DNA from: Bugula neritina
Taxonomy: Eukaryota > Bryozoa > Gymnolaemata > Cheilostomatida > Bugulidae
Length of the DNA stretch: 64,000 bases
Assembly (NCBI GenBank): GCA_964035545.1
Contig: OZ037768.1
Span: 15,500,175-15,564,174, forward strand
Direction of reading: 5' to 3'
Below, piece after piece: positions 1 to 64,000 of this stretch (positions are counted from its first letter, which is position 1; every line of letters starts with the position of its first letter). Under the pieces are notes generated by a model that ran no database searches, was not told where the DNA came from, and worked only from the letters and a program-made list of their open reading frames with translations. A program made the translations under genes and the position numbers.

Positions 1-2657
1 GTACCAATAAGTGCCCAGAGGTTCTGAAACGTGGCCAATAGTGCCAATAGTAGTTCTAGTGTGCTTAAAGATGCCCAAATGTCCTAAAATATGCCAAAAT
101 GTGCTAAATTGAGCCAAACATGCTTACAGTACCTATTAGTGCCCAGAATGTCTGAAACTAGCCGTATAATGCTAAAACTAAAACAAGTGTTCTCAACAGT
201 GCCCAAATGTGCTAAAACATGCCCAAATGTGCTAAAACATGCCCGAATACACTGACTTGAGCCGATTGAGCTAACAGTAGCAATAAATGCCCAGAGGTTC
301 TGAAACGTGCCCAATAGCGCTATAGTAGAACAAGTGTGCTCAACAGTGCCCAAATGGGCTAAAACATGCCCAAATGTACTAAATTGAGCCAAATATGCTA
401 ATAGTACCAATAAATGCCCAGAGGTTTTCAAACGTGCCCAATAGTGCTGATATAGAACTAGTGTGATTAACAGGGCCCAAATGTGCTCAAACGTGCCCAA
501 ATGTGCTAAAATGGGCCGAGTATACTAATCGCACCAACAACCGCCAAGAGGTTCTGAAACGTGCCCAATAGTGCTAATAGTAGAACTGGTGTGCTTAACA
601 GTGCCCAAATCTGTTAAAACATTCCCAAATGGGCTAAAACATGCCCAAATGTACTAAATTGAGCCAAACATGCTAATAGTACCAATTGGTGCCCAGAGGT
701 TCTGAAACGTGTCCAATAGTGCTAATAGTAAAACTAGTGTGCCTAAAAGTCCCCAAATGTCCTAAAACATGCCAAAACGTGCGAAATTGAGCCAAACATG
801 CTAATAGTACCAATTAGTGCCCAGAGGTTCTGACACGTGCCCAATAGTGCTAATAGTAGAACTGCTGTGCTTAACAGTGCCCAAATGTGCTAAAACATTC
901 CCAAATGTGCTAAAACATGCCTAAATTTACTAAATTGAGCCAAATATGCTAATAGTACTTATTTGTGCCCAGAAGTTCTGAACGTGCCCAGTAGTGCTAA
1001 AACTAGAACAAGTGTGCTCAACAGTGCCCAATTGGGCTAAAACATGCCCAAATGTACTAAATTGAGCCAAACATGCTAATAGTACCAATAGGTGCCCAGA
1101 GGTTCTGAAACGTGTCCAATAGTGCTAATAGTAAAACTAGTGTGCCTAAAAGTCCCCAAATGTCCTAAAACATGCCAAAACGTGCGAAATTGAGCCAAAC
1201 ATGCTAATAGTACCAATTAGTGCCCAGAGGTTCTGACACGTGCCCAATAGTGCTAATAGTAGAACTGCTGTGCTTAACAGTGCCCAAATGTGCTAAAACA
1301 TTCCCAAATGTGCTAAAACATGCCTAAATTTACTAAATTGAGCCAAATATGCTAATAGTACTTATTTGTGCCCAGAAGTTCTGAACGTGCCCAGTAGTGC
1401 TAAAACTAGAACAAGTGTGCTCAACAGTGCCCAATTGGGCTAAAACATGCCCAAATGTACTAAATTGAGCCAAATATGGTTATAGTACCAATAAGTGCCC
1501 AGAGGTTCTGAGACGTGCCCAATAGTGCTAAAAGTAGAACTGCTGTGCTTAACAGTGCCCAAATGTGCTAAAACATGCCAAGATGTTCTAAATTGAGCTA
1601 AACATGCTTGCAGTACCTATTAGTGCATAGAAATTCTGAAACGTGCCGTATAGTGCTAAAACTAGAACAAGTGTGCCCAACAGTGCCCAAATGTGCTAAA
1701 ACATGCCCAAATGTGCTAAAACATGCCCGAAAATACTAACTTGAGCCAAATGAGCTAATAGTACCAATAAATGCCCAGAGGGTCTGAAACGTGCCCAATA
1801 GCGCTAATAGTAGAACTACTGTGCTTAGCAGTGCCCAAATCTCCTAAAAGATGCCAAAACGTGCGAAATTAAGCCAAATAAGCTAATAGTACCAATAAGT
1901 GCCCAGAAGTTCTGACACGTGCCCAATAGTGCTAATAGTAGAACTGCTGTGCTTAACGGTGCCCAAAAGTGCTAAAACATTCCCAAATGGCCTAAAACAT
2001 GCCCAAATTTACTAAATTGAGCCAAACCTGCTAATAGTACCTATTTGTGCCCAGAAGTTCTGAACATGCCCAGTAGTGCTAAAACTAGAACAAGTGTGCT
2101 CAACAGTGCCCAATTGGGCTAAAACGTGCCCAAACGTACTAAATTGAGCAAAATATGATAATAGTACCAATAAGTGCCCAGAGATTCTGAAATGTGCATA
2201 AGAGTGCTGATAGTAGAACTACTGTGCTTAACAGTGCCCAAATCTGTTAAAACATTCCCAAATGGGCTAAAACATGCCCAAATTTACTCAATTGAGCCAA
2301 ATATGCTAATAGTACTTATTTGTGCCCTGAAGTTCTGAACGTGCCCAGTAGTGCTAAAACTAGAACAAGTGTGCTCAACAGTGCCCAATTGGGGTAAAAC
2401 ATGCCCAAATGTACTAAATTGAGCCAAATATGATTATAGTACCAATAAGTGCCCAGAGGTTCTGAGACGTGCCCAATAGTGCTAATAGTAGAACTGCTGT
2501 GCTTAACAGTGCCCAAATGTGCTAAAACATTCCCAAATGTACTAAATTGAGCCAAATATGCTAATAGTACCAATAAGTGCCCAGAGGTTCTGAAACGTGC
2601 CCAATAGTGCTAAAACCAGAGCAAGTGTGCTCAACAGTGCCCAGATTAGCTAACACA
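1..2657. repeat. Satellite array, left flank of the transposon
   Basis: Tandem satellite of imperfect 127/128-bp units plus 147/148-bp units; successive 'gtgcccagaggttctg' anchors lie at 2174, 2322, 2449 and 2577 (spacings 148, 127, 128). Each unit is built of roughly 20-bp submotifs of the form gtgcccaaatgtgctaaaac, and the long unit has one extra submotif. The array enters from outside the window. It stops abruptly inside a unit at 2657, where the 15.9-kb transposon begins. The same unit resumes in the same orientation at 18555. Bases 1-500 closely match 18739-19240, so the two flanks share higher-order structure. Short open frames on the minus strand are by-products of the repeat. No gene is seen. 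Confidence 0.97.
2656..2657. repeat. Target-site duplication, left copy (CA)
   Basis: The intact satellite unit reads gctaacacatgccc. The left flank ends gctaacaca at 2657 and the right flank restarts catgccc at 18555, so CA is present on both sides. A 2-bp duplication is short, but the junction is exact because the empty site is known from other units (for example near 20318). Confidence 0.7.
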
Positions 2658-2679
2658 CACAGCATAGTTAAGGTCATCC
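2658..2679 (+). repeat. Left terminal inverted repeat of the 15.9-kb transposon
   Basis: Starts cacagcatag and continues ttaaggtcatcc. It pairs with the reverse complement of 18533-18554. The three mismatches fall in the four bases after CACAGC. It lies exactly at the satellite/unique junction, which makes chance similarity very unlikely. Confidence 0.85.
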
Positions 2680-5172
2680 CCAGCATAAATTCATCTCATA
2701 ATCTAGTCTCAGTTCCTTTATGCTATTGCTCTGTGGGCGGCATGCGTATTGCCTACTTGTCATACTTTAGCATGAGGTTGAACAATTACCAGCAAACCAT
2801 TGCGCTAGTTAGGGCTGCACCTGTTTCCATTACAACCATCACAACAATCTATTGAGCAAGTATGCAAGTGGCAAGCCTCAGCATTACCTTATTATTATTA
2901 CGGGAGGTCATTGGTTCATTGTATATGCAATATACTTTATGCACAATGGAAGATGATTTTCATACAGTTACTTTTTCAACCAGCAATCTACAACTATTTC
3001 ACATTATGAAAGCAAGCTATATAGATACATCAATGCTAATTCATTATTTATCCATACAGCTATTTTAATGAAGTTATTATCAACAGCTATTGAAATGACA
3101 ATGCAGCCATCATCTAAGTAACTTTTATTGCTGCTCTACTAATAGATATTTTAAAAGATAAGAATTTCTCAAAGCATAATGTATTCTGGACTGTACTAAA
3201 AATATATCTGTTTAATGCCATTGACAATCTCAGAGCCAAAATTACCTTCATCAACAAAATCTTTCTCTAGTTGCACCTACTACAAGCTAAAAGTGACTTC
3301 TCGGTGTTGAATATTACTATCAGTTACATAATTTACGAGTCCACCCAATTGCTTAGCATAGTAAAGAGACTGGCATAGGTCAGATAGTCATGTGTGTGCG
3401 AGATTTTGTTGGTAGCTGTAAAGGGCAGATATGCAGTATTTTGAGTGACTGCTTTGAGTTTAGATGGTTTGGGTAACGGATTTGATTGCTGCAAGTTTCC
3501 CACAAAGCTAGTACTATTGCGGTCTCATTGATACTAGTATAATAAGCAGTAATCAGCACTCATTGAAGGGAGTTGGAACTATATAAAAAGGTTAGAAAAG
3601 TAGCCTGTGCTTCAAATAGTTTATTTGCTTTCTGATGCATACAGTCTAAACTCTAAAAGGTTCTATCAAGCTTACATGGCTTCGAGCTGAATGTCCAAAA
3701 ATTGGCCATGAGCTATATCTTGTTGCTCAACACTGGAAAATTTATGAGTTTGCAGCCATGCAGTGAACAATCAGGCTCCTTTGTACTTAGTTTGTTATCA
3801 TAGCTAGGCTTTTATATACTAACCCAGAGTTAAAATTATCAAATATTTTATGTTTTTTAAACTTGCCATCTAATAGGAAATGCTAGTTAAGCTAGACATC
3901 CGAGTTTGGCTGATGCATCGATGCTATGGTTGCCAGAGTGAAACAGCTGGGGGAATCCCCCCCTAGTGGGAATTCCCCCAGGTTGGGAACCACTGGTCCA
4001 GTTAGACTAACTGACATCATGCTTTCCTGAGTGAAACACCCAAGATGAAAAGTTTTAATCTTAGTTAGGCAAGAATTGAGATTTTGAAAAAAGCCTCCTT
4101 AAAATTATTACCATGTCGTTTAAGAACTTATACCATAGGTATAGAGAAAAGTATGTAAGTTTAATGCAGGTTTACTGATAATTATATGAACAGAGGCAGC
4201 GATCAACATTACATTTATGATGTCATTGCTAGTTATTCGCCAGAGTTGCTGCTATAGTTGGAAGAAGTAAAAACTCCAGCATGCTAACTTATACTGCTGT
4301 AAATGAAGAACTCAACAGATTCCATTGTGGCATGCATATTTCATTTTCTTGGGTCTACAGAAACCTTCAATGGTTCATTCACCCAATGGCCTTCATAGCT
4401 GTCAGAAAATGTGAACAGAATAACTAGGAGCTATATACTGCTGGTTATATACCACACATTATGTAACATAATTTAGGCAGTATTCATGGGGCTAAAACAT
4501 CTATAGGCTGTATTTATTGTAGGACTTATGACATTCAGGCAGTCTATTACTATATTAAATTATCTTGCCTGCTAAAACTTAGCACTGAATGGTAAAAGTA
4601 ATAGGCCGAAGCTTCTAAGTTATGATTTTTTTACTTTTAATAGGAGGCTCAACCAAATTTTTTAATTACCAACTATGTTGCACCAGCTATATCTAAAATC
4701 AGCTAGGCAAGGCAATTACAAATCCTGTTCACAGCTTCAAGCCATTTGCTAATCAGTAACCAACCATTTTAGCTACTTACTGCCATACTGGCCTCAAATT
4801 GTTGGTTACACATTTGGTGCATCTTTTCATTGCTTCTGCTTTATCAAAAAAATATGGAGCTTTCACCAAAGTGAAAAACCTATTGTTAAACAAAATACTT
4901 TCTGGCTGGATATGTATGTATTTGCTGTTAGATTTTGATTGTACTTAACTGAGTACTATGAACAAACAGTATCTACACCCGCAGCAATAGTTGGTTAAAT
5001 ATAGAAATGATTCATAATTTCAGTTATCCAGATTCTTAACACATGTAAGTTATGTGATTGGGTAGCTTCTATAAAGAAATTGGAGCCTAAATTTAAATAA
5101 GGAGCCAATTTTAGCAAAATCTGGTTATATAGAGCCTTGCCATTGCATTCATTCATTAGAGAACATTCAGTC
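2680..5172. other. Gene-free 5' part of the transposon
   Basis: No open frame here shows family motifs or a splice-linked continuation into the gene at 5173. It probably holds the promoter and 5' leader of the transposase-like gene. A TATA-like string occurs at 3579-3590 (ctatataaaaag), but nothing ties it to a start. The only recognisable repeat is a hAT-like end at 3949-3996. Additional 5' coding exons cannot be excluded from sequence alone. Confidence 0.5.
3949..3996 (-). repeat. hAT-like transposon terminus with G/C hairpin (fragment)
   Basis: Positions 3980-3996 read aggttgggaaccactgg, which is the reverse complement of the CAGTGGTTCCCAACCT type of terminus known from many hAT elements. 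Just inside, gggggaat (3949-3956) and attccccc (3972-3979) form an inverted pair around ccccccctagtgg. I see no matching opposite terminus and no 8-bp target duplication. It is therefore a fragment or solo end at best. Confidence 0.4.
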
Positions 5173-6054
5173 ATGGCAAAAGGCAGCACTTACAATAATC
5201 AGTGTGGTTTTCTAACCAACATCTTTTTTGTACATTTCAAATCTGGGACTGACGTAGAAAGATTTCAGCAAGATTACAACATACTAAACAAATTATCAAT
5301 AAAGGATTACAATCGAAACAGAAAGCAAACGAGAAGTTACTTAATGAAAAATGCCAGTTATTTCAATAAGGATGGAGAGGCAAAAAAGAGGTTTATGTCC
5401 TACTTTACACTAGTCAACTTTAAAAAACTTTCACCTGCGGCTAGATCACGGCATAGTCTTATGGATTGCTTTGAGTGTTCTATCAAACACAAAGCTGAGT
5501 GGCAGCTCAAAATTGGGAATGTGGACATTGCAAAGCCTGCTACATCTGAAACCGCAGTCAGGACTCTGAAAGCTGTTCTTGAAAAGACTCCAGAACAAAT
5601 AACAGGAAAGCTGGTCAAAGAATTTGTAACGAATGTCATTAAACCAGCAGAAAAAATTATAAATGAAACAACACATTCTTGCAAACTATTGAAGCCTAAA
5701 AGCAACGTCAAGAGGAAATCTATTGCTGCCAAAGACGTTCCAAAAAAAGTTCGGAGACAAATTATTAAAGCTGCCAATGAAAGCATCTCAAACCAAATTA
5801 TTAACAATGACTTTTTGGCTCTATATTCTACTAAACAGTCTCATTCAGAGTGGGATTTACAGAGGAAGCGCCAATTTGGTGAATTTAGAACCAACAGAAA
5901 AAAACCTCATATAGGAAGTTTTAGGAACTACACATTTGATTTAGAAGTGGTTGAAGCTACATTATCAGTTGGCAACACAACAAATTGGACACAGCTTAGC
6001 AAATCTGCTAATTTGAAAAACAAGCATGGTGAAGTTCCAAAAAATGCAGGCCAG
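5173..6054 (+). CDS. Exon 1 of transposase-like gene
   Basis: Codes residues 1-294 and ends in phase 0 at a good donor (cag|gtaaga). The basic N-terminal region includes HSLMDCFECSIKH (94-106), an H-x4-C-x2-C-x3-H spacing that could bind zinc. A lysine/arginine-rich linker follows (about 175-200), then the conserved block GEVPKNAGQ at the end. The open frame reaches back to about 5137 but has no ATG there, so 5173 is preferred. An upstream coding exon remains possible because the family's usual N-terminus is not known to me. Confidence 0.8.
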
Positions 6055-7707
6055 GTAAGAAAAAGAGGTAGCTAACGTTAATTATAATTGGATTTGTAAT
6101 AATGATTTATTGAGCTATATAATATTCTGTAAAAGAAATAAACATGATAATTTTGAACAAGTACGTTTGCTAATAGTCAAATATAATTTCTAAAATAAAC
6201 AGTTGTTCACATCAGGTTATGAAAGAATTGGTGAAAAGAAATATGAATCGAACGATAGAAAACCAACCAAGAAAGCGAATATCATGGATAAACTATAAAT
6301 CTTTAGCACTTAATGTTAAGAGAAAATCATCAGCTGCACAATTGAAGTTACAAAGGAAAAAAATGATAGACACAGGAGAGGTTGATGTAGGGGAGCTGAT
6401 AGTTCCGGTGGAATATCATGCACTCAAAGTGCACCCAGATGGCACATTGGTGAGTTTGACCTGAGCAGCTCAGTGCAAATACTATGACTGTATATAATTA
6501 CATACAACAATATTGTAATCCTGTTGTATTTTCAAGGTAAAGATTAGAAAGGAAGTATCCGGAAGAAAATTCTCACTTCAGAAGATTAGAGAACATCATT
6601 TACATCAAATGATGACTATGAAACTGTTGAGAAACATTAATCCGAGCAGTATGCCGCTGACTGAGGTTCTTGATTTCCTTGATCGAAATGGTACCTTGAA
6701 TCTCCTGTTGTTTTACTGATAGTCTTGTAATACCTACAGAAAAAAAATCAAATTTAGTGAGATGTATAGCAAAAATACAAAGCTGTATTACCAGTTTAAT
6801 CTTGATAGAAGTATTACCTTATAATGAGAGAAAATCATAGTAAAAATATATTATAGTTGACATTATATTCTCAACCTTAATTATCAAAGTTCATTAACTT
6901 TTTGATAAATGATGGAGTGCAATAATATGTGCCTTGTGCAGACAGCACAACCTCATTGATTAGTAACTCTAACAAATTGTATACTTGAGAAAATATTCAA
7001 GCATACACTGGTTCAGCTTGTGATGGTGTTATTATAAGTATAGCAGTGGGAAGCAATGAAGATCCTAGAGAGAGGCTACGCCAGGCTACTCAAACTCGCT
7101 ATATGGCACTGTGGCACGATCACTCTGATATTGCCGGTAAGTAGCATAAACTTACACACGTTCCTAAACTTTTACTTTATGCTGAATTCCAAACTAAAAC
7201 TTTTTATTTATCATAAATCAAATTACTATTATTGCAGGTAAAAGTCATTATCTGTTTATGGTGTGGTTCTTGTATGATCAGTGCACATATTACACGGATG
7301 AAGAATATGTGAAGCTCAACCAAACTGTAAGTTGTGTAATGTGCACAGTTAATGTCATTGTACAAGCTGTGCAAAAATACTATTTGTGTAACCCAAAACT
7401 TGTACAATTAATCCTTTTTTCACCAGTATTACATATACTTCCAATGCCTGTTTCTAACTCAGGAAAAGATAACTAGCATTCAATCAAGAGTTGAGGCACC
7501 ATATATCTACATACTGGCCAGATCTAGCTCATCAGTTAATGATCAGCTGCTTTACGTTCCAACTCGATTGGAAGACATGAAGATGTTAAAGCAACCAATT
7601 ACTTTGACAGATGGAAGAGACTTTTATGATGTGTTAAGGTTCTTTTCAGGGGACAACCCTGCAAGGCAGCTAGAAGCAGGACAACAGTGCGGAGGTATAT
7701 TCGGACA

Positions 7708-7800
<93 letters not shown>

Positions 7801-10800
7801 CAGTAATAGCATATAATTGTGCATAATCGCTTCTACTGACATATTTTATTTTTTTTGAAAATATCATTATTTCAGGAATGTTTCCATGCATATGCGGAGT
7901 GCAGGATGAACATTTTGGGAATGAAAGTTCACATAATAAAGGTGGCAGCTTCCACAACTTAGATTCAAGAGTCCAGCACCTCAACAAAACCAAAACATGG
8001 AAATCGGGCTTTCATAGTGGAAATATTGCTGTTTTCCAAACTCTCAGGGTATGTTGTATATGTGCAACTATATAAATAAGCTTGAAAGTAACTTTTTAGA
8101 AAGAATGTACATTTATTAATTTATTTATTGTATTTAAGACTGAAGAACTCAAAGCAGAACTCCTCAGGAGAAATGTAGCTTTCTCAACTACAGACCAACC
8201 GGCACAACTAAAGAAGCTACTAAATGTCAATCTCAAAGGTAGGCAAAGCTGATGAACAACTAATTATTCATGTGAGCTTCTCTGGTGGAAGAATTTGGCT
8301 ATAAAGGCTAAAGGGTACATTGAATGTGTGTATGTGCAAGAGTGTAGGCTGCCTATATAAAGAGGGTAAATATCATTTGTAACTTACCAACAGGTATCAA
8401 GAGGCCTCCAGCATTACTTTGCTCAAGAATGGAAAATCCAGTGGATATTTCGCAGTATGAAATAGCACTGATGGAGCCATTACATGACTTCAAAAATGTA
8501 ATTAATAGAGTTTTGAAAGAGCTTCCTCATTCTACAGAAGAAAAAGAATTAAAAGTTATGCTATCAAATCTAATTTCTGACATAGAAGGTAAACATTATC
8601 ATTTTGATATAACTGATATTGATGTAAAAGTTTTATAGAAAACAAAATGTATAAATAAAATTTAAAATATTGTGGCATGCCAATATAGTTTATAGAAACC
8701 TAATGGATAAATTCTAAGAATTTATCTAAGAATTGATGTTAGAGCAGTTATGCAATGACAATACAAATTTCCAAATTATATTAGTAGTTCAATGTAGAGA
8801 AAATTATAAATGCAGTTGATAATTGAATCTACACAATGCTGAAAAACCAAGATGTTAGGTAAGAGCTTCTGCCTTTATACAACTGTAACTACCACACTGC
8901 ATGAGTTCTGCATTTTATTACAGCACAAAACCGGGAAATGAAAGGTACAGAGAGTAGAATTAACCTAGTAAAAGTGGCTGTAATGCTAAAACAATTTGAG
9001 TTTTCTCCCGATGGCCGGACAATGTATACAATGCTCCTTTCGCTAATTGAGCTACAAAAATTGGCATACGCTCTTGATACCCAAAGGACACAGAAGAACA
9101 TTTTAAGGGCATACAATCATAGTTTTTTATTTGCCATGAGGTGTATACAGTTATTTAAAGAACCAAAGACATGCAGCAAACGGGCAATGTTTCAGGCCGG
9201 TCCCTGGTAGCAGAAAGTGCTGAAAGGCATTTCCACAAGCTAAGGTACAAGCTGTCATTTGACGGCATATATTTAGGATACTAATATAGTTTGTGAAAAA
9301 TAATTGAATAGTTCAACTTCAATGAAAATAAAAAATGTTTAGTCTCCCAACAACTAATACAACTTCCTAAATTAATTTATTTTAGAGAAATTGCTTTGCG
9401 ATGCTCCAGCAGAGAAGCAAATGATATTATTGCCAAAGCAATGTTCAGGGCAGCTGTGGAGAAAAGAGCTGACAGCACATCAGAGAGCAGCATTGCAGTG
9501 CAAGAGAAACAGATAAACCAGAAAATAAGCAGTTCATCAATTACAAAATCTTGTTGTGGATTATATTTGGGACAAAATACTGTTATCTCAACCAAGTAAG
9601 TTTTAATTATAGCTTGGGGTAGGCCTACTTAACATTTCATATGTAAATAACTATATAGCTACAGCAATAATATTGTGACCTCACCAGCAGTTTGTAATGA
9701 TAAAGCATATTTATTGTAAGAATGCTTTGATCTCTAGATTTCTAACAACACATAGAACTGCAGCTCTGCACCACTTCAAACGAATAGCAGACTACCTAGA
9801 ATTGGGAGAGGGTACGTGGTACACAGTGCGAGAAGGAGCTATAGAGTTCCACGATGGCGATAGCTCTCCCAGTAGCCATGATGCAGGACCTGCATTGGCT
9901 CATTTTCGGTAAATAATATTATTCAAATAGTCAACTGCTTTTATTTTAAGAGACTGATACCTTTTAAAATTTTCAAAGATGTCAGATAAATATATCATTA
10001 ATATTGTTTTTCTGCTAGCTGTTTCTATTTATAAATGCCGCTCCCACGATATGAAAGACATTAACAGCATGTTGGATAATAGCTGGGAATTCTGTGTTCG
10101 AAATAAAAGTTCCTTAAAAATCCCACTTCTCATAGACGAGCAAAGATGTAGTGCAAAAATATTAGGTGGGTAATATTTTAAACATAAGCTTCAATATTCT
10201 TTTGCCTTCTAATATTATTTGCAATACTCTCATAAGGCAGCAATGATGAAAGTTTTGAAAGATCACTCATATTTTGCTAATATAGTTTTTTTATAAACTA
10301 TTTAAATATCAAGGTCAGTTTTAAAGTCTATTATCATTAATATTTTTTTAAAATTACATCTAGAACAACCAGCAACAAGCCAGATCAAACCTAGTATTGG
10401 CATCATAATGAAAGAGTTAGAAGACAACAGAAACCCTGCGCACACTGCATCTATTCTGCAACAGGAAACACTCCAACTGGTTAAGGAAGATAGTCTGTCA
10501 GCTTCTTTTGTGTGTGCTGTCCCCTTACTAACAAAAAGTAAGTACTGCAAAAGTAAATGTAGCTGGACTTTGTCATTATAATTATTTAGTTGCTGCAAGT
10601 CTAAAAATTATTAAAATCAATATCTCAAAAAGCTTAACTCAGTATTACGTTTCATAGTTAGATCACAACTATTCAACAACATTTAATACCACTCCGACTG
10701 CCATGCAAATTGATCTTTCAAATGCATGATATAGACGTAGACTAATTAATGTAAATGAGCAAGTATTGACTTGATCAAAAACTTACAAATTAGCCCCAAT

Positions 10801-11577
10801 AGTCATGTCACACTATAATATAAGTATTGGACAGGACTGAGTTTTGCACAACTTGATTTTGTTCATGTATACTGAGAATTGGCATAGCTGAATGTTGACT
10901 TGATCTGAATTTCTGTGACTATATCCAATTTATATTTATTAAAAAATCTTACCTTTAGATTTGACTCCCAAAAGCATGTTAACACCCAGTACAAGCAACA
11001 AAATGCCGGTTAAAAGCTGTAACAAGTCAGTTTCAGGTGAGTCAAGAAAGTCAACGAAGAATCTCACAACTGATCAACTTTAAATCAACAAAATTATTTG
11101 TTGCTAATAAATAATAAATAATTTATGCATGATGCTACATCCTTCGTGGACTCGGCGGTATTTTAGCCAAAAATATTAATTGTTCAACTACAGTATATTA
11201 GACTGATCGAACTGTTCAACTGCTATTGTGAGTTGTTGCAGATGAGCCTAAACAATTGCTAAAGACAAATGTATATAATTTGTATTTTAGATACTATACG
11301 AAGTATATGGCCATATAGCACAAGTATATTGGAAGACTTTATCAAAGCTAAAAGAGATTGCAAAGACAAAACGATACTTGCTCACAAAATCAAGTGGAGA
11401 GAAGTGTGCAAGAAAATTAGACCATTTTTAACGCAACTATTAGAGAAACTGATAGAAAAGAACAAAGCTGAAACAATGGAAAAGCTTAAAACAAAAGGAC
11501 TATTTGCTCTGGAAGCGGACCCACAAAATTCTTATAAGATAAAATGCATAAATTACTGGTTAAAGCAAATTAGCTAA
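5173..11577 (+). CDS. Transposase-like gene of the 15.9-kb element, 16 exons, probably degraded
   Basis: Spliced model: 5173-6054, 6216-6449, 6537-6690, 7047-7136, 7238-7326, 7463-7694, 7876-8048, 8139-8238, 8394-8588, 8924-9244, 9386-9595, 9738-9908, 10041-10165, 10364-10537, 10959-11036, 11291-11577; about 1,170 codons. Phases agree at every junction. The ATG at 5173 is the first in the open frame; the frame extends upstream without an ATG. Seen in order: an H94/C99/C102/H106 cluster, a conserved NWTQLS...GEVPKNAGQ block (about 270-294), WHDHSD (446-451), FFSGDNPARQLEAGQQ (543-558) followed by CIC (565-567), a SAP-like helix pair (619-650), and EPLHDFK (679-685). The DNPA...G...C-x-C layout resembles CACTA/EnSpm transposases, so D448, D547 and E679 are candidate catalytic residues. 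A frameshift near 9200 and a lost splice acceptor at 10040 suggest the copy is inactive. A variant poly(A) signal ATTAAA lies at 11817-11822. Confidence 0.75.
6216..6449 (+). CDS. Exon 2 of transposase-like gene
   Basis: Phase 0 at both ends; acceptor acatcag, donor gtgagt. It begins VMKELVKRN, which continues the GEVPKNAGQ block of exon 1 across the junction. The exon codes residues 295-372. It contains a basic stretch (KRKSSAAQLKLQRKKM) and GEVDVGELIVP, which precedes the segment encoded by exon 3. Confidence 0.85.
6537..6690 (+). CDS. Exon 3 of transposase-like gene
   Basis: Acceptor ttttcaag, phase 0 start. It codes VKIRKEVSGRKFSLQKIREHH and on to LDFLDRN, residues 373-423, ending in phase 1 at a weak donor (g|gtacct). 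Reading on past the donor would reach a stop at 6718-6720. The donor was chosen because it restores the frame of exon 4. Confidence 0.7.
7047..7136 (+). CDS. Exon 4 of transposase-like gene (WHDHSD motif)
   Basis: A 90-nt exon between acceptor tagcag and donor g|gtaagt, phase 1 at both ends. It codes VGSNEDPRERLRQ...YMALWHDHSDIAG, residues 424-454. D448 in WHDHSD precedes a hydrophobic strand in exon 5 and is a plausible first catalytic aspartate of an RNase-H-like fold. That role is inference. A different frame through this stretch is also open from 7056 but has no family motif. Confidence 0.75.
7238..7326 (+). CDS. Exon 5 of transposase-like gene
   Basis: Acceptor attgcag, donor gtaagt; starts in phase 1 and ends in phase 0. 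It codes KSHYLFMVWFLYDQ and YYTDEEYVKLNQT, residues 455-483, a hydrophobic strand followed by an acidic loop. The strand directly follows the WHDHSD motif of exon 4. Confidence 0.85.
7463..7694 (+). CDS. Exon 6 of transposase-like gene (D-x-P-A motif)
   Basis: Acceptor aactcag, start phase 0; donor g|gtatat, end phase 1. It codes residues 484-560, including YIYILARSSSSVNDQ and the signature RFFSGDNPARQLEAGQQ (542-558). D547 is the candidate second catalytic aspartate. The D-x-P-A...G spacing followed by C-x-C in exon 7 is the main resemblance to CACTA/EnSpm transposases. The next intron opens into a long (TA)n tract. Confidence 0.85.
7711..7798. repeat. (TA)44 microsatellite in intron 6
   Basis: An uninterrupted 88-bp TA run begins 16 bp after the exon 6 donor and ends 77 bp before the exon 7 acceptor. 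It is self-complementary and could form a hairpin in the transcript. The perfect run suggests recent expansion. It is not coding: the long YIYIY runs in open frames here are artefacts. Confidence 0.98.
7876..8048 (+). CDS. Exon 7 of transposase-like gene (C-x-C segment)
   Basis: Acceptor atttcag, start phase 1; donor gtatgt, end phase 0. It codes residues 561-618 beginning GMFPCICGV (C565, C567). Several histidines (HFGN, SSHNKGG, QHLNK) follow, which could complete a zinc site inserted in the catalytic core. The related block in my memory of the family has C-x2-C, so the C-x-C here may be a variation. Confidence 0.8.
8139..8238 (+). CDS. Exon 8 of transposase-like gene (SAP-like)
   Basis: Acceptor atttaag, start phase 0; donor g|gtaggc, end phase 1. 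It codes TEELKAELLRRNVAF followed by QPAQLKKLLNVNLK, residues 619-651. The helix - turn - helix pattern 'L-K-x-E-L-x-x-R...L-x-x-L-L' resembles a SAP DNA-binding motif, which is common in DNA-interacting proteins. Domain assignment is tentative. Confidence 0.8.
8394..8588 (+). CDS. Exon 9 of transposase-like gene (EPLHDFK motif)
   Basis: Acceptor ccaacag, start phase 1; donor g|gtaaac, end phase 1. It codes residues 652-716, including IKRPPALLCSRMENP and YEIALMEPLHDFK. E679 is the candidate third acidic residue. The E-P-L-H-D block occupies the place of the P-x-D-x-M-H type motif after the cysteines in CMC transposases. That equivalence is inference and needs a profile comparison. Confidence 0.8.
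8924..9244 (+). CDS. Exon 10 of transposase-like gene, frameshifted
   Basis: Acceptor attacag, start phase 1. It codes AQNREMKGTESRINL through FKEPKTCSKRAMFQ in one frame, which then stops at tag 9208-9210. From about 9198 the frame two bases on continues RSLVAESAERHFHKLR to donor ag|gtacaa in phase 2, exactly matching exon 11. The coding exon therefore runs to 9244 but has lost register between 9195 and 9201. From memory of the family, about 20 residues are also missing at that point. The result is a broken gene unless the base calls are wrong. Confidence 0.75.
9386..9595 (+). CDS. Exon 11 of transposase-like gene
   Basis: Acceptor attttag, start phase 2; donor gtaagt, end phase 2. It codes EIALRCSSREANDII...MFRAAVEKRADS and a serine-rich, likely disordered tail segment. 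It joins RHFHKLR of exon 10 through a split arginine codon, which is why the shifted frame of exon 10 is taken as the real one. Confidence 0.8.
9738..9908 (+). CDS. Exon 12 of transposase-like gene (GTWYTVREGAIEFHDG)
   Basis: Acceptor tctctag, start phase 2; donor gtaaat, end phase 2. It codes HHFKRIADYLELGEGTWY, AIEFHDGDSSP and AGPALAHFR. This is one of the most recognisable blocks of the uncharacterised animal family I recall. It is rich in W/H/D residues and lies C-terminal to the putative catalytic core; its role is unknown. Confidence 0.85.
10041..10165 (+). CDS. Exon 13 of transposase-like gene, acceptor lost
   Basis: Codes SHDMKDINSMLDNSWEFCVRN and on to KIL, ending in phase 1 at attag|gtgggt. 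For the phase-2 donor of exon 12 the exon must start with ctcccac at 10041, giving HFR-SHDMK. The two bases before it are cg (tgccg) where ag is expected. An alternative acceptor (attaacag, about 10068) also keeps frame but drops nine residues and has no pyrimidine tract. Either way splicing here is likely impaired. Confidence 0.6.
10364..10537 (+). CDS. Exon 14 of transposase-like gene
   Basis: Acceptor catctag, donor gtaagt, phase 1 at both ends. It codes EQPATSQIKPSIGIIMKELE through FVCAVPLLTK. No motif is recognised; the composition suggests a linker region near the C-terminus. Confidence 0.7.
10959..11036 (+). CDS. Exon 15 of transposase-like gene
   Basis: Acceptor cctttag, donor g|gtgagt, phase 1 at both ends. 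It codes a short basic, serine/threonine-rich piece (LTPKSMLTPSTSNKMPVK). No domain is seen. It is supported mainly by consensus splice sites and phase continuity. Confidence 0.65.
11291..11577 (+). CDS. Exon 16 (terminal) of transposase-like gene
   Basis: Acceptor gtattttag, start phase 1, stop taa at 11575-11577. It codes DTIRSIWPYSTSILEDF followed by a lysine-rich helical segment (REVCKKIRPFLTQLLEKL, MEKLKTKG) and ends LKQIS. This could be a coiled or DNA-contacting tail. Downstream, ATTAAA at 11817-11822 is a possible poly(A) signal. Confidence 0.7.
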
Positions 11578-13035
11578 AAATAATTTAGAACAGCAATTTA
11601 TGTTGCTGATTGCAAGTGCGGAGCTGTTTTTAATAAGTTTGACCATCTCCATTATCTCTCATCATTTCCATGCATGGAAATTTTATTTTTTTAACGAAGT
11701 GTTATAGAATAACTATAAGTTATTACTTAATAGCTACTGCAGTTATCATAGACAAACTGATGGAGCTCAAATTTAAATTACGTCATGTTAAGTTTAACTC
11801 TATATTGGGATTTATTATTAAAGTTTTAGGGTGCGCCCGTAAAGTTTTATTTATTTTTTTCACATTATAATTGATATTCATATTGTTATAATTTTATAAA
11901 TATAAGGATAAAGTTATGACAATGAATGTAAAACAATTGCATATAAAAGAATGTGGTGCATACTGGACATCATGATTATGATTATCTAAATAATATAAAT
12001 ATGCATCATTGTAACTGCATGTGTAATCATAATGTGTACAACTACAAGTGCAAAATGAAAATAGTGGGCCGAATAATTTATTGATGGGTCAATAGTATTA
12101 CTATTAGTGTTAACTATTAGTATTATTACTTATTGGTTATTAGAATTACTATTAATGTTAGACTTTGAACTAGAAGTTAGTAGTAGTTACTGTTAGTGTT
12201 ACTGTTAAAGTCTCTAACTATTATTATTACTGTATTTAAATTTTAGCAGTTGAACTCAACAAAACTTTGAACCACAAAAACAAAAAATTAAATTAAAATT
12301 TGAAAAGCACAAAATACGATAAAACTTGCATACCAGCAAACATAAGTCTTAGTCTTAGTGAGTGAGTCTTTCCTCCGGTGAGCCAGTTTGATTTTCACAT
12401 TGTTTAAAAGATAAGGGTTTTTTTTAATATTTTTCACAACTAAAATAATTTGATTTTCATAGTGAATGAATATATATTACTTACCAGTAAAAACCGTTCT
12501 TGTCTTGGCATATTATGTATGCTAGATATCATTAATCCAGGTCAAGTCTAGCAAAGTCTCATAGCGCCGTACAATTGCAGTAGCTGTACTAGATTTCCTG
12601 CATCGTAGTAAACCGCAGCTAGAAAGTTGATCACGCAGCACAAGCATGCACAGTTTTAAAGGGGGGTTGTTGGATTTAACATTTTCAAAAGATAAGGGGA
12701 TCTTGCAGTATAAGAAAATTATCTATCAATTCATAATACATCTAAAAACTTAATATGTCTTTAATAAAATAAAATATTCTCTCACCAAGATAGCAAAGAA
12801 AAATTGTTATACATAAATTTTAATCAAATTCCCCCACCCCTGATATAATACTATATTTAGGCTACCCACTTGAAGGCTGCATGCTGGACAACCAGTCACC
12901 TTCGTGATCTTGATTCAAAATAGTATTATAAAAATAAACTAATTGTGTATACTGCAAGCCGAAAGCATAAATTGCTCAAATAACTTAGAAAGCAAGCTGG
13001 CAATAACAAATGCTACTGAATACTATTACATACTA
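11578..13035. other. Gene-free 3' region of the transposon
   Basis: AT-rich sequence with no supported open frame. Positions 12095-12235 are low-complexity (tta/tat-type runs). A diverged pair of short direct repeats ending aaaagataaggg occurs near 12404 and 12686. Nothing here resembles a second transposon gene. Confidence 0.5.
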
Positions 13036-13037
13036 AT

Positions 13038-13919
13038 AGACCATGTAAAACTCAGCCAATCAGCGAAGTGTACCAGGTCAATGTCTTACTATTGTAACTG
13101 ATATAAAATTCTGCAAGTTCAATTGCAAAATGCATGCTTCTAAAAGCTAGTTGTGCAACTTTTTTTTCATGCATTATTTAATTTCATATCTTAAATTGAT
13201 GACTCTTGAAATGATTTTTTAAAATGTCTAAATTAAGTGTTTATAAAACGCAAATAAAAATTGCATGTCTAGAAAAATGACCTGGTACACTTTTGCAACT
13301 TAAGGCCAATTATTACATAACTGCCAGCTTAGTAGTTATTTGTTGTTGCAGCTTGAATGGGTTATTGTTTAGCATTGGAAGCTTGCAGTAAACATCTGTG
13401 AATTTGGTACATGACTTCGATTGGCTGGTTTTTGAATGGCCCTTTAGTATATGCATCTGGATGGCTGGGTAGTGTGGACTCCGCCTACATCTAGCTAATG
13501 TACAGTAGCCAATCCACAGTAGTATTACAAAATTTCTGTTTAACAAATGAAATATTCTGGTCATTTGTTTTGTACTTTACAATAGTAAATATTCTATTCA
13601 ACTAGAATTTTATTGTATGTAAGCCATGGGAACTACTAAGAGGTTAAATCAACCACCCATGCTGGTAATATTGTTGCTAGCAGTAATAGCAAGTCCACAC
13701 AGTATAAATATACACATAAGCTATTATGTGCAGCTTATAAATGCTGAAATGACCCCATTTCTTACTTACAATTTGAAAAAAATTGTATTACATATTCTGC
13801 CACTTCTGCACCAGGAATTTGTTTTCCTTTTAAATTTTGAAAATAGTAGTCAGTTTCTGCAGCAGTCAACTGCATCCACAATAAACAACGTAAGCTTTCA
13901 AATAAACTATAAGTATATG
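13038..13919 (+). repeat. Left inverted arm of the nested element
   Basis: Matches the reverse complement of 15656-16527 almost base for base. Small differences include an indel around 13870-13890. An 83-codon open frame on the minus strand of this arm is repeated exactly on the plus strand of the other arm (16001-16252). That is expected for arms of a palindrome and is not evidence of a gene. Confidence 0.95.
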
Positions 13920-14092
13920 AAATATTAAGTGTGGAAACAATGTAATTTAGTTCTTGCTATGATGAAAAATTACAAGAATATTATATTATAAAAGCTAGAT
14001 ATAGATTTCTATAAAATGGCACAGGTAAAAATAACACATTTTTACTTCAAATTTTAAATTTCATCAGTCACCAATGGTGGCTGTAGATTACA

Positions 14093-14553
14093 GAGAGCAT
14101 AGCAGACTATCATAATCATAAGGATGGTCAGCCCACTGAGCAAAATCCAACTCCAACCTTTCATTTGGGTTACCAACGCACTAAAGCATATAATGTAAGA
14201 CGAACAAAAAACAGTGGTTTTAATGAAACATGTGAAGGAAGCAAACAGAAAACGTTATCAACAGAGTCAGCTGATATAGAGCAACAGAACTCATCTGACA
14301 GCCATCCTCATAGTCAGGCTTCATCAGAAGTAACTGAGTTACCAGAATCATCAACTACTCAGAAAAAAAGATCTGCACATTCTATTGATAGACGAAAATC
14401 AAAAGTTGGAAGAAAAGGCTCAAAAAGATCCACGTTTAAACAAAAAGCAGCTATTGAAAAAGTAAAAGTTTTTAAAACTTTCATCACTACAGATGAGCAA
14501 ACTAAATTCTATACTGAAATACCTACACGTTCTCTATACTATTTTTTAGCAAG
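14093..14553 (+). pseudogene. Transposase fragment, THAP-type tail region (nested element)
   Basis: Open frame following a possible acceptor (gattacag|ag) with NPTPTFHLGYQRTKAYNV near its start. This resembles the segment just after the THAP zinc finger in ISL2EU-type transposases. A serine-rich linker and a basic stretch (KKRSAHSIDRRKSKVGRKG) follow, then TDEQTKFYTEIPTRSLYYFLA, which normally precedes the helix-turn-helix. It ends at donor ag|gtgaaa in phase 2. No ATG and no C2CH zinc-finger residues are visible upstream, so the N-terminus is missing. Confidence 0.55.
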
Positions 14554-15394
14554 GTGAAAATTATGATTTTCTTATTGCAAAGATAGACTATGGTTTATTA
14601 CAAATAAACAATGCAAGTCTCACTATGCTAAAATTTCTACATTGATTAAATTTGATGTGTATTAAAACTGTCATTTTAATTAAATTTGTTGCATTGTGAG
14701 TGTATCATTCATACATTTTTTATTAAAGATGTTGTTTTATGTAAGATATTCATAAATACCACAGTGGACATCTGTATGCTTTGACTTATTTAGTTTAGGG
14801 TTTTATTTAAACAAGCAGCAGTATTTTATTTGTGGACAAATTGACTCACTTTCTCTAGGAAAAGTAAATTGTTTTGACTTAAATTTTCCTTGGTTATTTT
14901 AAAGCTTATCAAAAGTGGCCTCCTAATCTAATTTTTAGCTGAAACTAACTCAGTGTTTAAAACTAAAATGGTTTACACTTGTTACTAGTTTCACTTATTC
15001 ACAAACATTATTAAATGCTATTCTAGAAATAATATGGGTTTGAATTAGTTATAGTATAATTATAAAATGAAGTAATAATTGTTTGTCCACAGTATTTGTT
15101 TAAACTCATAACTTCATTCAAAGCATGTATTCATACAACTAGCTTACCATGTACTGTTACAGTATTATGTAACACATGTTGACACACATTACATTCTGTT
15201 TGGATGGTGATATATTGGGTCAAGCCTTCAGCTAGCAGTTCTTGAACTTCATAGTTGTTGCAAAATATAACTGAAGCTACTTACCAGAGGGTAAAAACTG
15301 CTGAATGAATACAAACTAAGCACAAAATTTATTTAGCACATACATTATAATTTGAATCATAATTTAATTTTCATTCTTTATTTTCTATATTTAG

Positions 15395-15668
15395 ATTTAT
15401 ATGTCCGAAGATGAAAGTTCTTATTCTCCAAAAAAAGTTAACAAGACAAGATGAACTTTTATTGGCTTTGATGAAGCTGCGTCAAGGTTTACAGTTTCAA
15501 ATACTTGCTGGCCTTTTTTATATCTCTAGATTGCTAGCAAGCAAAACCTTCAAAAACACATTAGATATTTTAGCAAGAGAACTGAACAATCTAATAGTTT
15601 TTCCAACAAGAGAGAAGCTGAACATCCCTCTGAGCTTTCAAAGCCAATATGCTACCATATATTTATAG
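15395..15668 (+). pseudogene. Transposase fragment, HTH_Tnp_4-like (nested element)
   Basis: Joins the preceding fragment in phase through acceptor atatttag (split arginine codon). LTRQDELLLALMKLRQGL, then YISRLLASKTFKNTLDILA and VFPTREKLNIPLSF, follows the pattern of the HTH_Tnp_4 domain that precedes DDE_Tnp_4 in ISL2EU/Harbinger-type transposases. The frame stops at 15666-15668 just as the right arm begins. The expected 'I-I-D-C-T-E' and the rest of the DDE domain are absent in frame. It is a truncated relic. Confidence 0.65.
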
Positions 15669-16527
15669 TTTATTTGAAAGCTTACGTTGTGGATGTTGAC
15701 TGCTATAGAAACTGACTACTATTTTCAAAATTTAAAAGGAAAACAAGTTCCTGGTGCAGAAGTGGCAGAATATGTAATACAATTTTTTTCAAGTTGAAAG
15801 TAAGAAATGGGGTCATTTCAGCATTCATAAGCTGCACATACTAGCTTATGTGTATATTTATACTGTGTGGACTTGCTATTACTGCTAGCAACAATATTAC
15901 CAGCATGGGTGGTTGATTTAACCTCTTAGTAGTTCCCATGGCTTACATACAATAAAATTCTAGTTGAATAGAATATTTACTATTGTAAAGTACAAAACAA
16001 ATGACCAGAATATTTCATTTGTTAAACAGAAATTTTGTAATACTACTGTGGATTGGCTACTGTACATTAGCTAGATGTAGGCGGAGTCCACACTACCCAG
16101 CCATCCAGATGCATATACTAAAGGGCCATTCAAAAACCAGCCAATCGAAGTCATGTACCAAATTCACAGATGTTTACTGCAAGCTTCCAATGCTAAACAA
16201 TAACCCATTCAAGCTGCAACAACAAATAACTACTAAGCTGGCAGTTATGTAATAATTGGCCTTAAGTTGCAAAAGTGTACCAGGTCATTTTTCTAGACAT
16301 GCAATTTTTATTTGCGTTTTATAAACACTTAATTTAGACATTTTAAAAAATCATTTCAAGAGTCATCAATTTAAGATATGAAATTAAATAATGCATGAAA
16401 AAAAAGTTGCACAACTAGCTTTTAGAAGCATGCATTTTGCAATTGAACTTGCAGAATTTTATATCAGTTACAATGGTAAGACATTGACCTGGTACACTTC
16501 GCTGATTGGCTGAGTTTTACATGGTCT
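15656..16527 (-). repeat. Right inverted arm of the nested element
   Basis: Reverse complement of the left arm; the outer end reads catggtct at 16520-16527. Its inner edge overlaps the last codons of the HTH_Tnp_4-like fragment. One arm boundary therefore cuts through former transposase coding sequence. Confidence 0.95.
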
Positions 16528-16529
16528 AT

Positions 16530-18532
16530 TGATGCAGTCAAATGAAAATATGTTAGGCTATGTTATGTTAAGGTAAAATTCAGGCCTTAGCTGCATGCAG
16601 TAAATAGATAAATTCTAGCAGAGAACGTACTATCTCTACTTATTTCAAGTTCATATCTACAGTATCACCGCATGCAGATTAGTTTCTGCCAAGTTTCCTC
16701 AACACTGAAGGATCTCATGACTGCAGCTGAGTTAGCAATATTATGCTTGTTGACTAGTTAGAGAGTTTTTTATGACACATTATTTTCATCCTGCAAACTC
16801 TGCCACATTGAAAGGGTTTAATATGACACTGATATTCTTGATGTAAGTGCCTAATTTACTTATCAGTAACAAGTGATTTAGTTGGCCTTCAAGCTCAAAT
16901 CATGAGCTCATTTCAGCTAAAAATAGCTGCACCTTGTCACTGCATATATGAATGGCTGCATGGCCACTGCCTCAGCCATCAACTTCTATTGCAAAACTGC
17001 TACGTGCAATATTTATTCATCAATCAGAAACTATACCTATTTTAAGCTACCAGAGTTTTGTTACTATATAAAGAGTTGCCTACTTATAGGTGCAAAAATA
17101 AAAAAGCCTCAATACCTAGTCTAAATTCTTTAATTTTTTAAGAGATTCTAATTTGAGAACAGGTTGATATTTTATGCTGCATCTCACTGCCTATAATAGG
17201 TCCAATAATTATAGGAAACATATAGGGTTTAATTTCTCAATATCCTCATCACTACACGTACCTCATACTTGGTATACTCATGAAACTGGTAATACGATTT
17301 TTATCAAAATTTGACTATATTTTTAAAAATAAAGTTATACAATTACTATTCAATTAGTTAAGAATTTCCTCCAACAACTTTTGTAGAAGCGGAGGTTTTT
17401 TAAAACTTTAAATTAGCAATGCAATAAGCTTGGTTATAAATCTATTATTAGTATAATTTATATTACCTTACAGAACAACAAATTTGCTTTTAAATCGCGC
17501 ACAAAAGCTATAAAACTTGGTGGCTACTACATCTCACTAGCATTATAAGGTGCTTAGGTTTTTAAGCTGCATAAACTATAATTGCTAAACTGTTTTGTGC
17601 TGAAAATGTATAGGCTAAAGAGTATACACTTGCACTCAGCTAGCTTGGAAGCTCTGCAGTAGAATAATGAAATTTTTGTCTCGCTTTGAAATGTTTCTGA
17701 TGTTGCGTTGGGACACTTTGGCTCAGAGGTGTGAAGCTGAAACTCTCAAAAAATATTATTAGATCAGAAACTGATATTTCAAATATATTTTGTTTGATTT
17801 GTGTCTCTTATGTGTGGTTCTACAGACTTCAAAAACTGCTTCATAACTTTATACAACTAAAATCTAAAATCGGGGTATAGCTAGACTACACATTTTACAG
17901 CCTCGCAGCTGTAGGCAGTACAGCAACTTTGCAACCACCGAGATTTACTACCCTACAATATTTAGTAACCAGTCTCGTACTATGTAACTGGTTTAGCACA
18001 GAGATGAACTATAACCCTTTGGTTTAGCGCGCAAACAACATGAATCATAGGTCGCGTGAGCTCCCTGTAATCATTATGATAGCTAGCAGCGCAGCGCAGC
18101 TCTACTGTGTTCAGCCAAGCATGCAGACTAAGGGGAAGCAAAATTTCTAATAAAATCAGTGTATAAATTACATGTTTACACTTATTCTATTGAAGCTATG
18201 CAGAAAATTTGAAAAGGTTCCAATAGACAAATATCTTATCACTCCATAACTCAGTTTTTGAAAAAATATATCAAATAGCAATTGAGTTATATTTCGGGCA
18301 CTGAGACCATGTTTTTTTGAGCAAAAATGGGTAAAATCTGGTAGTTTTTCGGGCATAAAAGTACAACAGATAAGACAAATGAAAGTTTTAAAAAAGGTTC
18401 CAATAGAGCAGCAAGAGATATACAACATAGTTTTTGAATTTTGTTTCTAGACTCAAAATTATTCAAGTTATGAGTTGGGCACTGTTTCATATATGATTAT
18501 AATGGAGCAATGAAATTACTGATTCAGTAGAA
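16530..18532. other. Gene-free 3' end of the transposon
   Basis: AT-rich with no recognisable open frame. The last 330 bp hold a diverged two-copy subterminal repeat listed separately. Short minus-strand frames at 18168-18490 span those repeats and carry no known motif. Confidence 0.5.
18203..18484. repeat. Diverged subterminal direct repeat, two copies
   Basis: Copy 1 (18203-18303) and copy 2 (18381-18484) share aaaaggttccaatag near the start, agtttttgaa in the middle and gggcactg at the end, in the same order and at similar spacing. Subterminal repeats close to a terminal inverted repeat often serve as transposase binding sites in CACTA-type elements; that function here is inference. No counterpart was found near the left end. 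Confidence 0.55.
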
Positions 18533-18554
18533 GGATGACCTTAATCAAGCTGTG
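18533..18554 (-). repeat. Right terminal inverted repeat of the 15.9-kb transposon
   Basis: Reads ggatgaccttaa then tcaagctgtg. Its reverse complement matches 2658-2679 at 19 of 22 positions. Satellite sequence resumes directly after it. Confidence 0.85.
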
Positions 18555-18556
18555 CA
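18555..18556. repeat. Target-site duplication, right copy (CA)
   Basis: Second copy of the CA found at 2656-2657. Removing 2658-18556 restores an intact satellite unit identical in layout to the one at 20303-20330. Confidence 0.7.
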
Positions 18557-21499
18557 TGCCCAAATGTACTAAATTGAGCGAAATATGCTAATAGTACCAA
18601 TAAGTGCCCAGAGGTTCTGAAATGTGCATAAGAGTGCTGATAGTAGAACTAGTGTGCTTAACAGTGCCCAAATCTGCTACAACATTCTCAAATGGGCTAA
18701 AACATGCCAAAATGTACTAAATTGAGCCAAATATGTTAATAGTACCAATAAGTGCCCAGAGGTTCTGAAACGTGGCCAATAGTGCCAATAGTAGTTCTAG
18801 TCTGCTTAAAGATGCCCAAATGTCCTAAAATATGCCAAAATGTGCTAAATTGAGCCAAACATGCTTACAGTACCTATTAGTGCCCAGAATCTCTGAAACT
18901 AGCCGTATAATGCTAAAACTAAAACAAGCGTTCTCAACAGTACCCAAATGTGCTAAAACATGCCCAAATGTGCTAAAACATGCCCGAATACACTGACTTG
19001 AGCCGATTGAGCTAACAGTGGCAATAAATGCCCAGAGGTTCTGAAACGTGCCCAATAGCGCTAGTAGTAGAACAAGTGTGCTCAACAGTGCCCAAATGGG
19101 CTGAAACATGCCCAAATGTACTAAATTGAGCCAAATATGCTAATAGTACCAATAAATGCCCAGAGGTTTTCAAACGTGCCCAATAGTGCTGATATAGAAC
19201 TAGTGTGCTTAACAGCGCCCAAATGTGCTCAAACGTGCCCAAATGTGCTAAAATGTGCCGAATATACTAATCGCACCAACAACCGCCAAGAAGTTCTAAA
19301 ACGTGCCCAATAGTGCTAATAGTAGAACTGGTGTGCTTAACAGTGCCCTAATCTGTTAAAACATTCCCAAATGGGCTAAAACATGCCCAAATGTACTAAA
19401 TTGAGCCAAACATGCTAATAGTACCAATAGGTGCCCAGAGGTTCTGAAACGTGCCCAATAGTGCTCATAGTAAAACTAGTGTGCCTAAAAGTCCCCAAAT
19501 GTCCTAAAACATGCCAAAACGTGCGAAATTGAGCCAAACATGCTAATAGTACCAAATAGTGCCCAGAGGTTCTGACACGTGCCCAATAGTGCTAATAGTA
19601 GAACTGCTAAGCTTAACAGTGCCCAAAGGTGCTAAAACATGCCCAAATGTGCTAAAACATACCCCAATACACTGACTTGAACCAATTGGGCAAAAAGTAC
19701 CAATTAATGCCCATAGGTTCTCAAACGTGCCCCATAGTGCTGATATAGAACTAGTGTGCTTAACAGCGCCCAAATGTGCTCAAACGTGCCCAAATGTGCT
19801 AAAATGTGCCGAATATACTAATCGCACCAACAACCGCCAAGAAGTTCTAAAACGTGCCCAATAGTGCTAATAGTAGAACTGGTGTGCTTAACAGTGCCCT
19901 AATCTGTTAAAACATTCCCAAATGGGCTAAAACATGCCCAAATGTACTAAATTGAGCCAAACATGCTAATAGTACGAATAGGTGCCCAGAGGTTCTGAAA
20001 CGTGCCCAATAGTGCTCATAGTAAAACTAGTGTGCTTAAAAGTCCCCAAATGTCCTAAAACATGCAAAAACGTGCGAAATTGAGCCAAACATGCTAATAG
20101 TACCAATAAGTGCCCAGAGGTTCTGACAAGTGCCCAATAGTGCTAATAGTAGAACTGCTGTGCTTAACAGTGCCCAAATGTGCTAAAACATTCCCAAATG
20201 TACTAAATTGAGCCAAATATGCTAATAGTACCAATAAGTGCCCAGAGGTTCTGAAACGTGCCCAATAGTGCTAAAACCAGAGCAAGTGTGCTCAACAGTG
20301 CCCAGATTAGCTAACACATGCCCAAATGTACTAAATTGAGCGAAATATGCTAATAGTACCAATAAGTGCCCAGAGGTTCTGAAATGTGCCTAAGAGCGCT
20401 GATAGTAGAACTAGTGTGCTTAACAGTGCCCAAATCTGCTACAACATTCTCAAATGGGCTAAAACATGCCCAAATGTACTAAATTGAGCCAAATCTGTTA
20501 ATAGTACCAATAAGTGCCTAGAGGTTCTGAAACGTGGCCAATAGTGCCAATAGTAGTTCTAGTCTTCTTAAAGATGCCCAAATGTCCTAAAATATGCCAA
20601 AATGTGCTAAATTGAGCAAAACATGCTTACAGTACCTATTAGTGCCCAGAATCTCTGAAACTAGCCGTATAATGCTAAAACTAAAACAAGTGTTCTCAAC
20701 AGTGCCCAAATGTGCTAAAACATGCCCAAATGTGCTAAAACATGCCCAAATACACTGACTTGAGCCGATTGAGCTAACAGTAGCAATAAATGCCCAGAGG
20801 TTCTGAAACGTGCCCAATAGCGCTATAGTAGAACAAGTGTGCTCAACAGTGCCCAATTGGGATAAAACGTGCCCAAACGTACTAAATTGCGCAAAATATG
20901 ATAATAGTACCAATAAGTGCCCAGAGATTCTGAAATGTGCATAAGAGTGCTGATAGTAGAACTACTGTGCTTAACAGTGCCCAAATCTGTTAAAACATTC
21001 CCAAATAGGCTAAAACATGCCCAAATTTACTAAATTGAGCCAAATATGCTAATAGTACTTATTTGTGCCCCGAAGTTCTGAACGTGCCCAGTAGTGCTAA
21101 AACTAGAACAAGTGTGCTCAACAGTGCCCAATTGGGCTAAAACATGCCCAAATGTACTAAATTGAGCCAAATATGGTTATAGTACCAATAAGTGCCCAGA
21201 GGTTCTGAGAAGTGCCCAATAGTGCTAATAGTAGAACTGCTGTGCTTAACAGTGCCCAAATGTGCTAAAACATTCCCAAATGTACTAAATTGAGCCAAAT
21301 ATGCTAATAGTACCAATAAGTGCCCAGAGGTTCTGAAACGTGCCCAATAGTGCTAAAACCAGAGCAAGTGTGCTCAACAGTGCCAAGATTAACTAACACA
21401 TGCCCAAATGTACTAAATTGAGCGAAATATGCTAATAGTACCAATAAGTGCCCAGAGGTTCTGAAATGTGCATAAGAGTGCTGATAGTAGAACTAGTGT

Positions 21500-24400
21500 G
21501 CTTAACAGTGCCCAAATCTGCTACAACATTCTCAAATGGGCTAAAACATGCCCAAATGTAGTAAATTGAGCCAAATATGTTAATAGTACCAATAAGTGCC
21601 CAGAGGTTCTGAAACGTGGCCAATAGTGCCATTAGTAGTTCTAGTGTGCTTAAAGATGCCCAAATGTCCTAAAATATGCCAAAATGTGCTAAATTGAGCC
21701 AAACATGCTTACAGTACCTATTAGTGCCCAGAATCTCTGAAACTAGCCGTATAATGCTAAAACTAAAACAAGTGTTCTCAACAGTGCCCAAATGTGCTAA
21801 AACACGCCCAAATGTGCTAAAACATGCCCGAATATACTGACTTGAGCCGATTGAGCTAACAGTAGCAATAAATGCCCAGAGGTTCTGAAACGTGTCCAAT
21901 AGCGTTAGTAGTAAAACAAGTGTGCTCAACAGTGCGCAAATGGGCTAAAACATGCCCAAATGTACTAAATTGAGCCAAATATGCTAATAGTACCAATAAA
22001 TGCCAAGAGGTTTTCAAACGTGCCCAATAGTGCTGATATAGAACTAGTGTGCTTAACAGCGCCCAAATGTGCTCAAACGTGCCCAAATGTGCTAAAATTG
22101 GCCGAGTATACTAATCGCACCAACAACCGCCAAGAGGTTCTGAAACGTGCTCAATAGTGCTGATATAGAACTAGTGTGCTTAAAAGTCCCCAAATGTCCT
22201 AAAACATGCCAAAACGTGCGAAATTGAGCCAAACATGCTGATAGTACCAATAGGTGCCCAGAAGTTCTGACACGTGCCCAATAGTGCTAATAGTAGAACT
22301 GCTGTGCTTAACAGTGCCCAAATGTGCTAAAACATGCCCAAATGTGCTAAAACATACCCGAATACACTGACTTGAGCCAATTGAGCAAAAAGTACCAATT
22401 AATGCCCAGAGGTTCTCAAACGTGCCCCATAGTGCTGATATAGAACTAGTGTGCTTAACAGCGCCCAAATGTGCTCAAACGTGCCCAAATGTGCTAAAAT
22501 GTGCCGAATATACTAATCGCACCAACAACCGCCAAGAAGTTCTGAAACGTGCCCAATAGTGCTAATAGTAGAACTGGTGTGCTTAACAGTGCCCTAATCT
22601 GTTGAAACATTCCCAAATGGGCTAAAACATGCCCAAATGTACTAAATTGAGCCAAACATGCTAATAGTACCAATAAGTGCCCAGAGGTTCTGAATTGTGT
22701 CCAATAGTGCTCATAGTAAAACTAGTGTGCTTAAAAGTCCCCAAATGTCCTAAAACATGCCGAAACGTGCGAAATTGAGCCAAACATGCTAATAGTACCA
22801 ATAAGTGCCCAGAGGTTCTGACAAGTGCCCAATAGTGCTAATAGTAGAACTGCTGTGCTTAACAGTGCCCAAGTGTGCTAAAACATTCCCAAATGTGCTA
22901 AAACATGCCCAAATTTACTAAATTGAGCCAAATATGCTAATAGTACTTATTTGTGCCCAGAAGTTCTGAACGTGCCCAGTAGTGCTAAAACTAGAACAAG
23001 TGTGCTCAACAGTGCCAAATTGGGCTAAAACATGCCCAAATGTACTAAATTGAGCCAAATATGGTTATAGTACCAATAAGTGCCCAGAGGTTCTGAGACG
23101 TGCCCAATAGTGCTAATAGTAGAACTGCTGTGCTTAACAGTGCCCAAATGTGCTAAAACATGCCAAGATGTTCTAAATTGAGCTAAACATGCTTGCAGTA
23201 CCTATTAGTGCATAGAAATTCTGAAACATGCCGTATAGTGCTAAAACTAGAACAAGTTTGCTCAACAGTGCCCAAATGTGCTAAAACATGCCCAAATGTG
23301 CTGAAACATGCCCGAATATACTAACTTGAGCCAAATGAGCTAATAGTACCAATAAATGCCCAGAGGGTCTGAAACGTGCCCAATAGCGCTAATAGTAGAA
23401 CTACTGTGCTTAGCAGTGCCCAAATCTCCTAAAAGATGCCAAAACGTGCGAAATTGATCCAAATGAGCTAATAGTACCAATAAGTGCCCAGAAGTTCTGA
23501 CACGTGCCCAATAGTGCTAATAGTAGAACTGCTGTGCTTAACAGTGCCCAAAAGTGCTAAAACATTCCCAAATGGCCTAAAACATGCCCAAATTTACTAA
23601 ATTGAGCCAAACATGCTAATAGTACCTATTTGTGCCCAGAAGTTCTGAACAAGCCCAGTAGTGCTAAAACTAAAACAAGTGTGCTCAACAGTGCCCAAAT
23701 CTGCTACAACATTCTCAAATGGGCTAAAACATGCCCAAATGTACTAAATTGAGCCAAATATGTTAATAGTACCAATAAGTGCCCAGAGGTTCTGAAACGT
23801 GGCCAATAGTGCCATTAGTAGTTCTAGTGTGCTTAAAGATGCCCAAATGTCCTAAAATATGCCAAAATGTGCTAAATTGAGCCAAACATGCTTACAGTAC
23901 CTATTAGTGCCCAGAATCTCTGAAACTAGCCGTATAATGCTAAAACTAAAACAAGTGTTCTCAACAGTGCCCAAATGTGCTAAAACATGCCCAAATGTGC
24001 TAAAACATGCCCGAATACACTGACTTGAGCCGATTGAGCTAACAGTAGCAATAAATGCCCAGAGGTTCTGAAACGTGTCCAATAGCGTTAGTAGTAAAAC
24101 AAGTGTGCTAAACAGTGCCCAAATGGGCTAAAACATGCCCAAATGTACTAAATTGAGCCAAATATGCTAATAGTACCAATAAATGCCCAGAGGTTTTCAA
24201 ACGTGCCCAATAGTGCTGATATAGAACTAGTGTGCTTAACAGCGCCCAAATGTGCTCAAACGTGCCCAAATGTGCTAAAATGGGCCGAGTATACTAATCG
24301 CACCAACAACCGCCAAGAAGTTCTGAAACGTGCCCAATAGTGCTAATAGTAGAACTGGTGTGCCTAAAAGTCCCCAAATGTCCTAAAACATGCCAAAACG

Positions 24401-26570
24401 TGCGAAATTGAGCCAAACATGCTGATAGTACCAATAAGTGCCCAGAAGTTCTGACACGTCCCCAATAGTGCTAATAGTAGAACTGCTGTGCTTAACAGTG
24501 CCCAAATGTGCTAAAACATGCCCAAATGTGCTAAAACATACCCGAATACACTGACTTGAGCCAATTGAGCAAAAAGTACCAATTAATGCCCAGGGGTTCT
24601 CAAACGTGCCCCATAGTGCTGATATAGAACTAGTGTGCTTAACAGCGCCCAAATGTGCTCAAACGTGCCCAAATGTGCTAAAATGTGCCGAATATACTAA
24701 TCGCACCAACAACCGCCAAGAAGTTCTGAAACGTGCCCAATAGTGCTAATAGTAGAACTGGTGTGCTTAACAGTGCCCTAATCTGTTGAAACATTCCCAA
24801 ATGGGCTAAAATATGCCCAAATGTACTAAATTGAGCCAAACATGCTAATAGTACCAATAGGTGCCCAGAGGTTCTGAAACGTGTCCAATAGTGCTCATAG
24901 TAAAACTAGTGTGCTTAAAAGTCCCCAAATGTCCTAAAACATGCCGAAACGTGCGAAATTGAGCCAAACATGCTAATAGTACCAATAAGTGCCCAGAGGT
25001 TCTGACAAGTGCCCAATAGTGCTAATAGTAGAACTGCTGTGCTTAACAGTGCCCAAATGTGCTAAAACATTCCCAAATGTGCTAAAACATGCCCAAATTT
25101 ACTAAATTGAGCCAAATATGCTAATAGTACTTATTTGTGCCCAGAAGTTCTGAACGTGCCCAGTAGTGCGAAAACTAGAACAAGTGTGCTCAACAGTGCC
25201 CAATTGGGCTAAAACATGCCCAAATGTACTAAATTGAGCCAAATATGGTTATAGTACCAATAAGTGCCCAGAGGTTCTGAGACGTGCCCAATAGTGCTAA
25301 TAGTAGAACTGCTGTGCTTAACAGTGCCCAAATGTGCTAAAACATGCCAAGATGTTCTAAATTGAGCTAAACATGCTTGCAGTACCTATTAGTGCATAGA
25401 AATTCTGAAACATGCCGTATAGTGCTAAAACTAGAACAAGTTTGCTCAACAATGCCCAAATGTGCTAAAACATGCCCAAATGTGCTGAAACATGCCCGAA
25501 TATACTAACTTGAGCCAAATGAGCTAATAGTACCAATAAATGCCCAGAGGGTCTGAAACGTGCCCAATAGCGCTAATAGTAGAACTACTGTGCTTAGCAG
25601 TGCCCAAATCTCCTAAAAGATGCCAAAACGTGCGAAATTGAGCCAAATAAGCTAATAGTACCAATAAGTGCCCAGAAGTTCTGACACGTGCCCAATAGTG
25701 CTAATAGTAGAACTGCTGTGCTTAACAGTGCCCAAAAGTGCTAAAACATTCCCAAATGGCCTAAAACATGCCCAAATTTACTAAATTGAGCCAAACATGC
25801 TAATAGTACCTATTTGTGCCCAGAAGTTCGGAACATGCCCAGTAGTGCTAAAACTAAAACAAGTGTGCTCAACAGTGCCCAAATCTGCTACAACATTCTC
25901 AAATGGGCTAAAACATGCCCAAATGTACTAAATTGAGCCAAATATGTTAATAGTACCAATAAGTGCCCAGAGGTTCTGAAACGTGGCCAATAGTGCCATT
26001 AGTAGTTCTAGTGTGCTTAAAGATGCCCAAATGTCCTAAAATATGCCAAAATGTGCTAAATTGAGCCAAACATGCTTACAGTACCTATTAGTGCCCAGAA
26101 TCTCTGAAACTAGCCGTATAATGTTAAAACTAACACAAGTGTTCTCAACAGTGCCCAAATGTGCTAAAACATGCCCAAATGTGCTAAAACATGCCCGAAT
26201 ACACTGACTTGAGCCGATTGAGCTAACAGTAGCAATAAATGCCCAGAGGTTCTGAAACGTGTCCAATAGCGTTAGTAGTAAAACAAGTGTGCTCAACAGT
26301 GCCCAAATGGGCTAAAACATGCCCAAATGTACTAAATTGAGCCAAATATGCTAATAGTACCAATAAATGCCCAGAGGTTTTCAAACGTGCCCAATAGTGC
26401 TGATATAGAACTAGTGTGCTTAACAGCGCCCAAATGTGCTCAAACGTGCCCAAATGTGCTAAAATGGGCCGAGTATACTAATCGCACCAACAACCGCCAA
26501 GAAATTCTGAAACGTGCCCAATAGTGCTAATAGTAGAACTGGTGTGCCTAAAAGTCCCCAAATGTCCTAA
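21500..26570. repeat. Higher-order block, period about 2,184 bp, 2.3 copies
   Basis: The same sequence recurs at offsets of 2,183-2,184 bp: landmark segments at 21669, 23852 and 26036 are nearly identical, as are 22919 and 25103. A related copy of part of the block recurs 2,863 bp after 24383 (27246) and 3,248 bp after 26036 (29284). The larger spacings show rearranged copies outside the strict tandem part. Confidence 0.85.
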
Positions 26571-29500
26571 AACGTGCCCAAACGTACTAAATTGAGCAAA
26601 ATATGATAATAGTACCAATAAGTGCCCAGACATTTTGAAATGTGCATAAGAGTGCTGATAGAAGAACTACTGTGCTTAACAGTGCCCAAATCTGTTAAAA
26701 CATTCCCAAATGGGCTAAAACATGCCCAAATTTACTAAATTGAGCCAAATATGCTAATAGTACTTATTTGTGCCCCGAAGTTCTGAACGTGCCCAGTAAT
26801 GCTAAAACTAGAACAAGTGTGCTCAACAGTGCCCAATTGGGCTAAAACATGCCCAAATGTACTAAATTGAGCCAAATATGGTTATAGTACCAATAAGTGC
26901 TCAGAGGTTCTGAGACGTGCCCAATAGTGCTAATAGTAGAACTGCTGTGCTTAACAGTGCCCAGATTAGCTAACACATGCCCAAATGTACTAAATTGAGC
27001 GAAATATGCTAATAGTACCAATTAGTGCCCAGAGGTTCTGAAATGTGCATAAGAGTGCTGATAGTAGAACTAGTGTGCTTAACAGTGCCCAAATCTGCGA
27101 CAACATTCTCAAATGGGCTAAAACATGCCCAAATGTGCTAAAATGGGCCGAGTACACTAATCGCACCAACAACCGCCAAGAAGTTCTGAAACGTGCCCAA
27201 TAGTGCTAATAGTAGAACTGGTGTGCCTAAAAGTCCCCAAATGTCCTAAAACATGCCAAAACGTGCGAAATTGAGCCAAACATGCTGATAGTACCAATAA
27301 GTGCCCAGAAGTTCTGACACGTCCCCAATAGTGCTAATAGTAGAACTGCTGTGCTTAACAGTGCCCAAATGTGCTAAAACATGCCCAAATGTGCTAAAAC
27401 ATACCCGAATACACTGACTTGAGCCAATTGAGCAAAAAGTACCAATTAATGCCCAGAGGTTCTCAAACGTGCCCCATAGTGCTGATATAGAACTAGTGTG
27501 CTTAACAGCGCCCAAATGTGCTCAAACGTGCCCAAATGTGCTAAAATGTGCCGAATATACTAATCGCACCAACAACCGCCAAGAAGTTCTGAAACGTGCC
27601 CAATAGTGCTAATAGTAGAACTGGTGTGCTTAACAGTGCCCTAATCTGTTGAAACATTCCCAAATGGGCTAAAATATGCCAAAATGTACTAAATTGAGCC
27701 AAACATGCTAATAGTACCAATAGGTGCCCAGAGGTTCTGAAACGTGTCCAATAGTGCTCATAGTAAAACTAGTGTGCTTAAAAGTCCCCAAATGTCCTAA
27801 AACATGCCGAAACGTGCGAAATTGAGCCAAACATGCTAATAGTACCAATAAGTGCCCAGAGGTTCTGACAAGTGCCCAATAGTGCTAATAGTAGAACTGC
27901 TGTGCTTAAAAGTGCCCAAATGTGCTAAAACATTCCCAAATGTGCTAAAACATGCCCAAATTTACTAAATTGAGCCAAATATGCTAATAGTACTTATTTG
28001 TGCCCAGAAGTTCTGAACGTGCCCAGTAGTGCTAAAACTAGAACAAGTGTGCTCAACAGTGCCCAATTGGGCTAAAACATGCCCAAATGTACTAAATTGA
28101 GCCAAATATGGTTATTGTACCAATAAGTGCCCAGAGGTTCTGAGACGTGCCCAATAGTGCTAATAGTAGAACTGCTGTGCTTAACAGTGCCCAAATGTGC
28201 TAAAACATGCCAAGATGTTCTAAATTGAGCTAAACATGCTTGCAGTACCTATTAGTGCATAGAAATTCTGAAACATGCCGTATAGTGCTAAAACTAGAAC
28301 AAGTTTGCTCAACAGTGCCCAAATGTGCTAAAACATGCCCAAATGTGCTGAAACATGCCCGAATATACTAACTTGAGCCAAATGAGCTAATAGTACCAAT
28401 AAATGCCCAGAAGGTCTGAAACGTGCCGAATAGCGCTAATAGTAGAACTACTGTGCTTAGCAGTGCCCAAATCTCCTAAAACATGCCAAAACGTGCGAAA
28501 TTGAGCCAAATAGGCTAATAGTAACAATAAGTGCCAAGAGGTTCTGACACGTGCCCAATAGTGCTAATAGTAGAACTGCTGTGCTTAATAGTGCCCAAAT
28601 GTGCTAAAACATTCCCAAATGTGCTAAAACATGCCCAAATTTACTAAATCGAGCCAAACATGCTAATAGTACTTATTTGTGCCCAGAAGTTCTGAACGTG
28701 CCCAGTAGTGCTAAAACTAGAACAAGTGTGCTCAACAGTGCCCAAATTGGGGTAAAACATGCCCAAATGTACTAAATTGAGCCAAATATGGTTATAGTAC
28801 CAATAAGTGCCCAGAGGTTCTGAGACGTGCCCAATAGTGCTAATAGTAGAACTGCTGTGCTTAACAGTGCCCAAATGTGCTAAAACATTCCCAAATGTAC
28901 TAAATTGAGCCAAATATGCTAATAGTACCAATAAGTGCCCAGAGGTTCTGAAACGTGCCCAATAGTGCTAAAACTAGAGCAAGTGTGCTCAACAGTGCCC
29001 AGATTAGCTAACACATGCCCAAATGTACTAAATTGAGCGAAATATGCTAATAGTACCAATAAGTGCCCAGAGGTTCTGAAATGTGCATAAGAGTGCTGAT
29101 AGTAGAACTAGTGTGCTTAACAGTGCCCAAATCTGCTACAACATTCTCAAATGGGCTAAAACATGCCCAAATGTACTAAATTGAGCCAAATATGTTAATA
29201 GTACCAATAAGTGCCCAGAGGTTCTGAAACGTGGCCAATAGTGCCATTAGTAGTTCTAGTGTGCTTAAAGATGCCCAAATGTCCTAAAATATGCCAAAAT
29301 GTGCTAAATTGAGCCAAACATGCTTACAGTACCTATTAGTGCCCAGAATCTCTGAAACTAGCCGTATAATGCTAAAACTAAAACAAGTGTTCTCAACAGT
29401 GCCCAAATGTGCTAAAACATGCCCAAATGTGCTAAAACATGCCCGAATACACTGACTTGAGCCGATTGAGCTAACAGTAGCAATAAATGCCCAGAGGTTC

Positions 29501-31264
29501 TGAAACGTGTCCAATAGCGCTAGTAGTAGAACAAGTGTGCTCAACAGTGCCCAAATGATCTAAAACATGCCCAAATGTACTAAATTGAGCCAAATATGCT
29601 AATAGTACCAATAAATGCCCAGAGGTTTTCAAACGTGCCCAATAGTGCTGATATAGAACTAGTGTGCTTAACAGCGCCCAAATGTGCTCAAACGTGCCCA
29701 AATGTGCTAAAATGGGCCGAGTATACTAATCGCACCAACAACCGCCAAGAAGTTCTGAAACGTGCCCAATAGTGCTAATAGTAGAACTGGTGTGCCTAAA
29801 AGTCCCCAAATGTCCCAAAACATGCCAAAACGTGCGAAATTGAGCCACACATGCTGATAGTACCAATAAGTGCCCAGAAGTTCTGACACGTCCCCAATAG
29901 TGCTAATAGTAGAACTGCTGTGCTTAACAGTGCCCAAATGTGCTAAAACATGCCCAAATGTGCTAAAACATACCCGAATACACTGACTTGAGCCAATTGA
30001 GCAAAATGTACCAATTAATGCCCAGAGGTTCTCAAACGTGCCCCATAGTGCTGATATAGAACTAGTGTGCTTAACAGCGCCCAAATGTGCTCAAACGTGC
30101 CCAAATGTAATAAAATGTGCCGAATATACTAATCGCACCAACAACCGCCAAGAAGTTCTGAAACGTGCCCAATAGTGCTAATAGTAGAACTGGTGTGCTT
30201 AACAGTGCCCTAATCTGTTGAAACGTTCTCAAATGGGCTAAAACATGCCCAAATGTACTAAATTGAGCCAAACATGCTAATAGTACCAATAGGTGCCCAG
30301 AGGTTCTGAAACGTGTCCAATAGTGCTCATAGTAAAACTAGTGTGCTTAAAAGTCCCCAAATGTCCTAAAACATGCCGAAACGTGCGAAATTGAGCCAAA
30401 CATGCTAATAGTACCAATAAGTGCCCAGAGGTTCTGACAAGTGCCCAATAGTGCTAATAGTAGAACTGCTGTGCTTAACAGTGGCCAAATGTGCTAAAAC
30501 ATTCCCAAATGTGCTAAAACATGCCCAAATTTACTAAATTGAGCCAAATATGCTAATAGTACTTATTTGTGCCCAGAAGTTCTGAACGTGCCCAGTAGTG
30601 CTAAAACTAGAACAAGTGTGCTCAACAGTGCCCAATTGGGCTAAGACATGCCCAAATGTACTAAATTGAGACAAATATGGTTATAGTACCAATAAGTGCC
30701 CAGAGGTTCTGAGACGTGCCCAATAGTGCTAAAAGTGGAACTGCTGTGCTTAACAGTGCCCAAATGTGCTAAAACATGCCAAGATGTTCTAAATTGAGCT
30801 AAACATGCTTGCAGTACCTATTAGTGCATAGAATTTCTGAAACGTGCCGTATAGTGCTAAAACTAGAACAAGTGTGCTCAACAGTGCCCAAATGTGCTAA
30901 AACATGCCCAAATGTGCTAAAACATGCCCGAATATACTAACTTGAGCCAAATGAGCTAATAGTACCAATAAATGCCCAGAGGGTTTGAAACGTGCCCAAT
31001 AGCGCTAATAGTAGAACTACTGTGCTTAGCAGTGCCTAAATCTCCTAAAAGATGCCAAAACGTGCGAAATTAAGCCAAATAAGCTAATAGTACCAATAAG
31101 TGCCCAGAGTTTCTCACACGTGCCCAATAGTGCTAATAGTGGAACTGCTGTGCTTAACAGTGCCCAAAAGTGCTAAAACATTCCCAAATGGGCTAAAACA
31201 TGCCCAAATTTACTAAATTGAGCCAAACATGCTAATAGTACCTATTTGTGCCCAGAAGTTCTGA

Positions 31265-34200
31265 ACATGCCCAGTAGTGCTAAAACTAGAACAAGTGTGC
31301 TCAACAGTGCCCAATTGGGCTAAAACATGCCCAAATGTACTAAATTGAGCCAAAATATAGTTATAGTACTAATAAGTGCCCAGAGGTTCTGAGACGTGCC
31401 CAATAGTGCTAATAGTAGAACTGCTGTGCTTAACGGTGCCCAAATGTGCCAAAACATGCCAAGATGTTCTAATTTGAGCTAAACATGCTTGCAGTACGTA
31501 TTAGTGCATAGAAATTCTGAAACGTGCCGTATAGTGCTAAAACTAGAACAAGTGTGCTCAACAGTGCCCAAATGTGCTAAAACATGCCCAAATGTGCTAA
31601 AACATGCCCGAATATACTAACTTGAGCCAAATGAGCTAATAGTACCAATAAATGCCCAGAGGGTCTGAAACGTGCCCAATAGCGCTAATAGTAGAACTAC
31701 TGTGCTTAGCAGTGCCCAAATCTCCTAAAAGATGCCAAAACGTGCGAAATTGAGCCAAATAAGCTAATAGTACCAATAAGTGCCAAGAAGTTCTGACACG
31801 TGCCCAATAGTGCTAATAGTAGAACTGCTGTGCTTAACAGTGCCCAAAAGTGCTAAAACATTCCCAAATGGCCTAAAACATGCCCAAACTTACTAAATCG
31901 AGCCAAACATGCTAATAGTACTTATTTGTGCCCAGAAGTTCTGAACGTGCCCAGTAGTGCTAAAACCAGAGCAAGTGTGCTCAACAGTGCCCAGATTAGC
32001 TAACACATGCCCAAATGTACTAAATTGAGCGAAATATGCTAATAGTACCAATAAGTGCCCAGAGGTTCTGAAATGTGCATAAGAGTGTTGATAGTAGAAC
32101 TAGTGTGCTTAACAGTGCCCAAGTCTGCTACAACATTCTCAAATGGGCTAAAACATGCCCAAATGTACTAAATTGAGCCAAATATGTTAATAGTACCAAT
32201 GAGTGCCCAGAGGTTCTGAAACGTGGCCAATAATGCCAATAGTAGTTCTAGTCTGCTTAAAGATGCCCAAATGTCCTAAAATATGCCAAAATGTGCTAAA
32301 TTGAGCCAAACATGCTTACAGTACCTATTAGTGCCAAGAATCTCTGAAACTAGCCGTATAATGCTAAAACTAAAACAAGTGTTCTCAACAGTGCCCAAAT
32401 GTACTAAAACATGCCCAAATGTGCTAAAACATACCCAAATACACTGACTTGAGCCGATTGAGCTAACAGTAGCAATAAATGCCCAGAGGTTCTGAAACGT
32501 GCCCAATAGCGCTAGTAGTAGAACAAGTGTGCTCAACAGTGCCCAAATGGGCTAAAACATGCCCAAATGTACTAAATTGAGCCAAATATGCTAATAGTAC
32601 CAATAAATGCCCAGAGGTTTTTTAAACGTGCCCAATAGTGCTGATATAGAATTAGTGTGCTTAACAGCGCCCAAATGTGCTCAAACGTACCCAAATGTGC
32701 TAAAATGGGCCGAGTATACTAATTGCACCAACAACCGCCAAGAGGTTCTGAAACGTGCCCAATAGTGCTAATAGTAGAACTGGTGTGCTTAACAGTGCCC
32801 AAATCTGTTAAAACATTCCCAAATGGGCTAAAACATGCCCAAATGTACTAAATTGAGCCAAACATGCTAATAGTACCAATAGGTGCCCAGAGTTTCTGAA
32901 ACGTGCCCAATAGTGCTAATAGTAAAACTAGTATGCCTAAAAGTCCCCAAATGTCCTAAAACATGCCAAAACGTGCGAAATTAAGCCAAACATGCTGATA
33001 GTACCAATAAGTGCCCAGAAGTTCTGACACGTGCCCAATAGTGCTAATAGTAGAACTGCTGTGCTTAACAGTGCCCAAATGTGCTAAAACATGCCCAAAT
33101 GTGCTAAAACATACCCGAATACACTGACTTGAGCCAATTGAGCAAAAGGTACCAATTAATGCCCAGAGGTTCTCAAACGTGCCCCATAGTGCTGATATGG
33201 AACTAGTGTGCTTAACAGCGCCCAAATGTGCTCAAACGTGCCCAAATGTGCTAAAATGTGCCGAATATACTAATCGCACCAACAACCGCCAAAAAGTTCT
33301 GAAACGTGCCCAATAGTGCTCATAGTTGAACTACTGTGCTTAGCAGTGCCCAAATCTCCTAAAAGATGCCAAAACGTGCGAAATTGAGCCAAATAAGCTA
33401 ATAGTACCAATAAGTGCCCAGAGGTTCTGACACGTGCCCAATAGTGCTAATAGTAGAACTGCTGTGCTTAACAGTGCCCAAATGTGCTAAAACATTCCCA
33501 AATGTGCTAAAACATGCCCAAATTTACTAAATTGAGCCAAATATGCTAACAGTACTTATTTGTGCCCAGAAGTTCTGAACGTGCCCAGTAGTGCTAAAAC
33601 TAGAACAAGTGTGCTCAACAGTGCCCAATTGGGCTAAAACATGCCCAAAAGTACTAAATTGAGCCAAATATGGTTATAGTACCAATAAGTGCCCAGAGGT
33701 TCTGAGACGTGCCCAATAGTGCTAAAAGTAGAACTGCTGTGCTTAACAGTGCCCAAATGTGCTAAAACATGCCAAGATGTTCTAAATTGAGCTAAACATG
33801 CTTGCAGTACCTATTAGTGCATAGAATTTCTGAAACGTGCCGTATAGTGCTAAAACTAGAACAAGTGTGCTCAACAGTGCCCAAATATGCTAAAACATGC
33901 CCAAATGTGCTAAAACATACCCGAATACACTGACTTGAGCCAATTGAGCAAAAGGTACCGATTAATGCCCAGAGGTTCTCAAACGTGCCCCATAGTGCTG
34001 ATATAGAACCAGTGTGCTTAACAGCGCCCAAATGTGCTCAAACGTGCCCAAATGTGCTAAAATGTGCCGAATATACTAATCGCACCAACAACCGCCAAAA
34101 AGTTCTGAAACGTGCCCAATAGTGCTCATAGTAGAACTACTGTGCTTAGCAGTGCCCAAATCTCCTAAAAGATGCCAAAACGTGCGAAATTGAGCCAAAT

Positions 34201-37200
34201 AAGCTAATAGTACCAATAAGTGCCCAGAGGTTCTGACACGTGCCCAATAGTGCTAATAGTAGAACTGCTGTGCTTAACAGTGCCCAAATGTGCTAAAACA
34301 TTCCCAAATGTGCTAAAACATGCCCAAATTTACTAAATTGAGCCAAATATGCTAATAGTACTTATATGTGCCCAGAAGTTCTGAACGTGCCCAGTAGTGC
34401 TAAAACTAGAACAAGTGTGCTCAACAGTGCCCAATTGGGCTAAAACATGCCCAAATGTACTAAATTGAGCCAAATATGGTTATAGTACCAATAAGTGCCC
34501 AGAGGTTCTGAGACGTGCCCAATAGTGCTAAAAGTAGAACTGCTGTGCTTAACAGTGCCCAAATGTGCTAAAACATGCCAAGATGTTCTAAATTGAGCTA
34601 AACATGCTTGCAGTACCTATTAGTGCATAGAGTTTCTGAAACGTGCCGTATAGTGCTAAAACTAGAACAAGTGTGCTCAACAGTGCCCAAATATGCTAAA
34701 ACATGCCCAAATGTGCTAAAACATGCCCGAATATACTAACTTGAGCCAAATGAGCTAATAGTACCAATAAGTGCCCAGAGATTCTGAAACGTGCATAAGA
34801 GTGCTGATAGAAGAACTACTGTGCTTAACAGTGCCCAAATCTGTTAAAACATTCCCAAATGGGCTAAAACATGCCGAAACATGCGAAATTGAGCCAAACA
34901 TGCTAATAGTACCAATAAGTGCCCAGAGGTTCTGACAAGTGCCCAATAGTGCTAATAGTAGAACTGCTGTGCCTAACAGTGCCCAAATGTGCTAAAACAT
35001 TCCCAAATGGGCTAAAACATGCCCAAGTTTACTAAATTGAGCCAAATATGCTAATAGTACCTATTTGTGCCCAGAAGTTCTGAACGTGCCCAGTAGGGCT
35101 AAAACTAGAACAAGTGTGCTCAACAGTGCCCAATTGGGCTAAAACATGCCCAAATGTACTAAATTGAGCCAAATATGGTCATAGTACCAATAAGTGCCCA
35201 GAGGTTCTGAGACATGCCCAATAGTGCTAATAGTAGAACTGCTGTGCTTAACAGTGCCCAAATGTGCTAAAACATGCCCGAATACACTGACTTGAGCCGA
35301 ATGAGCTAATAGTAGCAATAAATGCCCAGAGGTTCTGAAACGTGCCCAATAGCGCTAATAGTAGAACAAGTGTGCTCAACAGTGCCCAAATGGGCTAAAA
35401 CATGCCAAAATGCACTAAATTGAGCCAAATATGCTAATAGTACCAATAAATGCCCAGAGGTTTTCAAACGTGCCCCATAGTGCTGATAAAGAACTAGTGT
35501 GCTTAACAGCGCCCAAATGTGCTCAAACGTGCCCAAATGTGCTAAAATGTGCCGAATATACTAATCGCACCAACAACCGCCAAGAATTTCTGAAGCGTGC
35601 CCAATAGTGCTAATAGTAGAACTGGTGTGCTTAACAGTGCCCTAATCTGTTAAAACATTCCCAAATGGGCTAAAACATGCCCAAATGTTCTAACTTGAGC
35701 CAAATGAGCTAATAGTACCAATAAATTCCCAGAGGGTCTGAAACGTGCCCAATAGCGCTAGTAGTAGAACTACTGTGCTTAGCAGTGCCCAAATGTCCTA
35801 AAAGATGCCAAAACGTGCGAAATTGAGCCAAATAAGCTAATAGTACCAATAAGTGCCCAGAGGTTCTGACACGTGCCCAATAGTGCTAATAGAAGAACTG
35901 CTGTACTTAACAGTGCCCAAATGTGCTAAAACCTTCCCAAATGTACTAAATTGAGCCAAATATGCTAATAGTACCAATAAGTGCCCAGAGATTCTGAAAC
36001 GTGCCCAATAGTGCTAAAACTAGAGCAAGTGTGCTCAACAGTGCCCAAATTAGCTAAAACATGCCCAAATGTACTAAAACATGCCCGAACAGACTGACTT
36101 GAGCCGAATGAGCTAAGAGTACCAATAAATGCCCAGAGGTTCTGAAACGTGCCCAATAGCGCTAATAGTAGAACAAGTGTGCTCAACAGTGCCCAAATGG
36201 GCTGAAACACGCCCAAATGTACTAAATTGAGCCAAATATACTAATAGTACCAATAAGTGCCAAGAGGTTCTGAAATGTGCATAAGAGTGCTTATAGTAGA
36301 ACTAGTGTGCTTAACAGTGCCCAAATCTGCTAAAACGTGCCCAAATGTGCTAAAATGGGCCGAATATACTAATCGCACCAACAACCGCCAAGAGGTTCTG
36401 AAACGTGCAAAATAATGCTAATAGTAGAACTGGTGTGCTTAACAGTGCGCAAATCTGCTAAAACATTCCCAAATGGGCTAAAACATGCCCACATGTACTA
36501 ATTTGAGCCAAACATGCTAATAGTACTAATAGGTGCCCAGAGGTTCTGAAACGTGCCCAATAGCGCTAATAGTAAAACTAGTGTGCTTAAAAGTGCCCAA
36601 ATTTCCTAAAACATGCCAAGATGTGCTAAATTGAGCCAAACATGCTTACAGTACCTATTAGTGCATAGAAATTCTGAAACGTGCCGTATAGTGCTAAAAC
36701 TAGAACAAGTGTGCTCAACAGTGCCCAAATGTGCTAAAACATGCCCAAATGTGCTAAAACATGCCCGAATACACTGACTTGAGCCGAATGAGCTAATAGT
36801 AGCAATTAATGCCCAGAGGTTCTGAAACGTGCCCAATAGCGCTAATAGTAGAACAAGTGTGCTCAACAGTGCCCAAATGGGCTAAAACATGCCAAAATGT
36901 ACTAAATTGAGCCAAATATGCTAATAGTACCAATAAGTGCCCAGAGGTTCTGAAACGTGGCCAATAGTGCCAATAGTAGTTCTAGTGTGCTTAAATATGC
37001 CCAAATGTCCTAAAATGTGCCAAAATGTGCTAAATTGAGCCAAACATGCTTACAGTACCTATTAGTGCCCAGAAGTTCTGAAACTAGCCGTATAATGCTA
37101 AAACTAAAACAAGTGTTCTCAACAGTGCCCAAATGTGCTAAAACATGCCCAAATGTGCTAAAACATGCCCGAATACACTGACTTGAGCCGAATGAGCTAA

Positions 37201-40200
37201 TAGTAGCAATAAATGCCCAGAGGTTCTGAAACGTGCCCAATAGCGCTAATAGTAGAACAAGTGTGCTCAACAGTGCCCAAATGTCCTAAAACATGCACAA
37301 ATGTGCTAAAACATGCCCAAATGTGTTAACTCGAACCAAATATACTAATAGTATCATTAAGTGCATAGAGGTTCTGAAAGGTGCCCAATAGTGCTGATAG
37401 TAGAACTAGTGCGCTTGACAGCGCACAAATGTGCTAAAACATGCCTAAATGTGCTAAATTGAGCTAAATATGCTAATATAACCAATAAGTGCCCAAAAGT
37501 TCTAAAATGGCCCAATAGTGCTATTAGTAGAACTAGTGTTCTTAACAGTGCCCAAATGTCCTAAAACAATCCCCACTGTGCTAAAACATGCCCAAATATG
37601 CTAAATTTAGCCAATTACATTTATAGCACCAATAATCGCCCAGAGGTTCTGAATCGTGCCCAATAGTGCTAATAGTAGAACTAGTGTGCTTAACAGTGCC
37701 CAAATGTCCTGAACATGCCAAAATGTGCTAAATTGAGCAAAACATGCTGATAGTACCTATTAGTGCCCAGAATTTCTGAAACGTGCCCGATAGTGCTAAA
37801 ACTAGAGCAAGTGCGCTCAACAGTGCCCAAATTAGCTAAAACATGCCCAAATGTACTAAATTGAGCCTAATTGGGTAATAGTACCAATAAGTGCCCAGAG
37901 GTTCTGAATCGTGCCCAATAGTGCTAATAGTCGAACTAGTGTGCTTAACAGTGCCCAAATATCCTAAAACATTCCCCACTCTGCTAAAACATGCCGAAAT
38001 GTACTAAATTGAGCCTAATTGGGTAATAGTACCAATAAGTGCCCAGAGGTTCTGAAAGGTGCCCAATAGTACTGATAGTAGAACTTGTGCGCTTGACAGT
38101 GCACAAATGAGCTAAAACATTCCCAAATGTGCTAAATTGAGCTAAATATGTCAACAATACCAATAAGTGCCTATAGGTTCTGAAACGTGCCCAATAGTGC
38201 TGATAGTAGAACTGGTGTGCTTAACAGTGCCCAAATGTGCTAAAAGCTTTACCAATGTTTTAAAACATGCCAAAATGTATTAAAGTTAGCCAATTATGCT
38301 AATAACACCAATACGTGCCAAGAGGTTCTGAATCGTGCCCAATAGTGCTGATAGTAGAACTACTGTGCTTAACAGTGCCCAAATCTGTTAAAACATTCCC
38401 AAATGGGCTAAAACATCCCCAAATTTACTAAATTGAGCCAAATATGCTAATAGTACTTATTTGTGCCCCGAAGTTCTGAACATGCCCAGTAGTGCTAAAA
38501 CTAGAACAAGTGTGCTCAACAGTGCCCAATTGGGCTAAAACATGCCCAAATGTACTAAATTGAGCCAAAATATAGTTATAGTACTAATAAGTGCCCAGAG
38601 GTTCTGAGACGTGCCCAATAGTGCTAATAGTAGAACTGCTGTGCTTAACGGTGCCCAAATGTGCCAAAACATGCCAAGATGTTCTAATTTGAGCTAAACA
38701 TGCTTGCAGTACCTATTAGTGCGTAGAAATTCTGAAACGTGCCGTATAGTGCTAAAACTAGAACAAGTGTGCTCAACAGTGCCCAAATGTGCTAAAACAT
38801 GCCCAAATGTGCTAAAACATGCCCGAATATACTAACTTGAGCCAAATGAGCTAATAGTACCAATAAATGCCCACAGGGTCTGAAACGTGCCCAATAGCGC
38901 TAATAGTAGAACTACTGTGCTTAGCAGTGCCCAAATCTCCTAAAAGATGCCAAAACGTGCGAAATTGAGCCAAATAAGCTAATAGTACCAATAAGTGCCA
39001 AGAAGTTCTGACACGTGCCCAATAGTGCTAATAGTAGAACTGCTGTGCTTAACAGTGCCCAAAAGTGCTAAAACATTCCCAAATGGCCTAAAACATGCCC
39101 AAACTTACTAAATCGAGCCAAACATGCTAATAGTACTTATTTGTGCCCAGAAGTTCTGAACGTGCCCAGTAGTGCTAAAACCAGAGCAAGTGTGCTCAAC
39201 AGTGCCCAGATTAGCTAACACATGCCCAAATGTACTAAATTGAGCGAAATATGCTAATAGTACCAATAAGTGCCCAGAGGTTCTGAAATGTGCATAACAG
39301 TGTTGATAGTAGAACTAGTGTGCTTAACAGTGCCCAAGTCTGCTACAACATTCTCAAATGGGCTAAAACATGCCCAAATGTACTAAATTGAGCCAAATAT
39401 GTTAATAGTACCAATGAGTGCCCAGAGGTTCTGAAACGTGGCCAATAGTGCCAATAGTAGTTCTAGTCTGCTTAAAGATGCCCAAATGTCCTAAAATATG
39501 CCAAAATGTGCTAAATTGAGCCAAACATGCTTACAGTACCTATTAGTGCCAAGAATCTCTGAAACTAGCCGTATAATGCTAAAACTAAAACAAGTGTTCT
39601 CAACAGTGCCCAAATGTACTAAAACATGCCCAAATGTGCTAAAACATACCCAAATACAATGACTTGAGCCGATTGAGCTAACAGTAGCAATAAATGCCCA
39701 GAGGTTCTGAAACGTGCCCAATAGCGCTAGTAGTAGAACAAGTGTGCTCAACAGTGCCCAAATGGGCTAAAACATGCCCAAATGTACTAAATTGAGCCAA
39801 ATATGCTAATAGTACCAATAAATGCCCAGAGGTTTTTCAAACGTGCCCAATAGTGCTGATATAGAATTAGTGTGCTTAACAGCGCCCAAATGTGCTCAAA
39901 CGTACCCAAATGTGCTAAAATGGGCCGAGTATACTAATTGCACCAACAACCGCCAAGAGGTTCTGAAACGTGCCCAATAGTGCTAATAGTAGAACTGGTG
40001 TGCTTAACAGTGCCCAAATCTGTTAAAACATTCCCAAATGGGCTAAAACATGCCCAAATGTACTAAATTGAGCCAAACATGCTAATAGTACCAATAGGTG
40101 CCCAGAGTTTCTGAAACGTGCCCAATAGTGCTAATAGTAAAACTAGTATGCCTAAAAGTCCCCAAATGTCCTAAAACATGCCAAAACGTGCGAAATTAAG

Positions 40201-43200
40201 CCAAACATGCTGATAGTACCAATAAGTGCCCAGAAGTTCTGACACGTGCCCAATAGTGCTAATAGTAGAACTGCTGTGCTTAACAGTGCCCAAATGTGCT
40301 AAAACATGCCCAAATGTGCTAAAACATACCCGAATACACTGACTTGAGCCAATTGAGCAAAAGGTACCAATTAATGCCCAGAGGTTCTCAAACGTGCCCC
40401 ATAGTGCTGATATGGAACTAGTGTGCTTAACAGCGCCCAAATGTGCTCAAACGTGCCCAAATGTGCTAAAATGTGCCGAATATACTAATCGCACCAACAA
40501 CCGCCAAAAAGTTCTGAAACGTGCCCAATAGTGCTCATAGTTGAACTACTGTGCTTAGCAGTGCCCAAATCTCCTAAAAGATGCCAAAACGTGCGAAATT
40601 GAGCCAAATAAGCTAATAGTACCAATAAGTGCCCAGAGGTTCTGACACGTGCCCAATAGTGCTAATAGTAGAACTGCTGTGCTTAACAGTGCCCAAATGT
40701 GCTAAAACATTCCCAAATGTGCTAAAACATGCCCAAATTTACTAAATTGAGCCAAATATGCTAACAGTACTTATTTGTGCCCAGAAGTTCTGAACGTGCC
40801 CAGTAGTGCTAAAACTAGAACAAGTGTGCTCAACAGTGCCCAAATATGCTAAAACATGCCCAAATGTGCTAAAACATACCCGAATACACTGACTTGAGCC
40901 AATTGAGCAAAAGGTACCGATTAATGCCCAGAGGTTCTCAAACGTGCCCCATAGTGCTGATATAGAACCAGTGTGCTTAACAGCGCCCAAATGTGCTCAA
41001 ACGTGCCCAAATGTGCTAAAATGTGCCGAATATACTAATCGCACCAACAACCGCCAAAAAGTTCTGAAACGTGCCCAATAGTGCTCATAGTAGAACTACT
41101 GTGCTTAGCAGTGCCCAAATCTCCTAAAAGATGCCAAAACGTGCGAAATTGAGCCAAATAAGCTAATAGTACCAATAAGTGCCCAGAGGTTCTGACACGT
41201 GCCCAATAGTGCTAATAGTAGAACTGCTGTGCTTAACAGTGCCCAAATGTGCTAAAACATTCCCAAATGTGCTAAAACATGCCCAAATTTACTAAATTGA
41301 GCCAAATATGCTAATAGTACTTATATGTGCCCAGAAGTTCTGAACGTGCCCAGTAGTGCTAAAACTAGAACAAGTGTGCTCAACAGTGCCCAATTGGGCT
41401 AAAACATGCCCAAATGTACTAAATTGAGCCAAATATGGTTATAGTACCAATAAGTGCCCAGAGGTTCTGAGACGTGCCCAATAGTGCTAAAAGTAGAACT
41501 GCTGTGCTTAACAGTGCCCAAATGTGCTAAAACATGCCAAGATGTTCTAAATTGAGCTAAACATGCTTGCAGTACCTATTAGTGCATAGAATTTCTGAAA
41601 CGTGCCGTATAGTGCTAAAACTAGAACAAGTGTGCTCAACAGTGCCCAAATATGCTAAAACATGCCCAAATGTGCTAAAACATGCCCGAATATACTAACT
41701 TGAGCCAAATGAGCTAATAGTACCAATAAGTGCCCAGAGATTCTGAAACGTGCATAAGAGTGCTGATAGAAGAACTACTGTGCTTAACAGTGCCCAAATC
41801 TGTTAAAACATTCCCAAATGGGCTAAAACATGCCGAAACATGCGAAATTGAGCCAAACATGCTAATAGTACCAATAAGTGCCCAGAGGTTCTGACAAGTG
41901 CCCAATAGTGCTAATAGTAGAACTGCTGTGCCTAACAGTGCCCAAATGTGCTAAAACATTCCCAAATGGGCTAAAACATGCCCAAGTTTACTAAATTGAG
42001 CCAAATATGCTAATAGTACCTATTTGTGCCCAGAAGTTCTGAACGTGCCCAGTAGGGCTAAAACTAGAACAAGTGTGCTCAACAGTGCCCAATTGGGCTA
42101 AAACATGCCCAAATGTACTAAATTGAGCCAAATATGGTCATAGTACCAATAAGTGCCCAGAGGTTCTGAGACATGCCCAATAGTGCTAATAGTAGAACTG
42201 CTGTGCTTAACAGTGCCCAAATGTGCTAAAACATGCCCGAATACACTGACTTGAGCCGAATGAGCTAATAGTAGCAATAAATGCCCAGAGGTTCTGAAAC
42301 GTGCCCAATAGCGCTAATAGTAGAACAAGTGTGCTCAACAGTGCCCAAATGGGCTAAAACATGCCAAAATGCACTAAATTGAGCCAAATATGCTAATAGT
42401 ACCAATAAATGCCCAGAGGTTTTCAAACGTGCCCCATAGTGCTGATAAAGAACTAGTGTGCTTAACAGCGCCCAAATGTGCTCAAACGTGCCCAAATGTG
42501 CTAAAATGTGCCGAATATACTAATCGCACCAACAACCGCCAAGAATTTCTGAAGCGTGCCCAATAGTGCTAATAGTAGAACTGGTGTGCTTAACAGTGCC
42601 CTAATCTGTTAAAACATTCCCAAATGGGCTAAAACATGCCCAAATGTTCTAACTTGAGCCAAATGAGCTAATAGTACCAATAAATTCCCAGAGGGTCTGA
42701 AACGTGCCCAATAGCGCTAGTAGTAGAACTACTGTGCTTAGCAGTGCCCAAATGTCCTAAAAGATGCCAAAACGTGCGAAATTGAGCCAAATAAGCTAAT
42801 AGTACCAATAAGTGCCCAGAGGTTCTGACACGTGCCCAATAGTGCTAATAGTAGAACTGCTGTACTTAACAGTGCCCAAATGTGCTAAAACCTTCCCAAA
42901 TGTACTAAATTGAGCCAAATATGCTAATAGTACCAATAAGTGCCCAGAGATTCTGAAACGTGCCCAATAGTGCTAAAACTAGAGCAAGTGTGCTCAACAG
43001 TGCCCAAATTAGCTAAAACATGCCCAAATGTACTAAAACATGCCCGAACAGACTGACTTGAGCCGAATGAGCTAAGAGTACCAATAAATGCCCAGAGGTT
43101 CTGAAACGTGCCCAATAGCGCTAATAGTAGAACAAGTGTGCTCAACAGTGCCCAAATGGGCTGAAACACGCCCAAATGTACTAAATTGAGCCAAATATAC

Positions 43201-45695
43201 TAATAGTACCAATAAGTGCCAAGAGGTTCTGAAATGTGCATAAGAGTGCTTATAGTAGAACTAGTGTGCTTAACAGTGCCCAAATCTGCTAAAACGTGCC
43301 CAAATGTGCTAAAATGGGCCGAATATACTAATCGCACCAACAACCGCCAAGAGGTTCTGAAACGTGCAAAATAATGCTAATAGTAGAACTGGTGTGCTTA
43401 ACAGTGCGCAAATCTGCTAAAACATTCCCAAATGGGCTAAAACATGCCCACATGTACTAATTTGAGCCAAACATGCTAATAGTACCAATAGGTGCCCAGA
43501 GGTTCTGAAACGTGCCCAATAGCGCTAATAGTAAAACTAGTGTGCTTAAAAGTGCCCAAATGTCCTAAAACATGCCAAAATGTGCTAAATTTAGCCAAAC
43601 ATGCTTACAGTACCTATTAGTGCATAGAAACTCTGAAACATGCCCAATAGTGCTAAAACTAGAGCAAGTGTGCTCAGCAGCGCCCAAATGTGCTCAAACG
43701 TGCCCAAATGTGCTAAAATGGGCTGAATATACTAATCGCACCAACAACCGCCAAGAGGTTCTGAAACGTCACCAATAGTGCTAATAGTAAAACTAGTGTG
43801 CTTAAAAGTGCCCAAATTTCCTAAAACATGCCAAGATGTGCTAAATTGAGCCAAACATGCTTACAGTACCTATTAGTGCATAGAAATTCTGAAACGTGCC
43901 GTATAGTGCTAAAACTAGAACAAGTGTGCTCAACAGTGCCCAAATGTGCTAAAACATGCCCAAATGTGCTAAAACATGCCCGAATACACTGACTTGAGCC
44001 GAATGAGCTAATAGTAGCAATTAATGCCCAGAGGTTCTGAAACGTGCCCAATAGCGCTAATAGTAGAACAAGTGTGCTCAACAGTGCCCAAATGGGCTAA
44101 AACATGCCAAAATGTACTAAATTGAGCCAAATATGCTAATAGTACCAATAAGTGCCCAGAGGTTCTGAAACGTGGCCAATAGTGCCAATAGTAGTTCTAG
44201 TGTGCTTAAATATGCCCAAATGTCCTAAAATGTGCCAAAATGTGCTAAATTGAGCCAAACATGCTTACAGTACCTATTAGTGCCCAGAAGTTCTGAAACT
44301 AGCCGTATAATGCTAAAACTAAAACAAGTGTTCTCAACAGTGCCCAAATGTGCTAAAACATGCCCAAATGTGCTAAAACATGCCCGAATACACTGACTTG
44401 AGCCGAATGAGCTAATAGTAGCAATAAATGCCCAGAGGTTCTGAAACGTGCCCAATAGCGCTAATAGTAGAACAAGTGTGCTCAACAGTGCCCAAATGTC
44501 CTAAAACATGCACAAATGTGCTAAAACATGCCCAAATGTGTTAACTCGAACCAAATATACTAATAATATCATTAAGTGCATAGAGGTTCTGAAAGGTGCC
44601 CAATAGTGCTGATAGTAGAACTAGTGCGCTTGACAGCGCACAAATGTGCTAAAACATGCCTAAATGTGCTAAATTGAGCTAAATATGCTAATATAACCAA
44701 TAAGTGCCCAAAAGTTCTAAAATGGCCCAATAGTGCTATTAGTAGAACTAGTGTTCTTAACAGTGCCCAAATGTCCTAAAACAATCCCCACTGTGCTAAA
44801 ACATGCCCAAATATGCTAAATTTAGCCAATTACATTTATAGCACCAATAATCGCCCAGAGGTTCTGAATCGTGCCCAATAGTGCTAATAGTAGAACTAGT
44901 GTGCTTAACAGTGCCCAAATGTCCTGAACATGCCAAAATGTGCTAAATTGAGCAAAACATGCTGATAGTACCTATTAGTGCCCAGAATTTCTGAAACGTG
45001 CCCGATAGTGCTAAAACTAGAGCAAGTGCGCTCAACAGTGCCCAAATTAGCTAAAACATGCCCAAATGTACTAAATTGAGCCTAATTGGGTAATAGTACC
45101 AATAAGTGCCCAGAGGTTCTGAATCGTGCCCAATAGTGCTAATAGTCGAACTAGTGTGCTTAACAGTGCCCAAATATCCTGAAACATTCCCCACTCTGCT
45201 AAAACATGCCGAAATGTACTAAATTGAGCCTAATTGGGTAATAGTACCAATAAGTGCCCAGAGGTTCTGAAAGGTGCCCAATAGTACTGATAGTAGAACT
45301 TGTGCGCTTGACAGTGCACAAATGAGCTAAAACATTCCCAAATGTGCTAAATTGAGCTAAATATGTCAACAATACCAATAAGTGCCCATAGGTTCTGAAA
45401 CGTGCCCAATAGTGCTGATAGTAGAACTGGTGTGCTTAACAGTGCCCAAATGTGCTAAAAGCTTTACCAATGTTTTAAAACATGCCAAAATGTATTAAAG
45501 TTAGCCAATTATGCTAATAACACCAATACGTGCCAAGAGGTTCTGAATCGTGCCCAATAGTGCTGATAGTAGAACTACTGTGCTTAACAGTGCCCAAATC
45601 TGTTAAAACACTCCCAAATGGGCTAAAACATCCCCAAATTTACTAAATTGAGCCAAATATGCTAATAGTACTTATTTGTGCCCCGAAGTTCTGAA
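31265..45695. repeat. Tandem 7.2-kb segmental duplication within the satellite
   Basis: Copy 1 (about 31265-38479) and copy 2 (about 38480-45695) align at an offset of 7,215 bp. Examples are 32276/39491 and 37010/44225. In the middle the offset falls to 6,959 bp (34755/41714, 35306/42265, 35965/42924) and then returns to 7,215. Copy 2 thus lost 256 bp and later gained 256 bp, in each case exactly two 128-bp units. Confidence 0.9.
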
Positions 45696-48690
45696 TGTGC
45701 CCAGTAGTGCTAAAACTAGAACAAGTGTGCTCAACAGTGCCCAATTGGGCTAAAACATGCCCAAATGTACTAAATTAAGCCAAATATGGTTATAGTACCA
45801 ATAAGTGCTCAGAGGTTCTGAGACGTGCCCAATAGTGCTAATAGTAGAACTGCTGTGCTTAACAGTGCCCAGATTAGCTAACACATGCCCAAATGTACTA
45901 AATTGAGCGAAATATGCTAATAGTACCAATAAGTGCCCAGAGGTTCTGAAATGTGCATAAGAGTGCTGATAGTAGAACTAGTGTGCTTAACAGTGCCCAA
46001 ATCTGCTACAACATTCTCAAATGGGCTAAAACATGCCCAAATGTACTAAATTGAGCCAAATATGTTAATAGTACCAATAAGTGCCCAGAGGTTCTGAAAC
46101 GTGGCCAAAAGTGCCAATAGTAGTTCTAGTGTGCTTAAAGATGCCCAAATGTCCTAAATTATGCCAAAATGTGCTAAATTGAGCCAAACATGCCTACAGT
46201 ACCTATTAGTGCCCAGAATCTCTGAAACTAGCCGTATAATGCTAAAACTAAAACAAGTGTTCTCAACAGTGCCCAAATGTGCTAAAACATGCCCAAATGT
46301 GCTAAAACATGCCCGAATACACTGACTTGAGCCGAATGAGCTAATAGTAGCAATAAATGCCCAGAGGTTCTGAAACGTGCCCAATAGCGCTAATAGTAGA
46401 ACTAGTGTGCTCAACAGTGCCCAAATGGGCTAAAACATGCCAAAATGTACTAAATTGAGCCAAATATGCTAATAGTACCAATAAATGCCCAGAGGTTTTC
46501 AAACGTGCCCCATAGTGCTGATATAGAACTAGTGTGCTTAACAGCGCCCAAATGTGCTCAAACGTGCCCAAATGTGCTAAAATGTGCCGAGTATACTAAT
46601 CGCACCAACAACCGCCAAGAGGTTCTGAAACGTGCAAAATAATGCTAATAGTAGAACTGGTGTGCTTAACAGTGCCAAAATCTGCTAAAACATTCCCAAA
46701 TGGGCTAAAACATGCCCACATGTACTAAATTGAGCCAAACATGCTAATAGTACCAATAGGTGCCCAGAGGTTCTGAAACGTGCCCAATAGTGCTAATAGT
46801 AGAACTAGTGTGCTTAACAGTGCCCAAATGTCCTGAACATGCCAAAATGTGCTAAATTGAGCAAAACATGCTGATAGTACCTATTAGTGCCCAGAATTTC
46901 TGAAACGTGCCCGATAGTGCTAAAACTAGAGCAAGTGCGCTCAACAGTGCCCAAATTAGCTAAAACATGCCCAAATGTACTAAATTGAGCCTAATTGGGT
47001 AATAGTACCAATAAGTGCCCAGAGGTTCTGAATCGTGCCCAATAGTGCTAATAGTCGAACTAGTGTGCTTAACAGTGCCCAAATATCCTAAAACATTCCC
47101 CACTCTGCTAAAACATGCCGAAATGTACTAAATTGAGCCTAATTGGGTAATAGTACCAATAAGTGCCCAGAGGTTCTGAAAGGTGCCCAATAGTACTGAT
47201 AGTAGAACTTGTGCGCTTGACAGTGCACAAATGAGCTAAAACATTCCCAAATGTGCTAAATTGAGCTAAATATGTCAACAATACCAATAAGTGCCCATAG
47301 GTTCTGAAACGTGCCCAATAGTGCTGATAGTAGAACTGGTGTGCTTAACAGTGCCCAAATGTGCTAAAAGCTTTACCAATGTTTTAAAACATGCCAAAAT
47401 GTATTAAAGTTAGCCAATTATGCTAATAACACCAATACGTGCCAAGAGGTTCTGAATCGTGCCCAATAGTGCTGATAGTAGAACTACTGTGCTTAACAGT
47501 GCCCAAATCTGTTAAAACATTCCCAAATGGGCTAAAACATCCCCAAATTTACTAAATTGAGCCAAATATGCTAATAGTACTTATTTGTGCCCCGAAGTTC
47601 TGAATGTGCCCAGTAGTGCTAAAACTAGAACAAGTGTGCTCAACAGTGCCCAATTGGGCTAAAACATGCCCAAATGTACTAAATTAAGCCAAATATGGTT
47701 ATAGTACCAATAAGTGCTCAGAGGTTCTGAGACGTGCCCAATAGTGCTAATAGTAGAACTGCTGTGCTTAACAGTGCCCAGATTAGCTAACACATGCCCA
47801 AATGTACTAAATTGAGCGAAATATGCTAATAGTACCAATAAGTGCCCAGAGGTTCTGAAATGTGCATAAGAGTGCTGATAGTAGAACTAGTGTGCTTAAC
47901 AGTGCCCAAATCTGCTACAACATTCTCAAATGGGCTAAAACATGCCCAAATGTACTAAATTGAGCCAAATATGTTAATAGTACCAATAAGTGCCCAGAGG
48001 TTCTGAAACGTGGCCAATAGTGCCAATAGTAGTTCTAGTGTGCTTAAAGATGCCCAAATGTCCTAAATTATGCCAAAATGTGCTAAATTGAGCCAAACAT
48101 GCCTACAGTACCTATTAGTGCCCAGAATCTCTGAAACTAGCCGTATAATGCTAAAACTAAAACAAGTGTTCTCAACAGTGCCCAAATGTGCTAAAACATG
48201 CCCAAATGTGCTAAAACATGCCCGAATACACTGACTTGAGCCGAATGAGCTAATAGTAGCAATAAATGCCCAGAGGTTCTGAAACGTGCCCAATAGCGCT
48301 AATAGTAGAACTAGTGTGCTCAACAGTGCCCAAATGGGCTAAAACATGCCAAAATGTACTAAATTGAGCCAAATATGCTAATAGTACCAATAAATGCCCA
48401 GAGGTTTTCAAACGTGCCCCATAGTGCTGATATAGAACTAGTGTGCTTAACAGCGCCCAAATGTGCTCAAACGTGCCCAAATGTGCTAAAATGTGCCGAG
48501 TATACTAATCGCACCAACAACCGCCAAGAGGTTCTGAAACGTGCAAAATAATGCTAATAGTAGAACTGGTGTGCTTAACAGTGCCAAAATCTGCTAAAAC
48601 ATTCCCAAATGGGCTAAAACATGCCCACATGTACTAAATTGAGCCAAACATGCTAATAGTACCAATAGGTGCCCAGAGGTTCTGAAACGT
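44873..48690. repeat. Tandem 1,909-bp duplication within the satellite
   Basis: Positions 44873-46781 and 46782-48690 are nearly identical copies (landmarks 46154/48063 and 46341/48250, offset 1,909). The first copy overlaps the end of the 7.2-kb block, so this duplication happened afterwards or at its border. Confidence 0.9.
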
Positions 48691-51600
48691 GCCCAATAGT
48701 GCTAATAGTAGAACTAGTGTGCTTAAAAGTGCCCAAATGTCCTAAAACATGCCAAAATGTGCTAAATTGAGCCAAACATGCTTACAGTACCTATTAGTGC
48801 ATAGAAACTCTGAAACATGCCCAATAGTGCTAAAACTAGAGCAAGTGTGCTCAGCAGCGCCCAAATGTGCTCAAACGTGCCCAAATGTGCTAAAATAGGC
48901 TGAATATACTAATCGCACCAACAACCACCAAGAGGTTCTGAAACGTCACCAATAGTGCTAATAGTAAAACTAGTGTGCTTAAAAGTGCCCAAATTTCCTA
49001 AAACATGCCAAGATGTGCTAAATTGAGCCAAACATGCTTACAGTACCTATTAGTGCATAGAAATTCTGAAACGTGCCGTATAGTGCTAAAACTAGAACAA
49101 GTGTGCTCAACAGTGCCCAAATGTGCTAAAACATGCCCAAATGTGCTGAAACATGCCCAAATATACTAACTTGAGCCAAACGAGCTAATAGTGCCAATAA
49201 ATGCCCAGAGGGTCTGAAACGTGCCCAATAGCACTAATAGTAGAACTACTGTGCTTAGCAGTGCCAAAATCTCTTTTAAAGATGCCAAAACGTGCGAAAT
49301 TGAGCCAAATAAGCTAATAGTACCAATAAGTGCCCAGAGGTTCTGACACGTGCCCAATAATGCTAATAGTAGAACTGCTGTGCTTAACAGTGCCCAAAAG
49401 TGCTAAAACATTCCCAAATGGGCTAAAACATGCCCAAATTTACTAAATTGAGCCAAACATGCTAATAGTACCTATCTGTGCCCAGAAGTTTTGAACATGC
49501 CCAGTAGTGCTAAAACTAGAACAAGTGTGCTCAACAGTGCCCAATTGGGCTAAAACGTGCCCAAACGTACTAAATTGAGCGAAATATGATAATAGTACCA
49601 ATAAGTGCCCAGAGATTCTGAAATGTGCATAAGAATGCTGATAGTAGAACTACTGTGCTTAACAGTGCCCAAATCTGTTAAAACATTCCCAAATGGGCTA
49701 AAACATGCCCAAATTTACTAAATTGAGCCAAATATGCTAATGGTACTTTTTTGTGCCCCGAAGTTCTGAACGTGCCCAGTAGTGCTAAAACTAGAACAAG
49801 TGTGCTCAACAGTGCCCAATTGGGCTAAAACATGCCCAAATGTACTAAATTGAGCCAAATATGGTCATAGTACCAATAAGTGCCCAGAGGTTCTGAAACG
49901 TGGCCAATAGTGCCAATAGTAGTTCTAGTGTGCTTAAAGATGCCCAAATGTCCTAAAATATGCCAAAATGTGCTAAATTGAGCCAAACATGCTTACAGTA
50001 CCTATTAGTGCCCAGAAGTTCTGAAACTAGCCGTATAATGCTAAAACTAAAACAAGTGTTCTCAACAGTGCCCAAATGTGCTAAAACATGCCCAAATGTG
50101 CTAAAACATGCCCGAATACACTGACTTGAGCCGAATGAGCTAATAGTAGCAATAAATGCCCAGAGGTTCTGAAACGTGCCCAATAGCGCTAATAGTAGAA
50201 CAAGTGTGCTCAACAGTGCCCAAATGTCCTAAAACATGCACAAATGTGCTAAAACATGCCCAAATGTGTTAACTCGAACCAAATATACTAATAGTATCAT
50301 TAAGTGCATAGAGGTTCTGAAAGGTGCCCAATAGTGCTGATAGTAGAACTAGTGCGCTTGACAGCGCACAAATGTGCTAAAACATGCCCAAATGTGCTAA
50401 ATTGAGCTAAATATGCTAATATAACCAATAAGTGCCCAAAAGTTCTAAAATGGCCCAATAGTGCTATTAGTAGAACTAGTGTTCTTAACAGTGCCCAAAT
50501 GTCCTAAAACAATCCCCACTGTGCTACAACATGCCCAAATGTGCTAAATTTAGCCAAATACATTTATAGCACCAATAATCGCCCAGAGGTTCTGAATCGT
50601 GCCCAATAGTGCTAATAGTAGAACTAGTGTGCTTAACAGTGCCCAAATGTCCTGAACATGCCAAAATGTGCTAAATTGAGCAAAACATGCTGATAGTACC
50701 TATTAGTGCCCAGAATTTCTGAAACGTGCCCGATAGTGCTAAAACTAGAGCAAGTGTGCTCAACAGTGCCCAAATTAGCTAAAACATGCCCAAATGTACT
50801 AAATTGAGCCTAATTGGGTAATAGTACCAATAAGTGCCCAGAGGTTCTGAATCGTGCCCAATAGTGCTAATAGTCGAACTAGTGTGCTTAACAGTGCCCA
50901 AATATCCTGAAACATTCCCCACTCTGCTAAAACATGCCGAAATGTACTAAATTGAGCCTAATTGGGTAATAGTACCAATAAGTGCCCAGAGGTTCTGAAA
51001 GGTGCCCAATAGTACTGATAGTAGAACTTGTGCGCTTGACAGTGCACAAATGAGCTAAAACATTCCCAAATGTGCTAAATTGAGCTAAATATGTCAATAA
51101 TACCAATAAGTGCCCATAGGTTCTGAAACGTGCCCAATAGTGCTGATAGTAGAACTGGTGTGCTTAACAGTGCCCAAATGTGCTAAAAGCTTTACCAATG
51201 TTTTAAAACATGCCAAAATGTATTAAAGTTAGCCAATTATGCTAATAACACCAATACGTGCCAAGAGGTTCTGAATCATGCCCAATAGTGCTAAAAGTAG
51301 AACTAGTGTGCTTAACAGTGCCCAAATCTGCTAAAACGTTCCCAATTGGGCTAAAACATGCCCAAGGAAACTAGATTGATCCAAATATGCTAATATTACC
51401 GATAAGTGCCCAGAGGTTCTGATTTGGCCCAATAGTGCTAATAGTAGAATTAGTGTGCTTAACAGTGCCCAAATGTCCTAAAACATGCCCAACTGTCCTA
51501 AAACAAGCCCGAATGTACTGAAATGAGCCAAATCTGCTAATAGTACCAATAAATGCCCAGAGGTTCTGAAACGTGCCCAATAGTGCTAATAGTAGAACTA

Positions 51601-54600
51601 ATGTGCTTAACAGTGCTCAAATGTCTTAAAATATGCCAAAATATGCTAATTTGAGCAAAACATGCTGATAGTACCTATTAGTGCCCAGAAATTCTGAAAC
51701 TTGCCCAATAGTGCTAAAACTAGAACAATTGTGCTCAACAGTGCCCAAATTTGCTAAAACATTCCCAAATGTACTAAATTGAGCCAAATATGCTAATAGT
51801 ACCTATTAGTGCCCAGTAGTTCTGATACGGCCCAATAGTGCCAAAACTAGAACAAGTGTGCTTAACAGTGCCAAAACCTGCTAAAACATGCCCAAATGGG
51901 CTAAAATGAGCCAATTGTGCTAATAGTACCTATTAGTGCCCAGAAGTTCTGATACAGCACAATAGTGCGAAAACTAGAACAAGTGTGCTTAACAGTGCCA
52001 AAACCTGCTAAAACATGCCCAAATGTGCTAAAATGAGCCAATTGTGCTAAGAGTACCTATTACTGCCCAGAATTTCTGAAACGTGCCCGATAGTGCTAAA
52101 ACTAGAGCAAGTGTGCTCAACAGTGCCCAAATTAGCTAAAACATGCCCAAATGTACTAAATTGAGCCTAATAGGGTAATAGTACCAATAAGTGCCCAGAG
52201 GTTCTGAATCGTGCCCAATAGTGCTAATAGTCGAACTAGTGTGCTTAACAGTGCCCAAATATCCTGAAACATTCCCCACTCTGCTAAAACATGCCGAAAT
52301 GTACTAAATTGAGCCTAATTGGGTAATAGTACCAATAAGTGCCCAGAGGTTCTGAAAGGTGCCCAATAGTACTGATAGTAGAACTTGTGCGCTTGACAGT
52401 GCACAAATGAGCTAAAACATTCCCAAATGTGCTAAATTGAGCTAAATATGTCAATAATACCAATAAGTGCCCATAGGTTCTGAAACGTGCCCAATAGTGC
52501 TGATAGTAGAACTGGTGTGCTTAACAGTGCCCAAATGTGCTAAAAGCTTTACCAATGTTTTAAAACATGCCAAAATGTATTAAAGTTAGCCAATTATGCT
52601 AATAACACCAATACGTGCCAAGAGGTTCTGAATCGTGCCCAATAGTGCTAAAAGTAGAACTAGTGTGCTTAACAGTGCCCAAATCTGCTAAAACATGCCC
52701 AAATGTGCTAAAACATGCCCGAATACACTGACTTGAGCCGAATGAGCTAATAGTAGCAATAAATGCCCAGAGGTTCTGAAACGTGCCCAATAGCGCTAAT
52801 AGTAGAACTAGTGTGCTCAACAGTGCCCAAATGGGCTAAAACATGCCAAAATGTACTAAATTGAGCCAAATATGCTAATAGTACCAATAAATGCCCAGAG
52901 GTTTTCAAACGTGCCCCATAGTGCTGATATAGAACTAGTGTGCTTAACAGCGCCCAAATGTGCTCAAACGTGCCCAAATGTGCTAAAATGTGCCGAGTAT
53001 ACTAATCGCACCAACAACCGCCAAGAGGTTCTGAAACGTGCAAAATAATGCTAATAGTAGAACTGGTGTGCTTAACAGTGCCAAAATCTGCTAAAACATT
53101 CCCAAATGGGCTAAAACATGCCCACATGTACTAAATTGAGCCAAACATGCTAATAGTACCAATAGGTGCCCAGAGGTTCTGAAACGTGCCCAATAGTGCT
53201 AATAGTAGAACTAGTGTGCTTAAAAGTGCCCAAATGTCCTAAAACATGCCAAAATGTGCTAAATTGAGCCAAACATGCTTACAGTACCTATTAGTGCATA
53301 GAAACTCTGAAACATGCCCAATAGTGCTAAAACTAGAGCAAGTGTGCTCAGCAGCGCCCAAATGTGCTCAAACGTGCCCAAATGTGCTAAAATGGGCTGA
53401 ATATACTAATCGCACCAACAACCACCAAGAGGTTCTGAAACGTCACCAATAGTGCTAATAGTAAAACTAGTGTGCTTAAAAGTGCCCAAATTTCCTAAAA
53501 CATGCCAAGATGTGCTAAATTGAGCCAAACATGCTTACAGTACCTATTAGTGCATAGAAATTCTGAAACGTGCCGTATAGTGCTAAAACTAGAACAAGTG
53601 TGCTCAACAGTGCCCAAATGTGCTAAAACATGCCCAAATGTGCTGAAACATGCCCAAATATACTAACTTGAGCCAAACGAGCTAATAGTGCCAATAAATG
53701 CCCAGAGGGTCTGAAACGTGCCCAATAGCACTAATAGTAGAACTACTGTGCTTAGCAGTGCCAAAATCTCCTTTAAAGATGCCAAAACGTGCGAAATTGA
53801 GCCAAATAAGCTAATAGTACCAATAAGTGCCCAGAGGTTCTGACACGTGCCCAATAATGCTAATAGTAGAACTGCTGTGCTTAACAGTGCCCAAAAGTGC
53901 TAAAACATTCCCAAATGGGCTAAAACATGCCCAAATTTACTAAATTGAGCCAAACATGCTAATAGTACCTATCTGTGCCCAGAAGTTTTGAACATGCCCA
54001 GTAGTGCTAAAACTAGAACAAGTGTGCTCAACAGTGCCCAATTGGGCTAAAACGTGCCCAAACGTACTAAATTGAGCGAAATATGATAATAGTACCAATA
54101 AGTGCCCAGAGATTCTGAAATGTGCATAAGAATGCTGATAGTAGAACTACTGTGCTTAACAGTGCCCAAATCTGTTGAAACATTCCCAAATGGGCTAAAA
54201 CATGCCCAAATTTACTAAATTGAGCCAAATATGCTAATGGTACTTTTTTGTGCCCCGAAGTTCTGAACGTGCCCAATAGCGCTAATAGTAGAACAAGTGT
54301 GCTCAACAGTGCCCAATTGGGCTAAAACATGCCCAAATGTACTAAATTGAGCCAAATATGGTCATAGTACCAATAAGTGCCCAGAGGTTCTGAAACGTGG
54401 CCAATAGTGCCAATAGTAGTTCTAGTGTGCTTAAAGATGCCCAAATGTCCTAAAATATGCCAAAATGTGCTAAATTGAGCCAAACATGCTTACAGTACCT
54501 ATTAGTGCCCAGAAGTTCTGAAACTAGCCGTATAATGCTAAAACTAAAACAAGTGTTCTCAACAGTGCCCAAATGTGCTAAAACATGCCCAAATGTGCTA

Positions 54601-55145
54601 AAACATGCCCGAATACACTGACTTGAGCCGAATGAGCTAATAGTAGCAATAAATGCCCAGAGGTTCTGAAACGTGCCCAATAGCGCTAATAGTAGAACAA
54701 GTGTGCTCAACAGTGCCCAAATGTCCTAAAACATGCACAAATGTGCTAAAACATGCCCAAATGTGTTAACTCGAACCAAATATACTAATAGTATCATTAA
54801 GTGCATAGAGGTTCTGAAAGGTGCCCAATAGTGCTGATAGTAGAACTAATGCGCTTGACAGCGCACAAATGTGCTAAAACATGCCCAAATGTGCTAAATT
54901 GAGCTAAATATGCTAATATAACCAATAAGTGCCCAAAAGTTCTAAAATGGCCCAATAGTGCTATTAGTAGAACTAGTGTTCTTAACAGTGCCCAAATGTC
55001 CTAAAACAATCCCCACTGTGCTACAACATGCCCAAATGTGCTAAATTTAGCCAAATACATTTATAGCACCAATAATCGCCCAGAGGTTCTGAATCGTGCC
55101 CAATAGTGCTAATAGTAGAACTAGTGTGCTTAACAGTGCCCAAAT
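48190..55145. repeat. Dispersed duplicate pair at offset 4,497 bp
   Basis: About 48190-50650 is repeated at about 52690-55145 (48250/52747, 49166/53663, 49953/54450). The interval between the copies is composed of other unit variants. Part of it (51371) recurs at 56251 with an offset of 4,880 bp. Confidence 0.85.
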
Positions 55146-58059
55146 GGGCTAAAACATGCCAAAATGTACTAAATTGAGCCAAATATGCTAATAGTACCAA
55201 TAAATGCCCAGAAATTCTGAAACTTGCCCAATAGTGCTAAAACTAGAACAATTGTGCTCAACAGTGCCCAAATTTGCTAAAACATTCCCAAATGTACTAA
55301 ATTGAGCCAAATATGCTAATAGTACCTATTAGTGCCCAGTAGTTCTGATACGGCCCAATAGTGCCAAAACTAGAACAAGTGTGCTTAACAGTGCCAAAAC
55401 CTGCTAAAACATGCCCAAATGGGCTAAAATGAGCCAATTGTGCTAATAGTACCTATTAGTGCCCAGAAGTTCTGATACAGCACAATAGTGCGAAAACTAG
55501 AACAAGTGTGCTTAACAGTGCCAAAACCTGCTAAAACATGCCCAAATGTGCTAAAATGAGCCAATTGTGCTAAGAGTACCTATTACTGCCCAGAATTTCT
55601 GAAACGTGCCCGATAGTGCTAAAACTAGAGCAAGTGTGCTCAACAGTGCCCAAATTAGCTAAAACATGCCCAAATGTACTAAATTGAGCCTAATAGGGTA
55701 ATAGTACCAATAAGTGCCCAGAGGTTCTGAATCGTGCCCAATAGTGCTAATAGTCGAACTAGTGTGCTTAACAGTGCCCAAATATCCTGAAACATTCCCC
55801 ACTCTGCTAAAACATGCCGAAATGTACTAAATTGAGCCTAATTGGGTAATAGTACCAATAAGTGCCCAGAGGTTCTGAAAGGTGCCCAATAGTACTGATA
55901 GTAGAACTTGTGCGCTTGACAGTGCACAAATGAGCTAAAACATTCCCAAATGTGCTAAATTGAGCTAAATATGTCAATAATACCAATAAGTGCCCATAGG
56001 TTTTGAAACGTGCCCAATAGTGCTGATAGTAGAACTGGTGTGCTTAACAGTGCCCAAATGTGCTACAAGCTTTACCAATGTTTTAAAACATGCCAAAATG
56101 TATTAAAGTTAGCCAATTATGCTAATAACACCAATACGTGCCAAGAGGTTCTGAATCGTGCCCAATAGTGCTAAAAGTAGAACTAGTGTGCTTAACAGTG
56201 CCCAAATCTGCTAAAACGTTCCCAATTGGGCTAAAACATGCCCAAGGAAACTAGATTGATCCAAATATGCTAATATTACCGATAAGTGCCCAGAGGTTCT
56301 GATTTGGCCCAATGGTGCTAATAGTAGAATTAGTGTGCTTAACAGTGCCCAAATGTCCTAAAACATGCCCAAATGTCCTAAAACAAGCCCGAATGTACTG
56401 AAATGAGCCAAATCTGCTAATAGTACCAATAAATGCCCAGAGGTTCTGAAACGTGCCCAATAGTGCTAATAGTAGAACTAATGTGCTTAACAGTGCTCAA
56501 ATGTCTTAAAATATGCCAAAATATGCTAATTTGAGCAAAACATGCTGATAGTACCTATTAGTGCCCAGAAATTCTGAAACTTGCCCAATAGTGCTAAAAC
56601 TAGAACAATTGTGCTCAACAGTGCCCAAATTTGCTAAAACATTCCCAAATGTACTAAATTGAGCCAAATATGCTAATAGTACCTATTAGTGCCCAGTAGT
56701 TCTGATACGGCCCAATAGTGCCAAAACTAGAACAAGTGTGCTTAACAGTGCCAAAACCTGCTAAAACATGCCCAAATGTGCTAAAATGAGCCAATTGTGC
56801 TAATAGTACCTATTAGTGCCCAGAAGTTCTGATACAGCACAATAGTGCGAAAACTAGAACAAGTGTGCTTAACAGTGCCAAAACCTGCTAAAACATGCCC
56901 AAATGTGCTAAAATGAGCCAATTGTGCTAAGAGTACCTATTACTGCCCAGAAGTTCTGAAACATGCCCAGTAGTGCTGAAACTAGAACAAGTGTGCTCAA
57001 CAGTGCCCAATTGGGGTAAAACGTGCCCAAATGTACTAAATTGAGCGAAATATGGTAATAGTACCAATAAGTGCCCAGAGGTTCTGAAGTGTGCATAAGA
57101 GTGCTGATAGTAGAACTAGTGTGCTTAACAGTGCCCAAATGGGTTAAAACATTCCCAAATGGGCTAAAACATGCCCAAATGTACTAACTTGAGCCAAATG
57201 AGCTAATAGTACCAATAAATGCCCAGAGGTTCTGACATGTGCCCAATAGTGCTAATAGTAGAACTGCTGTGCTTAACAGTGCCCAAATGTGCTAAAACCT
57301 TCCCAAATGTACTAAATTGAGCCAAATATGCTAATAGTACCAATAAGTGCCCAGAGATTCTGAAACGTGCCCAATAGTGCTAAAACTAGAGCAAGTGTGC
57401 TCAACAGTGCCCAAATTAGCTAAAACATGCCCAAATGTACTAAAACATGCCCGAACAGACTGACTTGAGCCGAATGAGCTAAGAGTACCAATAAATGCCC
57501 AGAGGTTCTGAAACGTGCCCAATAGCGCTAATAGTAGAACAAGTGTGCTCAACAGTGCCCAAATGGGCTGAAACACGCCCAAATGTACTAAATTGAGCCA
57601 AATATACTAATAGTACCAATAAGTGCCAAGAGGTTCTGAAATGTGCATAAGAGTGCTGATAGTAGAACTAGTGTGCTTAACAGTGCCCAAATCTGCTAAA
57701 ACATCCCCAAATGGGCTAAAACATGCCCAAATGTACTAAATTGAGCCAAATACACTAATAGCACCAATAAGCGCCCAGAGGTTCTAAAACGTGCCCAATA
57801 GTGCTGATAGTAGAACTAGTGTGCTTAAAAGTGCCCAAATGTCCTAAAACATGCCAAAATGTGCTAAATTGAGCCAAACATGCTTACAGTACCTATTAGT
57901 GCATAGAAACTCTGAAACATGCCCAATAGTGCTAAAACTAGAGCAAGTGTGCTCAACAGCGCCCACATGTGCTCAAACGTGCCCAAATGTGCTAAAATGG
58001 GCTGAATATACTAATCGCACCAACAACCGCCAAGAGGTTCTGAAACGTCACCAATAGTG

Positions 58060-61000
58060 CTAATAGTAAAACTAGTGTGCTTAAAAGTGCCCAAATTTCC
58101 TAAAACATGCCAAGATGTGCTAAATTGAGCCAAACATGCTTACAGTACCTATTAGTGCATAGAAATTCTGAAACGTGCCGTATAGTGCTAAAACTAGAAC
58201 AAGTGTGCTCAACAGTGCCCAAATGTGCTAAAACATGCCCAAATGTGCTAAATTGAGCCAAATATACTAATCGCACCAACAACCGCCAAGAGGTTCTGAA
58301 ACGTGCCCAATAATGCTAATAGTAGAACTAGTGTGCTTAACAGTGCCCAAATGTCCTGAACATGCCAAAATGTGCTAAATTGAGCAAAACATGCTGATAG
58401 TACCTATTAGTGCCCAGAATTTCTGAAGCGTGCCCGATAGTGCTGATAGTAGAACTAGTGTGCTTAACAGTGCCCAAATCTGCTAAAACATTCCCAAATG
58501 GGCTAAAACATGCCCACATGTACTAAATTGAGCCAAACATGCTAATAGTACCAATAGGTGCCCAGAGGTTCTGAAACGTGCCCAATAGTGCTAATAGTAA
58601 AACTAGTGTGCTTAAAAGTGCCCAAATTTCGTAAAACATGCCAAGATGTGCTAAATTGAGCCAAACATGCTTACAGTACCTATTAGTGCATAGAAATTCT
58701 GAAACATGCCGTATAGTGCTAAAACTAGAACAAGTGTGCTCAACAGTGCCCAAATGTGCTAAAACATGCCCAAATGTGCTGAAACATGCCCAAATATACT
58801 AACTCGAGCCAAACGAGCTAATAGTGCCAATAAATGCCCAGAGGGTCTGAAACGTGCCCAATAGCACTAATAGTAGAACTACTGTGCTTAGCAGTGCCCA
58901 AATCTCCTAAAAGATGCCAAAACGTGCGAAATTGAGCCAAATAGGCTAATAGTACCAATAAGTGCCCAGAGGTTCTGACACGTGCCCAATAATGCTAATA
59001 GTAGAACTGCTGTGCTTAACAGTGCCCAAAAGTGCTAAAACATTCCCAAATGGGCTATAACATGCCCAAATTTACTAAATTGAGCCAAACATGCTAATAG
59101 TACCTATTTGTGCCCAGAAGTTTTGAACATGCCCAGTAGTGCTAAAACTAGAACAAGTGTGCTCAACAGTGCCCAATTGGGCTAAAACGTGCCCAAACGA
59201 ACTAAATTGAGCGAAATATGATAATAGTACCAATAAGTGCCCAGAGATTCTGAAATGTGCATAAGAATGCTGATAGTAGAACTACTGTGCTTAACAGTAC
59301 CCAAATCTGTTAAAACATTCCCAAATGGGCTAAAACATGCCCAAATTTACTAAATTGAGCCAAATATGCTAATGGTACTTTTTTGTGCCCCGAAGTTCTG
59401 AACGTGCCCAGTAGTGCTAAAACTAGAACAAGTGTGCTCAACAGTGCCCAATTGGGTTAAAACATGCCCAAATGTACTAAATTGAGCCAAATATGTTAAT
59501 AGTACCAATAAGTGCCCAGAGGTTCTGAAACGTGGCCAATAGTGCCAATAGTAGTTCTAGTGTGCTTAAAGATGCCCAAATGTCCTAAAATATGCCAAAA
59601 TGTGCTAAATTGAGCCAAACATGCTTACAGTACCATTTAGTGCCCAGAAACTCTGAAACTAGCCGTATGATGCTAAAACTAAAACAAGTGTTCTCAACAG
59701 TGCCCAAATGTGCTAAAACATGCCCAAATGTGCTAAAACATGCCCGAATACACTGACTTGAGCCGAATGAGCTAATAGTAGCAATAAATGCCCAGAGGTT
59801 CCGAAACGTGCCCAATAGCGCTAATAGTAGAACAAGTGTGCTCAACAGTGCCCAAATGTCCTAAAACATGCACAAATGTGCTAAAACATGCCCAAATGTG
59901 CTAAATTGAGCTAAATATGCTAATATAACCAATAAGTGCCCAAAAGTTCTAAAATGGCCCAATAGTGCTATTAGTAGAACTAGTGTTCTTAACAGTGCCC
60001 AAATGTCCTAAAACAATCCCCACTGTGCTAAAACATGCCCAAATGTGCTAACTTTAGCCAAATACATTTATAGCACCAATAATCGCCCAGAGGTTCTGAA
60101 TCGTGCCCAATAGTGCTAATAGTAGAACTAGTGTGCTTAACAGTGCCCAAATGTCCTGAACATGCCAAAACGTGCTAAATTGAGCAAAACATGCTGATAG
60201 TACCTATTAGTGCCCAGAATTTCTGAAACGTGCCCGATAGTGCTAAAACTAGAGCAAGTGTGCTCAACAGTGCCCAAATTAGCTAAAACATGCCCAAATG
60301 TACTAAATTGAGCCTAATTGGGTAATAGTACCAATAAGTGCTAAGAGGTTCTGAAATGTGCATAAGAGTGCTGATAGTAGAACTAGTGTGCTTAACAGTG
60401 CCCAAATCTGCTAAAACATTCCCAAATGGGCTAAAACATGCCCAAATGTACTAAATTGAGCCAAATACACTAACAGCACCAATAAGCGCCCAGAGGTTCT
60501 AAAACGTGCCCAATAGTGCTGATAGTAGAACAAGTGTGCTTAACAGCGCCCAAATGTGCTCAAACGTGCCCAAATGTGCTAAAATGGGCCGAATATACTA
60601 ATCGCACCAACAACCGCCAAGAGGTTCTGAAATGTGCATAAGAATGCTGATAGTAGAACTAGTGTGCTTAAAAGTGCCCAAATTTCCTAAAACATGCCAA
60701 GATGTGCTAAATTGAGCCAAACATGCTTACAGTACCTATTAGTGCATAGAAATTCTGAAACGTGCCGTATAGTGCTAAAACTAGAACAAGTGTGCTCAAC
60801 AGTGCCCAAATGTGCTAAAACATGCCCAAATGTGCTAAATTGAGCCAAATATACTAATCGCACCAACAACCGCCAAGAGGTTCTGAAACGTGCCCAATAA
60901 TGCTAATAGTAGAACTAGTGTGCTTAACAGTGCCCAAATGTCCTGAACATGCCAAAATGTGCTAAATTGAGCAAAACATGCTGATAGTACCTATTAGTGC

Positions 61001-62960
61001 CCAGAATTTCTGAAGCGTGCCCGATAGTGCTGATAGTAGAACTAGTGTGCTTAACAGTGCCCAAATCTGCTAAAACATTCCCAAATGGGCTAAAACATGC
61101 CCACATGTACTAAATTGAGCCAAACATGCTAATAGTACCAATAGGTGCCCAGAGGTTCTGAAACGTGCCCAATAGTGCTAATAGTAAAACTAGTGTGCTT
61201 AAAAGTGCCCAAATTTCGTAAAACATGCCAAGATGTGCTAAATTGAGCCAAACATGCTTACAGTACCTATTAGTGCATAGAAATTCTGAAACATGCCGTA
61301 TAGTGCTAAAACTAGAACAAGTGTGCTCAACAGTGCCCAAATGTGCTAAAACATGCCCAAATGTGCTGAAACATGCCCAAATATACTAACTCGAGCCAAA
61401 CGAGCTAATAGTGCCAATAAATGCCCAGAGGGTCTGAAACGTGCCCAATAGCACTAATAGTAGAACTACTGTGCTTAGCAGTGCCCAAATCTCCTAAAAG
61501 ATGCCAAAACGTGCGAAATTGAGCCAAATAGGCTAATAGTACCAATAAGTGCCCAGAGGTTCTGACACGTGCCCAATAATGCTAATAGTAGAACTGCTGT
61601 GCTTAACAGTGCCCAAATCTGTTAAAACATTCCCAAATGGGCTAAAACATGCCCAAATTTACTAAATTGAGCCAAATATGCTAATGGTACTTTTTTGTGC
61701 CCCGAAGTTCTGAACGTGCCCAGTAGTGCTAAAACTAGAACAAGTGTGCTCAACAGTGCCCAATTGGGTTAAAACATGCCCAAATGTACTAAATTGAGCC
61801 AAATATGTTAATAGTACCAATAAGTGCCCAGAGGTTCTGAAACGTGGCCAATAGTGCCAATAGTAGTTCTAGTGTGCTTAAAGATGCCCAAATGTCCTAA
61901 AATATGCCAAAATGTGCTAAATTGAGCCAAACATGCTTACAGTACCATTTAGTGCCCAGAAACTCTGAAACTAGCCGTATGATGCTAAAACTAAAACAAG
62001 TGTTCTCAACAGTGCCCAAATGTGCTAAAACATGCCCAAATGTGCTAAAACATGCCCGAATACACTGACTTGAGCCGAATGAGCTAATAGTAGCAATAAA
62101 TGCCCAGAGGTTCCGAAACGTGCCCAATAGCGCTAATAGTAGAACAAGTGTGCTCAACAGTGCCCAAATGTCCTAAAACATGCACAAATGTGCTAAAACA
62201 TGCCCAAATGTGCTAAATTGAGCTAAATATGCTAATATAACCAATAAGTGCCCAAAAGTTCTAAAATGGCCCAATAGTGCTATTAGTAGAACTAGTGTTC
62301 TTAACAGTGCCCAAATGTCCTAAAACAATCCCCACTGTGCTAAAACATGCCCAAATGTGCTAACTTTAGCCAAATACATTTATAGCACCAATAATCGCCC
62401 AGAGGTTCTGAATCGTGCCCAATAGTGCTAATAGTAGAACTAGTGTGCTTAACAGTGCCCAAATGTCCTGAACATGCCAAAACGTGCTAAATTGAGCAAA
62501 ACATGCTGATAGTACCTATTAGTGCCCAGAATTTCTGAAACGTGCCCGATAGTGCTAAAACTAGAGCAAGTGTGCTCAACAGTGCCCAAATTAGCTAAAA
62601 CATGCCCAAATGTACTAAATTGAGCCTAATTGGGTAATAGTACCAATAAGTGCTAAGAGGTTCTGAAATGTGCATAAGAGTGCTGATAGTAGAACTAGTG
62701 TGCTTAACAGTGCCCAAATCTGCTAAAACATTCCCAAATGGGCTAAAACATGCCCAAATGTACTAAATTGAGCCAAATACACTAACAGCACCAATAAGCG
62801 CCCAGAGGTTCTAAAACGTGCCCAATAGTGCTGATAGTAGAACAAGTGTGCTTAACAGCGCCCAAATGTGCTCAAACGTGCCCAAATGTGCTAAAATGGG
62901 CCGAATATACTAATCGCACCAACAACCGCCAAGAGGTTCTGAAATGTGCATAAGAATGCT
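58060..62960. repeat. Tandem duplication of about 2.6 kb with a unit-sized deletion
   Basis: Landmarks at 58100, 58337 and 58523 recur 2,587 bp later (60687, 60924, 61110), whereas 59585 recurs only 2,312 bp later (61897). The 275-bp difference equals one 128-bp plus one 147-bp unit, so copy 2 lacks two units. Confidence 0.85.
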
Positions 62961-64000
62961 GATAGTAGAACTACTGTGCTTAACAGTGCCCAAATCTGTT
63001 AAAACTTTCCCAAATGGGCTAAAACATGCCCAAATGTACTAAATTGAGCCAAACATGCTAATAGTACCTATTTGTGCCCAGAAGTTTTGAACATGCCCAG
63101 TAGTGCTAAAACTAGAACAAGTGTGCTCAACAGTGCCCAATTGGGCTAAAACGTGCCCAAACGTACTAAATTGAGCGAAATATGATAATAGTACCAATAA
63201 GTGCCCAGAGTTTCTGAAATGTGCATAAGAATGCTGATAGTAGAACTACTGTGCTTAACAGTGCCCAAATCTGTTAAAACATTCCCAAATGGGCTAAAAC
63301 ATGCCCAAATTTACTAAATCGAGCCAAATATGCTAATGGTACTTTTTTGTGCCCCGAAGTTCTGAACGTGCCCAGTAGTGCTAAAACTAGAACAAGTGTG
63401 CTCAACAGTGCCCAATTGGGCTAAAACATGCCCAAATGTACTAAATTGAGCCAAATATGTTAATAGTACCAATAAGTGCCCAGAGGTTCTGAAACGTGGC
63501 CAATAGTGCCAATAGTAGTTCTGGTGTGCTTAAAGATGCCCAAATGTCCTAAAATATGCCAAAATGTGCGAAATTGAGCCAAACATGCTTACAGTACCTA
63601 TTAGTGCCCAGAAGTTCTGAAACTAGCCGTATAATGCTAAAACTAAAACAAGTGTTCTCAACAGTGCCCAAATGTGCTAAAAGGTGCCCAAATGTGCTAA
63701 AATATGCCCGAATACACTGACTTGAGCCGAATGAGCTAATAGTAGCAATAAATGCCCAGAGGTTCTGAAACGTGCCCAATAGCGCTAATAGTAGAAAAAG
63801 TGTGCTCAACAGTGCCCAAATGTCCTAAAACATGCACAAATGTGCTAAAACATGCCCAAATGTGCTAAATTGAGCTGAATATGCTAATATAACCAATAAG
63901 TGCCCAAAAGTTCTAAAATGGCCCAATAGTGCTATTAGTAGAACTAGTGTTCTTAACAGTGCCCAAATGTCCTAAAACAATCCCCACTGTGCTAAAACAT

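What the first reader, a model, noticed from the sequence alone, without database searches (positions are those of the whole stretch)
5173..11577. Candidate undescribed transposase lineage related to CMC/EnSpm
The element's only gene encodes about 1,170 residues in 16 exons and lacks any classical domain I can name. Its core reads WHDHSD ... FFSGDNPARQLEAGQQ.GG..PCIC ... EPLHDFK. The D-x-P-A...G...C-x-C order mirrors the D-x-P-A...G...C-x2-C region of EnSpm (Transposase_21-type) proteins. D448, D547 and E679 would form a DDE triad with spacings of 99 and 132 residues. I recall very similar blocks in abundant uncharacterised proteins of cnidarians and sponges; linking them to terminal inverted repeats would explain their abundance.
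Basis: partly seen in the sequence, partly recalled or inferred. Interest (0 to 1): 0.87.

Follow-up and report, generated by a model that had tools for sequence, protein, structure and literature searches.

The report
RAG1-like animal DNA transposon lineage
The gene is a dead copy of the cut-and-paste enzyme of a jumping gene with many relatives in this animal-like genome; a related enzyme is predicted to fold like RAG1, which shuffles our antibody genes, and the family is not recognised by the protein-family database searched here.

Summary
The finding is largely right about what the thing is, but wrong on its extent and on one catalytic residue.

The gene (5173-11577, 16 exons) lies inside a larger transposon, 2658-18554, with 22-bp inverted repeats starting CACAG. 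A ~99% identical copy sits on another contig. This genome holds hundreds of such ends, in the window's family and a second one (68% identity in the longest matched exon) with gene-bearing copies and ~756-bp gene-less copies. Insertions duplicate 2 bp: 14 of 16 pairs (window family), 4 of 4 (second family, gene-bearing, examined), 20 of 20 (its short copies, fetched).

A homologue (P0010) folds confidently (pLDDT 86.7) as an RNase H transposase; its 17 PDB matches at E<=0.001 are all RAG1. The glutamate it named (EPLHD) is conserved, but the RAG1 match points to a later AExxER helix after an H(4)H pair. A SAP-like domain is inserted in the core.

Pfam finds no transposase model in the proteins scanned; profile comparison with plant EnSpm matches only the D-x-P-A/C-x-C block, marginally. 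The window copy is dead: a 55-bp deletion removes H(4)H.

Best reading: a distinct lineage of the EnSpm-Transib-RAG1 (CMCT) clade. Whether Repbase already holds it could not be tested.

The parts
2658..18554 (+). whole transposon, 15,897 bp here (about 12.4 kb without the nested element at 13038-16527)
   Evidence: 98.7% and 99.3% identity to the C6 copy starts and stops at these bases, satellite DNA outside
2658..2679 (+). 5' terminal inverted repeat CACAGCATAGTTAAGGTCATCC
18533..18554 (-). 3' terminal inverted repeat, CACAGCTTGATTAAGGTCATCC on the minus strand
2656..2657 (.). target-site duplication CA, left copy
18555..18556 (.). target-site duplication CA, right copy
5173..11577 (+). transposase gene, 16 exons: 5173-6054, 6216-6449, 6537-6690, 7044-7136, 7238-7326, 7463-7694, 7876-8048, 8139-8238, 8394-8588, 8924-9244, 9386-9595, 9738-9908, 10041-10165, 10364-10537, 10959-11036, 11291-11577
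   Evidence: borders read from the sequence and checked; no transcript evidence
5173..6449 (+). exons 1-2: N-terminal part, probably DNA-binding (inferred)
   Evidence: exon 1 is 47% identical to family B over 295 residues; no Pfam hit; function inferred
7118..7120 (+). codon of D1 (WHD, D449; P0010 D56; RAG1 D600 by position in the fold, RAG1 number recalled)
7652..7654 (+). codon of D2 (GDNPA, D548; P0010 D153; RAG1 D708 by position in the fold, RAG1 number recalled)
7876..8048 (+). exon 7: starts with the zinc-type Cys pair PCICG
8139..8238 (+). exon 8: SAP-like domain inserted in the RNase H core
   Evidence: SAP matched in 18 of 62 homologues, best E 1.7e-5; the same region of the profile aligns to solved SAP domains, weakly
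9188..9189 (+). site of the 55-bp deletion in exon 10 (frameshift, loses the H(4)H motif); the C6 copy carries these 55 bp
9213..9224 (+). ESAE: E833 (9213-9215) and E836 (9222-9224), candidates for the third catalytic residue (P0010 E435/E438; RAG1 E962 region)
10039..10040 (+). exon-13 acceptor changed (CG; AG in the C6 copy)
13038..16527 (.). nested foreign element, about 3.5 kb with long TIRs, TSD AT; absent from the C6 copy (empty site)

Best explanation
The gene is a decayed copy of the DDE transposase of a cut-and-paste DNA transposon. Inferred mechanism: the N-terminal part and the inserted SAP-like domain bind DNA; a RAG1-like RNase H core (D449, D548 and a Glu in AESAER, steadied by a Cys pair and an H(4)H zinc-type site) cuts at the CACAG termini; strand transfer at staggered positions leaves a 2-bp duplication; working gene copies also move gene-less copies in trans. 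By fold and motif order the transposase belongs to the EnSpm-Mirage-Chapaev-Transib (CMCT) clade, as a lineage that Pfam does not recognise. SHOWN: the ends, the 2-bp TSDs, two families with gene-bearing copies, gene-less copies with the same ends, the predicted fold of a homologue, conservation of the motif residues. INFERRED: cleavage chemistry, DNA-binding and zinc roles, movement in trans, which of the two Glu is catalytic, present-day activity.
Confidence: 0.91

Rival explanations
1. It is an ordinary, already catalogued animal EnSpm/CACTA family (as in Repbase), only missed by Pfam.
For: CAC termini; D-x-P-A...C-x-C block shared with plant EnSpm; animal CACTA-type elements with 2-bp direct repeats are known (SmTRC1: 7 of 14 copies, PMC1636069, passages read); EnSpm folds like RAG1 too.
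Against: SmTRC1 carries a Transposase_21 domain, and that paper suggests a CCC core for such animal elements. No Transposase_21 match in the C6-based protein or in six homologues at E up to 10, nor among the 25 families listed for 62 homologues (24 further families not shown). No PF02992 match in this genome, though the 14 control genomes were silent too, so that search shows little. Whole-profile hhalign probability 2.7%, core 14.7%.
Confidence: 0.3
2. A member of the Transib/RAG1 branch proper.
For: RAG1 and HzTransib are the best structural matches.
Against: 2-bp TSD, not Transib's 5 bp (recalled); no sequence match to RAG1 or Transib chains by phmmer or profile; plant EnSpm also matches RAG1 best, so this match does not separate the branches.
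Confidence: 0.08
3. A domesticated or host gene that happens to lie between repeats.
For: Many exons; homologues in several animal phyla.
Against: Gene copies lie inside TIR/TSD-bounded units at several loci in two families, and the window copy is decayed.
Confidence: 0.02

Closest known systems
EnSpm/CACTA transposases (Pfam Transposase_21, TNP2)
   Same: CAC termini; D-x-P-A...G...C-x(1-2)-C block; an H(3)H pair followed by an E-R helix in the same order (seen, alignment not significant); RAG1-like predicted fold
   Different: not matched by Transposase_21; SAP-like insertion; EPLHD block; 2-bp rather than 3-bp TSD (3 bp for fungal EnSpm in PMC12730594)
SmTRC1 and related animal CACTA-like elements (PMC1636069, passages read)
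   Same: animal CACTA-type elements with 2-bp direct repeats
   Different: CCC core termini suggested and a Transposase_21 domain
RAG1 / Transib
   Same: closest solved folds, covering model residues about 36-477; same order D, D, Cys pair, H(4)H, E (RAG1 order recalled; CMCT motifs as in PMC12730594)
   Different: no detectable sequence similarity; TSD 2 bp versus 5 bp (recalled)
Plavaka, ESTA, Lanisha (other CMCT lineages, PMC12730594, passages read)
   Same: C(2)C and H(3-4)H motifs, CA..TG termini in most cases, TSDs of 2-5 bp for the clade
   Different: PlavakaA termini TGT..ACA, PlavakaB CATCA..TGATG; ESTA makes TA TSDs; no sequences were at hand for comparison
P element / hAT (Hermes) transposases
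   Different: 8-bp TSDs (recalled); Hermes only at Foldseek E>=0.08

Membership tests
CMCT clade (EnSpm-Mirage-Chapaev-Transib, Kojima 2025) | D, D, E on an RNase H fold | tested here: met
   P0010 model fold, RAG1 match and conservation; which Glu (E435 or E438) is not resolved and distances were not measured
CMCT clade | C(2)C between second D and E | tested here: inconclusive
   9 of 17 rows of A1 covering it have C-x2-C, 7 (window family included) C-x-C, 1 C-x2-S
CMCT clade | H(3-4)H before the last E | tested here: met
   H(4)H: H414 55/56, H419 53/55; present in the C6 copy and family B, deleted in the window copy
CMCT clade | CA..TG termini and 2-5 bp TSD | tested here: met
   CACAG..CTGTG, 2 bp
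EnSpm/CACTA | Transposase_21 (PF02992) domain | tested here: not met
   no match for the C6-based protein or six homologues at E<=10; the listed plant EnSpm hits carry it
EnSpm/CACTA | CACTA/CAC termini | tested here: met
   CAC yes, CACTA no
EnSpm/CACTA | 3-bp TSD (2-4 bp in a broader use, recalled) | tested here: inconclusive
   2 bp; a 3-bp match in 2 of 20 short copies and one 3-bp case in family A
Transib/RAG1 | sequence similarity to RAG1/Transib proteins | tested here: inconclusive
   no sequence match to their PDB chains, but the fold matches best
Transib/RAG1 | 5-bp TSD (recalled) | tested here: not met
   2 bp
Plavaka | TGT..ACA or CATCA..TGATG termini | tested here: not met
   CACAG..CTGTG; termini rule read in PMC12730594
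KDZ | 8-bp TSD (stated for Zisupton in PMC12730594) | tested here: not met
   2-bp TSD
any Repbase/Dfam family | similarity to a catalogued consensus | not testable with these tools
   no repeat library on hand

The most novel reading that the evidence does not exclude
A previously unclassified, superfamily-level lineage of DDE transposons in cnidarians, amphioxus, a mollusc, a bryozoan and this genome: RAG1-like core with a SAP-like domain spliced into it, CACAG termini, 2-bp TSDs of varied sequence, and recent-looking gene-bearing and MITE-like copies here. Placed in a tree, it could help show how the RAG1/Transib and EnSpm branches of the clade are related.
Probability: 0.45. Interest if true: 0.72.

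Novelty: new variant of a known kind. Interest (0 to 1): 0.6.

Why it matters
It attaches a family of proteins now called 'uncharacterized' or 'hypothetical' in animal genomes to a transposon with defined ends, so repeat libraries could mask them and gene counts drop them. It adds a branch with a RAG1-like fold whose place relative to RAG1's ancestry can be tested. Family-B copies that are identical over their last 1,265 bp suggest a system worth trying for activity.

Tried and rejected
EPLHD Glu as catalytic: rejected because mouse RAG1 is matched up to model residues 471-477 = RAG1 995-1003, which, if no gap lies between, puts RAG1 E962 near P0010 433-438, whereas EPLHD is at 285-289. E435 keeps the E-x5-F spacing of RAG1 E962-F968 (RAG1 segment checked); E438 is what hhalign pairs with the EnSpm ER motif (not significant). 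Left open.

EPLHD as the counterpart of EnSpm HNLDVMHIEKN: looked alike by eye, not supported; 2 of 20 shuffles scored higher and the true alignment did not pair the motifs.

Viral or prokaryotic homes of the family: none confirmed in viral contigs (12 pattern stretches, 0 relatives) or genome contigs (53 stretches, 0 relatives); each scan used one pattern only, the EPLHD block. No viral structural match at E<=0.001.

Homologues' flanks in other animals: not testable; no animal genome collection is on hand and metagenome scans are capped at 0.

Literature: nine searches (one search found no paper). No title or abstract start in the listings looked like a description of this lineage. I read passages only of PMC12730594, PMC1636069, PMC3985635 and PMC2872659, and of the other papers saw the listing alone. 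The library holds only open-licence PMC papers; Repbase Reports was not seen in it.

VIA rows list no Plavaka, ESTA or Mirage structure; that absence says nothing.

Full report
WHERE IT IS. The window is part of a 215.8-Mb, 295-contig genome whose name is withheld. The best-scoring named homologue is from the bryozoan Bugula neritina (46% identity over 53% of the query region), so a bryozoan host is only a guess. Satellite DNA with 20/128/148-bp periods fills most of the window, 60-2657 and 18555-63979.

THE ELEMENT IS BIGGER THAN REPORTED. A blastn comparison with the genome's second full-length copy (contig C6) gives 98.7% identity over window 2658-13040 and 99.3% over 16528-18554, with satellite matches beginning right outside on both sides. 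Its ends are inverted repeats, CACAGCATAGTTAAGGTCATCC and CACAGCTTGATTAAGGTCATCC, flanked by CA on both sides. The stretch 13038-16527 is a separate nested element with long TIRs and TSD AT; C6 holds the empty site.

TWO FAMILIES, 2-BP TSD. With up to 3 mismatches the TIR pattern has 412+426 matches in the genome, the reversed control 5+12; these include the related family-B TIR, CACAGGATAGTTAAGGGCA[TA]CC, with 222+235 exact matches and control 0+0. Family A (the window's): among 30 fetched ends, 10 pairs had both ends, and all 10 show a 2-bp TSD of varied sequence (GA, TC, AA, CC, CA, TA, AT, CG, CA, TT). Of six further pairs four do, one has no TSD and one has a 3-bp TAT: 14 of 16. Family B: gene-bearing copies on C1 (11,027 bp), C4, C6 and C3 have TSDs AT, TA, TA, TA; a fifth locus (C6:6141722, minus strand) was not examined. 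Twenty short ~756-bp copies, chosen by spacing from the 100 listed of 457 ends, show a 2-bp TSD in 20 of 20 and a 3-bp match in 2 of 20; two of them (L065, L066) share flanks and may be one event. They are 94% identical on average (78-100%), and their last ~477 bp are 79-92% identical to the autonomous element. Ten other family-A TIR-bounded loci of 2.1-14 kb have blastn matches to the terminal regions (window about 2658-4105 and 16848-18554) but none to the gene; two of them also carry matches to the nested element's arms.

THE GENE. With 16 exons the C6 copy reads as one open frame of 1,190 residues and a final stop. Compared with C6, the window copy lacks 55 bp in exon 10, between GTTT repeats; this shifts the frame and removes the stretch with the H(4)H motif (FHCLTVH in C6). 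Its exon-13 acceptor reads CG where C6 has AG, and C6 in turn has GG at the exon-11 acceptor. So neither copy read here is intact. A six-frame search with the C6 core finds 72 exon matches, among them five family-B loci at 68% identity in the longest exon. The family-B copy on C1 shows stops only between exon-like blocks; the C1 and C4 copies are 100% identical over their last 1,265 bp. A third family-A copy on C3, 76-85% identical, was not read in detail.

HOMOLOGUES. One search lists 17 proteins, (profile search) 64, four of them seen before: 77 in all. Named sources: Bugula, Mytilus, Branchiostoma (four), Nematostella, Oculina, Actinostola, Paramuricea, under names such as 'uncharacterized' or 'hypothetical'. 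Most others have no name. Both searches scored only the ~8,000 candidates sharing most words, so the counts are lower bounds. For alignment A3 I used 62 of the 77 (15 left out, mostly short).

SAP. Between the Cys pair and EPLHD lies a SAP-like stretch: Pfam SAP in 18 of 62 homologues at E<=5, best 1.7e-5; the A3 profile aligns the same stretch to solved SAP domains at E 0.011-0.26. A DNA-binding role is inferred.

VERDICT. A real transposon with a RAG1-like DDE transposase, dead in this copy, in a genome where relatives look recently spread. New relative to Pfam and to the papers searched; not shown to be new relative to Repbase.

Noticed in passing
13038-16527: Nested element with 836-bp, 99% matching inverted arms, TSD AT, ORFs at 14165-14557 and 15411-15668; the second reads like the HTH start of an IS5/ISL2EU-type transposase (recalled, not searched). 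The C6 copy has the empty site.
   Followed up: partly
60-2657 and 18555-63979: Long satellite array (units of about 20, 128, 148, 276 bp) with marked strand asymmetry; both near-identical copies of the element sit in related satellite (about 65% identity), in opposite orientation to it.
   Followed up: no
G000:C8:798496-811757 (L043/L044) and C8:3262257-3276262 (L045/L046): 13-14 kb TIR-bounded units that match the window element only at the ends; inner DNA not examined.
   Followed up: partly
L061-L080: A ~756-bp gene-less copy family with the family-B ends, very uniform in length (755-759 bp in 20 fetched copies, which were chosen by spacing).
   Followed up: yes
7710-7798: A perfect AT dinucleotide run (44.5 copies) inside intron 6 of the gene.
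   Followed up: no
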